Of a stretch of 64,000 nt of DNA, positions 1 through 64,000 are shown piece by piece. A program made the position numbers and the translations under genes. The notes under the pieces are model-generated. The model was not told the origin of the DNA. It ran no database searches and worked only from the letters and a program-made list of their open reading frames with translations. Every line of letters starts with the position of its first letter. Position 1 is the first letter of the stretch. Source of the stretch: Pseudomonas marvdashtae (GTDB taxonomy: Bacteria > Pseudomonadota > Gammaproteobacteria > Pseudomonadales > Pseudomonadaceae); contig NZ_JABWQX020000002.1 in NCBI RefSeq assembly GCF_014268655.2, positions 186,001 through 250,000 of the forward strand. The letters run 5' to 3'.

Positions 1-591
1 GACTTTGAAACCACCGGCATCACCCCGAGCAGCAGCTGCCGGGCCACGGAAATTGCCGTGGTCATGCTGGAGCAGGGGCGGATCGTCGACCGCTACCAGA
101 GCCTGATGAATGCCGGCGTCCGCGTCCCGGCGTTTATCGAGCAACTGACCGGCATCAGCAATGCCATGCTGCGTAGCGCACCGTCGGCCGAGCGGGTGAT
201 GAACGAGGTCAACGAGTTCGTCGGCACCACGCCGTTGCTGGCCCATAACGCCGCTTTCGACCAGAAGTTCTGGGACTTCGAACTCGGGCGGATAAAACGT
301 ACCCGTCTGCAGAATTTCGCCTGTTCATTGTTGCTGGCCCGGCGCTTGATGCCGGCGGCACCCAACCACAAGCTCGGCACGCTCAATGTCTTCGCCGGTT
401 TGCCCCACACCGGCCAGGCTCACCGGGCCATGGCCGACGCCGAAATGGCCGCCAACCTCACCGCGCACCTGGCTTTGGAACTGCGACACAAGCATGGGTT
501 GCGGGCGTTGTCCCATGATCTGCTATGCAGTCTGCAGAAAGTGCCAGCGGCGAAGATCAACGAGCATCTCAAGCGCCATCGCGGGTTCTGA
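1..591 (+). CDS. 3'-5' exonuclease, DnaQ/epsilon-like DEDDh family (5' end cut by window)
   Basis: The reading frame is open from base 1, so the true start lies before the window; 196 residues are visible. The first visible residues are DFETTG, the ExoI motif that supplies the Asp and Glu metal ligands. HNAAFD (Asp at visible residue 87) fits ExoII, and HRAMADAE (His 141, Asp 146) fits ExoIII with the histidine of the DEDDh class. Such proteins remove nucleotides from 3' ends of DNA or RNA using two metal ions. The length suits a stand-alone epsilon-like exonuclease rather than a polymerase domain. It could be a proofreading-type or oligonucleotide exonuclease; substrate cannot be told from the sequence. 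A REP-type repeat follows the stop. Confidence 0.85.
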   Translation, partial: DFETTGITPSSSCRATEIAVVMLEQGRIVDRYQSLMNAGVRVPAFIEQLTGISNAMLRSAPSAERVMNEVNEFVGTTPLLAHNAAFDQKFWDFELGRIKRTRLQNFACSLLLARRLMPAAPNHKLGTLNVFAGLPHTGQAHRAMADAEMAANLTAHLALELRHKHGLRALSHDLLCSLQKVPAAKINEHLKRHRGF

Positions 592-616
592 ACACACCTC
601 ATCACCCTTGATCGTC

Positions 617-700
617 GATCATTCCCACGCTCCGCGTGGGAATGCCTCATAGGACGCTCTGCGTCCGGTTTTTTAGGGACGCAGAGCGTGGGGACGATCA
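617..700. repeat. REP-like palindromic element, ATTCCCACGC family (copy 1)
   Basis: Two nested hairpins are visible: ATTCCCACGC/GCGTGGGAAT (621-643) and GGACGCTCTGCGTCC (652-666). A right half at 677-696 carries an inverted GACGCAGAGCGTGGGGACG. A close relative lies at 3118-3192. Both copies sit just after a stop codon, the usual location of extragenic palindromes in Pseudomonas, where they may stabilise mRNA or terminate transcription. Confidence 0.75.
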
Positions 701-814
701 ACATCTCCGGGTCTTGAAAAGTGTATGGCTCGGATAAACAGGTTTTGTAGCTTATTTTCTGCCTGTCGCCTTTCTAGAATGAACGGTTCTCATCGTCCTG
801 ACTTCGAGTTGAAC

Positions 815-1717
815 ATGCCTGGCCCACGTCGTTTTCCGTTGCCGTTGATCGCTGCCTTCTTCGCCTTGTACGTCATCTGGGGTTCGACCTACCTGGTGAT
901 TCGCATCGGCGTCGAGCATTGGCCGCCCTTGCTGCTGGCCGGGATTCGTTTCGTGATCGCCGGGTCGCTGATGTACGGATTCCTGCGTTGGCGTGGGGCG
1001 CCGGCACCGACCTGGGTGCAATGGAAAGCCGGGGCACTCATTGGCGTGCTGCTGCTGACGTTCGGCAACGGTGCGGTGAGTGTCGCCGAGCACATGGGCG
1101 TGGCGTCTGGGGTGGCGGCGTTGGCCGTGGCGACGGTGCCTTTGTTTACCTTGCTCTGCGGCTATTTCTGGGGCGCACGTAATACCCGTCTGGAATGGGC
1201 AGGGATTGTGTTGGGATTGATCGGCATCGCCATGCTCAACCTGGGTTCCAACTTGCAATCGAGCCCGTTGGGGGCGGCTTTGCTGGTCTTCGCGGCGGCT
1301 TCCTGGGCCTTTGGCTCGGTATTGAGCAGACACTTGCCGTTACCGGCCGGGGCGATGGCCAGTGCCGTGGAAATGCTGGTCGCCGGCGTGGTGCTGTTGA
1401 TCGCCAGCTTCGCCAGCGGCGAGCACCTGGATCACATGCCGCCGCTGGAAGGCTGGTTCGCGCTGGTCTATCTGATCGGTTTCGGCTCGATCATCGCCTT
1501 CAACGCCTACATGTACCTGCTCAAGCACGTGCGTCCGGCAGCGGCCACCAGCTATGCCTACGTCAACCCGGCGGTGGCGGTGTTGCTGGGGATCGTCTTC
1601 GCCGGAGAAACCATCGGCGTCGAGGAGGCCTTGGCGATGCTGGTGATCATCAGCGCCGTGGTGTTGATCGGCTTGCCGCAGTGGCGCAAGCCCAAGCCTG
1701 CACCGGCCGAATCCTGA
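815..1717 (+). CDS. yedA: EamA/DMT-family exporter, YedA-like
   Basis: This is an inner-membrane protein of the drug/metabolite transporter superfamily, about 300 residues with around ten hydrophobic segments in two EamA repeats. The first segment carries the IWGSTYLVIRIGVEHWPP stretch typical of YedA-like proteins, and the second repeat contains NAYMYLLKHVRPAAATSYAYVNP. The frame extends upstream to an ATG at 725, but those 30 residues are not hydrophobic and look unlike the family, so I chose ATG 815 (MPGPRRF). Family members export small metabolites or amino acids; the substrate is unknown. It stands alone, 58 bases before rhlE, and is probably transcribed separately or read into rhlE. Confidence 0.82.
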   Translation: MPGPRRFPLPLIAAFFALYVIWGSTYLVIRIGVEHWPPLLLAGIRFVIAGSLMYGFLRWRGAPAPTWVQWKAGALIGVLLLTFGNGAVSVAEHMGVASGVAALAVATVPLFTLLCGYFWGARNTRLEWAGIVLGLIGIAMLNLGSNLQSSPLGAALLVFAAASWAFGSVLSRHLPLPAGAMASAVEMLVAGVVLLIASFASGEHLDHMPPLEGWFALVYLIGFGSIIAFNAYMYLLKHVRPAAATSYAYVNPAVAVLLGIVFAGETIGVEEALAMLVIISAVVLIGLPQWRKPKPAPAES

Positions 1718-1775
1718 TTTAGGGTAAACTGCCGCGCATTGCACACCTTGCGCTGATTTTTCCTACGGTATCTCC

Positions 1776-3113
1776 ATGACTTTCGCCACCCTTGGCCTGA
1801 TCGAACCCCTGCTGCGCGCCCTCGAGACGCTCGGCTACCAGACGCCGACGCCGGTCCAGGCCGAAGCCATGCCGGCGGTGCTCGCTGGTCGCGACCTGAT
1901 GGCCGCGGCCCAGACCGGCACCGGCAAGACCGCCGGTTTCGCCGTGCCGCTGTTGCAGCTGTTGGCCACCGAAGGGCCAAAGGTCACGGCCAATTCAGTA
2001 CGGGCGCTGATCCTGGTGCCGACCCGCGAGCTGGCCGAGCAGGTTCATGAAAGCGTGCGCCAGTATGCGCAGAACCTGCCGCTGAGCACCTACGCCGTGT
2101 ACGGTGGCGTCAGCATCAACCCACAGATGATGAAGTTGCGCAAAGGTGTCGACCTGCTGGTTGCCACGCCAGGGCGCTTGCTCGATCTGTTTCGCCAGAA
2201 CGCACTGAAGTTCAACCAGTTGCAGACCCTGGTGCTGGACGAAGCCGACCGCATGCTCGACCTGGGTTTCTCCGAAGAGTTGGCAAACATCTACAAGGCA
2301 CTGCCGAAGAAGCGCCAGACGCTGCTGTTCTCGGCGACGTTTTCCGACGCGATCCGCCTGCTGGCCGGGCAGATGCTCAACGACCCGCTGAGCATCGAAG
2401 TGAGCCCGCGCAACGTGGCGGCAAACACGGTCAAGCAGTGGGTGGTGACGGTCGACAAGAAACGCAAGCCGGAACTGTTCGTCCACCTGATGCGCAAGCA
2501 CAAGTGGAAGCAAGTACTGGTGTTCGCCAAGACCCGCAACGGCGTCGATGCGTTGGTGGAAAAACTCCAAGGGCTGGGCGTCAACGCCGATGGCATCCAT
2601 GGCGACAAACCCCAGGCCACCCGCCAACGTGCGCTGGACCGCTTCAAGGCAAGCGAAGTGCAAATCCTGGTGGCGACCGACGTTGCCGCACGCGGGCTGG
2701 ATATCGAGGATTTGCCGCTGGTGGTGAACTTCGATTTGCCAATCGTTGCCGAGGACTACATCCACCGCATTGGTCGCACGGGACGGGCGGGCGCCACCGG
2801 GCAGGCGATTTCCCTGGTCTGCGCCGATGAAGTGAACCTGCTGTCAGCCATCGAAACCCTGACCCGTCAGACATTGCCCCGGCAGATGGAACACGACTTC
2901 GAGCCTGAACACCGCGTGCCGGACACCGATGCCAGCGGCCAGGTTGTGAAGAAACCGAAAAAGCCGAAGAAACCGAAAACCCAAGGCAGCGGCAGCAAGC
3001 GCAACCTGGGCAAGTGGGTGGACAGTGGCGACGCGGGACCGGTCGAACCTTCGGTGAAGCCTGTGCGAAAAGTGCCGGTGTTCAATACTGGGCCGCGTAA
3101 GAAGAAACCCTGA
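1776..3113 (+). CDS. rhlE: DEAD-box ATP-dependent RNA helicase RhlE
   Basis: This helicase unwinds short RNA duplexes using ATP and acts in the cytoplasm in ribosome assembly and RNA turnover. All core motifs are visible: the Q motif near 20-28, Walker A AQTGTGKT at 45-52, PTREL, DEAD at 155-158, SAT near 185 and HRIGRTGR near 330. After about residue 370 the protein becomes a low-complexity basic tail with KKPKKPKKPK, which is typical of RhlE proteins and helps bind RNA. The length of 445 residues suits RhlE. Pseudomonas genomes carry more than one RhlE paralogue, and I cannot say which one this is. Confidence 0.92.
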   Translation: MTFATLGLIEPLLRALETLGYQTPTPVQAEAMPAVLAGRDLMAAAQTGTGKTAGFAVPLLQLLATEGPKVTANSVRALILVPTRELAEQVHESVRQYAQNLPLSTYAVYGGVSINPQMMKLRKGVDLLVATPGRLLDLFRQNALKFNQLQTLVLDEADRMLDLGFSEELANIYKALPKKRQTLLFSATFSDAIRLLAGQMLNDPLSIEVSPRNVAANTVKQWVVTVDKKRKPELFVHLMRKHKWKQVLVFAKTRNGVDALVEKLQGLGVNADGIHGDKPQATRQRALDRFKASEVQILVATDVAARGLDIEDLPLVVNFDLPIVAEDYIHRIGRTGRAGATGQAISLVCADEVNLLSAIETLTRQTLPRQMEHDFEPEHRVPDTDASGQVVKKPKKPKKPKTQGSGSKRNLGKWVDSGDAGPVEPSVKPVRKVPVFNTGPRKKKP

Positions 3114-3117
3114 CGCT

Positions 3118-3192
3118 GATCATTCCCACGCTCCGCGTGGGAATGCAGCCCGGGACGCTCTGCGTCCCAAAAGCCGAACGCGGGAACGATCA
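3118..3192. repeat. REP-like palindromic element, ATTCCCACGC family (copy 2)
   Basis: It repeats the layout of the element at 617-700: ATTCCCACGC/GCGTGGGAAT (3122-3144) followed by GGGACGCTCTGCGTCCC (3152-3168). It fills the space between the convergent genes rhlE and the flavoprotein gene. Its last bases overlap the flavoprotein stop codon (TCA at 3190-3192 on the plus strand). It may serve as a shared terminator. Confidence 0.75.
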
Positions 3193-4425
3193 CTGCCTCA
3201 GGAATTCCACCATCCCCAATCCCGCCGCCCGGCCACTGGCAAAGCACGCTGTGAGCAAATAACCCCCGGTCGGCGCTTCCCAATCGAGCATTTCCCCCGC
3301 GCAGAAAACCCCGGGAAGTTGCCTGAGCATCAGCCGCTCATCCAAGGCTTCGAAGGTCACGCCTCCGGCGCTGCTGATGGCTTCGTCCAGCGGGCGGGTT
3401 TTCACCAGGGTAACGGGCAAGGCCTTGATCGCCTGGGCCAGCCGCGCCATGTCGGTGAAACAATCGGCCGACGTGAGTTCTCGCAACAACGCCGCTTTGA
3501 CCCCATCGATCCCCAGCTGGCCGTGCAAGTGCTTGGCCATCGAGCGTGAGCCGCGCGGTTTGCCCAGCGCTTGAAGAATTTTGTCCACAGGCCTGCCAGG
3601 CAGCAGATCCAGATGAACAGTGGCCTGTCCATGCTGGTTGATAGCCTCCCGAATCCGCGCCGACAGTGCATAGATCAGACTGCCTTCCAGGCCGGTGGCG
3701 GTGATGACGCATTCGCCGAGGCGCGGCACGTCGTCGTTGAGACCAATGGCGATGTTCTTGAGCGGGGCGCCGGCGTATTTGCCGATCAGAAGATCGCTCC
3801 AGGCCGGCACGTCGAATCCGCAGTTGCTCGGCTGCAAGGCCGCCAGGGCAATACCGCGCTGTTCCAGCGGCAGCATCCAGGCACCGTCGGATCCCAGGCG
3901 TGACCAGCTGCCGCCGCCCAATGCCAGCAACGTTGCGTTGGGCCGCAGCGACTTTTCACCGTCTGGACTGGCGATACGCAGGCTGCCGTCGGTGTTCCAA
4001 CCGAGCCAGCGATGGCGCGTGTGGATCGCCACGCCGGCATCGCGCAAGCGTTTGAGCCAGGCGCGCAAGAGCGGCGCGGCTTTCATGTCCGTAGGGAATA
4101 CCCGCCCCGAGCTGCCGACAAAGGTCTCGATGCCGAGGCCGTGAATCCATGTGCACAACTCATCCGCCCCGAACGCCCTCAACAGCGGGGCGACGTTCGG
4201 CGCGCGCTCGCCGTAGCGGGACAGGAACGCCGGGAACGCTTCCGAGTGGGTAATGTTCATCCCGCCGACACCGGCCAGCAAAAACTTCCTACCCACGGAC
4301 GGCATGCCGTCGTACAGGTCGACCTGGATGCCGGCCTGGCTCAACACCTCGGCCGCCATCAGACCGGCGGGGCCACCGCCGATGATGGCGACGTTGGGAG
4401 AAGAAGCTTGGGCAGTCGAGGTCAT
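3190..4425 (-). CDS. HI0933/YhiN-family flavoprotein (BaiN-type NAD(P)/FAD oxidoreductase)
   Basis: The N-terminus holds a Rossmann dinucleotide-binding fold with GGGPAG at residues 16-21, followed by VDLYDGMPSVGRKFLLAGVGG, a signature of the HI0933 family. The C-terminus holds GVFCAGEMLDWEAPTGGYLL, which usually completes the FAD site. The length of 411 residues matches the family. These cytoplasmic flavoproteins have no firmly assigned physiological substrate; annotations such as aminoacetone oxidase are tentative. An in-frame ATG at 4488 would add 21 residues rich in charged and Cys residues, so ATG 4425, just before the Rossmann fold, is preferred. The gene converges on rhlE. Confidence 0.85.
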   Translation of the reverse strand: MTSTAQASSPNVAIIGGGPAGLMAAEVLSQAGIQVDLYDGMPSVGRKFLLAGVGGMNITHSEAFPAFLSRYGERAPNVAPLLRAFGADELCTWIHGLGIETFVGSSGRVFPTDMKAAPLLRAWLKRLRDAGVAIHTRHRWLGWNTDGSLRIASPDGEKSLRPNATLLALGGGSWSRLGSDGAWMLPLEQRGIALAALQPSNCGFDVPAWSDLLIGKYAGAPLKNIAIGLNDDVPRLGECVITATGLEGSLIYALSARIREAINQHGQATVHLDLLPGRPVDKILQALGKPRGSRSMAKHLHGQLGIDGVKAALLRELTSADCFTDMARLAQAIKALPVTLVKTRPLDEAISSAGGVTFEALDERLMLRQLPGVFCAGEMLDWEAPTGGYLLTACFASGRAAGLGMVEFLRQ

Positions 4426-4611
4426 GATTTGAACTTTGGGGCTGGAATAGGCGCAGCATTCTAGCAGCACCGGTTCTTCCGGGAGCATCGGAGCTTGGGT
4501 TGATCAAAAAACAACCAGTCCGGCGCGGACTAGAGGCAACACAGGCTGTAAGCCGTTTCGCTCAGGTTATCCACAGGCCATTCCACAGCCATTGTGGGTA
4601 AAGCGCAGGTT

Positions 4612-5532
4612 TCAGTGACAGCCTGATGACACCCAGACCTTTTGTGCGCTGTGGTGCAAGATCCCGTGACGGCGGGCCAAGGCTTTGCGGTCCTTGCTGT
4701 AGCCACCGCCGATCACGCCGACTACCGGGATGTCCCGCCCCAGGCAATGGCGCATCACGCTTTCATCGCGGGCAGCGAGGCCTTCGTCGGTCAACTTCAG
4801 GTAACCGAGGGCATCGTCCTTGTGAACGTCGACCCCGGCGTCATACAGCACCAGGTCCGGCTGGTAGAGCGGCAGCAGGTAGTTGAGGGCGTCATCGACG
4901 ACGCGCAGGTACGCGTCGTCACCCATGCCCATCGGCAGGGGAATGTCCCAATCGCTATGCGCCTTGCGTGCAGGAAAATTCTTTTCGCAGTGCAAGGAAA
5001 CTGTCACGGCGTCCGGGGTGTCATGGAGTATTCGAGCCGTACCGTCGCCCTGATGCACATCACAATCGAAAATCAACACCCGCGAGACCCGGCCACTGGC
5101 CAGGAAGTAGCGGCTGATCACCGCCAGGTCGTTGAAGATGCAAAAGCCCGCCGGGTGGTCGTAGTGGGCGTGATGCGTACCGCCGGCCAGGTGACAGGCC
5201 AGCCCATGCTCAAGCGCTTGCTCGGCGGCGAGCAGTGAACCGCCGACGGCGCGCACCGTTCGCCGGGCCAAGGCTTCGCTCCAGGGCAGGCCAAGGCGCC
5301 GTTGGTCTTCGCGGGACAACTCGCCGCCCATATAGCGTTCGATATAAGCGCGATCGTGGGCCAGGGCGAGAATCTCCGGCGGGCACAGCGCCGGACGCAA
5401 CAGGTCCGCGTCCCGGGTCAGGCCGCTGTCCACCAAGTGGTCGCGCAGCAGGCGAAACTTGTCCATGGGGAAACGGTGCTCCGGGGGAAATTCGGGGCTG
5501 TAGTCTTCGTGGTAGATCAGCGGCAGCGGCAT
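4612..5532 (-). CDS. Histone deacetylase-like amidohydrolase
   Basis: This 306-residue protein belongs to the arginase/deacetylase fold family. The catalytic His pair is at 120-121 in GGTHHAHYDHPAGFC. The zinc ligands are Asp158 and His160 in DCDVHQGDG and Asp235 in YDAGVDVHKDD. The transition-state tyrosine is Tyr278 in GGGY. All catalytic elements are present, so it should be active. Bacterial members deacetylate acetyl-polyamines, acetoin-related or acylated substrates; which one applies is unknown. The frame stays open far upstream (to 7131), but that part is antisense to other genes, so ATG 5532 (MPLPLIYHED) is the start. It is divergent from the GNAT gene at 5605. Confidence 0.88.
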   Translation of the reverse strand: MPLPLIYHEDYSPEFPPEHRFPMDKFRLLRDHLVDSGLTRDADLLRPALCPPEILALAHDRAYIERYMGGELSREDQRRLGLPWSEALARRTVRAVGGSLLAAEQALEHGLACHLAGGTHHAHYDHPAGFCIFNDLAVISRYFLASGRVSRVLIFDCDVHQGDGTARILHDTPDAVTVSLHCEKNFPARKAHSDWDIPLPMGMGDDAYLRVVDDALNYLLPLYQPDLVLYDAGVDVHKDDALGYLKLTDEGLAARDESVMRHCLGRDIPVVGVIGGGYSKDRKALARRHGILHHSAQKVWVSSGCH

Positions 5533-5604
5533 GGTGTTTTCAGTGGCGATCGAGTGACGGATCCTACCAGCGATGTAAACTCTGGGCATGGAAAGGGAGT
5601 GAAA

Positions 5605-6174
5605 ATGGAGCCGATACTGGAACTGGAAAGCGCACGGCTGATACTGCGACAGTGGAGCGACAATGATTTGCCGGCGTTTGCGGCGATGTCTGCCGATCCC
5701 CAAGTGATGCGTTATTTTCCGGCACCGTTGAGCCGCCTGGAAAGCGCCGCGCTGATCGGCCGGGTGCGCGGGCATTTCGCCGAGCACGGTTTTGGCTTGT
5801 GGGCGCTGGAGCGCAAGGACACCGGTGCCTTCATTGGCTTCACCGGGTTGGGCGTGGTCGGGTTCGACGCGCATTTCACCCCCGCGGTCCAGATCGGCTG
5901 GCGCCTGGCCCGGGAGCACTGGGGCCTGGGTTATGCCAGCGAGGCCGCGTGGACCGCGTTGCGCTGCGCGTTCGACCGCCTGGGGCTGGAGGAAGTCGTG
6001 GCGTTCACCGCTGTGGATAACTTGCCGTCGCAAAAAGTCATGCAGGCCATTGGCATGCTGCACGACCCGGCGGATGACTTCGAGCATCCAAAGCTCGCGG
6101 TCGGCCATCCATTGCGTCACCATGTGCTCTACCGAATCAACCGCGAGCAGTGGCTGCAGACCCTGCACGGTTAG
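5605..6174 (+). CDS. GNAT N-acetyltransferase, RimJ/RimL type
   Basis: A 189-residue single-domain acetyltransferase. It opens with LELESARLILRQWSDNDLPAF, the usual beta1-alpha1 pattern of Acetyltransf_3 proteins. Acetyl-CoA binding is suggested by the REHWGLGYASEA segment (an R/Q-x-x-G-x-G/A-like loop), and NLPSQKVMQAIGM resembles the conserved N-x-x-S-x-x-x-x-x-x-x-G-M region. Members acetylate protein N-termini, amino groups of antibiotics or small amines; the target here is unknown. I chose ATG 5605, after the GGGAG at 5594-5598, over in-frame starts further upstream that overlap the HDAC-like gene. Confidence 0.85.
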   Translation: MEPILELESARLILRQWSDNDLPAFAAMSADPQVMRYFPAPLSRLESAALIGRVRGHFAEHGFGLWALERKDTGAFIGFTGLGVVGFDAHFTPAVQIGWRLAREHWGLGYASEAAWTALRCAFDRLGLEEVVAFTAVDNLPSQKVMQAIGMLHDPADDFEHPKLAVGHPLRHHVLYRINREQWLQTLHG

Positions 6175-6279
6175 CCGACACGGACGTCTACAATGCCCGC
6201 CACAATGGCCCGGGCCAATCATCGATCCGCCGCCGCAGCGCCGCCTGCGCGGTTTTGTGCTGTTGTGAGGAAAGTCTGA

Positions 6280-7149
6280 ATGAGCCACGTGTTGGAAGAT
6301 CTGGTCGACCTGCTGACCCTGGAACCGATCGAGGAGAACCTGTTTCGCGGTCGCAGCCAGGACTTGGGGTTCCGCCAGTTGTTCGGCGGCCAGGTGTTGG
6401 GCCAGTCGTTGTCGGCGGCGAGCCAGACCGTGGAAGAGGCGCGCCATGTGCACTCGATGCACGGTTACTTCCTGCGCCCGGGCGATGCGGCGTTGCCGGT
6501 GGTCTATCAAGTCGATCGCGTGCGTGACGGCGGCAGCTTCAGCACCCGTCGGGTCACGGCGATCCAGAAGGGCAACCCGATCTTCACCTGCAGCGCCTCG
6601 TTCCAGTACGACGAGCAAGGCTTTGAACATCAAAGCACCATGCCGCAAGTCGTCGGGCCGGAGAACTTGCCCTCGGAGCTTGAGCTGACCCAGCAGCGGG
6701 CGCACCTGTTGCCCGAGCACATGCGTGAAAAACTGCTGTGCCCCAAGCCGATCGAGGTGCGCCCGGTCACGGAAAAAGATCCTTACAACCCGCAGCCGGC
6801 CGATCCGGTCAAATACGTGTGGTTTCGTGCCGACGGCGCCCTGGCGGATTCGCCGGCGCTGCATAAATACCTGCTGGCCTACGCGTCGGATTTCGGCCTG
6901 TTGACCACCTCGATGCTGCCACACGGCAAATCGGTCTGGCAGAAAGACATGCAAGTCGCCAGCCTCGATCACGCGTTGTGGTTCCATGCCGACCTGCGCG
7001 CCGATGACTGGCTGCTCTACGCCATGGACAGCCCATGGGCCGGCAATTCCCGTGGATTCTCTCGGGGCAGCGTGTTCAATCGCGCCGGGCAATTGGTGGC
7101 TTCGGTGACCCAGGAAGGCTTGATCCGCCATCGCAAGGATTGGGCATGA
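6280..7149 (+). CDS. tesB: Acyl-CoA thioesterase II
   Basis: TesB hydrolyses medium- and long-chain acyl-CoA to free fatty acid and CoA in the cytoplasm. The 289-residue length and double hot-dog organisation fit. The N-terminal repeat contains RSQDLGFRQLFGGQVLGQSL; the C-terminal repeat contains LDHALWFH with the catalytic Asp, GNSRGFSRGS with the Ser/Thr position and VASVTQEG with the Gln of the D-T-Q triad. The upstream GAGGAAAG at 6267-6274 is a good ribosome binding site for ATG 6280. Its stop overlaps the start of the HAD phosphatase gene by four bases (ATGA at 7146-7149), so the two are translationally coupled. Confidence 0.92.
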   Translation: MSHVLEDLVDLLTLEPIEENLFRGRSQDLGFRQLFGGQVLGQSLSAASQTVEEARHVHSMHGYFLRPGDAALPVVYQVDRVRDGGSFSTRRVTAIQKGNPIFTCSASFQYDEQGFEHQSTMPQVVGPENLPSELELTQQRAHLLPEHMREKLLCPKPIEVRPVTEKDPYNPQPADPVKYVWFRADGALADSPALHKYLLAYASDFGLLTTSMLPHGKSVWQKDMQVASLDHALWFHADLRADDWLLYAMDSPWAGNSRGFSRGSVFNRAGQLVASVTQEGLIRHRKDWA

Positions 7150-7736
7150 GCCTGTCCGATGTGCGGCATTGGGTGTTCGACATGGACGGCACGCTGACCA
7201 TCGCCGTGCATGATTTCGCCGCGATCCGCGTGGCCCTGGCGATCCCGGCCGAAGACGACATCCTCACGCATCTGGCGGCATTGCCGGCAGAGGAAGCGGC
7301 GGCCAAGCATGCCTGGCTGCTGGAACATGAGCGGGACCTGGCCCTGGGGTCCAAGCCAGCGCCCGGTGCGGTCGAGTTGGTGCGCGAGTTGGCCGGGCGT
7401 GGTTATCGCCTGGGCATCCTGACCCGCAACGCCCGCGAGCTGGCCCACGTCACCCTTGAGGCCATCGGCCTGGCGGATTGTTTTGCCGTGGAGGACGTGC
7501 TGGGTCGCGACGAAGCGCCGCCCAAGCCTCATCCCGGTGGCCTGTTGAAACTGGCCGAAGCCTGGAGCGTGGCGCCGGAGACGATGGTCATGGTCGGCGA
7601 CTATCGTTTCGATCTGGACTGCGGCCGTGCGGCGGGTGCGCGGACGGTGCTGGTCAATCTGCCAGACAACCCGTGGCCCGAACTGACGGACTGGCATGCG
7701 CGCGATTGTGGGGAACTGCGACGGATGCTCGCTTGA
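7146..7736 (+). CDS. HAD-superfamily hydrolase, phosphatase-like
   Basis: A 196-residue HAD protein with motif I FDMDGTL (Asp12 nucleophile and Asp14), motif II LTRNA, a lysine in APPKPHP as motif III, and motif IV VGDYRFDLDCGRAAG. This is the pattern of small phosphoglycolate-phosphatase-like enzymes that dephosphorylate metabolites. The substrate is unknown. The ATG at 7146 overlaps the tesB stop as ATGA, which fixes the start and places it in an operon with tesB. Confidence 0.87.
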   Translation: MSLSDVRHWVFDMDGTLTIAVHDFAAIRVALAIPAEDDILTHLAALPAEEAAAKHAWLLEHERDLALGSKPAPGAVELVRELAGRGYRLGILTRNARELAHVTLEAIGLADCFAVEDVLGRDEAPPKPHPGGLLKLAEAWSVAPETMVMVGDYRFDLDCGRAAGARTVLVNLPDNPWPELTDWHARDCGELRRMLA

Positions 7737-7772
7737 AGGGCGGATCTTTCTCGCGGGCAGATTCGCGAGGGT

Positions 7773-8717
7773 TCACTGACCAAACAATGCCTTCAGCCCC
7801 TCGGGTGAATTGAACATTCCATTCCCATCGTGGCCGACGCCGGGCACTTCGACGAGCCGCTGGTTCAATCCTTGCGGATGACGCCGGCTCAGGTAGTCGA
7901 AAAAGAACTTGCCACGCAGCAGTCGATACGCACCCTGGGTTTGAGCTTCACAGCCTTTGTCCAGCGCCGGGTGTTGCGGGTCGATGTCCTGTTGCCCCAG
8001 CAGATAGACAATGTCGCGCTTGATGTAACGGTCTTCAACCTGGGCCGCCGTCTGGCCGCTCGCATAGGCCGGCAGGTTTTCCAGGCCATATTTCCAACGG
8101 TTGAAGGTCGGGCAACTGGCAGGGTCGAACGCCATCGGGCGCTGCGCATCGAGGTAGGCGTAGGACGATGGGTTGGCGACGACAAAGCGTGGCGCAATAC
8201 GGGATGGGCCATGGGCGAGCAGGGCATAACGCTGCACCACTTGGGCGCCGCCGGAATGACCGGCGATGACGATGTCCTTCACTTCGGGGAACTGTTGCCG
8301 GTCGCTGACCCGCGCGACGATGTCGTCCAGCACCTGGAATGAGCTGACCGGATCCGGCCCCGTGGATTGGCCTCCCGCCATCCACTCATTGCCCTGCCAG
8401 CGCAGGATGTCGGCAGGCAATTGATGGCGCGCCACATCGTGTTCGTTGAGAAACTGCGGGGCGATGATCAAGGTCGTCATCGATTGACCGGCCTGCGCGG
8501 CGGCTTTTTCAGCGCTGTGCAAGTAAGTGTCGGCATTGCGCAGCCGACCATGGAGGATGATCAGCACCCGTTGGATCGAAGAAGGCGGCGGGCTCACGGC
8601 GACGGCCATCGCGCCGCCCTTGAATTGCAGCCGTCCCTGGGCGATGGCGTTTACACCGTGTTCGTCTGCCTGTGCCACGCAGCACAGCATCAACCCGAGC
8701 AACGCCGCCCACCTCAT
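7773..8717 (-). CDS. Exported alpha/beta-hydrolase
   Basis: The protein has a cleavable signal peptide (MRWAALLGLMLCCVAQA, cut near residue 17) and an alpha/beta-hydrolase body. The nucleophile elbow is GHSGG with Ser155, and a likely catalytic His is His296 in VPGVGHDGNGM; ILHGRLR near 54-60 looks like the oxyanion-hole loop. It should act in the periplasm or outside as an esterase or lipase-like enzyme of unknown substrate. An ATG at 8747 would add ten residues before the signal peptide. I prefer ATG 8717, because it shares its A with the TAA stop of the upstream metallopeptidase gene (TAATG), implying re-initiation and an operon. Confidence 0.82.
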   Translation of the reverse strand: MRWAALLGLMLCCVAQADEHGVNAIAQGRLQFKGGAMAVAVSPPPSSIQRVLIILHGRLRNADTYLHSAEKAAAQAGQSMTTLIIAPQFLNEHDVARHQLPADILRWQGNEWMAGGQSTGPDPVSSFQVLDDIVARVSDRQQFPEVKDIVIAGHSGGAQVVQRYALLAHGPSRIAPRFVVANPSSYAYLDAQRPMAFDPASCPTFNRWKYGLENLPAYASGQTAAQVEDRYIKRDIVYLLGQQDIDPQHPALDKGCEAQTQGAYRLLRGKFFFDYLSRRHPQGLNQRLVEVPGVGHDGNGMFNSPEGLKALFGQ

Positions 8718-9604
8718 TACAAGGTTTTCGCCGCGAACGTGTCGCATTGGCTCACCTGGCCTTGGGCGAAACCGGTCTTGAACCAGCGAACCCGTTGCGC
8801 CGAAGTACCGTGGGTGAAGGAGTCCGGCACTACGCGGCCCTGGCCTTGCTGCTGCAGCCGATCGTCGCCGATCGCGTTGGCGGCGTTCAGGGCCTCTTCG
8901 ATGTCCCCTGGCTCAAGCCAGTTCAGGCGTTTTTGCGCGTGGTTGGCCCAGACGCCGGCCAGGCAGTCGGCCTGCAATTCCTGGCGCACCAGCAAGCCAC
9001 CGTCGCCTTCCATTTGCCGGCCTTGTTGGCGGGCTTCCTGGATTTTTGCCGACACACCGAGCAGCGTCTGCACGTGGTGCCCTATTTCGTGGGCGATGAC
9101 GTAGGCCTGGGCAAAATCGCCAGCGGCGGAGAAACGCTGGGACATTTCCTTGAAGAAACTCATGTCCAGGTAGACCTGCCGGTCTGCCGGGCAATAGAAA
9201 GGACCGGTCGCCGAGGACGCTTGGCCGCACGCCGAATTGACCCGACCACTGAACAACACCAGCTTCGGTTGCTGGTACTGGCGCCCCGCTTGCTGGAACA
9301 CCTGGCCCCAGGTGTCTTCGGTATCGCCGAGGATGGAGCGCACGAACTCGGCCTGTTCATCGTTGGCCGGTGGCGCCTGGCGCGTTTGCGACGAGGCAGG
9401 GGCCGAGCCCTGGTCCATCTGCCCGGCGAGTTGCCCGAGGATTTGCATGGGGTCCTGGCCGGTGACCCAACCGATGCCGACAATCAGGATGATCGCCGTC
9501 AGGCTCAATCCCTTGCCGCCACCAAAGCGCATCCCGCCGCCGCCCCCACCGTCACCACGGGCGTCCACCACGTTGTCACTGCGGCGACCTTTTTTCCATA
9601 ACAT
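8717..9604 (-). CDS. ypfJ: YpfJ-family neutral zinc metallopeptidase
   Basis: A 295-residue membrane-anchored protein. It has a short basic N-terminus, a glycine-rich run, one transmembrane helix around residues 33-48 (LSLTAIILIVGIGWV) and a large periplasmic-type domain. The zinc motif HEIGHH at 172-177 is an HExxH site. Other family marks are NSACGQASSATGPFYCPAD with two Cys that may pair, and VYLDMSFF. The family is called neutral zinc metallopeptidase or KPN_02809; its substrate is not established. It is the first gene of a two-gene operon with the exported hydrolase. Confidence 0.88.
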   Translation of the reverse strand: MLWKKGRRSDNVVDARGDGGGGGGMRFGGGKGLSLTAIILIVGIGWVTGQDPMQILGQLAGQMDQGSAPASSQTRQAPPANDEQAEFVRSILGDTEDTWGQVFQQAGRQYQQPKLVLFSGRVNSACGQASSATGPFYCPADRQVYLDMSFFKEMSQRFSAAGDFAQAYVIAHEIGHHVQTLLGVSAKIQEARQQGRQMEGDGGLLVRQELQADCLAGVWANHAQKRLNWLEPGDIEEALNAANAIGDDRLQQQGQGRVVPDSFTHGTSAQRVRWFKTGFAQGQVSQCDTFAAKTL

Positions 9605-9854
9605 GTGGGAAATCCTCTGAATGAGCGTGCGAAGAGATGACCGCTATGGCGCAGTCTAGTCTTTAGGGGCGCAAGGTGCGCGCCGTGCCTGAGCTGTCAG
9701 GCAACCGACGCGGACTTTGGTTCAGCACTGAGCCGAACCCTGCCTGGCTGCGGATTTTTCATTACACTTCGGATCCAGAACTATCGGAACCCTCGCTGGC
9801 CCAATAACTGCACCGCGCATCACGACCTTTACATCAAGCAAGGCAGGTTTCCCT

Positions 9855-10733
9855 ATGACCATCAGCACTCCGCTCTCCGGCGTCAATCAGGCTTTCAAGG
9901 GCATCGTGCTTATTCTGGTCGCAACGTTCCTGTTTTCCAGTCATGACGCGTTGTCCAAATACCTCTCGGGGTTCTATCCGATCGTCATGGTGGTCTGGGC
10001 ACGTTATGTCGTGCACACCTTGTTGATGGCGGGAATTTTCCTGCCGCGCTCGGGGCTGCGCGTGCTGCGTACCAAGCGCCCGTTGTGGCAGTTGGCGCGG
10101 GCGTTGTGCCTGTTGGGCACCAGTTTGTTCTTCACCACCGCGCTGATGTACATCCCGCTGGCGGAGGCGACGGCGGTCAACTTCCTCGCGCCCGTGCTGG
10201 TCACCGCGTTGTCGGTGCCCCTGCTTGGCGAGCACGTCACCCGGGGTCAATGGATTGCGGTGATCTTCGGGTTTATCGGGGTGCTGATCATCGTTCACCC
10301 CGGGGGTGATCTGTTCACGCCGGCGGTGTTGTTGCCGTTTTGTTCGGCGCTGTTTTTCTGCTTCTACCAGTTGCTGACGCGCAAGCTCAGCGAGATCGAC
10401 AGCCCGACCACCAGCAACTTTTTCGCCGGCCTGTGCAATACATTGGTGATGAGCGCGCTGGTGCCGTTCTTCTGGCAAGTGCCGAGCCTGACGCACGGGG
10501 TGATGATGCTGGCGCTGGGTGCGTGCGGGATGACCGCGCACCTGATGCTGACCCAGGCGTTCCGCTTTGCCGCCCCGGCGCTGCTGGCGCCGTTCGGGTA
10601 TTGCCAGATTGTCTTCGCCGGGCTGCTGGGCTGGTTGTTGTTCAGCCATACGCCGACCGTGACTACGATTGTCGGCATTGTGCTGATCTGTCTGAGTGGA
10701 TTGGCCGCGGCGTGGCAGCAGCGGCGCAAGTAA
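9855..10733 (+). CDS. EamA/DMT-family transporter
   Basis: A 292-residue polytopic inner-membrane protein of the drug/metabolite transporter superfamily with about ten membrane helices in two EamA repeats. TALMYIPLAEATAVNFLAPV in the first half resembles the S-adenosylmethionine/riboflavin/cyclohexyl-type carrier subgroup. No substrate can be deduced. It is unrelated in detail to the EamA protein at 815-1717. ATG 9855 follows a weak AGG-rich stretch (AAGGCAGG at 9839-9846). A REPIN-type repeat lies downstream. Confidence 0.85.
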   Translation: MTISTPLSGVNQAFKGIVLILVATFLFSSHDALSKYLSGFYPIVMVVWARYVVHTLLMAGIFLPRSGLRVLRTKRPLWQLARALCLLGTSLFFTTALMYIPLAEATAVNFLAPVLVTALSVPLLGEHVTRGQWIAVIFGFIGVLIIVHPGGDLFTPAVLLPFCSALFFCFYQLLTRKLSEIDSPTTSNFFAGLCNTLVMSALVPFFWQVPSLTHGVMMLALGACGMTAHLMLTQAFRFAAPALLAPFGYCQIVFAGLLGWLLFSHTPTVTTIVGIVLICLSGLAAAWQQRRK

Positions 10734-10778
10734 CCGCTACATAAGTCCCTGTTTGGCCCGCGGACATGGTTAACACCT

Positions 10779-10911
10779 GTGGCGAGGGGATTTATCCCCG
10801 TTGGGCTGCGGAGCAGCCCCAAGAACTGAGATTGCGGCGTGTCTGGCTCACCGCATTCCTCTGTTTTGGGGGCTGCTGCGCAGCCCAGCGGGGATAAATC
10901 CCCTCGCCACA
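10779..10911. repeat. REPIN-type inverted repeat, copy A
   Basis: Two REP sequences face each other. The left arm begins GTGGCGAGGGGATTTATCCC, and the right arm ends with its reverse complement at 10892-10911. Inner hairpins are GGGCTGCGGAGCAGCCC on the left and GGGCTGCTGCGCAGCCC on the right, with a loop of about 45 bases. Related copies lie at 16721, 25726 and 56296. It sits between the convergent EamA and MFS genes. RAYT transposases normally move such elements; none is in this window. Confidence 0.85.
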
Positions 10912-10949
10912 AATGTGCTCGGCTGGGTTGCCCGGAGCTGGTCCCAGTA

Positions 10950-12287
10950 TCAGTTTTCCAAGGTAGGAACCTTGCGCGGCGCCATGAAGTACATCCAGAT
11001 CAGCGCGATGAAATACATGGCCGGAATCAGGGTGAACAGCACGGTGTAGTTGTTATTCGTGATCGTCAGGATGTGCCCCACCAACTGGGTCATGAACATC
11101 CCGCCGATGGCCGCGCACATGCCGCCGAAGCCGAACACCGTACTCATCATGTGCTTGGGCGTGTAATCCATGACCAGGCTCCAGATGTTCGCGGTCCAGG
11201 CCTGGTGCGCGCCGATTGCCAGGGAAATGGCAAACACCGCTACCCAGAGGCTGCTGGAGCCGGCGGCCATGATCACGCCGACGATGCAGCAGGCAAACAG
11301 CAGCATGGAGAGCAGCCGTGCCTTGATCGGATTGACCCCGCGGCCAATCAGGAACGAAGACAAAATCCCGCCGCCGACACTGCCGAAGTCGGCGGTGAGG
11401 TAAATGATGATCAGCGGGATGCCCATCTGGGTCACGTTGATGCCCAGGTTGTATTGCTGGTTCAAGAATGGCGGCAGCCAGTACAGGTAGAACCAGAACA
11501 CCGGCGCGGTGATCGAGTAGGCCAGGGCGAATGCCCAGGTGCCGCGCATGCGCAGGATCCGGGAGAACGGCACGCGGGCCTGGTCCGGTTCATCCTGGGC
11601 CTGGATGTAGTCCAGTTCTGACTGTTTTACGCTCGGGTGATCTTCCGGGTTGAAGTATTTCAGACCCCAGAACAGCAACCAGATCCCGCCCAGCGCGGCC
11701 ATGCACAGGAACGCGGCCTGCCAGCCCCACACGTGCAGGATCAGCGGCAACAGCATCGGCGTGAACATTGCGCCGACGTTGGTTCCGGCGTTGAAAATAC
11801 CGGTGGCCACGGCGCGTTCGCCAGCCGGGAACCACAGCCGCGTGGTCTTCACGCAGGCCGGGTAGTTGGCTGCTTCGGTCAGGCCGAGGATGAAACGACA
11901 GACCATGAAGCCCACCGCAGAGGTGGCCAGGCCATGGGCGCCGGTCGCCAGGCTCCAGAGCAGCACGGCGCAGAAGAACACGCGCTTGACGCCAACCCGA
12001 TCGATCAGCCGACCCTGCAACACGAAGCCGATGGCATAGCCGACCTGGAACCAGAAATTGATGTTGGCGTAATCCATCGCCGTCCAACTCATCTCCTTGG
12101 CAAGAATGGGCTGCATGACGCCCAGTGCGGCGCGGTCGATGTAATTCAGGGTGGTGGCAAAAAACACCAGGGCGAGCATGCCCCAACGGGTCTTGCCCAC
12201 CGCCATGGCGCCACGGATCTTGTCGCCGACGCTTTCGGTGGAGGCACCCAGGCCGGGGACCAGGCGGGAACTTTGGGAAGGAATCAT
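10950..12287 (-). CDS. MFS transporter (ACS family), probable quinate/shikimate uptake
   Basis: A 445-residue major facilitator with twelve predicted helices. It shows features of the anion:cation symporter branch: LNYIDRAALGVMQPILAKE in helix 1 and the loop after it, LIDRVGVKRVFF as the MFS signature between helices 2 and 3, and FILGLTEAANYPACVKTTRLWFP in helix 4. This branch carries hexuronates, quinate-like acids and aromatic acids. The neighbouring dehydroshikimate dehydratase and the aroQ-aroE pair suggest it imports quinate, shikimate or dehydroshikimate; that is inference. ATG 12287 is preferred over ATG 12335, which adds 16 polar residues, but neither has a clear ribosome binding site. 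It is divergent from quiC1 with PcaR-like boxes between. Confidence 0.82.
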   Translation of the reverse strand: MIPSQSSRLVPGLGASTESVGDKIRGAMAVGKTRWGMLALVFFATTLNYIDRAALGVMQPILAKEMSWTAMDYANINFWFQVGYAIGFVLQGRLIDRVGVKRVFFCAVLLWSLATGAHGLATSAVGFMVCRFILGLTEAANYPACVKTTRLWFPAGERAVATGIFNAGTNVGAMFTPMLLPLILHVWGWQAAFLCMAALGGIWLLFWGLKYFNPEDHPSVKQSELDYIQAQDEPDQARVPFSRILRMRGTWAFALAYSITAPVFWFYLYWLPPFLNQQYNLGINVTQMGIPLIIIYLTADFGSVGGGILSSFLIGRGVNPIKARLLSMLLFACCIVGVIMAAGSSSLWVAVFAISLAIGAHQAWTANIWSLVMDYTPKHMMSTVFGFGGMCAAIGGMFMTQLVGHILTITNNNYTVLFTLIPAMYFIALIWMYFMAPRKVPTLEN

Positions 12288-12400
12288 AGGTGCACCCGTT
12301 CTTGAAATTCTTATGGTGTGGTCTGGGTTTGCCATTGAGACGGCAGTTCAAGCCGGCGTCAATGTGGGGTCGATGGTGCGCAGTGGCTAAAAAATCGTCA

Positions 12401-12435
12401 ATTCGTTAATCGGGCATTGTGTTCGATAATCGCCC
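12401..12435. promoter_or_regulatory. Tandem PcaR-box-like sites in the MFS/quiC1 divergent promoter
   Basis: GTTCGATAATCGCCC at 12421-12435 matches the 15-base PcaR consensus that I recall from P. putida (GTTCGATAATCGCAC) at 14 of 15 positions. ATTCGTTAATCGGGC at 12401-12415 matches at 11 of 15 in the same orientation. The two begin exactly 20 bases apart, two helical turns, as expected for co-operative binding of an IclR-type regulator. A related palindrome precedes aroQ. The rest of the 269-base intergenic region is AT-rich. Confidence 0.6.
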
Positions 12436-12556
12436 AAAAAACTAACTGGGTGGTACATATTGAATTGCTCAAAGAAACCGACAGCCCAATAATCGGCTGA
12501 CTCTTTTAAAAAGCGGCGCATTTTTGTAGCCGACGCCTGTCCCGGGAGCCGAATTC

Positions 12557-14455
12557 ATGCAGCGTTCCATTGCCACCGTTTCGTTGAGCGGTACCCTGCC
12601 GGAAAAACTCGAAGCCATTGCCGCCGCCGGTTTCGACGGGGTGGAGATTTTCGAGAACGACCTTCTCTATTACGACGGCAGCCCTCGGGAAATCAGGCAA
12701 ATGTGTGCCGACTTGGGCATTGCCATCACCTTGTTCCAGCCGTTTCGCGACTTTGAAGGCTGCCGTCGCGAACGCCTGGCGCGCAACCTGGAGCGGGCCG
12801 AGCGCAAATTCGACCTGATGCAGGAGCTGGGCACCGATCTCGTGCTGGTGTGCAGCAACGCCTCAGCCGATAGCGTTGGCGATGAGCAAATCCTGATTGA
12901 TGACTTGCGGCTACTGGCCGAGCGGGCCGGCGCGCGGGGCTTGCGCATCGGTTATGAGGCATTGGCCTGGGGCCGGCACGTGAATACTTATCAACAGGTC
13001 TGGAACATCGTGCGCCAGGCCGATCATCCGAGCCTTGGCGTATTGCTCGACAGCTTCCACACCTTGTCCCTCAAAGGCGACCCGAGCGCCATTGCCGAGA
13101 TCCCTGGCGAGAAGATTTTCTTCGTGCAAATGGCCGACGCGCCCATCCTGGCGATGGACGTCTTGGAATGGAGCCGGCATTTCCGTTGCTTCCCGGGGCA
13201 GGGCGAGTTCGACCTGCCGGGCTTCCTGGCACCGATCATCAAGAGCGGCTACACCGGGCCGCTGTCGCTGGAGATCTTCAACGACGGATTTCGCGCCGCG
13301 CCGCCAAGGGCCAACGCTGCCGACGGTTTGCGGTCGCTGCTGTACCTGGAGGAAAAAACCCGTCAGCGGCTGGCCGAAGAAGCGCCTGTTCAAAACAGCG
13401 ATATCCTGTTCACGACACCGCCAGCCAGTGAATACAAGGGCATCGAGTTCTTGGAATTCGCGGTGGACGACAACCTCGGCGCCAAGCTCTCCCATTGGCT
13501 GGAGCAGTTGGGGTTCGTCAAGGCGGGACAGCATCGCTCCAAGAACGTCAGTCTGTTGCGCCAGGGCGATATCAACCTGATCCTCAACAGCGAACCGTAT
13601 TCTTTCGCCCACAACTTTTTCGAAGCCCACGGCCCGTCGCTATGCGCGACGGCGGTGCGGGTTCAGGACAGCGCTTCTGCCTTGGAGCGGGCTGTCGCCT
13701 ACAAGGGCCAGCCTTATCGCGGCCTGGTAGGGCCCAATGAGCTGGAACTCGCGGCGGTGCGTGCGCCGGACGGCAGCCTGATCTACCTGGTGGATCAGGA
13801 TGCCGATGTCTATGGCACCGATTTCAACCTGCAACCGGGTGCGGTGATCGGCGCCGGGCTCAAGCGCATCGATCACATGGCGATGGCGCTGCCGGCCGAT
13901 AGCCTCGACAGTTGGGTACTGTTCTACAAGAGCCTGCTGGATTTCGAGGCTGACGACGAAGTGGTGCTGCCCGATCCCTACGGCCTGGTCAAAAGCCGTG
14001 CGTTGCGCAGCCGTTGCAGTTCGATTCGTTTGCCGTTGAATATTTCCGAAAACCGTAACACTGCGATTTCACATGCGCTGTCGAGTTATCGTGGTTCCGG
14101 TGTGCATCACATCGCCTTCGATTGCGATGACATCTTCGCCCAAGTCAGCCGCGCCAAGGAGGCGGGCGTGCCGTTGCTGGACATTCCGTTGAACTACTAT
14201 GACGACTTGGCGGCGCGTTTCGATTTCGACGATGAGTTTCTCAGCGAACTGGCGTATTTCAACGTGTTGTACGACCGCGACGCTCAGGGTGGCGAGTTTT
14301 TCCACGTCTACACCGAACCGTTCGAAGGGCGGTTTTTCTTCGAGATCATCCAGCGCAAGAACGGCTATGCCGGTTACGGCGCGGCCAACGTCGCGGTGCG
14401 GCTGGCAGCGATGGCCAAGTCCCGCAGCGGTGGGGTGCGGCACGCCAAGTTGTAG
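12557..14455 (+). CDS. quiC1: 3-Dehydroshikimate dehydratase fused to an HPPD-like domain (QuiC1 type)
   Basis: This 632-residue cytoplasmic enzyme converts 3-dehydroshikimate to protocatechuate, feeding the beta-ketoadipate pathway. The N-terminal part (about 1-280) is a sugar-isomerase-like TIM barrel, starting SIATVSLSGTLPEKLEAIAAAGFDGVE. The C-terminal part (about 290-620) is a vicinal-oxygen-chelate module like 4-hydroxyphenylpyruvate dioxygenase. It keeps the HPPD metal triad: His440 in RIDHMAM, His517/518 in GVHHIAFD and Glu596 in FFEIIQR. Fused dehydratases of this type are known from P. putida as QuiC1. Some databases call them bifunctional sugar phosphate isomerase/HPPD; the quinate neighbours favour QuiC1. 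ATG 12557 is preceded by GGGAG. Confidence 0.88.
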   Translation: MQRSIATVSLSGTLPEKLEAIAAAGFDGVEIFENDLLYYDGSPREIRQMCADLGIAITLFQPFRDFEGCRRERLARNLERAERKFDLMQELGTDLVLVCSNASADSVGDEQILIDDLRLLAERAGARGLRIGYEALAWGRHVNTYQQVWNIVRQADHPSLGVLLDSFHTLSLKGDPSAIAEIPGEKIFFVQMADAPILAMDVLEWSRHFRCFPGQGEFDLPGFLAPIIKSGYTGPLSLEIFNDGFRAAPPRANAADGLRSLLYLEEKTRQRLAEEAPVQNSDILFTTPPASEYKGIEFLEFAVDDNLGAKLSHWLEQLGFVKAGQHRSKNVSLLRQGDINLILNSEPYSFAHNFFEAHGPSLCATAVRVQDSASALERAVAYKGQPYRGLVGPNELELAAVRAPDGSLIYLVDQDADVYGTDFNLQPGAVIGAGLKRIDHMAMALPADSLDSWVLFYKSLLDFEADDEVVLPDPYGLVKSRALRSRCSSIRLPLNISENRNTAISHALSSYRGSGVHHIAFDCDDIFAQVSRAKEAGVPLLDIPLNYYDDLAARFDFDDEFLSELAYFNVLYDRDAQGGEFFHVYTEPFEGRFFFEIIQRKNGYAGYGAANVAVRLAAMAKSRSGGVRHAKL

Positions 14456-14557
14456 GGAAATAGTAAACGCGGCGGCAATGGGCAACGCCGTGGCTTCCTT
14501 CGCTGCGCGGTGCGGCCCATAATCGCCAACCTGTGCAGTGATGGCCGTGAGCCCGCA

Positions 14558-15235
14558 ATGACTATGAATCCAGAGCTTTCCGCAGTCGTCGAAGAACCTG
14601 TCGCCGCGCCGCGCAAGAGTCGCAAGAACAACCCGGAGAAAACCCGGGAAAACATTCTTCAGGAAGCCATCGTCGAGTTCGTCCAGCAAGGGCTGGCCGG
14701 CGCGCGGGTCGACGCCATCGCCGAGCGCATCCACACCTCCAAGCGCATGATCTATTACTACTTCGGCAGCAAGGAACAGCTGTACGTCGAGGTGCTGGAA
14801 AAACTCTACGGAGATATCCGTACCACCGAGAGCCGCCTGCACCTGGCGGAGCTGGCGCCGGTCGATGCGATCCGCCGCCTGGTGGAGTTCACCTTTGACC
14901 ACCACGACCGCAACGTGGATTTCGTGCGCATCGTCTGCATCGAAAACATCCACAACGCCGAATACGTCAAGCAGTCCGGTACGATCAAGGCGATGACCAA
15001 TACCATCCTCGATTCCCTTGGCGTGATTCTGCGTCGCGGCGCCGAAGAGGGCGTGTTCCGTGCGGGCCTCGAGCCGCTGGATGTACATCTGCTGATCAGT
15101 TCGTTCTGCTTTTACCGGGTGTCCAACCGCCAGACATTCGGTGAGATCTTTCAGATTGATCTGTCGGACGAAGTGATCAAGCAGCGCCATCGGCAGATGG
15201 TTTGCGAGTCGGTGTTGCGGTATCTGCAAGCCTGA
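14558..15235 (+). CDS. TetR-family transcriptional regulator of the quinate/shikimate cluster
   Basis: A 225-residue repressor-type protein. After a basic N-terminal stretch (APRKSRKNNPEKTRENILQ) comes the TetR helix-turn-helix with TSKRMIYYYFGSKEQLYVEVL as recognition helix and its follow-on, then a mostly helical ligand domain. Many regulators of aromatic catabolism belong to this class. It lies 102 bases after quiC1 on the same strand and probably controls the surrounding genes in response to quinate, shikimate or dehydroshikimate; the effector is inferred from position only. ATG 14558 and ATG 14564 are both possible; 14558 is the better spaced from GTGAG at 14547-14551. A bidirectional terminator-like hairpin follows. 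Confidence 0.83.
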   Translation: MTMNPELSAVVEEPVAAPRKSRKNNPEKTRENILQEAIVEFVQQGLAGARVDAIAERIHTSKRMIYYYFGSKEQLYVEVLEKLYGDIRTTESRLHLAELAPVDAIRRLVEFTFDHHDRNVDFVRIVCIENIHNAEYVKQSGTIKAMTNTILDSLGVILRRGAEEGVFRAGLEPLDVHLLISSFCFYRVSNRQTFGEIFQIDLSDEVIKQRHRQMVCESVLRYLQA

Positions 15236-15239
15236 ACCT

Positions 15240-15268
15240 CGTGGGGGCGAGCAGGCCCCCACGGGTTT
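15240..15268. terminator. Terminator hairpin between tetR and aroE
   Basis: CGTGGGGGC (15240-15248) pairs with GCCCCCACG (15255-15263) across a six-base loop, followed by GGTTTT. It occupies the 33-base gap between two convergent genes, so it probably ends transcription of the tetR gene on the plus strand. The minus-strand side lacks a T run. Confidence 0.65.
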
Positions 15269-16126
15269 TCAGTGATTCATGCTCTGGAAGTGCGTCAGCA
15301 TCCGCTGGGCATCCGGTGCCACGCCGCTGAACAGCTCGAACGCCTTGACTGCCTGGAACACCGCCATGGTGCCGCCATCCAGCGTGCGGCAACCCAAGGC
15401 CCGGGCGTTGCGCAGCAGTTCGGTCTCCAGTGGGAAATAGACGATTTCCGCCACCCACAATTCGCTTCGCAACAGCTCGACCGGCACTGGCATGCCCGGC
15501 AGTTTCGCCATGCCCATCGGCGTGGTATTCACCAACCCATCGGCCTCGACCATTGCACTGGCCAGATCCTGGCCGGCCCGGGCGCGACTGGCGCCGAACT
15601 GTTGATTCAGATTGTTCGCCAGTGCCTCGGCACGGCTGGCCTCGACATCAAAAATGCTCAGTGTCCCCACGCCTTCCGCCAACAGCGCGTGGGCGACTGC
15701 TGCACCTGCACCGCCGGCCCCCATCTGGACGACGTGGCGGCGCGAAACGTCGCCCAGGCCACGACGAAAGCCCTCGGCAAATCCCAGGCAATCGGTATTG
15801 TGGCCGATGCGTTTGCCGTTTTTGAGCACCACGGTATTCACCGCGCCGATTCCGCGGGCTTCGGGCGACAGCTCGTCCAGCAATGGGATGACCGCCTGTT
15901 TGCATGGGAAGGTGATGTTCAGGCCGGTAAAACTCATGCGTTCGGCGGCTATCAACAAGTCGGGCAGGGCGCTGCTGTCGAGCTTCAGCGCATCAAGGTC
16001 GATCAATCGATACAGGTAACGCATGCCTTGGGCATCGCCTTCGTGCTCATGCAGCGCCGGCGTGCGAGACGCCTGGATACCCGCGCCGATCAGGCCGGCC
16101 AGCACAGTGATTTTCGACATGCGCAT
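15269..16126 (-). CDS. Shikimate dehydrogenase paralogue (quinate/shikimate catabolism)
   Basis: This 285-residue protein oxidises shikimate, or possibly quinate, to the 3-dehydro form with NAD(P). Shikimate-site features are SRTPALHEHEG near 20-30, catalytic Lys76 in ITFPCKQ and Asp112 in NTDCLGF; the nucleotide-binding loop GAGGAG is at 136-141. The SRTPALHEHEG stretch differs from the SLSP..HN pattern of the biosynthetic AroE, which suggests one of the AroE-like paralogues rather than the housekeeping enzyme. Start ATG 16126 shares its A with the aroQ stop (TGATG), so the two are coupled; an internal ATG two codons later is also possible. Confidence 0.85.
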   Translation of the reverse strand: MRMSKITVLAGLIGAGIQASRTPALHEHEGDAQGMRYLYRLIDLDALKLDSSALPDLLIAAERMSFTGLNITFPCKQAVIPLLDELSPEARGIGAVNTVVLKNGKRIGHNTDCLGFAEGFRRGLGDVSRRHVVQMGAGGAGAAVAHALLAEGVGTLSIFDVEASRAEALANNLNQQFGASRARAGQDLASAMVEADGLVNTTPMGMAKLPGMPVPVELLRSELWVAEIVYFPLETELLRNARALGCRTLDGGTMAVFQAVKAFELFSGVAPDAQRMLTHFQSMNH

Positions 16127-16566
16127 CAACCCTTCAACCGCTGACTGAAATGTTCCAGGGCCAGGCGATAGCCGTGGCTGCCGAACCCGCACATCACGCC
16201 GATGGCCACCGATGAGACAAAAGAGTGATGACGGAACGTTTCCCGGGCGTGGACGTTGGACAGGTGCACTTCGATTGCCGGGACTTCACTGGCGACCAAG
16301 GCGTCGCGGATAGCGACGGAGGTATGAGTCCAGGCTGCGGGATTGATGATGATGCCGGCACATCGGCCGCGGGCGCCATGAATCCAGTCGATCAGCTCCC
16401 CTTCCTGGTTGGTTTGGCGAAACTCCACGGCCAGGCCGAACTCTTCGGCGGCGCGGCCGCATAAGGCAGAAATATCCGCCAGGGTTTCGTGTCCGTAGGT
16501 CGCCGGCTCGCGAGTGCCGAGCAGGTTCAGGTTCGGGCCGTTGAGCACCAGAACGATTGGAGGCAT
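16126..16566 (-). CDS. aroQ: Type II 3-dehydroquinate dehydratase
   Basis: AroQ interconverts 3-dehydroquinate and 3-dehydroshikimate. In this setting it probably runs in the catabolic direction between quinate dehydrogenase and QuiC1. The 146-residue length is standard. [13 protein letters not shown] at 9-21 is the family signature, the catalytic Tyr is Tyr24 in ATYG, and [11 protein letters not shown] provides the substrate-binding loop; NPAAWTHTS is also conserved. It is the first gene of the aroQ-aroE pair. The 5' region holds a PcaR-like palindrome at 16680-16694. Pseudomonas usually has another aroQ next to accB, so this one is likely the dedicated catabolic copy. Confidence 0.9.
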
Positions 16567-16679
16567 CGCAATTTCTCCACATTTTTATTGTTGGTGTGGG
16601 CTGGGTTTCAGCTTGTGGAGATAAATTGTACTAGATGGTTAATTTGGTCAAATAAAGCAGCCGACATCGGTCAATATGT

Positions 16680-16694
16680 GTTCGATGATCGAAC
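16680..16694. promoter_or_regulatory. PcaR-box-like palindrome upstream of aroQ
   Basis: GTTCGATGATCGAAC is a perfect 7-1-7 inverted repeat and matches the recalled PcaR consensus at 13 of 15 positions. It lies 114 bases before the aroQ start. It shares GTTCGAT-N-ATCG with the sites upstream of quiC1, so both transcription units may answer to one regulator (PcaR or the local TetR). Confidence 0.55.
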
Positions 16695-16720
16695 ATGACC
16701 TGTGTCAGGGGAGGGCTGTT

Positions 16721-16829
16721 GTGGCGAGGGGATTTATCCCCGCTCGAGTGCGCAGCACTCGCAAGAGGCCAGACAAGACAGAGCAGAGGGCCGCTTCGCA
16801 GCCCAGCGGGGATAAATCCCCTCGCCACA
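16721..16829. repeat. REPIN-type inverted repeat, copy B
   Basis: The outer arms are GTGGCGAGGGGATTTATCCC and its complement at 16808-16827, as in copy A. The inner hairpins differ: GAGTGCGCAGCACTC on the left and GGGCCGCTTCGCAGCCC on the right. The left half is therefore of another subtype than in copies A and D. It lies between the promoter side of aroQ and the 3' end of trmA. Confidence 0.85.
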
Positions 16830-16859
16830 GGGTAATCCCTTCACCCCGAAAGGGACGAC

Positions 16860-17939
16860 TCAGCGTCGAGTCAACAACACCCCGGACTCCATGTGATGGG
16901 TCCAGGGGAATTGATCGAACAACGCGCAGCGGGTGATGCGGTGCGTATCGTTCAACTGCGCGATGTTCGCGGCGAGGGTGTCAGGGTTGCAGGAAATGTA
17001 GAGGATGTTGTCGAAACGCCGGCTCAGCTCGCAGGTGTCCGGGTCCATGCCGGCGCGCGGCGGGTCGACGAAGACGCTGCCGAATTCGTAGCTTTTCAGA
17101 TCGATGCCGTGCAGGCGACGGAACGGCCGGACGTCGTTCAAGGCTTCGGTCAATTCTTCGGCGGACAGGCGCACCAGCGTGACGTTGTCCACCGCGTTTT
17201 CGCTGAGGTTGCTCAGCGCGGCGTTCACCGAGGTCTTGCTGATTTCGGTGGCCAGGACTTTGCGCACTCGGGTGGCCAGGGGCAGGGTGAAATTGCCGTT
17301 GCCGCAGTACAACTCCAGCAAATCGTCGCTGCGATCGCCCAACGCTTCATAGGCCCAGTTGAGCATCTTCTGGTTCACCGTGCCGTTGGGCTGGGTGAAG
17401 GCGCCTTCGGGTTGGCGATAGCTGAAGGTGCGGCCGCCGACGTCGAGTTTCTCCACCACGTAGTCGTGGCCGATCACTTCCCGCTTGCCCTTGGAGCGGC
17501 CAATGATGCTGACGCCCAGGTCGGCCGTCAGTTTCGACGCGGCCGCGTGCCAGTGCTCGTCCAGCGGGCGGTGGTAACACAGGGTGATCATCCCATCGCC
17601 GGCGAGGGTGGTCAGGAACTCCACCTGGAACAGCTTATGGCTCAGTGGCGCACTGGCTTGCCAGGCGGCCTTGAGCTGCGGCATCAACTGGTTGATGCGC
17701 AGGCTGGCAATGGGAAACTCCTCGATGAGGATCGGCGTGCGCTTGTCGTCCTGGGAGAACATTGCGTAGTGCCGTTCGCCGGCTTCGCGCCAGAGGCGGA
17801 ACTCGGCCCGCAGGCGGAAATTCTTCAACGGCGAATCGAACACCGCAGGCTCGGGTGCATCGAATGGCGCCAGCAGGTCGCGCAAACGGGCGACCTTGTC
17901 CTGCAACTGGGCGGCGTAGGCCTGGGAATCAAAAGTCAT
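16860..17939 (-). CDS. trmA: tRNA (uracil-5-)-methyltransferase
   Basis: TrmA places the 5-methyl group on U54 of tRNA (ribothymidine in the T loop) using S-adenosylmethionine. The 359-residue protein has the SAM site [11 protein letters not shown] and the Cys nucleophile in [14 protein letters not shown]. The C-terminal [15 protein letters not shown] is the usual ending with the general-base Glu. It lacks the TRAM/FeS N-terminus of RlmD-type enzymes. Its ATG overlaps the stop of the NCS2 permease gene (ATGA at 17936-17939), so it is the second gene of that operon; ATG 17951 in the frame is less likely. Confidence 0.93.
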
Positions 17940-19231
17940 GCGTTGAACCAACCCAACTTGATAACGAACAGAATCGACAGGATGACCAGGGCCGGGTTCA
18001 GCTCACGGCCACGGCCAGACACCAGTTTGATGGCAGTCCAGGCGATGAAACCGAAAGCGATGCCGTTGGCGATGGAATACGTGAACGGCATCGCCAGGGC
18101 CGTGACGACCACCGGGGCGGCAACGGTGATGTCGTCCCAGTCGATTTCCGCCAGGCCCGAGGTCATCAGCACCGCTACGAACAGCAGGGCCGGTGCGGTG
18201 GCGAAGGCCGGAACGCTGGCGGCCAGCGGCGAGAAGAACAGCGCCAGCAAAAACAGGATCGCCACGACGATGGCGGTCAAGCCGGTGCGGCCGCCGGCGC
18301 TGACGCCCGCCGCCGACTCGATATAGCTGGTGGTGGTCGAGGTTCCCAGCAGCGAACCGGCCATGGCGGCGGTGCTGTCGGCAATCAGTGCGCGGCCCAT
18401 CTTCGGCATGTGGCCGTCCTTGCCCATCAGGCCGGCGCGCTTGGCGACGCCGATCAGGGTGCCGGAGTTATCGAACAGATCGACAAACAGGAACGCGAAA
18501 ATCACGCTCACCAGGCCGATGTCCAGGGCGCCCTTGATATCCAGTTGCAGGAAGGTCGGGGCCAAGGACGGCGGCGCGGAAATGATGCCGCCGAACGGCG
18601 TGAAGCCCATCAGGATCGAGACGACGGTGACCGCCAGGATGCCAATCAACACCGCGCCGCGCACTTTGAGTGCTTCCAGGGCGACGATCAGGACAAAACC
18701 CAGGGTCGCGAGGATCGGCGCCGGTTGCTTCAGGTCGCCAAGGCCGACCATGGTCGCCGGGTTCTTAACCACGATGCCGGCGTTGTTCAGGGCGATCAGC
18801 GCCAGGAACAGGCCGATACCGGCGGCGATGGCCGAGCGCAGCGGCAGCGGGATGCTGTTGATGATCCACTCGCGGATGCGAAAGATCGACAGCAGGAAGA
18901 ACAGCACGGCGGAGATGAATACCGCACCCAGCGCCACTTGCCAGGTATGGCCCATGTGCAGGACCACGGTGTAGGTGAAGAAGGCGTTCAGGCCCATGCC
19001 CGGCGCAAGGGCGATCGGGTAGTTGGCGATCAGGCCCATGACCGCCGAGCCAATGGCTGCCGCCAGGCAGGTGGCGACGAACACTGCACCCTTGTCCATG
19101 CCGGTTTCGCCGAGGATGCTCGGGTTGACGAACAGGATGTAGGCCATGGCCAGGAAGGTCGTGACGCCCGCCAGGATCTCGGTCCGCACGTTGGTGTTGT
19201 GTGCCTTGAGTTGAAACAGCCTTTCCAGCAT
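17936..19231 (-). CDS. NCS2-family purine permease (AzgA/adenine-hypoxanthine type)
   Basis: A 431-residue inner-membrane proton symporter with about 13-14 membrane segments. [29 protein letters not shown] at the N-terminus and the stretches [19 protein letters not shown] and [28 protein letters not shown] are signatures of the AzgA-like NCS2 subfamily that takes up adenine, guanine or hypoxanthine. The exact base cannot be told. It is the promoter-proximal gene of a pair with trmA, with a four-base overlap. It is divergent from the small exported protein gene, and the 214-base space between contains a tandem repeat. Confidence 0.88.
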
Positions 19232-19372
19232 GTCTGCTCCCCGTGGCGCGCGCGGCGCCGTGAATGTATCGACCTCAACAGCAAAGCACAGGCCGCCAAT
19301 GGCGCCCGGGATTTTCTGCGGGTCGGAAAAAGCCGCGCATCATAGCAGCGCGGCGATGTGGCTGCGATCCTC

Positions 19373-19402
19373 GATGTACCGAGATGTACCGAGATGTGCC
19401 GA
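19373..19402. repeat. Three tandem copies of a 10-base unit
   Basis: GATGTACCGA occurs twice and GATGTGCCGA once, directly head to tail, in the divergent promoter region between the NCS2 permease and the small exported protein gene. The ten-base period puts each copy on the same helical face, which would suit a regulator, but no known factor is recognised. Confidence 0.7.
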
Positions 19403-19445
19403 GGCAATTATTGGGCCATACTGCGCGCGATTCCGGGAGGTCGGT

Positions 19446-19904
19446 ATGTATCGCATGAAGAAAATCGCATGGGTATGGACATGGGGCTGGGCCTTGGGCC
19501 TGGGGCTGTCCGTGGCGGCCGCACACGCCGCGTCGGCGCCGCCGCTGAGCGAGGTCAAGGTGCTCAAGGTCGAATCGCCGGCCTGCGGCTTCGAGGACAT
19601 CGTCGCGCAGCAGGAACGGACCCGCTGCGATCACGGTGGCCCGAATATCAAGGTCTACGTGTTGGAAGTCGGCTACGGCCATCAGCCTCACGTCACGCTG
19701 GATGGCTTCGAGGTCGACGGCACCCGCTCGCCGGTGTGTGCATTCAGCAATGGCAACCTGAACGATTGTTCGGCCAGGACCAAGGTGGTCGGCTACCTCT
19801 ATGTCTTCGACCTGAAGGGCAAGCAGGAAGGCACTTTCAGCTTCAGCAATGTGTCGATCAACGCACCGGGCAACCGGATGTCGACCCAGCTGTACATCAA
19901 ATGA
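19446..19904 (+). CDS. Small exported protein of unknown function
   Basis: A 152-residue protein with a signal peptide (MYRMKKIAWVWTWGWALGLGLSVAAAHAAS) and a mature part of about 120 residues containing four Cys, in PACGFED, RTRCDHGG, SPVCAFS and NDCSART. These could form two disulfides in the periplasm. The body looks like a small beta-rich domain, ending YVFDLKGKQEGTFSFSNVSINAP. I do not recognise a function; it may belong to a DUF family of small secreted proteins, such as DUF4354, but that is a guess. ATG 19446 or the second ATG at 19455 may be used. Confidence 0.7.
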   Translation: MYRMKKIAWVWTWGWALGLGLSVAAAHAASAPPLSEVKVLKVESPACGFEDIVAQQERTRCDHGGPNIKVYVLEVGYGHQPHVTLDGFEVDGTRSPVCAFSNGNLNDCSARTKVVGYLYVFDLKGKQEGTFSFSNVSINAPGNRMSTQLYIK

Positions 19905-19983
19905 CGACGTTCTGGACGCGCTTCGCCTGACACGGTCCGGCAAAGCTGGCTAGTCTTCAGGAATCACCCTGCGGAGAGTGCCC

Positions 19984-20550
19984 ATGATTCCTGGAACCAA
20001 GATCCCCCGAGCCCTGATTGCCGTGGCCGAAGGCGTCGACGACTTGCAGACGGTGACGCTGATCGACGTGTTGCGTCGGGCGCAGCTCGAAGTGGTGGTG
20101 GCAAGTATCGAGGGCCGCCGCATGTTCACCTGCGCACGGGGCACGCGTTTGACCGCCGATGGCATGTTGGTAGACCTGCTGGTCCAGGACTTCGACTTGA
20201 TTGTGCTGCCGGGCGGCATCATCGGCGCGCAACATCTGGCGGCCCATCAGCCGTTGCAGCAGTTGATCAAGGACCAGGCCGCCGCCGGGCGATTCTTTGC
20301 CGCCATCGCCGAAGCGCCGGCACTGGTGCTTCAGGCTTTCGGTGTCCTGCGCCAGCGCCGCATGACCTGCCTGCCCACTGTGAGCCAGCAACTGTCGGGG
20401 TGCAGTTTCGTCGATCAGCCGGTGGTCGTGGATGGCAACTGCATCACCGCCCAAGGCTCGGCAGCCGCCGTGGCGTTTGCCTTGACGCTCGTGGAGCAAC
20501 TCAGCGGCAAGGGTGTAAGGAGCGTGGTGGCCGCTGAGTTGCTGGCCTGA
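19984..20550 (+). CDS. DJ-1/PfpI-family protein lacking the conserved cysteine
   Basis: A 188-residue single-domain protein of the DJ-1/YajL type: KIPRALIAVAEGVDDLQTV at the N-terminus, DFDLIVLPGG at 69-78 and a nucleophile-elbow segment FFAAIAEAPALVLQAFG at 104-120. In DJ-1 and YajL the elbow reads AAIC-A, with the reactive Cys; here that position is Ala109. The usual Glu-Glu pair of the N-terminal loop is Asp19-Asp20. The fold is clear, but glyoxalase, deglycase or peroxide-sensing chemistry through that Cys is not possible. ATG 19984 is favoured over GTG 19978 because CGGAGAG at 19971-19977 then sits at normal spacing. It precedes paoABC by 111 bases. Confidence 0.83.
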   Translation: MIPGTKIPRALIAVAEGVDDLQTVTLIDVLRRAQLEVVVASIEGRRMFTCARGTRLTADGMLVDLLVQDFDLIVLPGGIIGAQHLAAHQPLQQLIKDQAAAGRFFAAIAEAPALVLQAFGVLRQRRMTCLPTVSQQLSGCSFVDQPVVVDGNCITAQGSAAAVAFALTLVEQLSGKGVRSVVAAELLA

Positions 20551-20661
20551 GAGGCGTTTCGTCATTCAATTGCCTTGAACGCTCACCCCACCCTGAAGTC
20601 GTACCCCTTATGACGGCGGTTTCCCAAAACGCCGCGTGTACGACCAACCGTGAGGTGTTCC

Positions 20662-21186
20662 ATGAGCGCGACCCTGTCCGAAGCGACGCAGGCGTCCTAC
20701 GCCAGTCATCCAATCCGTCTGACACTCAATGGCCAGGTGCGCGAGCTGCAGGTGTTGCCCTGGACCACGTTGCTGGACCTTTTGCGCGAGCAGCTTGATC
20801 TGGTGGGCAGCAAGAAAGGTTGCGACCACGGCCAATGCGGCGCCTGCACGGTGTTGCGTGATGGCAAGCGGATCAACGCCTGCCTGACCCTGGCGGTGAT
20901 GTGTGACGGTGCCGAGTTGACCACGGTCGAGGGCTTGGCCAATGGCGATGAGTTGCATCCGATGCAGCGCGCGTTCATCAAGCATGACGCGTTCCAGTGC
21001 GGCTACTGTACGCCCGGGCAGATCTGTTCGGCAGTGGGCCTGGCCAACGAAGGGCGGGCACAGACCGGTGGTGAGATCAGCGAGCTGATGAGCGGCAATC
21101 TCTGCCGATGCGGTGCGTACAACAACATTCGCGACGCCATTGAAGAAGCACTGCCGCTCTGCCAGCAACCGGGAGATGCGCAATGA
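20662..21186 (+). CDS. paoA: 2Fe-2S subunit of a PaoABC-type molybdenum hydroxylase
   Basis: The small electron-transfer subunit of a xanthine-dehydrogenase-family enzyme, 174 residues. It has two [2Fe-2S] clusters: a plant-ferredoxin site with Cys54, Cys59, Cys62 and Cys74 (CDHGQCGAC...C), and a helical-domain site with Cys113, Cys116, Cys148 and Cys150 (CGYC...CRCG). E. coli PaoA (YagT) starts with a long twin-arginine signal; this protein starts MSATLSEATQASYASHP with no RR motif, so it is probably cytoplasmic. ATG 20662 follows GAGGTG. It overlaps paoB by four bases (ATGA). Confidence 0.9.
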   Translation: MSATLSEATQASYASHPIRLTLNGQVRELQVLPWTTLLDLLREQLDLVGSKKGCDHGQCGACTVLRDGKRINACLTLAVMCDGAELTTVEGLANGDELHPMQRAFIKHDAFQCGYCTPGQICSAVGLANEGRAQTGGEISELMSGNLCRCGAYNNIRDAIEEALPLCQQPGDAQ

Positions 21187-22175
21187 ATCCCTTCCGCTAC
21201 AGTAAACCCGACACCTTGCAGGCTGCCGTCGATCTGTCGAGCGCGACCTCACGTTTCATCGCTGGCGGCACTAATTTGCTGGACTTGATGAAGGAAAACC
21301 TCACCCGTCCCCAACACCTGATCGATATCACCGGACTGCCGTTGGCGGACCTCAGCGAAACCCCCTCCGGCGGGGTCATGATCGGCGCGCTGGTGAGCAA
21401 TGCCGACCTGGCCTGGCATCCTTGGATCGAACGGCGTTACCCGTTGCTTTCCCAAGCCATCCTGGCAGGCGCCTCGCCACAATTGCGCAACATGGCCAGC
21501 ACCGGCGGCAACCTGTTGCAACGCACCCGTTGCTATTACTTCTACGACGCCAACGTGCCCTGCAACAAGCGGCGGCCCGGCAGCGGCTGCCCGGCCAGGA
21601 ATGGCCTGAACCGGATCCACGCGATCCTCGGGGCGAGTGACCAATGTGTCGCGACCCATCCCTCAGACATGTGCGTGGCCCTGGCGGCGCTGGACGCGGT
21701 GGTCCATGTATTGGGCCGGGGTGGGGCGCGGACCATCGAGTTCGCCGACTTTCATCGTCTGCCGGGCGACGCCCCTGAGCGGGACAATCAACTGGCCGAT
21801 GACGAGCTGATCACCTACATCGAGTTGCCTGCAGCAGGTTTCGTCGAACACAGCCACTACTTGAAGATCCGTGACCGGGCCTCCTATGCCTTTGCGCTGG
21901 TGTCAGTGGCGGCGGCGCTGGAACTGGACGGGCCGGTGATTCGCCAGGCTCGCCTTGCCCTCGGCGGGGTGGCTCACAAACCTTGGCGAGACCGGGCGGT
22001 GGAGAATTGGCTGACGGGCCAGACCGTCAGCCGCGAAACATTCACGGCCGCCGCCGATGCACTGCTGCAAAACGCCGAGCCGCTGGAACACAACGGCTTC
22101 AAGGTCAAGTTGGCGCGCCGGGCTATTGTTCGCGCCTTGAGCGATGCCGCACTGATGGGAGGCACCGCCCGATGA
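21183..22175 (+). CDS. paoB: FAD-binding subunit of a PaoABC-type molybdenum hydroxylase
   Basis: The 330-residue flavin subunit that passes electrons from the 2Fe-2S clusters to an acceptor. FIAGGTNLLDLMKENL at 25-40 and ASTGGNLLQRTRC at 105-117 are FAD-site signatures of the CO-dehydrogenase flavoprotein family. Cys117, Cys127, Cys136 and Cys155 lie in an insertion and fit the additional [4Fe-4S] cluster that distinguishes PaoB (YagS) from ordinary xanthine dehydrogenase flavoproteins. It overlaps paoA and paoC by ATGA at both ends, so the three subunits are translated in tight coupling. Confidence 0.9.
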   Translation: MNPFRYSKPDTLQAAVDLSSATSRFIAGGTNLLDLMKENLTRPQHLIDITGLPLADLSETPSGGVMIGALVSNADLAWHPWIERRYPLLSQAILAGASPQLRNMASTGGNLLQRTRCYYFYDANVPCNKRRPGSGCPARNGLNRIHAILGASDQCVATHPSDMCVALAALDAVVHVLGRGGARTIEFADFHRLPGDAPERDNQLADDELITYIELPAAGFVEHSHYLKIRDRASYAFALVSVAAALELDGPVIRQARLALGGVAHKPWRDRAVENWLTGQTVSRETFTAAADALLQNAEPLEHNGFKVKLARRAIVRALSDAALMGGTAR

Positions 22176-24373
22176 ATACGTTGAGCAAATCCATAGGCCA
22201 ACCCTTGGACCGAGTCGACGGCCTGCTCAAAGTCACGGGCCAGGCCCGTTATGCCGGTGAGTACCGCGAAGACGGCTTGCTGCACGGCAGCGTGGTGTCC
22301 GGCAGCATCGCCCGCGGCCGCGTGTTGCGGATCGATGCCAGCAAAGCGTTGGCCTTGCCCGGTGTGGTCGCGGTGATCGATCACACCAATCGCCCCCGGA
22401 TTGCCAGCTACGACGAGCCCTACCAGGATGCCGACGCGGCCGAAGGGTCGCCGTTCCGGCCGTTGTACAACGAGCAGATTCTCTACAGCGGCCAGCCGCT
22501 GGCGTTGGTGGTCGCGCAAAACCTGGAGCTGGCTCGCTACGCCGGTTCACTGGTTGAAATCGAATATGAAGTTGCCGATCACCAGACCGATCTGACGATC
22601 GTGCAAAACGAAGCCCATCCGGCACCGGCCGAGCTGCCCAAGCCTCGTGGGAATTTTCAGGGCGAATACGCCAGCGCGGCCCTCAGCGTGGATGTGTCCT
22701 ACAGCACGCCGATCGAGCATCACAACCCGATGGAGCCTCATGCTTGCACCGTGCTGTACCAACCCAACGGCTGCCTGCATATCCACGATAAAACCCAAGG
22801 CACGCAGAACTGTCAGGCGTATGTGCAGAAGGTGTTCGGACTGGAGCAGGACCAGATACGTGTATTTGCCGCGTTTGTCGGCGGTGCGTTCGGCTCCGGA
22901 TTGCGCCCGCAGTATCAGTTGCCGCTTGCGGTAATGGCGGCGCTGTCGCTGAAACGCTCGGTGCGCATCAGCCTGACGCGCCAACAGATGTTTACCTTCG
23001 GTTACCGGCCGCGGACGTTCCAGCGCGTGCAACTGGGCGCGGCCGCCAACGGACGGTTGCTCGCCGTGGCACACAGCGCCGTTGGCCAGACCTCGCGCTT
23101 CGAGGACTTCACCGAACACGTGGTGGAGTGGAGCGGCATGCTCTATCACTGCGATAACGTGACGCTGACTTACAAACTGGCGCCATTGGATGTTTATACG
23201 CCGTTGGACATGCGTGCTCCGGGCGCCGCCCTTGGTTTGATCGGCCTCGAATGCGCCATGGATGAGTTGGCCTATGCCCTGGCGATGGATCCGGTTCAAT
23301 TGCGCTTGATCAACTATGCCGAGCGCAACGAGAACGAGGGCAAGCCCTATTCCAGCAAGGCGTTGCGCGAATGCTACGCCGAGGGCGCCGCTCGTTTTGG
23401 CTGGGACAAGCGCAACCCGGAACCGCGCAGCATGCGCGAAGGCCGGCAATTGGTGGGCTGGGGCATGGCCGGGGGTGTGTGGGAAGCCATGCAACAGAAG
23501 GCCAGCGCCCGAGCGTCGCTGGACGCCAACGGCAAGTTGACGGTCAGCAGCGCCACCACTGACATCGGCACGGGCACCTACACCGTCATGACCCAGATTG
23601 CCGCCGAGGCGTCAGGGGTTTCCTTCGATGACGTCACCTTCGTCCTCGGCGACTCGTCGCTGCCGACCGCGCCGTTGCAGGGCGGCTCGTTCACTGTTTC
23701 GTCGGTGGGCACGGCGGTCAAGCAGGCCTGTGAGGCGCTGCGAGAAAAGCTCCTGGCCGTAGCGCGACAGAGCTGTCCAGCTTTCAGCGGCGCAACCCTC
23801 GAGCAAGTGACATTCGTTGACGGTGAACTGCGCATGGGGGAGGCCCGCGTCGCTTTGGCGGAACTGGCGCAAAAAAGCGGCGAGACACCGTTGCAAGTGC
23901 AAGTCACCGCCGAGCCTGATGAAAAACGCCAGGCCTACGCCACCGCCACGCATTCGGCGGTGTTTGTTGAGGTGCTGGTGGATGAAGACTTGGGCACGGT
24001 CAAAATCAACCGTGTGGTCAGCGCCATTGCGGCTGGCCGGGTGATCAATCCGAAGACCGCTCGGAGCCAGATCCTCGGCGGCGTGGTCTGGGGCGTCGGC
24101 ATGGCGTTGCATGAAGAAACCCTGACCGATCACGCCTTGGGCCGGCACATGAACCACAACCTGTCCGAATACCATGTGCCGGTCAACGCCGACATCGGCG
24201 ATATCGAGGTGATTTTCGTCGAGGAACAGGATGACATCGTCAACGCCCTCGGCTCCAAAGGCGTCGGAGAGATCGGCATCGTCGGCGTACCGGCGGCGGT
24301 GGCGAATGCGATTTATCACGCCACCGGAAAACGGGTCAGGGACTTCCCGATCACCCTCGACAAGCTGCTCTAG
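22172..24373 (+). CDS. paoC: Molybdopterin-binding catalytic subunit of a PaoABC-type aldehyde oxidoreductase
   Basis: The 733-residue large subunit that binds the molybdenum cofactor and oxidises aldehydes or N-heterocycles. GQPLDRVDGLLKVTGQARYAG at the start, VGGAFGSG in the middle and GSKGVGEIG near the end (Glu700, the active-site base) are the expected landmarks. E. coli PaoC (YagR) has 732 residues, so the protein is complete. The frame opens at 21983, but the start is ATG 22172, which overlaps the paoB stop. No paoD-like cofactor chaperone gene follows. The TAG stop lies in CTAG, shared with the stop of the opposing MFS gene. Confidence 0.92.
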   Translation: MNTLSKSIGQPLDRVDGLLKVTGQARYAGEYREDGLLHGSVVSGSIARGRVLRIDASKALALPGVVAVIDHTNRPRIASYDEPYQDADAAEGSPFRPLYNEQILYSGQPLALVVAQNLELARYAGSLVEIEYEVADHQTDLTIVQNEAHPAPAELPKPRGNFQGEYASAALSVDVSYSTPIEHHNPMEPHACTVLYQPNGCLHIHDKTQGTQNCQAYVQKVFGLEQDQIRVFAAFVGGAFGSGLRPQYQLPLAVMAALSLKRSVRISLTRQQMFTFGYRPRTFQRVQLGAAANGRLLAVAHSAVGQTSRFEDFTEHVVEWSGMLYHCDNVTLTYKLAPLDVYTPLDMRAPGAALGLIGLECAMDELAYALAMDPVQLRLINYAERNENEGKPYSSKALRECYAEGAARFGWDKRNPEPRSMREGRQLVGWGMAGGVWEAMQQKASARASLDANGKLTVSSATTDIGTGTYTVMTQIAAEASGVSFDDVTFVLGDSSLPTAPLQGGSFTVSSVGTAVKQACEALREKLLAVARQSCPAFSGATLEQVTFVDGELRMGEARVALAELAQKSGETPLQVQVTAEPDEKRQAYATATHSAVFVEVLVDEDLGTVKINRVVSAIAAGRVINPKTARSQILGGVVWGVGMALHEETLTDHALGRHMNHNLSEYHVPVNADIGDIEVIFVEEQDDIVNALGSKGVGEIGIVGVPAAVANAIYHATGKRVRDFPITLDKLL

Positions 24374-25608
24374 GCTTTCGCTTCCTCAACCGGTTCGTGC
24401 ATGCGGTCACGGTTGGCCAGGGTCGGGAACAGTTTGATCCAGGTCCCGGTCACCAGCAGCGTGCCGATACCGCCCATGACCACCGCCGGCACCGTGCCGA
24501 ACCAGTGGGCGGTCAGGCCGGACTCGAATTCGCCCAACTGGTTCGAGGCGCCGATGAACAGCCCGTTCACCGCGCTCACGCGACCGCGCATTTCGTCCGG
24601 GGTTTCCAGTTGCACGAAGGAGGCGCGGATCACCATGCTGATCATGTCCGCCGCGCCCAGCACCACCAGCACCGCCAAGGAAAACCAGAATGAGGTGGAG
24701 AGGCCGAAGGCAATCGTGGCGACGCCGAATATTCCCACTGCGGTGAACATCACCCGGCCGACCTTGCGTTCCACGGCAAACCGCGCCAGCCACAGCGACA
24801 TCAGCAAGGCGCCCACCGCCGGTGCCGAGCGCAACAGGCCCAGGCCCCAGGGACCGGTGAGCAGGATGTCCTTGGCGAACACCGGCAGCAACGCCGTGGC
24901 GCCGCCCAGTAGCACGGCGAACAAGTCCAGGGAAATCGCCCCGAGGATGTCCTGGCGGCTGCGGATGAAACGAATACCGGCCAGCAACGAATCCAAGGTT
25001 GCCTTGCCTTTGTTCAGCGGCGTTTGCCGGGCCGGCAGGTTGAGCATCAGGCAGCAGGCGATGATGTAGAGCAGCACGGTCGGCCCATAGACCCAGACGC
25101 TGCCGAAGGCGTAGAGCAAGCCGCCAAGGGCTGGGGCGACGATGGTCGCGGACTGCTGGGCCGATTGCGCGGCGGCGACGGCGCGGGGAAACAGCGCGGC
25201 CGGCACGATACTCGGCAGCAGCGCCTGGGTGGTCGGCATCTCGAAGGAGCGGGCGGCGCCCAGCAGGAAGGCGAGGATGAAGATCATCTCCCGCGTGACG
25301 TTGTCAGTGGCGCTACCGACCACCAGGGCCAGGGCGATCATCGCCTGCAACGACTGGCAGATCGCAGCGACCTTGCGCCTGTCGTATCGATCCGCCACAT
25401 GCCCAGTGTGCAGCATGAACAATACCCGTGGCGCGAACTCCACCAGCCCGACCAGGCCCAGGTCCAAAACGTTGCCGGTCAGTTGGTAGAGGTTCCAACC
25501 GATGGCCACGGTGAGCATCTGGAAGCCGCTGGCGGTGAATATCCGGGCCAGCCAGAAGGCGATGAAGGGACGATGGTGACGGAGCAGCAGCGGCGCTTGG
25601 CTGGGCAT
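24370..25608 (-). CDS. MFS exporter, EntS-like (MFS_3 family)
   Basis: A 412-residue major facilitator with about twelve helices. FIAFWLARIFTASGFQMLTVAIGWNLYQLTG at the N-terminus and GHVADRYDRRKVAAICQ as the helix 2-3 signature place it in the EntS/enterobactin-exporter-like branch, whose members export siderophores, macrolides or other small molecules. ETPDEMRGRVSAVNGLFIGASNQLGEFESG is the typical second-half motif. The substrate is unknown and nothing nearby makes a siderophore. It converges on paoC, and their stop codons overlap in the palindrome CTAG. Confidence 0.84.
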   Translation of the reverse strand: MPSQAPLLLRHHRPFIAFWLARIFTASGFQMLTVAIGWNLYQLTGNVLDLGLVGLVEFAPRVLFMLHTGHVADRYDRRKVAAICQSLQAMIALALVVGSATDNVTREMIFILAFLLGAARSFEMPTTQALLPSIVPAALFPRAVAAAQSAQQSATIVAPALGGLLYAFGSVWVYGPTVLLYIIACCLMLNLPARQTPLNKGKATLDSLLAGIRFIRSRQDILGAISLDLFAVLLGGATALLPVFAKDILLTGPWGLGLLRSAPAVGALLMSLWLARFAVERKVGRVMFTAVGIFGVATIAFGLSTSFWFSLAVLVVLGAADMISMVIRASFVQLETPDEMRGRVSAVNGLFIGASNQLGEFESGLTAHWFGTVPAVVMGGIGTLLVTGTWIKLFPTLANRDRMHEPVEEAKA

Positions 25609-25725
25609 CTAAGACAGGTCCGGTGATGAAGGCTTGGAGATTATCACCGAGCTGTAACTGGAAGTTGCGATGGCTGGGAAAATAGTTAGCCAAACATCGA
25701 TCTTACCCATGGTGCCGATTTTTTT

Positions 25726-25832
25726 GTGGCGAGGGGATTTATCCCCGCTCGAGTGCGCAGCGCTCGCAAAAGCTAGGGGCCGCTTCGCGCCCCAGCGGGG
25801 CGGTGCGACGTTTCGCTAAATCCCCTCGCCAC
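25726..25832. repeat. REPIN-type inverted repeat, copy C (interrupted)
   Basis: The left half matches copy B (GAGTGCGCAGCGCTC inner hairpin). The right half has GGGCCGCTTCGCGCCCCAGC, but the outer arm is broken: instead of GGGGATAAATCCCC the sequence reads GGGG, then about 16 foreign bases (25801-25817), then TAAATCCCCTCGCCAC. This copy is therefore disrupted and may no longer fold or move as a unit. Confidence 0.8.
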
Positions 25833-25951
25833 AACACTGCACGCCTCAAAACTCAAGAGTCTGGGTAGGGTTTCGGCACTGAGACAACCTGTCACGCGAC
25901 AAAAGACCACGCCGTCCATCGGCAAATATGCGACTACTCTTTGAACATTGC

Positions 25952-25965
25952 TTGATCCAGATCAA
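25952..25965 (+). promoter_or_regulatory. ANR/FNR box upstream of cioAB
   Basis: TTGATCCAGATCAA is an exact match to the FNR/ANR consensus TTGAT-N4-ATCAA. It lies 158 bases before the cioA start. In P. aeruginosa ANR represses cioAB when oxygen is low; the same logic is likely here. The transcription start is not known, so activation versus repression cannot be decided from position. Confidence 0.85.
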
Positions 25966-26122
25966 TGCCTGCCCAGGCGTTGCGCTGGGGGCCACCTGGC
26001 CAGAATCCTGCGTCGTGACGGTTCTAAAAAAAGAACGATTTGAAAAGCATCGCACTCCATATCCCTGGGGGCTGTGATGCAAGCCCCGCCCGCAGCCGGT
26101 TTTACCTGACAGAGGAAGACTT

Positions 26123-27562
26123 ATGTTCGGTTTGGAGGCGCTCGATCTCGCCCGAATCCAGTTCGCGTTCACCATTTCGTTCCACATCCTGTTCCCGGCC
26201 ATCACCATCGGCCTGGCGAGCTACCTGGCGGTACTCGAAGGCTTGTGGCTCAAGACGCGCGACGATACGTACCGCGACCTGTACCACTTCTGGTCGAAGA
26301 TCTTCGCCGTCAACTTCGGCATGGGCGTGGTGTCCGGGCTGGTCATGGCCTATCAGTTCGGCACCAACTGGAGCCGTTTTTCGGACTTTGCCGGTGCAGT
26401 CACCGGGCCGCTGCTCACCTATGAGGTGCTCACGGCGTTCTTCCTTGAAGCGGGTTTCCTCGGTGTCATGCTGTTCGGCTGGAACCGCGTGGGCCGTGGT
26501 CTGCACTTCTTCTCCACGGTCATGGTGGCGATCGGCACGCTGATCTCGACCTTCTGGATCCTGTCTTCCAACAGCTGGATGCAAACCCCGCAGGGCTACG
26601 AAATCATCGACGGCCGGGTGATTCCGGTGGACTGGCTGGCGGTGGTGTTCAATCCGTCGTTTCCTTATCGTCTGTTGCACATGTCCGTCGCGGCATTCGT
26701 CGCCACGGCGTTCTTCGTCGGTTCCTCGGCGGCCTGGCATCTGCTGCGCGGGCGCGACAATCCGGCCATTCGCCGCATGCTCTCGATGGCGATGTGGATG
26801 GCCTTGCTGGTGGCGCCGGTGCAGGCGGTCATCGGTGACTTCCATGGCCTCAACACGCTCAAGCATCAACCGGCGAAAATCGCCGCGATCGAAGGTCACT
26901 GGGAAAACGTTGGCGATGAGCCCACGCCGCTGATCCTGTTCGGCTGGCCGGACATGAAGGCGGAGGAAACCAAATACGCGGTGGAAATTCCCTACTTGGG
27001 CAGCCTGATCCTGACTCACTCGTTGACCGATCAAGTGCCGGCTCTCAAGGAGTTTCCGCCCGAGGACCGGCCAAATTCGACCATCGTGTTCTGGTCGTTC
27101 CGGGTCATGGTTGGCCTGGGGCTGCTGATGATTTTCACCGGCCTGTGCAGCCTCTGGCTGCGCCGCAAGGACCGGATCTACCAATCCCGGCCGTTCCTTC
27201 ACCTGGTGCTGTGGATGGGGCCGTCAGGCCTGGTCGCGATCCTGGCCGGCTGGTTCACCACGGAGATCGGGCGACAGCCGTGGGTGGTCTACGGGCTGAT
27301 GCGCACGGCCGATGCGTCGTCTGGCCACAGCTTTGCGCAGATGAGCTTCACCCTCGTCATGTTTGTGGTGGTGTATTTCGCGCTGTTCGGTGCGGGGCTG
27401 AGCTACATGTTGCGCCTGGTACGCAAGGGCCCGGTGGCCCACGAAGCCGAGCCGAGCGACGGTGGCCCGGGCCAGAAACGCACCCCGGCCCGTCCATTGT
27501 CGGCAGCCAACGAAGGCGACGACGAAGTGGACCACAACGACAGCTCGCACAAGGGGAATTGA
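26123..27562 (+). CDS. cioA: Cyanide-insensitive bd-type quinol oxidase subunit I
   Basis: The 479-residue haem-bearing subunit of a bd-type terminal oxidase in the inner membrane. It oxidises ubiquinol and reduces oxygen to water without pumping protons. His21 in ISFHILFPAIT is the expected haem ligand region, and GRQPW at 383-387 is the quinol-oxidase signature. The Q-loop between helices 6 and 7 is short, as in Pseudomonas CioA, in contrast to E. coli CydA. The cytoplasmic tail is charged (SDGGPGQKRTPARP). ATG 26123 follows GAGGAAG. The gene is three bases from cioB and is the first of a three-gene operon. Confidence 0.94.
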   Translation: MFGLEALDLARIQFAFTISFHILFPAITIGLASYLAVLEGLWLKTRDDTYRDLYHFWSKIFAVNFGMGVVSGLVMAYQFGTNWSRFSDFAGAVTGPLLTYEVLTAFFLEAGFLGVMLFGWNRVGRGLHFFSTVMVAIGTLISTFWILSSNSWMQTPQGYEIIDGRVIPVDWLAVVFNPSFPYRLLHMSVAAFVATAFFVGSSAAWHLLRGRDNPAIRRMLSMAMWMALLVAPVQAVIGDFHGLNTLKHQPAKIAAIEGHWENVGDEPTPLILFGWPDMKAEETKYAVEIPYLGSLILTHSLTDQVPALKEFPPEDRPNSTIVFWSFRVMVGLGLLMIFTGLCSLWLRRKDRIYQSRPFLHLVLWMGPSGLVAILAGWFTTEIGRQPWVVYGLMRTADASSGHSFAQMSFTLVMFVVVYFALFGAGLSYMLRLVRKGPVAHEAEPSDGGPGQKRTPARPLSAANEGDDEVDHNDSSHKGN

Positions 27563-27565
27563 GTC

Positions 27566-28573
27566 ATGGGTATTGATCTTCCGCTGATCTGGGCCGTGGT
27601 CATCATCTTCGGCATCATGATGTACGTGATCATGGACGGCTTCGACCTGGGTATCGGCATCCTCTTTCCCTTCGTCAAGGGCGAGCGTGATCGCGATGTA
27701 ATGATGAATACCGTCGCGCCGGTCTGGGACGGTAACGAAACCTGGCTGGTGCTCGGCGGTGCCGGGCTGTTCGGGGCGTTTCCGCTGGCTTATTCGGTGG
27801 TGCTTTCGGCGTTGTACCTGCCGTTGATCCTGATGCTCATCGGCCTGATTTTCCGCGGCGTGGCCTTCGAGTTCCGCTTCAAGGCCAAGGCCGAGAAGCG
27901 GCACCTGTGGGACAAGGCGTTCATCGGTGGTTCGCTGACGGCTACCTTCTTCCAGGGCGTCGCGCTGGGGGCCTTCATCGATGGTTTCGAGGTGGTCAAT
28001 CGCCAATTTGCCGGCGGCTCGCTGGATTGGTTCACGCCGTTCACGATGTTCTGCGGTCTCGCGCTGATTGCCGCCTATGCCTTGCTCGGCTGCACCTGGC
28101 TGATCATGAAGACCGAAGGCAAGCTGCAAGAGCAGATGCACGACCTGGCGAGGCCACTGGCATTCGTGGTGCTGGCCGTGATTGGTGTCGTCAGCATCTG
28201 GACGCCGCTGGCCCACGCCGACATCGCGGCGCGCTGGTTCACCTTGCCGAACCTGTTCTGGTTCCTGCCGGTGCCGATCCTTGTGCTGGTCACGATGTAC
28301 GGATTGTTCCGCGCCGTGGCCCGGAACGCCAACTACACGCCGTTCATCCTGACCCTGGTGCTGATCTTCCTCGGCTACAGCGGTTTGGGCATCAGCTTGT
28401 GGCCGAACATCGTGCCGCCGTCCATCTCGATCTGGGACGCCGCGTCACCGCCACAGAGCCAGGGTTTCATGCTGGTTGGCACGCTGTTCATCATTCCGTT
28501 GATCCTGGTGTACACCTTCTGGAGCTACTACGTGTTCCGGGGCAAGGTGACCCATGACGATGGCTACCATTGA
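27566..28573 (+). CDS. cioB: Cyanide-insensitive bd-type quinol oxidase subunit II
   Basis: The 335-residue partner of CioA, with about eight or nine membrane helices. IMMYVIMDGFDLGIGILFPF, PVWDGNETWLVLGGAGLFGAFP and the C-terminal LVYTFWSYYVFRGKV are characteristic of CydB/CioB proteins, which stabilise the haem-bearing subunit. It starts three bases after the cioA stop and is followed after 21 bases by a small membrane protein gene in the same direction. Confidence 0.94.
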   Translation: MGIDLPLIWAVVIIFGIMMYVIMDGFDLGIGILFPFVKGERDRDVMMNTVAPVWDGNETWLVLGGAGLFGAFPLAYSVVLSALYLPLILMLIGLIFRGVAFEFRFKAKAEKRHLWDKAFIGGSLTATFFQGVALGAFIDGFEVVNRQFAGGSLDWFTPFTMFCGLALIAAYALLGCTWLIMKTEGKLQEQMHDLARPLAFVVLAVIGVVSIWTPLAHADIAARWFTLPNLFWFLPVPILVLVTMYGLFRAVARNANYTPFILTLVLIFLGYSGLGISLWPNIVPPSISIWDAASPPQSQGFMLVGTLFIIPLILVYTFWSYYVFRGKVTHDDGYH

Positions 28574-28594
28574 CCGACCTGCGAGGTGCCGAGG

Positions 28595-28759
28595 ATGGCC
28601 AAGCCTGACTTGAAAGACATCGAGGCCGCCGAACGCAAGCCGTTATGGCAGCGGCTCGGTTGGCTGGTAATGATTTGGACCGGTAGCGTGCTGGCACTGT
28701 TTATCGTGGCCAGCTTGATGCGGATGTTCATGAACGCCGCGGGCCTGACCACCCACTGA
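28595..28759 (+). CDS. Small DUF2474-type membrane protein of the cio operon
   Basis: A 54-residue ORF starting at ATG 28595 after GAGG (28591-28594, close) and GCGAGGTG (28581-28588). The protein has a charged N-terminus (MAKPDLKDIEAAERKPLWQR), a single hydrophobic helix (LGWLVMIWTGSVLALFIVAS) and a short tail. Proteins of this size and pattern, PF10617/DUF2474, follow cioB or cydB in many proteobacteria and resemble CydX in place and shape. It is likely an accessory subunit of the oxidase; that role is inferred. A strong terminator follows. Confidence 0.82.
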   Translation: MAKPDLKDIEAAERKPLWQRLGWLVMIWTGSVLALFIVASLMRMFMNAAGLTTH

Positions 28760-28792
28760 CTTCCCATCCCGTTGCCTTGCGGCACGGTTTAC

Positions 28793-28821
28793 GCCCTCCT
28801 GAAAAGGGAGGGCTTTTTTTT
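28793..28821 (+). terminator. Rho-independent terminator of the cio operon
   Basis: GCCCTCCT (28793-28800) and AGGGAGGGC (28805-28813) form a GC-rich stem around GAAA, followed by eight T residues. It ends the cioAB operon and separates it from the converging rlmG gene. Confidence 0.92.
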
Positions 28822-28828
28822 GGATGAA

Positions 28829-29953
28829 TTATCTACGGGCTTTTAGAATCACGAATTTCGGCGTCGCCGCGACCTGCTCGACGCCGCGGAACAGCCGCGC
28901 CAGCTTGCTGTGGTAGCCCAGGTGACGGTTGCCGACGATGTACAGGGCGCCGCCGACCACCAACGCTTCGCGAGCTTGCTGGAACATCCTCCAGGCGAGG
29001 AAATCGCCCACAACCTGCTGCTGGTGGAACGGGGGGTTGCACAGCACCACATCCAGCGATTGCGGCTCTTGTCCGGCGAGCCCATCGCCGGCCCGCAGGG
29101 TCACTTCGCGCTGGCCCAGGGCGGCTTGCCAGTTTTCCGTGGCCGATTGGATGGCCATGTACGACTCGTCCACTAACGTGTAGTGAGCCTCGGGGTTGTG
29201 CAACGCGCTGGCGATTGCCAGCACACCGTTGCCGCAGCCCAGGTCCGCGACGCGGGCTGTGCCGAGGTTTTTTGGCAAGTGCGGCAGGAAGGCGCGAGTA
29301 CCGATGTCCAGTCCTTCACGACAGAACACGTTGGCATGGTTGAGCAATTCGATCTTCGGCTCGTCCAGCCAGTAACGAGTGGGATAGGGGGAGACGGCTG
29401 GCGTCATGGCTTGAGGCGTGGCAATCAACAGACGGGCCTTTTTTACCGCCAGGGAGGCCTGCACCGTCCCGATGTAGCGTTCCAGCAGGTCGCCTGCGGC
29501 CCGTGGCAAATGCTTGACCATGGCGGCTGCAATGACTTGCGCGCCTGGGGCCAGGTGCCCTTGTAGCCGGATCAGTTGCTCTTCCAGTAGCGCCAGGGTT
29601 TTAGGGACTTTGATCAGGACTCGGTCAAAGGGGCCTGTCAGCGCTTCGCTGGCTGGTACGATCGGTATCGCGTCGAAGGGCAGGTTGTTGCGCACCAGGT
29701 TTTTTTCCAGCGCCTGCAGTGCCAGGAACGAGTCGCCGCTGCTGGTGACCTTGACCTTGCCCACCAGGCTGGCCGCGAGGGCGCCGAAGCCATCATTGAG
29801 TACTAACACTCGGGACTCGGCGCTCGGCTGTTGTTCAGCCAGAAACGCAAGCAGGTATTCATCGGCCGCATCAAAGGCTTGCAGTGGTTCGTTCGGCTGT
29901 TCGGGCTGGCGGATCAGGTCGAGTTGGGCGAAGGGGCTGTCGAGCAAGGGCAT
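28829..29953 (-). CDS. rlmG: 23S rRNA m2G1835 methyltransferase
   Basis: RlmG transfers a methyl group from S-adenosylmethionine to N2 of guanine 1835 in 23S rRNA. The 374-residue protein has an N-terminal degenerate methyltransferase-like domain (PLQAFDAADEYLLAFL) and a C-terminal catalytic domain with the SAM loop VADLGCGNGVLAIA and the NPPF catalytic motif in VVLCNPPFHQQQ. The closing GNRHLGYHSKLARLF distinguishes RlmG/RsmC-type enzymes. It converges on the cio operon; a ppoR-type regulator lies 181 bases upstream, on the same strand. Confidence 0.9.
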   Translation of the reverse strand: MPLLDSPFAQLDLIRQPEQPNEPLQAFDAADEYLLAFLAEQQPSAESRVLVLNDGFGALAASLVGKVKVTSSGDSFLALQALEKNLVRNNLPFDAIPIVPASEALTGPFDRVLIKVPKTLALLEEQLIRLQGHLAPGAQVIAAAMVKHLPRAAGDLLERYIGTVQASLAVKKARLLIATPQAMTPAVSPYPTRYWLDEPKIELLNHANVFCREGLDIGTRAFLPHLPKNLGTARVADLGCGNGVLAIASALHNPEAHYTLVDESYMAIQSATENWQAALGQREVTLRAGDGLAGQEPQSLDVVLCNPPFHQQQVVGDFLAWRMFQQAREALVVGGALYIVGNRHLGYHSKLARLFRGVEQVAATPKFVILKARR

Positions 29954-29980
29954 GGCTGGGACTCTGGCAAATCAACGGAT

Positions 29981-30015
29981 GTCCCGCTGCCCTGGGGCAG
30001 GCTTGTCAGCGGGAC
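29981..30015. repeat. Inverted repeat between ppoR and rlmG
   Basis: GTCCCGCTG (29981-29989) and CAGCGGGAC (30007-30015) are perfect nine-base arms around a 17-base loop. It lies in the rlmG 5' region, downstream of ppoR. It may be a hairpin terminator for ppoR, but no clear T run follows on the minus strand. Confidence 0.6.
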
Positions 30016-30134
30016 CGCCTGAATGAACTGCATCGCGCGCTTCGCACGTCATCATTCAAGTGGGCCGTAAATGGTACGTTTTTTTGTCAGGTATTACTCG
30101 TGGGTTTTTCAGGTAGGCGATCGTGCTTCGCTCC

Positions 30135-30848
30135 CTAAATCATATGGATGTGGGCCGCTTTGGCCACCGCCGAGATCTTGTTGGTCACGTTCAGTTTTCG
30201 CATGCAGCTGCATACATGGAAATTCACGGTGCGTTCGGAAAGGCATAGGATCCTGCCAACTTCCGACGCGGTCTTGCCTTCGGCGGACCATCTCAACACT
30301 TCTATCTCTCGGGGCGAGAGATGACAGACCTGTGGCGGCGCCATTGCGCCAGACAGCTTCTTGCCCGCCAATGCATGCAACCTTTGGCTGGCAAAAATGG
30401 CATAGCCAAGATTTCCGTAATGCTCATCGGCATCGATACGGCAATGGGTCCTGGCAAGACTGAACAAACTATAATGGGCGCCGTATTCGTCATGAACCGC
30501 TTGGGTCCAGCCATGTTTGAGGCCTTGCCGATTGAGTTCTCGCCATAACTGCGGGGCCTCGGAAAAAACTTGCTCGCTCCACAGAACGGGCACTGAGGAT
30601 TGATTGCAATGAGCTATTATTGGGTCGGTGGAGGCATACCCATTTCGTTCATAAAGTCTTTCCCACCCATAAGGGTAATTATTGAGGTTTATCTTGCTGG
30701 CAGGTTGATCAGGCAGAGTCGAATGCGCAACAAAGGCGCAATATTCAAACCCCTGAAAATTGAAGAAATCCAGTGCCAGGCGATAAGCTCGTTGCAAGTC
30801 CTTTTCACACGATAGCTTCCGTAGTTGCGTATCCTTCCACACGTCCAT
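30135..30848 (-). CDS. ppoR: LuxR solo of the PpoR type (acyl-homoserine-lactone receptor)
   Basis: A 237-residue quorum-sensing-type regulator. The N-terminal ligand domain keeps all six residues invariant in AHL receptors: Trp62, Tyr66, Asp75, Pro76, Trp90 and Gly123, with spacing matching TraR. The C-terminal helix-turn-helix is LSPREIEVLRWSAEGKTASEVGRILCLSERTVNFHV. No luxI-type synthase gene is in the window, so it is a solo. In P. putida the orphan receptor PpoR lies between rlmG and the fpr-mscL genes, as I recall, which matches this position. ATG 30848 with AAGGAG is chosen over ATG 30896. The region appears AT-richer than its neighbours. Confidence 0.83.
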   Translation of the reverse strand: MDVWKDTQLRKLSCEKDLQRAYRLALDFFNFQGFEYCAFVAHSTLPDQPASKINLNNYPYGWERLYERNGYASTDPIIAHCNQSSVPVLWSEQVFSEAPQLWRELNRQGLKHGWTQAVHDEYGAHYSLFSLARTHCRIDADEHYGNLGYAIFASQRLHALAGKKLSGAMAPPQVCHLSPREIEVLRWSAEGKTASEVGRILCLSERTVNFHVCSCMRKLNVTNKISAVAKAAHIHMI

Positions 30849-30909
30849 TGCGCTCTCCTTGGGGTGAATTAAGGAACGTGGATCCAATTCGGTCACGCGA
30901 AAATGAGTG

Positions 30910-30935
30910 TAGGACTATTCCTAACATGCAGTTAG
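30910..30935. promoter_or_regulatory. Overlapping palindromes between ppoR and fpr
   Basis: TAGGA-CTAT-TCCTA (30910-30923) overlaps CTAAC-ATGCA-GTTAG (30921-30935). Both are perfect five-base inverted repeats, 62 and more bases upstream of the ppoR start. They are candidates for autoregulation by PpoR or for a redox regulator of fpr, but neither is a canonical lux box. Confidence 0.4.
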
Positions 30936-31131
30936 ATTTTTTTCGGTTGTATTAGGAGTTTGGTTATTGAGAAAGGCCTTTTGCTAGTTGCTTTCCGATA
31001 CAACCATTCTTGTTTTGTAGAAGTTTGCCGTGCCAGGTTTTGAAAGTGTGGCGCTACGCTATCATTCGTCGCCGGTGGTTAATGGGCTTACTTTGCGGGA
31101 CACTGGTGTTCTTGTCTTATTGGAGTGCCTC

Positions 31132-31908
31132 ATGACCGACAATACGGAAAAGTTCACCCGCCAGACGCTGATCGATGTGCAACCGTTGACGTCGCACTTG
31201 TTTACATTGCGGACCACTCGGGATCGTGGCTTTCGTTTCCGGGCCGGTCAGTTTGCCCGGCTGGGTGTCGTCAAGCCGGACGGTTCTACCGTCTGGCGCG
31301 CCTATTCCATGGTGTCTTCGCCGTTCGACGAATTTCTCGAGTTCTTTTCCATCGTGGTGCCGGACGGTGAGTTCACCAGCGAGCTTAGCCGCTTGAAGCC
31401 GGGGGACAGTTTGCTGGTCGACCGCCAAGCCTTCGGTTACCTGACATTGGACCGTTTTGTCGACGGTCGCGATTTATGGCTGTTGTCCACGGGGACGGGC
31501 GTCGCGCCGTTTCTCTCGATATTGCAGGACTTTGAGGTTTGGGAAAAATTCGAGCGAATTATCCTGGTCTATAGCGTTCGCGAAGCGCGGGAGCTGGCGT
31601 ATCAAGAGCTGATCGAAGGATTGGCCCGGCGAGACTACTTGGCTGAGTACGCCCATAAATTGCGCTTTATTGCGACGGTCACCCGTGAGCAGTATCCGGG
31701 CGCCCTTAATGGACGCATTACCACGCTGATTGAAAATGGCGAGTTGGAACAGGCCGCCGGCGTCGCGCTGACGCCAGAGCATTCGCGGGTCATGTTATGC
31801 GGCAATCCGCAAATGATCGACGACACGCGCCAGTTGCTAAAGACCAGGGGGTTGCGCCTGAGTCTGACCCGTCGGCCGGGCCAAGTGGCAGTGGAAAACT
31901 ACTGGTAA
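31132..31908 (+). CDS. fpr: Ferredoxin/flavodoxin--NADP+ reductase
   Basis: Fpr moves electrons between NADPH and ferredoxin or flavodoxin in the cytoplasm, supporting iron-sulfur repair and oxidative-stress defence. The 258-residue length is exact for Pseudomonas Fpr. The FAD motif RAYS is at 56-59, and GTGVAPFLSIL supplies the NADP loop; the C-terminus ends VENYW, with the aromatic residue that stacks on the flavin. Frame-wise an upstream start at 31030 exists, but ATG 31132 after GGAG matches the family N-terminus. In other pseudomonads fpr may be controlled by the LysR regulator FinR; no finR is adjacent here. Confidence 0.92.
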   Translation: MTDNTEKFTRQTLIDVQPLTSHLFTLRTTRDRGFRFRAGQFARLGVVKPDGSTVWRAYSMVSSPFDEFLEFFSIVVPDGEFTSELSRLKPGDSLLVDRQAFGYLTLDRFVDGRDLWLLSTGTGVAPFLSILQDFEVWEKFERIILVYSVREARELAYQELIEGLARRDYLAEYAHKLRFIATVTREQYPGALNGRITTLIENGELEQAAGVALTPEHSRVMLCGNPQMIDDTRQLLKTRGLRLSLTRRPGQVAVENYW

Positions 31909-31945
31909 ATGGCGCCCCGTGGACACCATTTTTTAGCGCGAAGGG

Positions 31946-32359
31946 TCAGGGCCGTTCGTTCTGGGCCTTGAGCAGATCGCGGATCTCGCTCAGCAGTTGT
32001 TCTTCCTTGGAGGGAACAGGGGGCGCGCTCGGAGCGACGGCCTCTTCGCGCTTGAGACGGTTGATGGCCTTGACACCCATGAAAATGGCGAAAGCGACGA
32101 TGATGAAGTCCACCATCGTTTGGATGAATTTGCCATAGGCCAGCATTACCGCAGGCGTATCGCCCTGGGCGGCCTTGAGTGTGATAGCCAGATCACTGAA
32201 ATCCACTCCGCCGATCAACAGGCCGAGTGGTGGCATGACCACATCGCCAACAAATGACGAAACGATCTTGCCAAAAGCGGCACCGATGATGATCCCGACG
32301 GCCATGTCGACGACATTGCCCTTGACCGCGAAGGCCTTGAACTCGCTTAGCACGCCCAT
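31946..32359 (-). CDS. mscL: Large-conductance mechanosensitive channel
   Basis: MscL opens under membrane tension and releases solutes during osmotic downshock. The 137-residue protein shows the family start ([35 protein letters not shown]), the first pore-lining helix with its glycine pattern, a periplasmic loop, a second helix ([22 protein letters not shown]) and a charged C-terminal helix ([15 protein letters not shown]). It converges on fpr with 37 bases between the stops. Confidence 0.96.
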
Positions 32360-32541
32360 GAGTTGTTCCTTGTGACAGATGAGATTGATACCGGCAGTGT
32401 AAGTCAGCTAAACGGGTCTCGCTCGACATGCCTGCTTACAAAGCTTGCCTGTTATCGACCCGGCTCCCCGCAAAAAGTTTACAAAGTGCCACCAATCGCG
32501 CGTGATACGCGGTTTTTGGCGGATTCCCTACATCGTTTTTT

Positions 32542-32567
32542 CTATCAAGACGGTACGGTATTTCTAT
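32542..32567 (+). promoter_or_regulatory. Possible OxyR half-sites upstream of katB
   Basis: CTAT at 32542-32545 and CTAT at 32564-32567 start 22 bases apart, the spacing of the two CTAT quarters in the OxyR pattern ATAG-N7-CTAT-N7-ATAG-N7-CTAT. The two ATAG quarters are not recognisable. In P. aeruginosa katB-ankB is OxyR-dependent, so a site is expected, but this match is weak. Confidence 0.3.
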
Positions 32568-32644
32568 TTAGGGTTTGGTTTTTACAGCACTAGCCTCTGA
32601 AAGGCGCACATGGATGCGCTTTATAAAATCAGAGGAAAATTCCA

Positions 32645-34186
32645 ATGAACACTTCCCTTGGCCTCGGCGCTTTTTCCAATCGCCATTCCCTCGTTGTGCT
32701 GACCGCCAGCCTGTTTTCCTTATCCGTCAACGCCGCTACCCTCACCCGTGACAACGGCGCTGTTGTGGGTGACAACCAGAACTCGCAAACCGCCGGCCCC
32801 AATGGCCCGACGCTGTTGCAGGATGTGCAATTGATCCAGAAACTGCAGCGTTTCGATCGTGAGCGGATCCCCGAGCGCGTCGTGCACGCCCGTGGTACCG
32901 GTGCCCATGGCGAGTTTACGGTTTCCAATGACCTGAGCGACCTGACCAAGGCCAAAGTCTTCGCCGCTGGCCAGGTCACGCCGGTGTTCGTGCGTTTCTC
33001 CGCCGTCGTGCATGGCAATCATTCGCCGGAGACGTTGCGAGACCCTCGCGGCTTCGCCACCAAGTTCTATACGGCGGACGGTAATTGGGATCTGGTAGGC
33101 AATAACTTCCCGACATTTTTCATTCGCGACGCCATCAAGTTTCCCGACATGGTCCATGCGTTCAAGCCCGACCCGCGGACTAACTTGGATGATGACTCCC
33201 GGCGTTTCGACTTCTTTTCCCATGTCCCCGAAGCGACCCGCACGCTGACCGAGTTGTATTCGAACTCCGGTACGCCAGCCAGTTATCGCGAGATGGACGG
33301 TAACGGCGTACACGCTTACAAACTGATCAACGCCAAAGGCGAAGTCAGTTACGTAAAGTTTCATTGGAAAAGTTTGCAGGGGCTGAAGAACCTCGATCCG
33401 AAAGAAGTTGTGAAAGTTCAGGGTCAGGATTACAGCCACATGACCCACGACTTGGTCAGTCACATCAACAAGGGCGACTTTCCAAAGTGGGATTTGTATG
33501 TACAAGTCCTCAAGCCGCAGGACTTGTCCACGTTCGACTTCGACCCGTTGGACGCCACCAAGATCTGGCCGGATGTACCTGAGCGCAAAGTTGGGCAAAT
33601 GGTCTTGAATCGCAATCCGGCAAATGTTTTCCAGGAAACCGAACAGGTGGCGATGGCGCCGGCAAATCTGGTTCCGGGTATCGAGCCTTCGGAGGATCGC
33701 CTGTTGCAAGGCCGGGTCTTCTCATATGCCGATACGCAAATGTACCGGGTCGGGCCGAACGCCCTGCAATTGCCGATCAACGCTCCCAAGGTTGCAGTAA
33801 ACAATGGCAACCAGGACGGCGCGATGAATTTCGGCGGCACCAGTACCGGCGTGAATTATCAGCCGAGCCGTTTGATGCCACGGGAAGAACAGCCAGCGGC
33901 ACGTTATAGCCAGGCAGCGCTGAGCGGCAGCACCCAGCAGGCGAAAATCCAGCGTGAGCAGAACTTCAAGCAGGCCGGCGATCTGTATCGTTCGTTCAAC
34001 CAGAAGGAGCGCAATGATTTGATCGAAAGCTTCGGTGGCTCGCTGGCGACCACCGATGACGAGAGCAAGCACATCATCCTGTCGTTCCTCTACAAGGCTG
34101 ATCCTGAATACGGCACTGGCGTGGCACGTGTCGCCAAAGGCGATCTGGCGCGGGTCAAGGCGCTGGCCGAGAAACTGAGCGACTGA
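32645..34186 (+). CDS. katB: Exported monofunctional catalase KatB
   Basis: A 513-residue haem catalase that disproportionates hydrogen peroxide. It begins with a signal peptide (about residues 1-30, SLVVLTASLFSLSVNA), so it acts in the periplasm like KatB of P. aeruginosa, which also has 513 residues. Catalytic residues are the His in VVHARGTGAHGEF and the Asn in VGNNFPTFFIRDA; the proximal haem Tyr lies in VFSYADTQMYRVG. A GAGGAAA ribosome binding site precedes ATG 32645. It forms an operon with the ankyrin gene ankB, 61 bases downstream. Confidence 0.95.
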   Translation: MNTSLGLGAFSNRHSLVVLTASLFSLSVNAATLTRDNGAVVGDNQNSQTAGPNGPTLLQDVQLIQKLQRFDRERIPERVVHARGTGAHGEFTVSNDLSDLTKAKVFAAGQVTPVFVRFSAVVHGNHSPETLRDPRGFATKFYTADGNWDLVGNNFPTFFIRDAIKFPDMVHAFKPDPRTNLDDDSRRFDFFSHVPEATRTLTELYSNSGTPASYREMDGNGVHAYKLINAKGEVSYVKFHWKSLQGLKNLDPKEVVKVQGQDYSHMTHDLVSHINKGDFPKWDLYVQVLKPQDLSTFDFDPLDATKIWPDVPERKVGQMVLNRNPANVFQETEQVAMAPANLVPGIEPSEDRLLQGRVFSYADTQMYRVGPNALQLPINAPKVAVNNGNQDGAMNFGGTSTGVNYQPSRLMPREEQPAARYSQAALSGSTQQAKIQREQNFKQAGDLYRSFNQKERNDLIESFGGSLATTDDESKHIILSFLYKADPEYGTGVARVAKGDLARVKALAEKLSD

Positions 34187-34193
34187 TGCCTCT

Positions 34194-34223
34194 TGCGGGG
34201 GTCGGGTTGGCTCGGCTCCCGCA
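34194..34223. repeat. Imperfect hairpin between katB and ankB
   Basis: TGCGGG(34194-34199)...CCCGCA(34218-34223) form an imperfect stem in the 61-base intercistronic gap. No T run follows, so it is more likely an mRNA-stabilising or attenuating hairpin than a full terminator. Confidence 0.5.
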
Positions 34224-34247
34224 GTTCTGTGTCATTAAGGAGAGGCC

Positions 34248-34799
34248 ATGATGCACAAATTGCTTTTTTCGATGTTCGCGGCGTGGTCATTGAATGCGTT
34301 GGCAGAACTGCCTGTAGTTGCCGATCCGGCTGCGGTACAGGAGCAATTGCAAACCTATTATTTTGACGCCGCTCGACGGGGCGACGTGCCGATGCTCGAT
34401 ACCTTCATCGAGGCCGGCTACTCCCTCGACACCCGGGATGAGAAGGGCTACACCGCATTGATCCTGGCGGCTTATCACGGCCATGCTCGCGCCGTGGAGC
34501 GGTTGTTGGCCGCTGGTGCGGATGCCTGTGCCCAAGACAAACGCGGCAACACCGCCTTGATGGGGGCCATCTTCAAGGGCGAGGTGCAGATCGCGCGTCG
34601 TCTGTTGTCCACCGATTGCAGCCCGGACCAGCGCAATGGCGCGGGACAGACCGCCGCGATGTATGCCGGTCTGTTCAAGCGTGGCGAGTTGCTCGACGCC
34701 TTGAAGGCCAAGGGTGCCGATCTGGAAGCCAGGGATCGGTTGGGCAATACCGCGACGGATCTGGCCAGGGGTGAAATCAGAATGCCGGCCCCGCAGTGA
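34248..34799 (+). CDS. ankB: Periplasmic ankyrin-repeat protein AnkB
   Basis: A 183-residue protein with a signal peptide (MMHKLLFSMFAAWSLNALA) and about four ankyrin repeats (GDVPMLDTFIEAGYSLDTRDEKGYTALILAAYHGHARAVERLLAAGADACAQDKRGNTALMGAIFKGE is the run, seen as repeated G-x-TAL-x-x-A units). In P. aeruginosa AnkB is needed for full KatB activity and is thought to act as a scaffold in the periplasm. The tandem arrangement with katB supports the same role. AAGGAGAGG lies just before ATG 34248. Confidence 0.92.
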   Translation: MMHKLLFSMFAAWSLNALAELPVVADPAAVQEQLQTYYFDAARRGDVPMLDTFIEAGYSLDTRDEKGYTALILAAYHGHARAVERLLAAGADACAQDKRGNTALMGAIFKGEVQIARRLLSTDCSPDQRNGAGQTAAMYAGLFKRGELLDALKAKGADLEARDRLGNTATDLARGEIRMPAPQ

Positions 34800-34840
34800 A
34801 GCCTGGCTAGGCTATCATCGCGGTTTTACCCGGAGGTCAG

Positions 34841-36208
34841 ATGGCCAAGGCAAAGCGCATGTACGGCTGCACCGAGTGCGGCTCGACCTTTCCCAAGTGG
34901 GCCGGCCAGTGCAGTGAATGCGGGGCTTGGAACACCCTGACCGAAACCATGGTGGAAAGCGGCGGGGCGGCGGCGCCTACCGGGCGCACGGGTTGGGCTG
35001 GCCAACAGGCGCAGATCAAGACCCTGGCCGAAGTCAGCGTCGAAGAAATCCCGCGCTTTTCAACGGCCTCCGGCGAATTGGACCGGGTGCTGGGCGGCGG
35101 CCTGGTGGATGGCTCGGTGGTGCTGATCGGTGGTGACCCGGGCATCGGCAAATCGACCATCCTGTTGCAAACCTTGTGCAGCCTGGCCGCGCGCATGCCG
35201 GCGTTGTACGTCACCGGCGAGGAATCCCAGCAACAGGTCGCGATGCGCGCCCGGCGCCTGGGATTGCCCCAGGATCAGTTGCGGGTCATGACCGAAACCT
35301 GCATCGAAACCATCATCGCCACGGCCCGCCTGGAAAAACCCAAGGTCATGGTGATCGACTCGATCCAGACGATTTTCACCGAACAGCTTCAATCGGCCCC
35401 GGGCGGCGTGTCCCAAGTACGCGAAAGCGCGGCGCTGCTGGTGCGTTATGCCAAGCAGAGCGGCACGGCGATTTTCCTGGTGGGGCATGTCACCAAGGAA
35501 GGTGCGCTGGCAGGCCCTCGGGTGCTGGAGCACATGGTTGATACCGTGTTGTATTTCGAAGGCGAATCCGATGGTCGCCTGCGGTTATTGCGGGCGGTGA
35601 AGAATCGCTTCGGTGCGGTCAACGAACTGGGCGTGTTCGGCATGACCGATAAAGGCCTGAAAGAAGTCTCCAACCCTTCGGCGATTTTTCTGACGCGGGC
35701 CCAGGAAGAAGTGCCAGGCAGCGTTGTCATGGCCACGTGGGAAGGGACTCGGCCCATGTTGGTGGAAGTCCAGGCACTGGTGGATGACAGCCACTTGGCG
35801 AACCCACGTCGCGTCACCCTGGGCCTGGATCAGAACCGGCTGGCCATGCTGCTGGCCGTCCTGCACCGGCACGGTGGGATTCCTACCCACGACCAAGATG
35901 TTTTCCTCAACGTCGTGGGCGGCGTCAAAGTGCTGGAGACTGCCTCTGACCTGGCGTTGATGGCGGCGGTCATGTCCAGCTTGCGCAATCGACCCCTACC
36001 CCATGATTTGCTGGTGTTTGGCGAAGTCGGATTGTCAGGCGAAGTCCGACCAGTACCTAGTGGTCAGGAGCGGCTCAAGGAAGCGGCCAAGCATGGCTTC
36101 AAGCGCGCCATCGTGCCCAAGGGCAACGCGCCGAAGGAAGCTCCGGCGGGGTTGCAGATCATTGCCGTGACGCGGCTGGAACAAGCGTTGGATGCGTTGT
36201 TCGAGTAA
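34841..36208 (+). CDS. radA: DNA repair protein RadA/Sms
   Basis: RadA is a RecA-like branch-migration helicase that processes recombination intermediates. The 455-residue protein has a four-Cys zinc finger (CTECGSTFPKWAGQCSECGAW), Walker A GGDPGIGKST, the RadA-specific KNRFG motif (KNRFGAVNELGVF) and a C-terminal Lon-protease-like domain with LPHDLLVFGEVGLSGEVRPV. A GGAGG ribosome binding site precedes ATG 34841. It converges on mapZ with 20 bases between stops. Confidence 0.97.
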   Translation: MAKAKRMYGCTECGSTFPKWAGQCSECGAWNTLTETMVESGGAAAPTGRTGWAGQQAQIKTLAEVSVEEIPRFSTASGELDRVLGGGLVDGSVVLIGGDPGIGKSTILLQTLCSLAARMPALYVTGEESQQQVAMRARRLGLPQDQLRVMTETCIETIIATARLEKPKVMVIDSIQTIFTEQLQSAPGGVSQVRESAALLVRYAKQSGTAIFLVGHVTKEGALAGPRVLEHMVDTVLYFEGESDGRLRLLRAVKNRFGAVNELGVFGMTDKGLKEVSNPSAIFLTRAQEEVPGSVVMATWEGTRPMLVEVQALVDDSHLANPRRVTLGLDQNRLAMLLAVLHRHGGIPTHDQDVFLNVVGGVKVLETASDLALMAAVMSSLRNRPLPHDLLVFGEVGLSGEVRPVPSGQERLKEAAKHGFKRAIVPKGNAPKEAPAGLQIIAVTRLEQALDALFE

Positions 36209-36228
36209 CACAAGGGGAGCACGTTGAT

Positions 36229-36585
36229 TCAGATCTGGATCAACGCCCCCAGCTCCCGCTCCAGCTCGTCATGGTCGGCCAAGTTGAGCTCTACCAATCG
36301 GCGCAAATGTGCAATGGAATCCAAGTCGATGTGTTCGCAGACGAAACCCAAGTGGCCATGGTCGTCGTGAGTCAACCGGACCTCCATCTTGACTTCAGCT
36401 TCAGGGCTTAGATGTATGTCGGCCATGAACGGCTCTTCGGGTTTGCCGAGCCAGGGTTCGGGCTTTTCGATCAGTAGCCCCTTGAGGGACAAATCCAGCA
36501 GCTTTACCGGCCAGATGAACGGCCCTTGGCTCAGTTCGGTCTTGGCATGGAACTCGATTCGTACGAAGCGGCGGCGTTCGCTCAT
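36229..36585 (-). CDS. mapZ: PilZ-domain c-di-GMP receptor MapZ
   Basis: A 118-residue stand-alone PilZ domain. The c-di-GMP switch motif is RRFVR inside SERRRFVRIEFHAKTE, and the second motif is DLSLKG (D-x-S-x-x-G). The C-terminal helix CEHIDLDSIAHLRRLVELNL is close to that of P. aeruginosa PA4608/MapZ, which binds the chemotaxis methyltransferase CheR1 and alters flagellar switching when c-di-GMP is bound. The position next to radA and cstA matches PA4608. ATG 36585 is used; ATG 36609 would add eight residues. It is divergent from cstA. Confidence 0.88.
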   Translation of the reverse strand: MSERRRFVRIEFHAKTELSQGPFIWPVKLLDLSLKGLLIEKPEPWLGKPEEPFMADIHLSPEAEVKMEVRLTHDDHGHLGFVCEHIDLDSIAHLRRLVELNLADHDELERELGALIQI

Positions 36586-36744
36586 TACGTATTCCCTCTG
36601 GAGATTCACTGACTATAGACCCTATGGGCAGGCCATCGTGCCCGTCCGGCCGGTGACAGACGAATGTCGGGGTATGGCCTTTACGCCTGTTAGCGCTAAA
36701 CTCCGGCTGTCTGTCTTTCTGTCCAACCTGGCTGGAATATAAAA

Positions 36745-38811
36745 ATGAACAACAATAATAGCCTGCTACGCCATGTACCCTGGCTACTGCTGGCCGTCGT
36801 AGGGGCGTGCGCCCTGGGCGTCGTCGCCTTGCGCCGCGGAGAGCCGATCAACGCCCTCTGGATCGTCGTCGCAGCCGTGGCCATTTACCTGGTCGCCTAC
36901 CGCTACTACAGCCTCTTCATCGCCAACAACGTAATGCAACTCGATGCGCGCCGGGCCACGCCCGCCGTGCTCAACAACGATGGCCTGGACTTTGTCCCGA
37001 CCAACAAACACATTCTTTTCGGCCACCACTTCGCGGCCATTGCCGGCGCGGGTCCGCTGGTCGGGCCGGTGCTGGCGGCGCAGATGGGCTATCTGCCCGG
37101 CACGCTCTGGCTGATCGCCGGCGTGGTGCTGGCCGGTGCGGTGCAGGACTTCATGGTCCTGTTCCTGTCCACCCGCCGCAACGGTCGCTCCCTGGGCGAC
37201 ATGGTGCGCGAGGAAATGGGCCGCATCCCCGGCACCATCGCGCTGTTCGGCTGCTTCCTGATCATGATCATCATCCTCGCGGTGCTGGCGCTGATCGTGG
37301 TCAAGGCCCTGGCCGAGAGCCCGTGGGGCATTTTCACGGTGATGGCGACCATCCCGATCGCGATGTTCATGGGCATCTATATGCGCTACATCCGCCCGGG
37401 CCGCATCGGTGAAATCTCCCTCATCGGCGTGCTGTTGCTGCTGGGCTCGATCTGGCTCGGTGGCCAGGTTGCCGCGGACCCGGTCTGGGCCAAGGCCTTC
37501 ACCTTCACCGGCGTGCAAATCACCTGGATGCTGATCGGCTATGGCTTCGTCGCTGCGGTGTTGCCGATCTGGCTGATCCTGGCGCCGCGGGACTACCTGT
37601 CCACGTTCCTCAAGATCGGTACCATCATCGCCCTGGCGATCGGCATCCTGGTCACCATGCCCGAGCTGAAAATGCCGGCGCTGACCCAGTTCACCGACGG
37701 CACGGGACCGGTGTGGAAGGGCGGGTTGTTCCCGTTCCTGTTCATCACCATTGCCTGCGGCGCGGTCTCGGGTTTCCATGCGCTGATCTCTTCCGGCACC
37801 ACGCCGAAGATGCTGGATAACGAAGTCAACGCCCGCTACATCGGTTACGGCGGCATGTTGATGGAGTCGTTCGTGGCGATCATGGCGATGGTCGCCGCTT
37901 CGGTGATCGAGCCGGGCGTGTACTTCGCCATGAACAGCCCGGCGGCGATCGTCGGCGGTGACGTGGTGGCCGTGGCGCAAACCATCAGCGGCTGGGGCTT
38001 TGCAATCACCCCCGAGGCGCTGCAAGCGGTGGCCAAGGACATCGGCGAGACCACCATCCTGGCCCGCGCCGGCGGTGCGCCGACCCTGGCGGTGGGTATC
38101 GCGCAGATCCTCCACTCGGTACTGCCGGGTGAGAACACCATGGCGTTCTGGTACCACTTCGCGATCCTGTTCGAAGCGCTGTTCATCCTCACGGCAGTAG
38201 ACGCCGGCACCCGTGCCGGGCGGTTCATGCTGCAGGATCTGCTGGGCTCGTTCGTGCCGGCCCTCAAGCGCACCGAATCCTGGACCGCCAACCTGATCGC
38301 CACCGCCGGCTGCGTCGCGCTGTGGGGTTACTTGCTGTACCAGGGCGTGATCGATCCGCTGGGCGGCATCAACACCTTGTGGCCGCTGTTCGGCATCTCC
38401 AACCAGATGCTGGCCGGTATCGCCCTGATGCTCGCCACCGTGGTGCTGATCAAGATGAAGCGCCAGCGCTACGTCTGGGTCACGCTGCTGCCGGCGGCCT
38501 GGCTGCTGATCTGCACCACCACCGCGGGCCTGATCAAGCTGTTCGACGCCAACCCGGCGATCGGCTTCCTGGCCCTGGCGCGCAAATACAACGATGCCCT
38601 GGCCGCCGGCCAGATCCTGGCCCCGGCCAAGAGCATCGAGCAGATGCAGCACGTGGTGTTCAACGCCTACACCAACGCAACGCTGACGGTGTTGTTCCTG
38701 CTTGTGGTCTTCAGCATCCTGTTCTACGCGCTCAAGGTCGGCATCGCCGCCTGGGGCACGAAAGAACGCACGGACAAAGAAGCGCCATTCCAGGCCCTGC
38801 CGGACGCTTGA
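36745..38811 (+). CDS. cstA: Carbon starvation protein A, pyruvate/peptide transporter
   Basis: A 688-residue inner-membrane protein with about 16-18 helices. LRRGEPINALWIVVAAVAIYLVAYRYYSLFIA and TNKHILFGHHFAAIAGAGPLVGPVLAAQMGYLP are the CstA signature, and IACGAVSGFHALISSGTTPKMLDNE lies in the core. CstA-family proteins take up pyruvate or peptides under carbon limitation and are usually CRP- or CbrB-controlled. It is followed after 15 bases by a small YbdD gene, as in enterobacteria (cstA-ybdD and btsT-yjiX). Confidence 0.95.
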   Translation: MNNNNSLLRHVPWLLLAVVGACALGVVALRRGEPINALWIVVAAVAIYLVAYRYYSLFIANNVMQLDARRATPAVLNNDGLDFVPTNKHILFGHHFAAIAGAGPLVGPVLAAQMGYLPGTLWLIAGVVLAGAVQDFMVLFLSTRRNGRSLGDMVREEMGRIPGTIALFGCFLIMIIILAVLALIVVKALAESPWGIFTVMATIPIAMFMGIYMRYIRPGRIGEISLIGVLLLLGSIWLGGQVAADPVWAKAFTFTGVQITWMLIGYGFVAAVLPIWLILAPRDYLSTFLKIGTIIALAIGILVTMPELKMPALTQFTDGTGPVWKGGLFPFLFITIACGAVSGFHALISSGTTPKMLDNEVNARYIGYGGMLMESFVAIMAMVAASVIEPGVYFAMNSPAAIVGGDVVAVAQTISGWGFAITPEALQAVAKDIGETTILARAGGAPTLAVGIAQILHSVLPGENTMAFWYHFAILFEALFILTAVDAGTRAGRFMLQDLLGSFVPALKRTESWTANLIATAGCVALWGYLLYQGVIDPLGGINTLWPLFGISNQMLAGIALMLATVVLIKMKRQRYVWVTLLPAAWLLICTTTAGLIKLFDANPAIGFLALARKYNDALAAGQILAPAKSIEQMQHVVFNAYTNATLTVLFLLVVFSILFYALKVGIAAWGTKERTDKEAPFQALPDA

Positions 38812-38826
38812 TCGAGGATTGCAACG

Positions 38827-39024
38827 ATGTTCAATGACTTGAGTCGCCTCGGTAAATACCTCGGTCAGGCCGCGCGCCTGATGGTCGGCATGCCCGACTA
38901 CGACAACTACGTCGAGCACATGCAAACCAAGCACCCGGACAAACCGCTGATGGACTACGAGGCGTTCTTCCGAGAACGCCAGGAGGCCCGTTACGGTGGC
39001 AAGGGTGGGCCCAAGTGTTGTTGA
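38827..39024 (+). CDS. ybdD: YbdD/YjiX-family small protein, CstA partner
   Basis: A 65-residue soluble protein of the DUF466 family ([40 protein letters not shown]), with the conserved MPDYDNYV and [11 protein letters not shown] stretches and a C-terminal CC. Family members are always encoded after CstA-type transporters and are thought to help them. It is 15 bases after cstA with GAGG at 38814-38817 as ribosome binding site. Confidence 0.92.
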
Positions 39025-39036
39025 GTTGAGGTGATG

Positions 39037-39067
39037 ACTGTGGGAGCGAACTGTTCGCTCCCACAGT
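39037..39067 (+). terminator. Terminator-like hairpin after ybdD
   Basis: ACTGTGGGAGCGAA (39037-39050) pairs with TTCGCTCCCACAGT (39054-39067), a perfect 14-base stem, followed by TGTTTTG. It also contains GTGGGAGCGA, a common extragenic palindrome sequence in Pseudomonas, so it may be a REP singlet reused as terminator. Confidence 0.75.
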
Positions 39068-39109
39068 TGTTTTGTGCCCCTTCATTAACTTCTGAACAGG
39101 AGATCCAGT

Positions 39110-40078
39110 TTGTCCTCTCCCATCCCGGTCACGATCCTCAGCGGATTCCTCGGTGCAGGCAAGACCACCTTGCTGCGCCATCTGCTCAAGGCCGAGCACG
39201 GCCTGAAAATCGCTGTGATCGAAAACGAATTCAGCGACGCCGGGATCGACACCCAGCTACTGGGTGACGAGCCGGTGCAAGTCATGACCCTGGCCAACGG
39301 TTGTGTCTGCTGCACGATTCACACCGACCTGACCAAGGCCCTTTATCTACTGCTGGAACGGCTGGACAGCGGGGAAATCCACTTCGATCGCCTGGTGATC
39401 GAATGCACGGGACTGGCCGACCCGGCACCCGTGGCCCAGACCTTTTTCATCGACGAGGATCTGCGCGAGCGCTATATCCTCGACGGCATTCTGACCTTGG
39501 TGGACGCGGCCCACGCCGAAATCCACCTGACCCAGGCCATCGCCCAGGCCCAGGTCGGATTTGCCGACCGGTTGCTCCTGAGCAAGACCGATCTGGTGGA
39601 TGCGGCTCAGGTCAAGGCACTTGGCGAGCGGTTGACGCGCATTAACCGACGGGCGCCGATCCGGGTCGTAGAACACGGCAACATCGACTTGGCCGAACTG
39701 CTCGACATCCGAGGATTCAATCTCAACGCGGACCTGGGCGCCGGGTTCAGTCTTCGTCCGGTTGGCAAGGCAACCACGGGCGATCGAATCAGCAGCCTCG
39801 TGCTGCGCACCGACAAGGCGCTGGATATCGACAAGCTCAGCGAGTTCATGAACCAGCTGCTGGAAGAGCACGGCAAACAATTGCTGCGCTACAAGGGTGT
39901 ACTGAACATCGCAGGTGAACCTCGTCGACTCGTTTTCCAAGGGGTACTCAAGCTGTACGGTTTCGACTGGGACACCGAATGGGCGCCAGGCGAAGCTCGG
40001 GAAAGCGTGATTGTGTTCATAGCCGATGAACTGCCCGAAGAGAAAATCCGTGCGGGTTTTGAAGCAATCCTGCTTTGA
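39110..40078 (+). CDS. yjiA: G3E-family GTPase, YjiA/CobW type metal chaperone
   Basis: A 322-residue P-loop GTPase with GFLGAGKTTLLRHLL at the N-terminus, the metal-binding CxCC motif in NGCVCCTIHTDL, and ECTGLADPAPV in the Walker-B region. The C-terminal CobW domain contains RYKGVLNI. YjiA-like proteins bind zinc or other metals and may deliver them. No ATG precedes the conserved N-terminus: the frame begins at TTG 39110, ten bases after AGGAGA (39098-39103). The same gene order after cstA-ybdD is known in P. aeruginosa (PA4604-PA4606), as I recall. Confidence 0.9.
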   Translation: MSSPIPVTILSGFLGAGKTTLLRHLLKAEHGLKIAVIENEFSDAGIDTQLLGDEPVQVMTLANGCVCCTIHTDLTKALYLLLERLDSGEIHFDRLVIECTGLADPAPVAQTFFIDEDLRERYILDGILTLVDAAHAEIHLTQAIAQAQVGFADRLLLSKTDLVDAAQVKALGERLTRINRRAPIRVVEHGNIDLAELLDIRGFNLNADLGAGFSLRPVGKATTGDRISSLVLRTDKALDIDKLSEFMNQLLEEHGKQLLRYKGVLNIAGEPRRLVFQGVLKLYGFDWDTEWAPGEARESVIVFIADELPEEKIRAGFEAILL

Positions 40079-40174
40079 CCAAAGATATGTGGGCAGACTG
40101 AAAGTACGCGGCTCGCCTTATATCCAGGCGTGCGGGCGCGGGCTTGTTATTTGGACATGTTTCCCTGCGCCAAT

Positions 40175-40211
40175 AAAAAAGACCCACACCTTTCGATGTG
40201 GGTCTTTTTTT
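40175..40211. terminator. Bidirectional terminator between G3E GTPase and glyA
   Basis: AAAAAAGACCCACA (40175-40188) pairs with TGTGGGTCTTTTTT (40197-40210). With an A run before and a T run after, it works for both the GTPase gene and the opposing glyA gene. Confidence 0.93.
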
Positions 40212-40230
40212 ATCGGTTGGACGGGCTAGA

Positions 40231-41484
40231 TCAAGCGCCGTAAACCGGCAGCTTCTTGCAGATAGCCTTGACCTTCTCACGCACGGTGTCGATCACCGCT
40301 TCGTTGTTCAGGTCAGCCAGGATGTCGCAGATCCAGCCGGCCAGTTCCTTGCACTCGGCTTCCTTGAAGCCGCGAGTGGTCACGGCCGGGGTGCCGAAGC
40401 GCAGGCCCGAGGTGACGAACGGGGAGCGTGGATCGTTTGGCACCGAGTTCTTGTTCACGGTGATGAACGCCTTGCCCAGCGCCGCATCGGCGTCTTTGCC
40501 GGAGATGTCCTGCTTGATCAGCGACAGCAGGAACAAGTGGTTCTCAGTACCACCGGACACCACGTCGAAGCCGCGTTCGATGAATACACCGGCCATGGCC
40601 TTGGCGTTTTTCACCACTTGCTGCTGGTAAGTCTTGAACTCAGGCTGCAGGGCCTCTTTGAAGCAGATCGCCTTGGCTGCGATCACGTGCTCCAGCGGAC
40701 CACCTTGCGCGCCTGGGAAGACAGCGGAGTTCAGCTTCTTCTCGATGTCGGCGTTGGCACGGGCGAGGATCAGGCCGCCACGTGGACCGCGCAGGGTCTT
40801 GTGGGTGGTAGTGGTGACAACGTCGGCGAACGGTACGGGGTTCGGATAGACGCCCGCGGCGACCAGACCGGCAACGTGGGCCATGTCGACGAACAGGTAG
40901 GCACCGACTTTATCGGCGATTTCGCGGAAACGCGGAAAGTCGAGGATCTGCGAGTAGGCGGAGAAGCCGGCCACGATCATTTTCGGCTTGTGCTCGAGGG
41001 CCAGGCGCTCGACTTCGTCGTAGTCGATCAGGCCGTTGCCGTCGATGCCGTACTGGATCGCGTTGTACAGCTTGCCCGAGGAGGAAACGCTGGCGCCGTG
41101 GGTCAGGTGACCGCCGTGGGCCAGGCTCATGCCCAGGATGGTGTCACCGGCCGACAGCAGCGCCAGGTATACGGCGGCGTTGGCTTGGGAGCCTGCGTGC
41201 GGCTGGACGTTGGCGTAATCGGCGCCGAACAGCTCCTTGGCGCGGTCGATGGCCAGTTGCTCGACCACGTCGACGTACTCGCAACCACCGTAGTAGCGCT
41301 TGCCCGGGTAGCCTTCGGCGTACTTGTTGGTCAGTACCGAGCCTTGAGCTTCCATCACCGCGGGGCTGGTGTAGTTTTCCGAAGCGATCAGCTCAATGTG
41401 CTCTTCCTGGCGCTGAGCTTCTTGCTCCATGGCGGCAAAGAGATCGGCGTCGTACTTGGCAATAGTCAAATCACGGCTGAACAT
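40231..41484 (-). CDS. glyA: Serine hydroxymethyltransferase
   Basis: GlyA transfers a one-carbon unit from serine to tetrahydrofolate, making glycine. The 417-residue protein contains [36 protein letters not shown] near the N-terminus, [11 protein letters not shown], and the PLP-binding lysine in [16 protein letters not shown] 41484 gives the family start [15 protein letters not shown]; an ATG at 41496 would add four residues. Pseudomonas has several glyA copies; this one next to morA matches the P. aeruginosa PA4602 position. Confidence 0.96.
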
Positions 41485-41612
41485 GGCGGTCCTCAAGGAT
41501 CGGGGCAGAAAAGGGGGGCATTCTAACCCAACCGGTTTTGGAAGGCATATGAAAGGACGTCATGTCGCGGACGAATGGGTTTCACGCACAATCGAGCCGT
41601 GTCCCGGCAGCC

Positions 41613-44600
41613 TCAATCAAGCATGAACAACGCATCGTTGCTGAACTGCGCTTCAAACCGATTGGCCGGCATCGGCCGACCGAACAGGTAGCCCTGGACT
41701 TCGTCGCAGCCATGCTCACGCAGGAATTCCAATTGCTCGTGGGTCTCGACGCCCTCGGCGATCACCGCCAGGTTGAGGCTGTGGGCCATGGCGATGATTG
41801 CCCGGGCGATCTGCGCGTCCTGTTCGCCGGACGGCAGGCCATCGACGAAGGTACGGTCGATCTTCAGCACGTCGATGGGGAATTGCTTGAGGTAGTTGAG
41901 CGATGAATAACCGGTGCCGAAGTCATCCACCGCGATGCTCAGCCCCAGGTTTTTCAAACCGGCCAGGATCTGCATCGCTTCGCTGACCTCACGCATCAGG
42001 ATGCTTTCCGTCAGCTCCAGTTCCAGGCATGCCGGCGGCAGGCCGGTGCTGCGCAGGATATTGGCGATGCGCGTGCCCAGTTGGCCATCGGAGAACTGCC
42101 TGGCCGAGATATTGACCGAGACTTTCGGCACCCTGACCTTGGTCTGGTGCCAGGTCTTGAGCTGGCGACAGGCCTCGCTGATCACCCAGTCGCCGACGTC
42201 CACCACCAGCCCAAGCTCTTCGAGCACCGGGATGAAATCCCCCGGCGGCACCAGTCCGCGACGTGGATGACGCCAGCGCAGCAAGGCTTCGGCACCGGTC
42301 AGGCGCTTACCGTCGCCGCTGAACTGGGGCTGGTAATACAACACGAATTCGTTTTGCTCCAGCGCATGGCGCAGGTCGCTCTCCAGCTCCAGGCGCTCCA
42401 GGGCGCTGGCGTTCATGTCGGCCTGGTAGAACTGGAAATTGTTCTTGCCGCGCTCTTTGGCGTGATACATGGCCGTGTCGGCGTTTTTCATCAATTGGCT
42501 CAGTTCGTTGCCGTCCTGGGGGCTCAGGGCGATGCCGATACTGGCGGTAACGAAAAACTCCCGGCCTTCGAGCACGAATGGCCGGACCAGGCTGGCAAGA
42601 ATCTGTTCGGCCACGGTAATCGCCCGGTTCAGCGCCATTTCCCGACTGGCTCGTGGTTGCAGCAGCAAGGTGAATTCGTCGCCGCCCATGCGCGCCACGG
42701 TGTCGTCGTCAGCCACGCAGCCGAGCAGGCGCGTGGCCATTTCCTTGAGCATCCGATCGCCGGCGGCGTGGCCCAGGGAGTCGTTGATAGGCTTGAAACG
42801 GTCGAGGTCGAGGAACATCAGCACGACCCAGGTTTTCTGCCGCTCGGCCGATTGCAGTGCAGTGTGCAGGCGGTCCTGGAACAGCGTGCGGTTGGGCAGA
42901 TGGGTCAGGGCGTCGTAGTAGGCCAGGCGGTGGATGCGCTGTTCGCTGGCCTTGCGTTCGCTGATGTCGCTGAAGAAACACACGTAGCTGGCCAGGTCGC
43001 CTTCGTCGTCGAGCACCGCAGTGATGCCGACCCAGGCCGGGTAGTGCTCGCCATTGCGGCGCTTGAGCCAGACTTCGCCTTCCCAAGTGCTGTGCTGTTG
43101 CAATTGCTTGAGCACGTAACGCAGGTGAGCTTCCTGTTGGTCATCCACGGTCAGCATGTTGGGCAACTGGTCCAGCACTTGCGATACCGCATAACCGCTG
43201 ACGCGGCTGAACGCTTCGTTGGCCTGGACAATGTAGCCGGCCGGATCGGTGATGAGGATGGCCGAGGTCGAGTGCTCGAATACCGTCGCGGCCATGCGCA
43301 GGTCCTTTTCGGCGCGACGCTGCTGGCTGATGTCCCGGCCTACGCCCAGCACGCCTTCGAACGCGCCATTGTCATCCCAGACCAGCACCAGCCGCAGCTC
43401 GATGGGAATCTTGCGCCCGTCGGCACGCAGGCAGTCGAACAGGAACAACTGGGTCTGCATCTGATTGCGCAGCTCGGCCAGTTGTTCGGGCTTGTCGAGG
43501 GCCTTGCTGACCCGGTCCATGAGGGAATGGATGCCGGTCAGTTGGGCCGGATTGGCGATGGTCGATTGCCAGCCGCTCTGGAAGATCCAATCGGCGGTAT
43601 AGCCCAGCACCGCCTGGACCGACGGACTGACGTAGTTGAGCGACAGCTTGCTGTCGGTGGAGAAAATCACGTCGCTGATGCTTTCGGCGAGCATCCGGTA
43701 GCGTTGCTCGCTGTCGCGCAGCGATTCGCTGGCCTCGATCTGCTCGGTGATGTCCTTGGCCACGCCGATGATCCGGGTTACCTGATCGTAGCGGTCACGC
43801 GCGAGGGCCTGTTCGCGCACTTCGAAGCATCGCCATTTGCCGTCGCGATGACGAAAGCGCAACTGGCATTGAAGCAGTTGCGTATATCCACCCCGTCGCT
43901 GCTCCTGCCGCAGGTTGTGGTAGTGATCGGCATCGTCGCTGTGCAGCAGGATTTCCCAGAAATATTCGCCCATCTGGTGCAGTTCGGTACGGTCGTAACC
44001 GAGCGTCTGGCCCAGGTGATGGTTGCTGAAGATCATCCGCTGGCTGATGACGTCCTGCACATAAAGATGATCCGGGACGGTGCGTACCACGTCGGACCAG
44101 AAACCCTCGCGCTCAAGCAGAGACAGCTCGATCAGCTTGCGGCTGGTGATATCGCTGATGCTCAGGATGACGGCGTTGTAGTCGTCCTGTGTTTCGGGCA
44201 GGCGCAGCACCAGCCACAAGTGCTGATCCCGCCCATGGGCGTCCTGGAGCCTGATTTCCAGTTCCAGTTGCTTGTGCTGGTCAAGCAACGCTTCGAGCAG
44301 TGTCGAGCCGACCGGGTTGTTGTCCTTCGCCGCGTTGCCCACCAGCAATTGCCAGGCCTGTTCACACGAGTCGACATTGAGCAGCTTCAAGGCCATCTGG
44401 TTGACTTCGGTGACGTGCACTTGCTGTTGCAGCTGTTCGAGCTGTTGCGGAATCTGCAGCCAGGCCCGCAGTTGCTCCCCATCGTGCAGGCCGGCCTTGG
44501 CGAAGAACGCCTTGAGTCCGGACAGGTCAAGCACGCAGAGGGCCACGCCGGTGCCCTCGAAGATGTCCTGGTAGCGGCGACGTCCTTCATGCAATTGACG

Positions 44601-45461
44601 CTGGCGCCGACGCATGTTCAGCAGCGCAATCACCGGCAGCATCGAAAACGCCAGGCCCAGCAAGCATTTACCGATAAAGGCGGGCAACAGTTGCTCCAGC
44701 ACCTGGCTTCGATCGAACAGCCCGCGCAACTGCCAGTCGCTGCTGCTCAGCGGTACGGTCAACACGGTGTTGCTGAGGTCCTGCGTGGTCAACTGGGCGC
44801 GGCTGGACGTCGGCAGGCTTTCGTCGCGGCTGATGATTTGCTGATTGAGACGGTTCTCCACCAGCCACAACGGACGCAGGCCCGTATCGGCCTGCTTGGT
44901 CAAGGTCGAAAAGAAGCTTGGGGTCAGGCGCAACGCCCAATAGCCACGAGTGCTGCCGCTGGCCTGGTGCAACAACAGATGCACGACGGAGCCGTCTTCG
45001 GCGTTGCTGAAATAGTGCGCCTGGGCGCGGCTGCGCCGTACGAGTTCGCTCAGGTACTCGGCGTCGTGGCTGTTGGCGTCGCTGTCACTGAGTACCCTGC
45101 CGGAGGGGCTCAGCAAGGCGAGGCTGCGCAACTCGGGCAGCGATTGCTGAAGCTTGCGCAACAGCGAATGCTGTTCGTCGACGCTTTGCGGTTGTTCGAC
45201 GATTGGTAACAGATTGAGGGCGATTTGCGCATTCAGGGCCATGTTCAGGCTGACTTGCGCGGCCAGGTCGGCGGTGTAGTCAATGGTGTATTGGCGCTGC
45301 TGCTGCTGGGTTTCGCGCAGTTGATCGAGCAACTGCCAGAAAAGCAGGCCCAGTAGCAACAGCACCAGCGAGGCCAGCCCGCCCTTCAATGTCCCGCGCA
45401 GGGGCAGGCCAGGCACAGCAGTCGGTGCACGTGGGGACGAGGGCGGCGTGACATTGGACAA
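41613..45461 (-). CDS. morA: MorA: membrane PAS-GGDEF-EAL c-di-GMP enzyme
   Basis: A 1282-residue sensor with two membrane helices (about 31-49 and 268-284) enclosing a periplasmic region, then four PAS/PAC-type segments (about 290-850), a GGDEF domain with the intact motif at 926-930 (RMGGDEF) and an EAL domain with the motif at 1058-1060 (GAEALLRW), plus ELTES and DDFGTGYSS. Both catalytic sites look intact, so it can potentially make and break c-di-GMP. MorA of P. aeruginosa and P. putida controls flagellar development and biofilm formation, and lies next to glyA (PA4601-PA4602) as here. It reads away from glyA's start in the same direction, 128 bases downstream. Confidence 0.93.
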
Positions 45462-45732
45462 GCTGTAATCCTGCGGTTTGCTGGACTGGCGCGACGTGCA
45501 CTATAAGCCGGACGCCCGAAGGGCGGCTAGCATGCCTTGACTTGTGGCAAAGTGCCAGTCCTGGGCGGCTGGACCTTGACCGACGGTTGAGGTAGCTTTG
45601 CCGGTCAAACAAGAGCGTTCCAGCTCCAGATTCCCAGGCTCTATCCGTCCGCAGGCATTGATGTTCGTCAAGAGCCCGCGCCGCGCATGGCCTGGCACGT
45701 TCTTTTCACCTGTCACTGACGCTAGGTTCACC

Positions 45733-47397
45733 ATGGCTCAATACGTATTCACCATGCATCGGCTGAGCAAAGTTGTTCCGCCGAAGCGGGAAATCCTGAA
45801 AAACATTTCTCTGTCCTTCTTTCCTGGCGCCAAGATCGGCGTGCTGGGCCTCAACGGTTCGGGTAAGTCCACGCTGTTGAAAATCATGGCCGGCGTCGAT
45901 AACGAATTCGACGGCGAAGCCCGTCCGATGCCGGACCTGAACATTGGCTACTTGCCGCAAGAGCCGCAGTTGGACCCAACCAAGACCGTCCGTGAAGTGG
46001 TCGAGGAAGCGGTCAGCGTGATCAAGGACGCCCAGGCGCGTCTCGACGAGGTCTACGCCGCCTACGCCGACCCGGATGCCGACTTCGACAAGCTGGCCGC
46101 CGAACAGGCCAAGCTCGAAGCGATCCTGCAGGCCAGCGACGGCCACAACCTCGATCGCCAGCTGGAAGTCGCCGCCGATGCGCTGCGCCTGCCGGCCTGG
46201 GACGCCAAGGTCGAGCACCTCTCCGGTGGTGAGAAGCGCCGCGTGGCCTTGTGCCGCCTGTTGCTGTCGGCCCCGGACATGCTGCTGCTCGACGAACCGA
46301 CCAACCACCTGGACGCCGATTCTGTCGCCTGGCTCGAACATTTCCTGCACGACTTCCCAGGCACCGTGGTTGCGATCACGCACGACCGGTACTTCCTGGA
46401 CAACGTCGCCGGCTGGATCCTGGAACTCGACCGCGGCGCGGGCATTCCGTACGAGGGCAACTACTCGGGTTGGCTGGAAGCCAAGTCCGATCGTCTGGCC
46501 CAGGAGTCCAAGCAGCAGTCGGCCCATGAAAAAGCCATGAAGGAAGAACTGGAGTGGGTGCGCAAAGGCGCCAAGGCCCGCCAGTCGAAATCCAAGGCTC
46601 GCCTGCAACGCTTCGAGGAAATGCAGTCCCAGGAATTCCAGAAGCGCAGCGAAACCAACGAAATCTACATCCCGGCCGGTCCGCGCCTGGGTGACAAGGT
46701 CATCGAGTTCAAGAACGTCAGCAAGGGCTATGGCGACCGCGTGCTGATCGACAACCTGTCGTTCTCCATGCCCAAAGGCGCCATCGTCGGCGTGATCGGT
46801 GGTAACGGCGCGGGTAAATCCACGCTGTTCCGCATGCTGATGGGCAAGGAAACTCCGGATTCGGGCACCATCGAGATCGGTGAAACCGTGCAACTGGCCT
46901 GCGTCGACCAGAGCCGCGAGGACCTGGACGGCAGCAAGACCGTGTTTCAGCAGATATCCGATGGTTCCGACCAGATCCGCATCGGCAACTATGAAATCCC
47001 GTCGCGCACTTATGTGGGCCGCTTCAACTTCAAGGGCGGTGACCAGCAGAAGTTCGTCAAGGACCTCTCCGGTGGTGAGCGCGGTCGCTTGCACCTGGCG
47101 TTGACCTTGAAAGAGGGCGGCAACGTCCTGCTGCTCGACGAACCGTCCAACGACCTCGACGTCGAAACCCTGCGTTCCTTGGAAGAAGCGCTGCTGGACT
47201 TCCCAGGCGCCGCCATTGTGATCTCCCACGATCGGTGGTTCCTCGACCGCGTGGCGACCCACATCCTGGCGTACGAAGACGACTCGCAAGCGGTGTTCTT
47301 CGAAGGTAACTACACCGAGTATGAAGCCGATCGCAAGAAGCGCCTCGGCGAAGCGGCCGCCCAGCCGCATCGTGTACGCCACAAGAAACTGGCCTGA
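45733..47397 (+). CDS. ettA: Energy-dependent translational throttle protein (ABC-F)
   Basis: EttA is a ribosome-bound ABC-F ATPase that gates the first elongation step according to energy status. The 554-residue protein has two ABC cassettes: Walker [10 protein letters not shown] at 39-47 and GGNGAGKST at 355-363; signature motifs [13 protein letters not shown] and [13 protein letters not shown]; and the linker between them rich in charged helix. [29 protein letters not shown] is the EttA N-terminus. The frame extends to 45598, but ATG 45733 gives the family length (E. coli 555). A bidirectional terminator follows. Confidence 0.96.
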
Positions 47398-47412
47398 TAA
47401 GGTCGGTTGCAT

Positions 47413-47442
47413 AAAAAACGGAGCCCTCGGGCTCCGTTTTTT
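47413..47442. terminator. Bidirectional terminator after ettA
   Basis: AAAAAACGGAGCCC (47413-47426) and GGGCTCCGTTTTTT (47429-47442) form a stem around a two-base loop, with A and T runs on either side. It lies between convergent ettA and the Gre-family gene. Confidence 0.95.
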
Positions 47443-47496
47443 ATGGGGTAAACCTTATCAAGGCGAGTACCGTGCAAACTCCCTCCCCACGGTGTC

Positions 47497-47994
47497 TCAG
47501 TCTGGCGTCAAGTCAATCGCCACCACCTCAATGACCATATCTCCCATCGGTCGCTTCCAAGTCGCCTCATCGCCAATCCTGGTGCCCAGCAGAGCCCGCC
47601 CCAACGGCGATCCCCAGTTGATCAATCCGCTGGCGGCATCGGCCTGGTCTTCACCGACCAGTTGCACTCGCTGTTCGTGATCATGCTCATCGGCAAAAGT
47701 CGCCCAATGCCCGATCCGCACCTGGTCCGAATCACTGGGCGTAACCACCTGCGCGCTTTGCAGTCGCTGGTTGAAATAGCGCAAGTCCCGTTCAAGATCG
47801 GCGACCCGCTGTTGGTCCACCAGATCTCCTCGGGCTGCCTGTTGGCCGTGCAAGGCCTGCAATTCGGCGACCTGGGCCTGGAGCTGGGCAAATCCGGTGG
47901 GCGTGACGTAATTGGGTTGCGCGCTGACTTGGCGTTCGACCGGCTGATCGGCCTGGGCAGCGGCGTTGTCTTCGTTGACGAAAGCGCGGCTCAT
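47497..47994 (-). CDS. GreA/GreB-family transcription elongation factor
   Basis: A 165-residue relative of GreA and GreB, which enter the RNA polymerase secondary channel and stimulate transcript cleavage. The N-terminal coiled coil runs from YVTPTGFAQLQAQVAELQ to about residue 80; its tip reads GDLVD where GreA has GDLKE, so an acidic pair is still present. The C-terminal globular FKBP-like part has WGSPLGRALLGTRIGDEATWKRP, the S-P-x-G-x-A-L-L-G signature. An N-terminal extension rich in Ala and Gln distinguishes it from true GreB. It may be a Gre paralogue with adjusted activity. Confidence 0.82.
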   Translation of the reverse strand: MSRAFVNEDNAAAQADQPVERQVSAQPNYVTPTGFAQLQAQVAELQALHGQQAARGDLVDQQRVADLERDLRYFNQRLQSAQVVTPSDSDQVRIGHWATFADEHDHEQRVQLVGEDQADAASGLINWGSPLGRALLGTRIGDEATWKRPMGDMVIEVVAIDLTPD

Positions 47995-48190
47995 GGTGTT
48001 CTCCTCTTATTGGAGTTTGGGCCATGGTCGCAGGGATTTGGTTTCGACGAATATCTGTACGCGACTCATTGCGAGCGGTAAGCCCGAGCGGCGTCCCGAT
48101 CCTTTTCCTGCCGTCCTGCCGGATCCACTCATATCAGAAGTCTAGAAGCGGATTCGTCAGAAGGACGTGAAAGCGCGGTGATCAATCCGT

Positions 48191-50044
48191 TCAGTAGTGA
48201 TACCACTTCACTTCGAGCATCACCTCGTTCTCCGGCGAGGCCAGTTGGCTGAACTCCCGCTGGGCGCTCAGGCGCAACCCGAGGTTACGGGACAATTCCC
48301 ACTGCTGATTCAGACTCAGGCTACGGCGCACTTCGCCGTTGACGAAGTAATCACCCTTGGCTTCCAGGCTCAGGTTGCCCAGCGGGTTTTTCCACAGCAC
48401 GCCGCTGTTGAAGCCGGCGGCCGGGGCGATGAATTGGGCGAAGTCGTTGTTGTGCTCGACGCGCACCGTGCCCAGGGCAAAGCCCAGCACATCCTCGCCC
48501 AACGCCCAGGTGCCGCCAGCGCCGCCGTTGACGTGACTGACCAGGGTTTCATCGTCGTGCTTGCCCGGCACCCGTTCCAGGCCGCCCGTCACCTGCCAGG
48601 ACAGCGGTTGCAGCAGCTCGTTGCGCGGGGTCAGCGAGCGAATCGTCGCCAGATCCAGTTGCTGTAGCTGCCAGTCATTGCCTTCGTATTGGCGCAATTT
48701 CAATTGCAGGATTTCAATCTGCGCACCCAGCGGGAAGCTCTCGGCGTTGTCATTGAGGTCGTGGTAGGCCATGCGCAGGCCGTATTCACCGAACGCCCGG
48801 TCGCCGCGTGTGCCAAGGCCGGCCTGCCAGGTGCGCGATTCGTGGCCATCTTCGGGCAGGCCCGGCTGCGGGATATCCAGTTCCGGCGCAGGGTTCTGGT
48901 TGATTGCCCGCAGCAATTCGAAGCTGCGCTGGGAGCGTTTCGGATCACGCTCCTGACCGTTGGCGCGGTAGCGCTCCAGTCGATAGGCAGCGTCGATGAT
49001 CAGCGCCTGGCGTTCGCGCGGCAGCGCCTTGAAAGCGGGGGCTTGAAGCTGTTGCTGATCGGCGCTGACCTTCAGTACCCATTGTTGTTCGTCATCGCTG
49101 AGGGGGTCGGCGCGGCTTAGCAACTCCCGCTCACGGGACGGCCGATACTGGATGCTTTCCACCAGTCCGGCTTCCTTCACGGCCTTGACGGTGTCGGTGG
49201 GAATTGCCGTCAGAGGGAATTGTTCGGTCAGCCGCAGACTGGGGCGAGCGACTTGCAGCAGTTCGAGTAATCGATAGGAGCAGTTTTCATCGAAGAAGAA
49301 ATAATCAAACTGGATCTGTTTGAGCTCCCAGACGTGCTCGACCATGCGCTCGGTTTCCGCCTGGCTGAGGTTGAGGCGGTATTCCCACAGGTCGCGGTTC
49401 TCCAGGCTACGGTACTCGGAGAGTTTTTCCTGGTACGGCACCAGGGCGAACAGGCCCGGATAGCCGCCCATCAAGCCCTTCCAGGCATAGAGAATGCTGT
49501 TGTCCGAACCTTCGATGTAGGCACCAAAGTTAATCGCGTAGCTGAGCAGGGCGGTCTTGTCGCTTTGTACGTCGGCCTGGTCGATGCGCAGCAAGGTATG
49601 ACCGAACATCGATGACGGGCTGTTCAGGTACGCGGCGGGGAAAATCATTACCGCGCTGTGGGGCGATACGTCCTTGAACCATTGGGTGAATTCGCTGCAA
49701 TCAACGGCTGGCAGATCGGTGAGATTGAGCTGCGCCTTCAGCCAGCGGGTTCGCGCCGGGTAGACGCATTGGGCATGTTGCTGGCCGGCGCTGGCCGGAC
49801 CATAGAGCGCTTGCAGCGTGGCGCTCAACTCGCGGTCGGGGTGTTCGTTACCGTCCGGGGCGAGGAAGAATTTCTTGTCGCTGATGTAGCTGCGCCAGCC
49901 GCCGAGCTTGGCGGTTTCGTAGTGCCCCAGGGAAATCCAGAAGCGGTCGTTGGACAATTGCTGCAAACGTTGGGTGTCGACATGGGGTGCGGCGGACAGC
50001 GGGGCGCACACACAGAGCGCCAGCCAGGCAAGGCGTTTGAGCAT
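48191..50044 (-). CDS. Exported DUF4105 (Lnb N-terminal-like) protein
   Basis: A 617-residue protein with a signal peptide (MLKRLAWLALCVCAPLSAAP). The first half (about 100-300) matches the DUF4105 or Lnb N-terminal periplasmic type: YPARTRWLKAQLNL, DCSEFTQWFKD, SSMFGHTLLRI, and WEYRLNLSQAETERMVEHVWELK leading to FDENCSYRLLELL. The His-and-Cys arrangement suggests an NlpC/P60-like fold. The second half is a beta-rich C-terminus resembling an outer-membrane barrel, ending in EVMLEVKWYHY. It probably sits in the outer membrane or periplasm; the function is not known. It lies 88 bases downstream of the DUF3015 gene. Confidence 0.78.
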   Translation of the reverse strand: MLKRLAWLALCVCAPLSAAPHVDTQRLQQLSNDRFWISLGHYETAKLGGWRSYISDKKFFLAPDGNEHPDRELSATLQALYGPASAGQQHAQCVYPARTRWLKAQLNLTDLPAVDCSEFTQWFKDVSPHSAVMIFPAAYLNSPSSMFGHTLLRIDQADVQSDKTALLSYAINFGAYIEGSDNSILYAWKGLMGGYPGLFALVPYQEKLSEYRSLENRDLWEYRLNLSQAETERMVEHVWELKQIQFDYFFFDENCSYRLLELLQVARPSLRLTEQFPLTAIPTDTVKAVKEAGLVESIQYRPSRERELLSRADPLSDDEQQWVLKVSADQQQLQAPAFKALPRERQALIIDAAYRLERYRANGQERDPKRSQRSFELLRAINQNPAPELDIPQPGLPEDGHESRTWQAGLGTRGDRAFGEYGLRMAYHDLNDNAESFPLGAQIEILQLKLRQYEGNDWQLQQLDLATIRSLTPRNELLQPLSWQVTGGLERVPGKHDDETLVSHVNGGAGGTWALGEDVLGFALGTVRVEHNNDFAQFIAPAAGFNSGVLWKNPLGNLSLEAKGDYFVNGEVRRSLSLNQQWELSRNLGLRLSAQREFSQLASPENEVMLEVKWYHY

Positions 50045-50090
50045 AGTCGGCTACTTTTGAAGTCGAAAAAAAAGACCAACAGGGGCCCAG

Positions 50091-50119
50091 AAAAGAAAAC
50101 CCGCTCCCCGAGAGGAGCG
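50091..50119 (-). terminator. Terminator after the DUF3015 gene
   Basis: On the minus strand CGCTCCTCTCGGGGAGCG is a stem-loop (plus-strand positions 50102-50119) followed by GGTTTTCTTTTC. It lies 14 bases after the DUF3015 stop and ends its transcript before the DUF4105 gene. Confidence 0.8.
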
Positions 50120-50132
50120 AGTGGTGTCGAGC

Positions 50133-50621
50133 TTAAGCTTGAGTTGCGTACTTGGCCAGACGTGGATCGTTTTTCAGTACCGACAGGGTATTGGTATGCA
50201 CGTCCTCTGCGGTCACGTCAGCTTTGCTGAAGATCTGCTGGAAGTGCTCGTGGGTGACGGCGGAGAAATGCGCGCGATCTTCCGGCGCAACGCCCAGTAC
50301 CACGGCATAAGTCGTCAGTGCTTCGCCCTGACCCTTGGCCATGTCTTCGGACAGCTCGTTCATCATGCCATTCATGGCCAGCCACGACTTGCCACCGTAG
50401 GTCAGTGCCGCGTTGGTCGAGCAACCGTTGGTGCCGGAGGTCATGCCAAAGGTGGCGTTGCCGGAAGTGCCGTTGGTGGTGGATGCCAGGAAGTGAGCCG
50501 GAGTGCCACGCTGACCTTCGAACAGCATGTTGCCCCAACCGCAATCCGGACCGCCCGGGGCCTGAGCCATGGCGTTAATGGATACAGCGGTGAAGAGAGT
50601 ACCGAGAAGAATCCGTTTCAT
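50133..50621 (-). CDS. Exported DUF3015 protein
   Basis: A 162-residue protein with a signal peptide (MKRILLGTLFTAVSINAMAQ). The mature part starts APGGPDCGWGNMLFEGQRGTPAHFLASTTNGTSGNATFGMTSGTNGC, with the paired Cys that typify DUF3015 and a run of Gly, Thr and Asn. The second half is helical (MNELSEDMAKGQGEALTTYAVVLGV). Members are found in Pseudomonas and related bacteria with no known function. The strong Shine-Dalgarno AGAGAAC lies before ATG 50621 on the minus strand. It appears to be transcribed alone because a terminator follows. Confidence 0.83.
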   Translation of the reverse strand: MKRILLGTLFTAVSINAMAQAPGGPDCGWGNMLFEGQRGTPAHFLASTTNGTSGNATFGMTSGTNGCSTNAALTYGGKSWLAMNGMMNELSEDMAKGQGEALTTYAVVLGVAPEDRAHFSAVTHEHFQQIFSKADVTAEDVHTNTLSVLKNDPRLAKYATQA

Positions 50622-50895
50622 AGCTATGTTCTCTTTATGTGCATACCAATGGACAGGGTCTGGCCCCTACTGGCGCCAGTGGGCCGGTTATTGTTCCAGC
50701 CGCGCAGTTTGGAGTTTAGGCACGATCCGAGGGTTCCGTGACATTTTGCAAAAACATTAATTGAAATCACCTGTTTACGGGCTTCCTTCCGTGGTTTTTT
50801 CATCGACTATGCTTTGGCTCAAGGCGCTCCTTGCCAGTCAGGTGTAGGCAGCGCCAGAATGCCGCTATCTGCCCCGCCTGATGTAAGGAAGCCCG

Positions 50896-53334
50896 ATGCC
50901 TGATCCTGTTGCTGCCAGCTTGCGTCTAGCGCCTGAAGCGCTGACCCGTCCGTTTTCCGCTGAACAGTTCAGCTTCTCTACCACCAATGATCTGGAGCCT
51001 TTCCGCGGTGTGCTTGGCCAGGAGCGTGCGGTCGAAGCCTTGCAGTTTGGTGTGGCGATGCCACGCCCCGGTTACAACGTATTCGTCATGGGTGAGCCCG
51101 GCACTGGCCGGTTTTCGTTCGTCAAACGCTACCTCAAGGCCGAGGGCAAGCGCATGCAGACCCCGGCGGACTGGGTCTACGTCAACAATTTCGATGAGCC
51201 CCGCGAACCCCGCGCCTTGGAACTGCCGTCAGGCACGGCGGGTGCTTTCATCGGCGACATCAACGGCCTGATCGACAACCTGCTGGCGACGTTTCCGGCG
51301 GTATTCGAGCATCCGTCCTACCAACAGAAAAAAAGCGCCATCGACCGCGCCTTCAACCAGCGCTACGACCGCGCCCTCGATGTGATCGAGCGCCTGGCGC
51401 TGGAAAAGGATGTCGCGCTGTACCGCGACAGCAGCAACATTGCCTTCACGCCGATGAGCGAAGGCAAGGCCTTGGATGAGGCGGAGTTTGCCCAGTTGCC
51501 GGAAGCCGACCGCGAGCGCTTCCATGAGGACATTTCCAGTCTCGAAGAGCGTCTGAACGAAGAACTCGCCAGCCTGCCGCAGTGGAAGCGCGAGTCCAAC
51601 AACCAGCTGCGCCAGCTCAACGAAGAAACCATCACCCTGGCGTTGCAGCCCTTGCTCGCGCCGCTCTCGGAAAAATACGCCGAGAACGCTGCCGTCTGCG
51701 GTTATCTGCAGGCCATGCAGGTCTACCTGCTCAAGACTGTGGTCGAGCAATTGGTCGACGACAGCAAGACCGACGCCGTCGCGCGCAAACTGTTGGAAGA
51801 ACAATACGCCCCGAGCCTGGTGGTCGGGCATCCGGCGAGCGGTGGTGCGCCGGTGGTGTTCGAACCGCACCCGACCTACGACAACCTGTTCGGGCGCATC
51901 GAGTACAGCACCGACCAGGGCGCGCTCTACACCACGTATCGGCAATTGCGACCGGGCGCCCTGCACCGGGCCAATGGCGGCTTCCTGATTCTCGAAGCGG
52001 AAAAAATGCTCAGTGAGCCGTTCGTGTGGGACGCCCTCAAGCGCGCCTTGCAATCGCGCAAGCTGAAAATGGAGTCGCCGTTGGGTGAGCTGGGCCGGCT
52101 GGCGACGGTGACCCTGACGCCGCAGCACATCCCGTTGCAGGTGAAAGTGGTGATCATCGGCGCGCGCCAGCTCTACTACGCCTTGCAGGACCTGGATTCG
52201 GATTTCCAGGAAATGTTTCGCGTGCTGGTGGACTTCGACGAAGACATCCCGATGGGGGACGAGAGCCTGGAGCAGTTTGCCCAGTTGCTCAAGACCCGCA
52301 CTTCGGAGGAGGGCATGGCGCCGCTGACCGCCGATGCAGTGGCGCGCCTGGCGACCTACAGTGCGCGCCTGGCCGAACATCAGGGGCGCTTGTCGGCCCG
52401 TATTGGCGACCTGTTCCAACTGGTCAGCGAGGCGGATTTCATTCGTCAGTTGGCCGGCGATGAGATGACCGACGCCGGCCACATCGAGCGTGCCCTCAAG
52501 GCCAAGGCCACTCGCACCGGGCGTGTCTCGGCGCGGATTCTCGATGACATGCTGGCGGGGATCATCCTGATCGACACCGACGGCGCGGCCGTAGGCAAGT
52601 GCAACGGGTTGACGGTGCTGGAAGTCGGCGATTCGGCGTTTGGCGTGCCGGCGCGAATCTCCGCCACGGTGTATCCGGGCGGCAGCGGCATCGTCGACAT
52701 CGAGCGCGAGGTTAACCTCGGCCAGCCGATCCACTCCAAGGGCGTGATGATCCTTACCGGTTACCTGGGCAGCCGTTATGCCCAGGAATTCCCGCTGGCG
52801 ATCTCGGCCAGCATCGCCCTGGAGCAATCCTACGGTTACGTGGATGGGGACAGTGCGTCCCTCGGAGAGGCTTGCACGCTGATCTCGGCCCTGTCGAAAA
52901 CACCGTTGAAACAATGCTTCGCCATCACCGGCTCGATCAACCAGTTTGGCGAAGTGCAGGCGGTAGGCGGGGTCAACGAGAAGATCGAAGGCTTCTTCCG
53001 CCTCTGCGAAGCGCGTGGGCTGACCGGGGAGCAAGGGGCGATCATTCCCCAGGCAAACGTTGCGACCCTGATGCTCGATGAAAAGGTGCTGACTGCCGTG
53101 CGCGCGGGACAATTCCATGTCTATGCCGTGCGCCAGGCCGATGAGGCGCTGAGCCTGCTGGTAGGTGAACCTGCTGGCGAGCCGGACGAAAACGGCGAGT
53201 TTCCGGAGGGCAGCGTCAACGCTCGCGTAGTGGAGCGGCTGCGGGTCATCGCGGAAATGATCAGCGACGAAGACATCAAGGAAGCGGAAAAGGAAATGGC
53301 GCAGCAGGCATTGGTGGAGGCCAAGCCCGCTTGA
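50896..53334 (+). CDS. LonH/YcbZ-type Lon-like protease (AsrA-like)
   Basis: A 812-residue Lon-family protein with an unusual N-terminal AAA region and a C-terminal Lon protease domain. The Ser-Lys dyad is Ser653 in VDGDSASLGE and Lys696 in GVNEKIEG, 43 residues apart as in E. coli Lon. The P-loop reads GEPGTGRFS at 66-74, with Arg72 where Walker A normally has Lys, so ATP use may be altered. ASLPQWKRESNNQ and other helical parts resemble E. coli YcbZ. P. aeruginosa AsrA (PA0779), involved in the heat-shock and aminoglycoside response, is of this class. It is a cytoplasmic protease with unknown targets. Confidence 0.85.
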   Translation: MPDPVAASLRLAPEALTRPFSAEQFSFSTTNDLEPFRGVLGQERAVEALQFGVAMPRPGYNVFVMGEPGTGRFSFVKRYLKAEGKRMQTPADWVYVNNFDEPREPRALELPSGTAGAFIGDINGLIDNLLATFPAVFEHPSYQQKKSAIDRAFNQRYDRALDVIERLALEKDVALYRDSSNIAFTPMSEGKALDEAEFAQLPEADRERFHEDISSLEERLNEELASLPQWKRESNNQLRQLNEETITLALQPLLAPLSEKYAENAAVCGYLQAMQVYLLKTVVEQLVDDSKTDAVARKLLEEQYAPSLVVGHPASGGAPVVFEPHPTYDNLFGRIEYSTDQGALYTTYRQLRPGALHRANGGFLILEAEKMLSEPFVWDALKRALQSRKLKMESPLGELGRLATVTLTPQHIPLQVKVVIIGARQLYYALQDLDSDFQEMFRVLVDFDEDIPMGDESLEQFAQLLKTRTSEEGMAPLTADAVARLATYSARLAEHQGRLSARIGDLFQLVSEADFIRQLAGDEMTDAGHIERALKAKATRTGRVSARILDDMLAGIILIDTDGAAVGKCNGLTVLEVGDSAFGVPARISATVYPGGSGIVDIEREVNLGQPIHSKGVMILTGYLGSRYAQEFPLAISASIALEQSYGYVDGDSASLGEACTLISALSKTPLKQCFAITGSINQFGEVQAVGGVNEKIEGFFRLCEARGLTGEQGAIIPQANVATLMLDEKVLTAVRAGQFHVYAVRQADEALSLLVGEPAGEPDENGEFPEGSVNARVVERLRVIAEMISDEDIKEAEKEMAQQALVEAKPA

Positions 53335-53340
53335 GCTGTC

Positions 53341-53369
53341 GTGGCGAGGGAGCAAATTCCCTCGCCACT
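53341..53369. repeat. Short REP hairpin after the Lon-like gene
   Basis: GTGGCGAGGGA (53341-53351) pairs with TCCCTCGCCAC (53359-53369), with AGCAAAT between. It matches the outer arm of the REPIN-type repeats in this window but is a single REP unit. It lies seven bases after the stop, so it may stabilise the transcript end. Confidence 0.8.
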
Positions 53370-53556
53370 GAGCCACAAAAGAGTCACAGATCTGGCGTCA
53401 ATATTCACACTATGACCGCTCGGCGTATTCTGGTTCTGAAATCCTTCGGCGCCGGAACTTTTCTCCTATCCTCTGCTCAAGGATAACGAGAGCCATCATT
53501 GGATCGAAACAGCCCCTTCCTGGAGCTGAATACCGGATCTACCGAGGGGCGCCGCC

Positions 53557-53898
53557 ATGTCGCGCAACCTTTGTCTTACTCGTCATTGCCTAGGCCTTGT
53601 GACCCGTATCGAATGCGCCGTCCGTCCCCTGGCCGGAGATACTGGCATGTGGACCGTGCTGTTCGCCGCCGGAATGGCCGGCGAACAACCTTCGGCCATC
53701 AAGGCCCAAGGGCCATTTCCCGGCCCGACCGCCGCTGAAACCATTCTTGACACCATCGTCCAGAACCTGACATCCCATGGCTATGAGCTGGCCGACGATC
53801 CGCAGATCTGGTCCTTGCACATGCAGGCGCAACTGCGAGAGATCAACGGTGGCCGCTGTCGCAACATCGGCGGCTTCGAGTTTCGCCCGCTTCACTGA
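53557..53898 (+). CDS. Small conserved-looking protein of unknown function
   Basis: A 113-residue soluble protein I do not recognise. It contains GPFPGPTAAETILDTIVQNLTSHGYELADDPQIWSLHMQAQLREINGGRCRNIGGFEFRPLH, a helical region with three or four Trp/His-rich positions that looks like a genuine folded domain. No signal peptide or membrane helix. GAGGGGC at 53542-53548 is a reasonable ribosome binding site. It is preceded by 222 bases without a gene and followed by yqhA after 130 bases. Coding is supported by strong third-position GC use, but function is unknown. Confidence 0.6.
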   Translation: MSRNLCLTRHCLGLVTRIECAVRPLAGDTGMWTVLFAAGMAGEQPSAIKAQGPFPGPTAAETILDTIVQNLTSHGYELADDPQIWSLHMQAQLREINGGRCRNIGGFEFRPLH

Positions 53899-54028
53899 GC
53901 CAGCGTCGAGCGTGCTCCGCAAGTAGGGTTTTGACACAACGGCCGGCGCCCAGGACGGGGCCGGCGTTTGTGGGGCGGGCCGCTACTGATATACTCGCCG
54001 CGTTTTTACAGCCCTGGTGTGAGACTCA

Positions 54029-54517
54029 ATGGAACGCTTTATCGAAAATGCAATGTACGCCTCCCGTTGGCTGCTGGCGCCGATCTACTTCGGGCTGTCC
54101 CTGGGCTTACTGGCCTTGGCGTTGAAATTCTTCCAGGAAGTTTTTCACATCATTCCCAACGTGTTTGCCATGGCCGAATCCGAACTGATCCTGGTGCTGC
54201 TCTCGCTGATCGACATGGCGCTGGTGGGCGGCTTGCTGGTGATGGTGATGATTTCCGGCTACGAGAACTTCGTTTCGCAATTGGATATCGATTCCGACAA
54301 GGAAAAGCTCAACTGGCTGGGCACCATGGATTCCTCGTCGCTGAAGATGAAAGTCGCAGCGTCGATCGTTGCGATCTCGTCGATCCACTTGCTGCGCATC
54401 TTCATGGACGCCAAGAACGTCGATCCCGAACACCTGATGTGGTACGTGATCATCCACATGACCTTTGTGGTGTCGGCATTCGCCATGGGGTACCTGGATA
54501 AACTGACCAAGCACTGA
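54029..54517 (+). CDS. yqhA: UPF0114/YqhA-family membrane protein
   Basis: A 162-residue inner-membrane protein with three or four helices: [51 protein letters not shown] and the C-terminal [61 protein letters not shown] in the middle is a hallmark of the TIGR00645/UPF0114 family. No function is established. It is transcribed alone. Confidence 0.93.
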
Positions 54518-54719
54518 GCCCCGTTCATCGTGGCGATGCAGCGCCCGTCTGCCGAGAGTCAGTCGGGCGTTGTCGCTTCTGGCAAGGCGCGCGGATACGT
54601 GGCTCGTCACCCGCCACGGCATCTGTGCTAGTCTGCTCGCCCTTTTGGTTCCGGGCGCTCCGGGAGGCGCTGTGTCACGCACGGCATTTCTCGAGCCGTC
54701 CGCACAGCGGAGCAGCATC

Positions 54720-55337
54720 ATGTCCGAAGTTAACCTGTCCACCGACGAAACCCGCGTCAGCTACGGCATTGGCCGTCAGTTGGGCGACCAACTGCGCGAC
54801 AACCCGCCACCGGGCGTGAGTCTTGACGCGATCCTGGCCGGCCTGACCGACGCCTTCGCCGGCAAGCCGAGCCGTGTGGGCCAGGACGAGATGTCCGCCA
54901 GCTTCAAAGTCATCCGTGAAATCATGCAAGCCGAAGCTGCCGCGAAGGCTGAGGCCGCTGCTGGCGAAGGCCGTGCATTCCTGGCTGAAAACGCCAAGCG
55001 CGAAGGCATTACTACTCTGGCCTCCGGCCTGCAGTTCGAAGTGCTGACTCAAGGCGAAGGCGCCAAGCCGAGCCGTGAAGACCAGGTGCGCACTCATTAC
55101 CACGGCACGCTGATCGACGGCACTGTATTCGACAGCTCCTACGATCGTGGCCAGCCAGCCGAATTCCCGGTGGGCGGTGTAATCCCAGGTTGGACCGAAG
55201 CGCTGCAACTGATGAACGCCGGCAGCAAATGGCGCCTGTACGTGCCGAGCGAGCTGGCCTACGGCGCTCAAGGCGTTGGCAGCATCCCGCCGCACAGCGT
55301 GCTGGTGTTTGACGTCGAGCTGTTGGACGTCCTGTAA
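54720..55337 (+). CDS. fklB: FKBP-type peptidyl-prolyl isomerase FklB
   Basis: A 205-residue FKBP22-like isomerase that accelerates folding around proline. The N-terminal dimerisation helices (SEVNLSTDETRVSYGIGRQLGDQLRD to about residue 85) precede the FKBP domain with VRTHYHGTLIDGTVFDSSYDRGQPAEFPVGGVIPGWTEAL, the usual catalytic pocket, and ending PPHSVLVFDVELLDVL. It lacks a signal peptide, so it is cytoplasmic. The frame opens at 54570, but ATG 54720 gives the E. coli FklB start. A short REP hairpin follows. Confidence 0.94.
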   Translation: MSEVNLSTDETRVSYGIGRQLGDQLRDNPPPGVSLDAILAGLTDAFAGKPSRVGQDEMSASFKVIREIMQAEAAAKAEAAAGEGRAFLAENAKREGITTLASGLQFEVLTQGEGAKPSREDQVRTHYHGTLIDGTVFDSSYDRGQPAEFPVGGVIPGWTEALQLMNAGSKWRLYVPSELAYGAQGVGSIPPHSVLVFDVELLDVL

Positions 55338-55362
55338 CGCATCAACGCTTGAGCAGGCTTTT

Positions 55363-55388
55363 GTGGGAGCGAGGTTGCTCGCTCTCAC
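55363..55388. repeat. REP-like hairpin after fklB
   Basis: GTGGGAGCGAG (55363-55373) and CTCGCTCTCAC (55378-55388) form a stem with one mismatch around GTTG. It is the same family as the hairpin at 39037 and lies between the convergent genes fklB and the small gene at 55404; it may act as a terminator. Confidence 0.7.
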
Positions 55389-55403
55389 AAAGTCTGTACG
55401 TCG

Positions 55404-55661
55404 TTATCCATGGAACCTGCCATTGAAATCGCCAGTGGGGCGCAACGCCCGGGCGTAGCAGAACAGGAACAGGTTTCGCACCAGCTCCTTGAGTACCAGC
55501 GGTTCGCTGGAGTTGAGGCTGTTAAGGTCCAGATCTCCCTGGTCCTGTAGCTCGTTCAACGCTTCCTCTTCAAGCACCGCGCAGACTTCGCCGGTTTCCC
55601 GATGCAGGATCCTCAGGTAGGGATGTGGGCGGTCCAGCCAGGCATCGATCAAATAAGTCAT
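55404..55661 (-). CDS. Small protein of unknown function behind a Fur-like box
   Basis: An 85-residue soluble protein (MTYLIDAWLDRPHPYLRILHRETGEVCAVLEEEALNELQDQGDLDLNSLNSSE is its first part). No known domain or motif is recognised; it looks acidic and alpha-helical. Two starts compete: ATG 55670 sits directly against AAGGAG with no spacing, while ATG 55661 has nine bases, so I chose 55661. A good Fur-like palindrome lies 28 bases upstream, which suggests iron control. The order fklB-small gene matches the PA4570 region of P. aeruginosa, as I recall. Confidence 0.75.
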   Translation of the reverse strand: MTYLIDAWLDRPHPYLRILHRETGEVCAVLEEEALNELQDQGDLDLNSLNSSEPLVLKELVRNLFLFCYARALRPTGDFNGRFHG

Positions 55662-55688
55662 GGGTCTCATCTCCTTGATGGGGTTCGA

Positions 55689-55703
55689 TGAGAATAATTC
55701 TTA
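55689..55703 (-). promoter_or_regulatory. Fur-box-like palindrome
   Basis: TGAGAAT-A-ATTCTTA matches the 7-1-7 Fur pattern TGATAAT-N-ATTATCA at 6 of 7 and 5 of 7 positions. It lies 28 to 42 bases upstream of the start of the small gene at 55404, where a promoter would be, so Fur with iron could repress it. Confidence 0.55.
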
Positions 55704-55827
55704 TTCGCTAAATAGCAAGTCTCTATTGGCGTGCCGATTGTTTTTCTGACGATGGGTTGCATCAGCTCGATGCGGCTGGCAAAAGGCGGGGCGTATGGAA
55801 TGGAGCGCGTGGAGGGATGGTTAAGCG

Positions 55828-55852
55828 CCATCCCACGCAAGGCGCGGGATGG
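55828..55852. repeat. Inverted repeat downstream of yjdM
   Basis: CCATCCCACGC (55828-55838) pairs with GCGCGGGATGG (55842-55852) with one internal mismatch around AAG. It is just after the yjdM stop on the minus strand but lacks a T run, so it may only stabilise the transcript end. Confidence 0.5.
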
Positions 55853-55865
55853 GCATACGGCTTTT

Positions 55866-56207
55866 TCAGACTTTTCTGACGAACTCGGATTTGAGCTTCA
55901 TCGGTCCGATGCCGTCGATCTTGCAGTCGATGTCATGATCGCCATCGCACAGGCGGATGTTCTTGACCTTGGTTCCGACCTTGACTACCAACGACGTGCC
56001 CTTGACCTTGAGGTCCTTGATCACGGTGATGGTATCGCCGTCCTGCAGGACATTGCCGACCGAATCTTTCTTCACGTTGTCATCGGGCGCCGCTTCAGCT
56101 TCGCCGCTGGCGGACCATTCGTGGGCGCACTCCGGGCAGACCAGTTGAGTACCGTCTTCGTAGGTGTATTCGGAATTGCAGGCAGGGCAGGGAGGCAACG
56201 TGCTCAC
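55866..56207 (-). CDS. yjdM: YjdM/PhnA-family zinc-ribbon protein
   Basis: A 113-residue protein with an N-terminal zinc ribbon ([25 protein letters not shown], four Cys) and a C-terminal SH3-like domain ([39 protein letters not shown]). YjdM was once named PhnA but is not a phosphonoacetate hydrolase; its function is not clear. The 236-base space upstream holds a REPIN-type repeat. Confidence 0.93.
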
Positions 56208-56295
56208 TAGGGTTCCTTGAGTATCAGGAGGTCAAAAGGGCGCACATTGTATAGGGTTTTGTTGCGAAAGAGGGGGGGCTGCGTTTGGAGATTCT

Positions 56296-56425
56296 GTGGC
56301 GAGGGGATTTATCCCCGCTGGGCTGCGCAGCAGCCCCAAGAGAGCTGAACCCAATCTACTTGGAGCACCGGGATATGGCTTTTAGGGCTGCTACGCAGCC
56401 CAGCGGGGATAAATCCCCTCGCCAC
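56296..56425. repeat. REPIN-type inverted repeat, copy D
   Basis: Outer arms GTGGCGAGGGGATTTATCCC and its complement (56406-56425) with inner hairpins GGGCTGCGCAGCAGCCC on the left and GGGCTGCTACGCAGCCC on the right, the same subtype as copy A. It lies between the 5' side of yjdM and the 3' end of ispB. Confidence 0.85.
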
Positions 56426-56443
56426 AAAAAAGCTGCTTTTGGA

Positions 56444-57412
56444 TCAATGCGTACGCGCCACCGCAAACTCGCTCAATTCCACCAGCGCGTCGCGGTATTC
56501 GCTGGCCGGCAGGGCGTCGAGGCATTTGATTGCCCGAGCCACATAATCCCGGGCCAGGTTTGCGGTGTATTCCAGCGAGCCGGAAGCTTCGACGGCGGCG
56601 CGGATGCTTTCCAAGTCTTCGATTCCGCCTTTCTGGATCGCCTGGCGCACCAGGGCGGCCTGTTCAGGCGTGCCTTCGCGCATGGTGTAGATCAACGGCA
56701 GGGTCGGCTTGCCTTCGGCGAGGTCGTCACCGACGTTCTTGCCCAGGGTCTCTGCGTCGCCCTTGTAGTCCAACAGGTCGTCCACCAACTGGAAGGCCAC
56801 GCCCAGGTGGTCGCCGAAGGTGCGCAGCGCTTCGCTCTGCTCGGCGGATGCGCCAGCCAGGGCGGCGGCACTGTGGGTCGAGGCTTCGAAGAGCATCGCG
56901 GTCTTGCCGCGGATGACTTCCATGTAGGTTTCTTCGGTGGTGCTGGCGTCGCGGACCTTGGACAGTTGCAACACTTCGCCTTCGGCGATGATGCGAGTGG
57001 CCTGGGACAGGATCTTCATCACCGGCATCGAGCCCAGCTCGACCATCATCTCGAACGAGCGCGAATACAGGAAGTCACCCACCAGCACGCTCGGGGCATT
57101 GCCCCACATTGCATTGGCGGTCGAGCGGCCCCGGCGCATACCGGACATGTCGACCACGTCGTCGTGCAGCAGCGTCGCGGTGTGCAGGAATTCGATGGTG
57201 GCGGCCAGCAGGCGCATATCGTCGCCTTCGCGACCCAGGGCCTTGCCGCACAAAAGCACCAATAAAGGACGCAGGCGCTTGCCCCCGGCCGAAGTGATGT
57301 AGTCGCCGATTTTCGACACCAGCGGCACTCGGGAAGTCAGCTGCTTCTTGATGATACCGTCGACGGCGCTAAAATCGTCCGCCACAGCGCGGTAGAAAGC
57401 TTGGGGTTGCAT
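56444..57412 (-). CDS. ispB: Octaprenyl/polyprenyl diphosphate synthase
   Basis: IspB extends farnesyl diphosphate to the long polyprenyl chain of ubiquinone. The 322-residue protein has the first Asp-rich motif in [16 protein letters not shown], the second in [13 protein letters not shown], and [12 protein letters not shown] near residue 43. The chain length (octa or nona) is set by residues before the first motif and cannot be fixed by eye; Pseudomonas uses mainly Q9. It is divergent from rplU across 251 bases that must contain both promoters, the usual arrangement in gamma-proteobacteria. Confidence 0.94.
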
Positions 57413-57663
57413 CAGCGACAGGCGCTCCAGAAGGGTTGCGCGGCATGCTAGGACCCACGTCCGCAGGTGTCAAGGCGCATGCTCTTACAGTGCGAGCGGC
57501 TACTTGCAAGGCTCGACGGGCTTGCGTACAATCGCGCACCCTGAACTTCCTGGGCAGCACCTGCCTTACGCAATTGCATCCGGGCCTTCCAGCCCATGCA
57601 GCCATGCCAGCCAATACCTCTTCTTATAAAGCGCTGGGTGAGCAGGATTATCGGAGAAATACC

Positions 57664-57978
57664 ATGTCGTACGCAGTAATTGTTACTGGTGGCAAGCAAT
57701 ACAAGGTCGCCCCAGGTGAATACCTGAAGATCGAAAAACTGGAAATCGCTACCGGCGAATCCGTGACTTTTGATCGCGTTCTGTTGGTCGCCAATGGCGA
57801 TGACGTGAATATCGGCGCTCCAGTCGTTGCTGGCGCTACTGTTGTGGCTGAAGTGATCTCCCAAGGTCGTCACGATAAAGTCCGCATCATCAAGTTCCGT
57901 CGTCGTAAGCACCACATGAAGCGTATGGGCCACCGCCAGTGGTACACCGAGATCAAAATCACCGGTATTCAGGCTTAA
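57664..57978 (+). CDS. rplU: 50S ribosomal protein L21
   Basis: A 104-residue ribosomal protein with [25 protein letters not shown] and VIKF-like end [31 protein letters not shown], the L21 signature. L21 binds 23S rRNA in the large subunit. GGAG at 57653-57656 precedes ATG 57664; the frame extends upstream to 57436 but without L21 sequence. It is the first gene of the rplU-rpmA pair with 36 bases between them. Confidence 0.97.
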
Positions 57979-58014
57979 TTTTCAGCCTAATTCCTCACTA
58001 GGAGAATTGAACTC

Positions 58015-58272
58015 ATGGCACACAAAAAAGCTGGTGGTAGTACCCGTAACGGTCGCGACTCAGAAGCCAAACGCCTTGGCGTGAAGATGTATGGCGGCCA
58101 GAAAATTATTCCGGGCAACATCATCGTGCGTCAGCGCGGCACCCAATTCCACGCCGGTTACGGTGTTGGCATGGGTAAGGATCACACCCTCTTCGCGAAA
58201 ATCGAAGGCGTGATCAAGTTCGAAGTAAAGGGCGCGTTCAACCGCCGTTACGTGAGCGTTGTCGCAGCTTAA
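58015..58272 (+). CDS. rpmA: 50S ribosomal protein L27
   Basis: An 85-residue protein starting [47 protein letters not shown], the L27 signature. Its flexible N-terminus reaches the peptidyl-transferase centre. It has no N-terminal cleavage extension of the Firmicutes type. AGGAG precedes ATG 58015. A terminator follows at 58288. Confidence 0.98.
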
Positions 58273-58287
58273 TTGCGAGATCGCTGG

Positions 58288-58317
58288 AAAAGCCCTGTCT
58301 TGCGACGGGGCTTTTTC
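58288..58317 (+). terminator. Terminator after rpmA
   Basis: AAAGCCCTGTC (58288-58298) pairs with GACGGGGCTTT (58303-58313), with one mismatch, around TTGC, followed by a T run. It separates the ribosomal pair from obgE, which has its own 5' region of about 145 bases. Confidence 0.88.
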
Positions 58318-58330
58318 GTTTGTGGGGTGA

Positions 58331-59686
<1,356 letters not shown>

Positions 59687-59760
59687 TCGTTGCTGATCCC
59701 GCTCCCGCAGGTTTAAGTGGTCGGGCGCGGTGTTATCATCGCAGCCAGCCGGTTTCCAAG

Positions 59761-59785
59761 GCGCCGCTCATTTGAGCGGCGTTTT
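59761..59785 (+). terminator. Terminator-like hairpin between obgE and proB
   Basis: CGCCGCTCA (59762-59770) and TGAGCGGCG (59773-59781) form a perfect stem with a two-base loop, followed by TTTT. It is 75 bases after obgE and 79 before proB, so proB probably has a further promoter or depends on read-through. Confidence 0.85.
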
Positions 59786-59863
59786 GGTATCTGTAAAACG
59801 CAAATACGAATAATCCCATGGGCGGCGCTGGGTCGCGCCGTTCGCTGGCAAAGGTTGAAGAAC

Positions 59864-60982
59864 ATGCGGAGCAAGGTGACGGGTGCGCAGCGCTGGGTCG
59901 TGAAGATCGGCAGCGCATTGCTGACAGCGGATGGCAAGGGTCTGGATCGCACGGCGATGGCGGTGTGGGTCGAGCAAATGGTGGCCTTGCATGAAGCCGG
60001 CGTCGAGCTGGTATTGGTTTCTTCCGGGGCCGTGGCTGCCGGTATGAGTCGCCTGGGCTGGACGTCGCGACCCAGCGCGATGCATGAGCTTCAGGCCGCC
60101 GCCGCCATCGGCCAGATGGGCCTGGTGCAAGCCTGGGAATCAAGCTTTGCCGAGCACGATCGCCATACGGCGCAGATCCTGCTGACCCACGACGACCTGT
60201 CCGATCGCAAGCGCTACCTCAACGCCCGCAGTACATTGCGAGCGTTGGTGGAGCTCAAGGTCATCCCGGTGATCAACGAGAACGACACGGTGGTTACTGA
60301 CGAGATCCGTTTCGGCGACAACGACACCCTTGCGGCGTTGGTGGCGAACCTCGTGGAGGCGGACCTGCTGGTCATTCTCACGGATCGCGACGGCATGTTC
60401 GATGCCGATCCGCGCAACAACCCTGACGCCAAGCTTATCTACGAGGCGCGCGCCGATGACCCGGCGCTGGATGCGGTTGCCGGTGGTACTGGCGGAGCGC
60501 TGGGTCGCGGCGGCATGCAGACCAAGCTGCGCGCGGCGCGTCTGGCGGCTCGTTCCGGGGCTCATACCATCATCGTCGGTGGTCGGTTGGAGCGAGTGCT
60601 GGATCGCCTGAAGGCCGGCGAGCGCATCGGCACCTTGCTGTCGCCCGAGCGCGGCATGCTCGCGGCGCGCAAGCAATGGCTGGCCGGGCATCTGCAAACT
60701 CGTGGCACGCTGGTGCTGGACGCCGGCGCTGTGTCGGCCCTGTCCCAGGGCAACAAGAGCCTGCTGCCGGTGGGCGTGAAGTTGGTCCAGGGCAGTTTCC
60801 GCCGGGGTGAAATGGTGGTGTGCGTGGCGCCAGACGGTCGCGAGATCGCCCGGGGCCTGGCCAATTACAGCGCGCTGGAGGCGCAAAAGATCATCGGTCA
60901 ATCGTCTGATGCGATTGTCGGTCTGTTGGGTTATATGGCTGAACCTGAATTGGTGCACCGTGACAACCTGATCCTCGTATAA
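59864..60982 (+). CDS. proB: Glutamate 5-kinase
   Basis: ProB phosphorylates glutamate in the first step of proline synthesis. The 372-residue protein has an amino-acid kinase domain ([56 protein letters not shown]) and a C-terminal PUA domain (from about residue 280, [26 protein letters not shown]). Feedback inhibition by proline is usual. The frame opens at 59717, but ATG 59864 is the start with the family sequence. It is nine bases before creA. Confidence 0.97.
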
Positions 60983-60991
60983 GGAAAAATC

Positions 60992-61456
60992 ATGAGTTTG
61001 GCAAAAGGATTGATCGGCTTGCTGGTGGCGTTACCGCTGCTGGCTTCGGCCGAGGAAATCGGTCAGGTATCGACCGTGTTCAAGTTTGTCGGGCCGAACG
61101 ACCGGATCGTCGTCGAAGCGTTCGACGACCCCAAGGTGGACGGGGTGACCTGCTACCTGTCGCGCGCCAAGACGGGTGGCGTGAAGGGTGGCCTGGGGTT
61201 GGCCGAGGATCGCGCCGAGGCATCCATCGCCTGTCGTCAGGTGGGGCCGATCAGCTTCAAGGGCGAGCTCAAGGATGGGGACGAGGTTTTCAGGGAGCGC
61301 ACTTCGCTGGTGTTCAAGACCATGCAGGTGGTGCGTTTCCTCGACAAGAAGCGCAATACGCTGGTGTACCTGGTCTATAGCGATCGGGTGATCGAGGGTA
61401 GCCCGCAGAATGCGGTGACGGCCATTCCGATTCTGCCGTGGCCGAGCGCTCAGTAA
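60992..61456 (+). CDS. creA: CreA-family exported protein
   Basis: A 154-residue protein with a signal peptide ([20 protein letters not shown]) and the CreA body [63 protein letters not shown]. The function of CreA is unknown. AAGGAAAAA precedes ATG 60992. It is the second gene after proB. Confidence 0.93.
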
Positions 61457-61512
61457 AAAGTGCAGGCGGGCCTGCTCGCCTTCATGGTTGCGGTGCATGA
61501 ATCGCAGGCAAT

Positions 61513-61540
61513 AAAAAACCGACCCTGAGGTCGGTTTTTT
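61513..61540. terminator. Bidirectional terminator between creA and rpsT
   Basis: AAAAAACCGACC (61513-61524) and GGTCGGTTTTTT (61529-61540) pair around CTGA. It serves proB-creA on the plus strand and rpsT on the minus strand. Confidence 0.94.
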
Positions 61541-61554
61541 AATGAGCGCGTCGC

Positions 61555-61833
61555 TTAGGCAGCAGCGGCAACGTTCAGGGCCTTTACGTGGCCATTCAGG
61601 CGGCTCTTATGGCGAGCAGCCTTGTTCTTGTGGATGATGCCTTTATCGGCCATGCGGTCGATAACTGGCACAGCCAGAACGTAAGCAGCTTGTGCTTTTT
61701 CAGCGTCTTTTGCGTCGATGGCCTTGACTACGTTTTTGATGTAGGTACGGACCATGGAACGCAGGCTGGCGTTGTGGCTGCGACGCTTCTCAGCCTGTTT
61801 TGCACGTTTTTTGGCGGAAGGTGTGTTGGCCAC
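61555..61833 (-). CDS. rpsT: 30S ribosomal protein S20
   Basis: A 92-residue protein, basic and helical ([38 protein letters not shown]), the S20 signature with [24 protein letters not shown]20 binds 16S rRNA. It is divergent from murJ with 254 bases between. Confidence 0.98.
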
Positions 61834-62087
61834 CGTCGAGCTCCTCGAAAGACTTTTTAGGAAATAGCAAACAAAATAGGCCGCGAATCATGCCGATGAG
61901 TTGAGGTCTTGTCAAGGGCGGGTGACACGTTCCGCTGAATGGCAGGTGCGGCGCACCGGATGATTTCTTTCCGGCGTGCGACCTGTAAACTCGCGGGCTT
62001 TGGCGCTGTGCTGTTTAGCGGCGCGAAGTATCGCACAAGTGGGCGCGTTGTTCGCCTGCTGTTTATCGACAGGCAAAAACTCTTTCC

Positions 62088-63626
62088 ATGAATCTGCTCA
62101 AATCGTTGGCCGCCGTCAGCTCTATCACGATGCTTTCCCGCATCCTGGGGTTCGTTCGCGATACGTTGATCGCACGGATATTCGGCGCCGGGATGGCCAC
62201 CGACGCCTTCTTCATCGCCTTCAAGCTGCCCAATCTGCTGCGGCGAATCTTCGCCGAAGGGGCATTTTCCCAAGCCTTCGTACCGATCCTGGCGGAATAT
62301 AAGAGCCAGAAGGGCGACGAGGCGACCCGCACATTCATTGCCTACGTCACCGGCCTGCTGACCTTGGTGCTGGCGCTGGTCACGGCCGCTGGCATGCTCG
62401 CCGCGCCCTGGGTGATCTGGGCCACGGCGCCGGGCTTCACTGATACGCCGGAAAAATTCCAGCTCACCTCTGACCTCTTGCGGGTGACCTTTCCTTATAT
62501 ATTGCTGATTTCCCTGTCATCGCTGGCCGGAGCGATCCTTAATACCTGGAACCGCTTCTCGGTGCCAGCCTTCGTGCCGACGCTGCTCAACGTCAGCATG
62601 ATCGTCTTTGCGCTGTTCCTGACGCCTTACTTCGATCCTCCGGTAATGGCCCTTGGCTGGGCGGTGCTGGTGGGCGGCCTGGCGCAGTTGCTGTATCAGC
62701 TGCCGCATCTGAAGAAGATCGGCATGCTGGTGCTGCCGCGACTGAACCTGCGCGACAGCGGCGTGTGGCGAGTCATGAAGCAAATGCTGCCGGCCATCCT
62801 TGGGGTGTCGGTGAGCCAGATTTCGCTGATCATCAACACCATTTTCGCCTCGTTCCTGGTGGCCGGTTCGGTGTCGTGGATGTACTACGCCGACCGCCTG
62901 ATGGAGTTGCCGTCCGGGGTGCTGGGCGTGGCGTTGGGCACGATTCTGCTGCCGACACTGGCCAAGACCTACGCCAGTCAGGACCGCCATGAATATTCAC
63001 GGATCCTCGATTGGGGCCTGCGCCTGTGCTTCGTGCTGGTGTTGCCGTGTTCCCTGGCGCTGGGGATCCTCGCCGAGCCGCTGACCGTCTCGCTGTTCCA
63101 GTATGGTCAGTTCAGTGCCTTCGATGCCTTGATGACCCAGCGGGCATTGATTGCCTATTCGGTCGGCCTGCTCGGGATCATCGTGATCAAGGTGCTGGCA
63201 CCGGGCTTCTACGCGCAGCAAAACATTCGCACCCCTGTGAAGATCGCCATTTTCACTTTGGTGATGACTCAGCTGTTCAACCTGCTGCTCATCGGGCCTT
63301 TGGCCCATGCGGGCCTGGCCTTGGCAATCAGCGCCGGCGCTTGCCTCAACGCCGGGCTGCTGTTCTACCAGTTGCGCAAACAAAAGATGTATCAACCGCA
63401 GCCTGGCTGGGCCAGGTTCGGTCTCAAGCTGTTGGTCGCCGTGGCGGTGATGTCGGCGGTGTTGCTGGCCGGGATGCATTTCATGCCGGCCTGGGGCGAG
63501 GGGCAGATGCTCGAGCGTTTCCTGCGTCTGGGTGTGCTGGTCGTGGCGGGCGTGGTGGCTTATTTCGGCATGCTGCTGCTGATGGGGTTCCGTCTGCGCG
63601 ACTTCAATCGCAAGGCCTTGAGCTGA
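62088..63626 (+). CDS. murJ: Lipid II flippase MurJ
   Basis: A 512-residue polytopic MOP/MVF protein with about 14 helices that flips lipid II to the periplasm for peptidoglycan synthesis. [65 protein letters not shown] at the N-terminus is the MurJ signature with the essential Arg residues. ATG 62088 follows AAAAACTC; the typical order rpsT-murJ-ribF is preserved. Confidence 0.97.
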
Positions 63627-63755
63627 GCGTTAGCCTTCGATAATCGCGGGGCGGGCTGCGGTTTTGTCGGTTCGATCACTTTGGGTTACGGTGTTGCCTG
63701 TCACCGACCGCCGGGTGTGGTTATAATCGGCCACTTTATGAGCAAGAAGCGCGTT

Positions 63756-64000
63756 ATGCAGCTGGTTCGAGGCCTCCACAACCTGCGTCCCCGGCATCGG
63801 GGCTGTGTCGCCACTATTGGCAACTTTGACGGTGTTCACCGTGGCCACCAGGCTATCCTGGCGCGGCTGCGCGAGCGTGCGTTGGAGTTGGGCCTGCCCA
63901 GCTGCGTGGTGATCTTCGAGCCGCAGCCCCGGGAGTTTTTCGCCCCGGACACCGCTCCGGCCCGTCTGGCCCGGTTGCGCGACAAGCTGCAACTGCTGGC
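63756..64000 (+). CDS. ribF: Bifunctional riboflavin kinase/FMN adenylyltransferase RibF (3' end cut by window)
   Basis: 81 codons are visible. They contain the FAD-synthase N-terminus: MQLVRGLHNLRP, TIGNFDGVHRGHQAIL with the nucleotidylyl-transferase GxFDGxHxGH motif, and VVIFEPQPREFF. RibF makes FMN and FAD from riboflavin. An in-frame ATG at 63738 also exists, but the family start MQL at 63756 is preferred. It is 129 bases after murJ. Confidence 0.93.
   Translation, partial: MQLVRGLHNLRPRHRGCVATIGNFDGVHRGHQAILARLRERALELGLPSCVVIFEPQPREFFAPDTAPARLARLRDKLQLL

Follow-up and report, generated by a model that had tools for sequence, protein, structure and literature searches.

Quinate genes and PcaR-type boxes of the window

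The analyzed DNA (the window, 64 kb) carries a group of genes for quinate conversion (Table 1). The two-domain 3-dehydroshikimate dehydratase gene quiC1 is divergent to an MFS transporter gene, which also lies upstream of quiC1 in 90 of the 118 stretches fetched from relatives, and is followed by a TetR-family regulator gene (TetR_N domain, PF00440, 49 bits, cut-off 24). The 118 relatives belong to the genus of the analyzed genome (likely Pseudomonas) and give, together with the window, 119 QuiC loci or genomes; these loci are related, so the counts given below are not independent. A search for a quinate dehydrogenase returned one full-length PQQ-dehydrogenase match with no exact box in the surrounding 11 kb, and quiA was not identified. 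None of 27 plasmid records covered 80% of quiC1.

Table 1. Genes, boxes, and predicted promoter elements of the quinate locus (window coordinates)
Feature	Position	Strand	Remarks
Divergent MFS transporter gene	10950..12287	-	PF07690; start 12287 by eye, longest frame from 12335
Weak upstream copy of the original prediction	12401..12415	+	11/15, chance level
PcaR-type box before quiC1, GTTCGATAATCGCCC	12421..12435	+	14/15 vs published operator
Second palindrome before quiC1, ACTAACTGGGTGGT (ACTAACYGGNTNGT)	12441..12454	+	likely TetR operator; conservation at +19/20
Predicted -10 of quiC1, TACATA	12454..12459	+	overlaps last base of the second palindrome
quiC1, 3-dehydroshikimate dehydratase (two-domain)	12557..14455	+	NF042435, 1295 bits, cut-off 1200
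TetR-family regulator gene	14558..15235	+	TetR_N + TetR_C_29; likely acts at the second element
Shikimate/quinate dehydrogenase family gene (aroE paralogue)	15269..16123	-	NF009201, 472 bits, cut-off 235; start by eye
aroQ, type II 3-dehydroquinate dehydratase	16126..16566	-	NF003806, 227 bits, cut-off 171
Predicted -10 of aroQ, TACAAT	16625..16630	-	TACA invariant in 78/78 loci
Second palindrome before aroQ, ATTAACCATCTAGT	16630..16643	-	starts 51 bp after box start
Predicted -35 of aroQ, TTGACC	16646..16651	-	columns 79-99% conserved in 78 loci
PcaR-type palindrome before aroQ, GTTCGATCATCGAAC	16680..16694	-	13/15

The original prediction had placed PcaR-like boxes upstream of both quinate transcription units, and one box before each of quiC1 and aroQ proved to be real. 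Compared to the published PcaR operator GTTCGATAATCGCAC (PMC12455658), they are the two best matches in the window, and no match of 13/15 or better occurred in ten mononucleotide shuffles of the window. The aroQ box, GTTCGATGATCGAAC in the forward direction, reaches its score on both strands, with perfect arms around one central base. Upstream of quiC1, the best match has 12-15 of 15 positions in all 118 relatives and the window, and 70 of 78 aroQ promoters examined carry a box of at least 10/14. The 12-mer of the original prediction, GTTCGATNATCG, is mildly enriched in the window if up to two mismatches are allowed (26 matches vs a mean of 15.7, with 3 of 100 shuffles reaching 26).

The part that did not stand is the claim of two tandem copies, 20 bases apart, before quiC1. 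The window contains 17 places with at least 11/15, where 11.5 are expected by chance. A score of 11 at exactly position -20 is found in the window alone among 118 anchored loci (117 relatives and the window), and at -21 to -19 in four of them. Conservation at -20 is partial, with a score of at least 7 in 30/118 loci vs about 6 in shuffles, and concerns mostly an ATTCG-like left half. A second tandem PcaR copy was rejected as a full site, given its chance-level score and the absent full-site conservation.

Boxes elsewhere in the genome

Throughout the genome, exact matches to GTTCGATNATCG number 13, spread over 11 places, and a reversed control has none; a looser PcaR pattern gave 32 matches vs two for its reversed control. 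Boxes of this kind also lie before pcaR, pcaK, and pcaI. Only two of the 11 places, before aroQ and before pcaR, carry the full palindrome. Six fall within frames that run for 256-808 codons from stop to stop; these were treated as chance matches, although the frame at one of them (L011) was not tied to a known protein. Two OprD porin genes are also marked by boxes. At a seventh place, OprD (L004/L020), the 12-mer extends over the beginning of the longest frame (481 codons from stop to stop), and the real start was read by eye as a later MPDL.

The PcaR orthologue of this genome scores 350 bits (cut-off 284.75) and has the palindrome upstream of its own gene. A PcaR above the family cut-off is present in 118 of the 119 QuiC genomes; in the remaining one (95% complete, 16 of 22 candidates scored) no PcaR was seen, yet it has a 15/15 box. 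We consider it very unlikely that a different IclR-family protein reads the boxes. The motif is described as common to related IclR proteins (PMC8222616), and three relatives (L313, L314, and L316) have an IclR gene beside aroE. But these same three show no box of at least 10/14 at aroQ, and in the genome under study one protein alone passes the PcaR/PcaU/PobR cut-off. The gene of the next-best protein (180 bits) has, as judged by eye, sugar-acid genes as its neighbors, and no exact box is present there.

A second palindromic element at the quinate promoters

Next to the boxes lies a second palindrome (Table 1), which at quiC1 of the window begins 20 bp after the start of the box. At +19/20, 10-13 of its 13 positions are present in 118/118 anchored loci, while at least 9 are reached in 0.19% of shuffles. 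By best hits, the box-element pair occurs at this distance in 118 of 119 loci (117 of 118 relatives and the window), and the exception, L148, has two such pairs on second look. In the 118 loci with the pair by best hits, the distance between box and start codon varies from 103 to 280 bp, and the spacing within the pair is constant. The palindrome itself is well kept at quiC1 (5-6 of 7 pairs in 92/118 loci) and less so at aroQ (5-6 of 7 pairs in just 23/78, 1-3 in 46/78). The exact element occurs at three places in the 5.9 Mb genome, namely before quiC1, aroQ, and a TRAP transporter; at the TRAP promoter, a box lies 51 bp before the element.

The exact element was found in 64 of the 119 QuiC genomes vs one of 30 others, and the reversed pattern in none of the 149; the 55 QuiC genomes missed by the exact pattern have variants of the element at their quiC1. 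The TetR gene is located in the fetched quiC stretch of 110/118 relatives, and the remaining eight all have an orthologue elsewhere. Nine of the 30 genomes without full QuiC were tested for the TetR orthologue; it is missing in eight, and the ninth, the only non-QuiC genome with the exact element, carries it. The element tracks QuiC together with the TetR orthologue; pcaR, pcaK, pcaI, and the two OprD porin genes have boxes but no element.

The second element is likely the operator of the neighboring TetR regulator. The original prediction had offered the local TetR protein as the alternative owner of the boxes; TetR operators are palindromes, and the gene is close by. We now regard this alternative as extremely unlikely. 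The boxes agree with the PcaR operator in the literature and mark pcaR, pcaK, and pcaI, all lacking the second element, in the same genome, and TetR has a better candidate site of its own. TetR very likely has this adjacent operator, which the original prediction had overlooked, and the original choice of PcaR or TetR most likely becomes PcaR and TetR.

Promoter layout and box-element spacing

At aroQ and at the TRAP transporter the layout is similar, with a predicted -35 (TTGACC) and -10 (TACAWT) on either side of the second element. The quiC1 promoter has no visible -35 hexamer, and the box occupies the expected -35 position; GTACA columns in the region of the predicted -10 are 87-93% conserved (118 loci). 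On these predicted start sites, the box would be centered near -38 at quiC1, covering the -35 region, and further upstream, near -58, -69, or -80, at aroQ and TRAP. Reportedly, going by the title of a 1999 paper by Guo and Houghton, the PcaR box overlaps -35 and -10.

An alternative -10 sequence, GATAAT, lies within the quiC1 box. A promoter composed of TTCGTT (12402-12407) and GATAAT (12425-12430) was considered first, because pcaI has a similar arrangement (TTCGAT-16-GATTAT), but was not retained: its first half is part of the copy that is not conserved, and all three promoters have TACAWW in common.

In the aroQ and TRAP promoters with a box, the box precedes the element by 40-41, 50-53, or 61-63 bp, so that successive classes differ by one helical turn. 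With a threshold of 10/14 and a search range of 30-80 bp before the element, the 70 aroQ promoters with a box (of 78) fall into classes of 40-41 (19 promoters), 50-53 (46), and 62-63 bp (5), and no others. On the quiC tree this spacing has shifted at least five times, with four shifts forced by well-supported branches. Eight aroQ promoters lack a box in this range; box-like sequences of 10-13/15 were seen 142-164 bp before the element at aroQ promoters without a near box in a few clades. Among 18 further places with the element, 17 are aroQ or TRAP promoters, and nine have no 10/14 box within 100 bp. The PcaR input thus does not extend to all aroQ and TRAP promoters. Of the 18 places, L305 was assigned to no promoter and may lie inside a frame.

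These data also bear on a simpler reading, in which PcaR acts alone, the second palindrome belongs to a longer, three-box IclR-type site or is spacer sequence conserved within the promoter, and TetR acts elsewhere. Three-box sites have been described for PcaU, PobR, and HmgR (PMC8222616), and the second element has the sequence GGTTCG at many loci and thereby resembles a box half-site. This reading is nevertheless clearly unlikely: the element retains its sequence whether it lies 20 or about 40, 51, or 62 bp from the box, half of the further places have the element without a near box, and pcaR, pcaK, and pcaI have boxes without the element, the presence of which follows QuiC and TetR.

A proposed two-input model for quinate gene expression

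Taken together, the quinate promoters probably combine a PcaR-type box and a likely TetR operator in a conserved pair, and transcription would need both the release of TetR and the help of PcaR. TetR, which likely senses quinate or a pathway intermediate, would act as a simple steric repressor, with the element located between -35 and -10, and transcription would be permitted once it lets go of the element. PcaR is predicted to answer to an inducer from the beta-ketoadipate pathway and would assist RNA polymerase from the same helical face. The sites with their spacing, conservation, and distribution were observed directly; the assignment of proteins to sites, the ligands, the start sites, and an activating rather than repressing PcaR are inferred. 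PcaR can repress or activate depending on the position of its site (PMC12455658), and may instead keep the quinate promoters repressed up to the induction of the downstream pathway. We hold this to be rather unlikely, as the helical spacing and the missing -35 of quiC1 suggest activation.

The proposal that PcaR-type sites tie the quinate genes to the downstream pathway is retained, minus the tandem copy, and is backed by the conserved boxes of the 118 relatives, the boxes of pcaR, pcaK, and pcaI, and the PcaR orthologues of nearly all QuiC genomes. A more tentative extension, the chances of which we place slightly below even, is a genus-wide two-input regulon with PcaR as activator and TetR as repressor, in which the paired sites change their spacing over evolution in full turns of the helix (about 20, 40, 51, and 62 bp). 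Substrate and end-of-pathway signals would then be combined in an AND gate over quiC1, aroQ, and TRAP, and the OprD porins would respond via PcaR alone.

If true, PcaR would reach beyond the ring-cleavage genes and also cover the uptake and conversion of quinate. The previously unassigned TetR regulator gains a candidate operator and regulon, the TRAP transporter and an OprD porin are flagged as likely parts of quinate uptake, and the helical spacing series could serve as a natural experiment on the placement of activator sites. 3-Dehydroshikimate dehydratases of the QuiC1 kind are also used, as paper titles indicate, for making protocatechuate, so their native control matters to engineers.

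Comparison with known regulatory systems

Among the matches listed in our literature search (titles and abstract openings, with subscription literature thinly covered), none describes control of Pseudomonas quinate genes by PcaR or a TetR. PMC10949508 mentions a "PcaR" iModulon of P. putida, which could include quinate genes. The PcaR regulon of P. putida shares with the present system the operator sequence, the boxes of pcaR, pcaK, and pcaI, and the regulator itself, the orthologue of which matches 8eju, a "Pca regulon" regulator of solved structure, with 520 bits. Whereas the passages of PMC12455658 name pca genes as targets in P. putida, the predicted targets here comprise OprD porins, a TRAP transporter, and the quinate genes, the last of these with an additional operator. 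With RutR-type TetR regulators, the local TetR shares the TetR_N helix-turn-helix and a likely operator overlapping the promoter, but RutR, its best NCBIfam model, gives 57 bits, far below the cut-off of 230; among solved chains, 3npi, a TetR protein without a name, is closest in sequence (101 bits). IclR-family control of quinate genes is already known from PcaU of Acinetobacter baylyi ADP1 (PMC4213383), and no paired operator appeared in the literature searched. The pcaI-quiA region of ADP1 forms one operon transcribed from the pcaI promoter. Unlike this arrangement with qui genes inside the pca operon, quiC1 and aroQ are located on a different contig (C2) than pcaR-pcaK-pcaI-pcaF (C4), and the quinate genes, apart from the pca cluster, have boxes of their own together with a TetR-type element.

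PcaR-type boxes in the genome

Both the site before quiC1 (3-dehydroshikimate dehydratase) and the palindrome before aroQ (type II 3-dehydroquinate dehydratase) are as described in the original prediction. Measured against the published PcaR operator GTTCGATAATCGCAC, as given in an excerpt of PMC12455658, these two boxes rank highest in the window, and scores of at least 13/15 were reached in none of ten window shuffles. A search of all 18 contigs of the genome (5.90 Mb) returned 13 exact occurrences of GTTCGATNATCG, which fall at 11 places; the reversed pattern gave none. Five places precede genes, namely pcaR, quiC1, aroQ and two OprD porins, and one porin's box shares bases with the opening codons of the longest frame there; the remaining six lie within long open frames. 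The pca cluster, located on a contig other than that of the window, has the order pcaR, pcaK, pcaI-like gene, pcaF, and the same kind of box was present before pcaR, pcaK and pcaI when these promoters were checked. Only one protein of this genome, the product of this pcaR, passed the PcaR/PcaU/PobR family cut-off.

PcaR-type boxes of the window and the pca cluster
Site	Window position	Sequence	Basis
Box before quiC1	12421-12435		14/15 to published PcaR operator
Palindrome before aroQ	16680-16694		13/15 to published PcaR operator
Box before pcaR		GTTCGATAATCGAAC	Read from the genome sequence
Box before pcaK		GTTCGATAAACGCAC	Read from the genome sequence
Boxes before pcaI		GTTCGATAAACGAAC, then GTCGATTATCGG about 19 bp further	Read from the genome sequence

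A conserved pair of sites upstream of quiC1

A second palindromic motif following the quiC1 box was first spotted in named near relatives, all Pseudomonas (78 of 80 aligned with the window), and subsequently measured in 149 evenly drawn genomes of the same genus. QuiC scored above its family cut-off in 119 of these, including the genome of the window, and the quiC1 loci of the 118 relatives were retrieved. PcaR passed the cut-off in 140 of the 149; among the nine others, G034, where 16 of 22 candidates were scored, is the sole genome with QuiC. Upstream of quiC1, the site closest to the published operator scores 12-15/15 in the window and in all 118 relatives, and the second motif ACTAACCGGTTNGT (at least 10/13) begins 19 or 20 bp past the box in 118 of the 119 loci. 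The exception is L148, the quiC locus of G041, where the top match to ACTAACCGGTTNGT is 166 bp off, yet two box-motif pairs at 20 bp spacing are present. Since the distance from box to quiC1 start codon varies from 103 to 280 bp in the 118 loci with near-fixed pair spacing, the pair is evidently kept together while its surroundings change. Several relatives (L044, L069 and others among L024-L103) carry repeat-like inserts between the paired operator and quiC1, so that the promoter lies far from the gene.

When 118 loci (those of 117 relatives plus that of the window) were anchored at the box, column conservation was 81-100% for GTTCGATAATCG, partly by construction, 92-100% for AAACTAAC and 87-93% for GTACA; flanking columns are mostly unconserved, with exceptions such as -20, -18, -4 and +44. 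All 118 anchored loci have the second motif at +19/20 with at least 10/13, compared to scores of at least 9 in 0.19% of shuffles. The paired arrangement is real and conserved. The second tandem copy that had been predicted before quiC1 (12401) did not hold up as a full site, its 11/15 match to the PcaR operator being at chance level. At this position the window alone scores 11 among the anchored loci (four loci if a slide of ±1 base is allowed), and partial likeness (at least 7) occurs in 30 of 118 versus about 6 in shuffles.

The second element at aroQ and TRAP transporter promoters

A complete aroQ start was contained in the retrieved stretch of 78 of the 119 loci (77 relatives and the window). 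Here, a ATTAACCANNTAGT-like element sits between a conserved TTGACC and TACAWT, the predicted -35 and -10, with the TACA invariant in 78/78. A box (at least 10/14) precedes the element in 70 loci, at spacings of 40-41 (19 loci), 50-53 (46) or 62-63 bp (5) with none between, and was not found in the other eight. On a quiC DNA tree (FastTree), these spacing classes require at least five changes, four of them forced by well-supported branches. The aroQ promoters of L107, L147, L149, L156, L161, L162, L167 and L220 lack a near box; box-like sequences (10-13/15) there precede the element by 142-143, 152 or 163-164 bp. In three relatives (L313, L314, L316) an IclR-family gene (37% to PcaR) adjoins aroE, and their aroQ promoters have the second element and no box of at least 10/14. 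Directly upstream of the aroQ box, the window contains a REP-like inverted repeat, GTGGCGAGGGGATTTATCCCCGCT ... AGCGGGGATAAATCCCCTCGCCAC (16721-16828); similar repeats are present in L020 and L021, two other loci of this genome.

The pattern AYTAACYRNNTNGTACAWWTT occurs exactly at three places in this genome: quiC1, aroQ and C1:3253991-3254011 (minus strand), upstream of a TRAP transporter, where a box, AGCCGATAATCGCAC, lies 51 bp before it as at aroQ. Allowing two mismatches added one place, and gave one in the reversed control. Exact copies were found in 65 of the 149 genomes, 64 of the 119 with QuiC and one of the 30 without (G058, which has a TetR orthologue and an adjoining quiC fragment); the reversed pattern occurred in none of the 149. 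We examined 18 further element places outside the loci already covered: ten precede TRAP genes, seven aroQ, and L305 (G023 C1:3407799) has no gene assignment. The latter is an exact copy with a box-like GTTCGATAGTCGCAC on its opposite side. A box of at least 10/14 was found at nine of the 18 (shuffle p ≤0.03), five times at a spacing of 51 bp and once each at 40, 52, 61 and 63 bp, and not at the other nine. The spacings had been defined without these places, one of which (the TRAP promoter L310, G035) had been viewed earlier.

The TetR gene and linked transport genes

The TetR gene lies within the retrieved quiC stretch in 110 of the 118 relatives, and the other eight have an orthologue elsewhere (70-73% identity). 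It was absent from eight of nine genomes tested among the 30 without full-length QuiC. In G041, an OprD porin gene, quiC and the TetR and TRAP genes form a single cluster, which ties the distant OprD (C1:4358072) and TRAP genes of the window's genome to quinate by association. The box at this contig-end porin (L021, C1:4352500-4359260, box at 5573) matches the quiC1 box over 19 identical bases (GTTCGATAATCGCCCAAAA), and a 70% relative of the porin stands divergent from quiC in G041. Another PcaR-type box (L020, C1:2735000-2744500, box at 4920) is flanked by an MhpT-like MFS gene and an OprD porin, with p-hydroxycinnamoyl-CoA hydratase/lyase and aldehyde dehydrogenase genes adjacent; PcaR control may also extend to hydroxycinnamate uptake.

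Proposed mechanism and comparison with known systems

TetR on the second element would block the promoter until released by quinate or a pathway intermediate, and PcaR at the box would aid the polymerase, presumably as an activator. PMC12455658 links PcaR to induction of the pca genes by β-ketoadipate and reports an in vitro link to succinate. At quiC1 the box would stand in for the -35, and at aroQ and the TRAP genes it would act from further upstream, at distances differing by helical turns, which argue for contact on one DNA face. PcaR input would not reach every promoter: the box is absent from about one in ten aroQ promoters and from half of the further element places.

As far as the excerpts of these sources go, the pcaI-quiA region of Acinetobacter forms an operon controlled by PcaU (PMC4213383), a comparative IclR survey refers to sets of quinate/shikimate genes in a general way (PMC8222616), and P. 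putida has a PcaR iModulon (PMC10949508). No report of the paired operator was found in the literature searched. IclR-family control of quinate genes is already known from Acinetobacter, and the paired operator would be a new variation.
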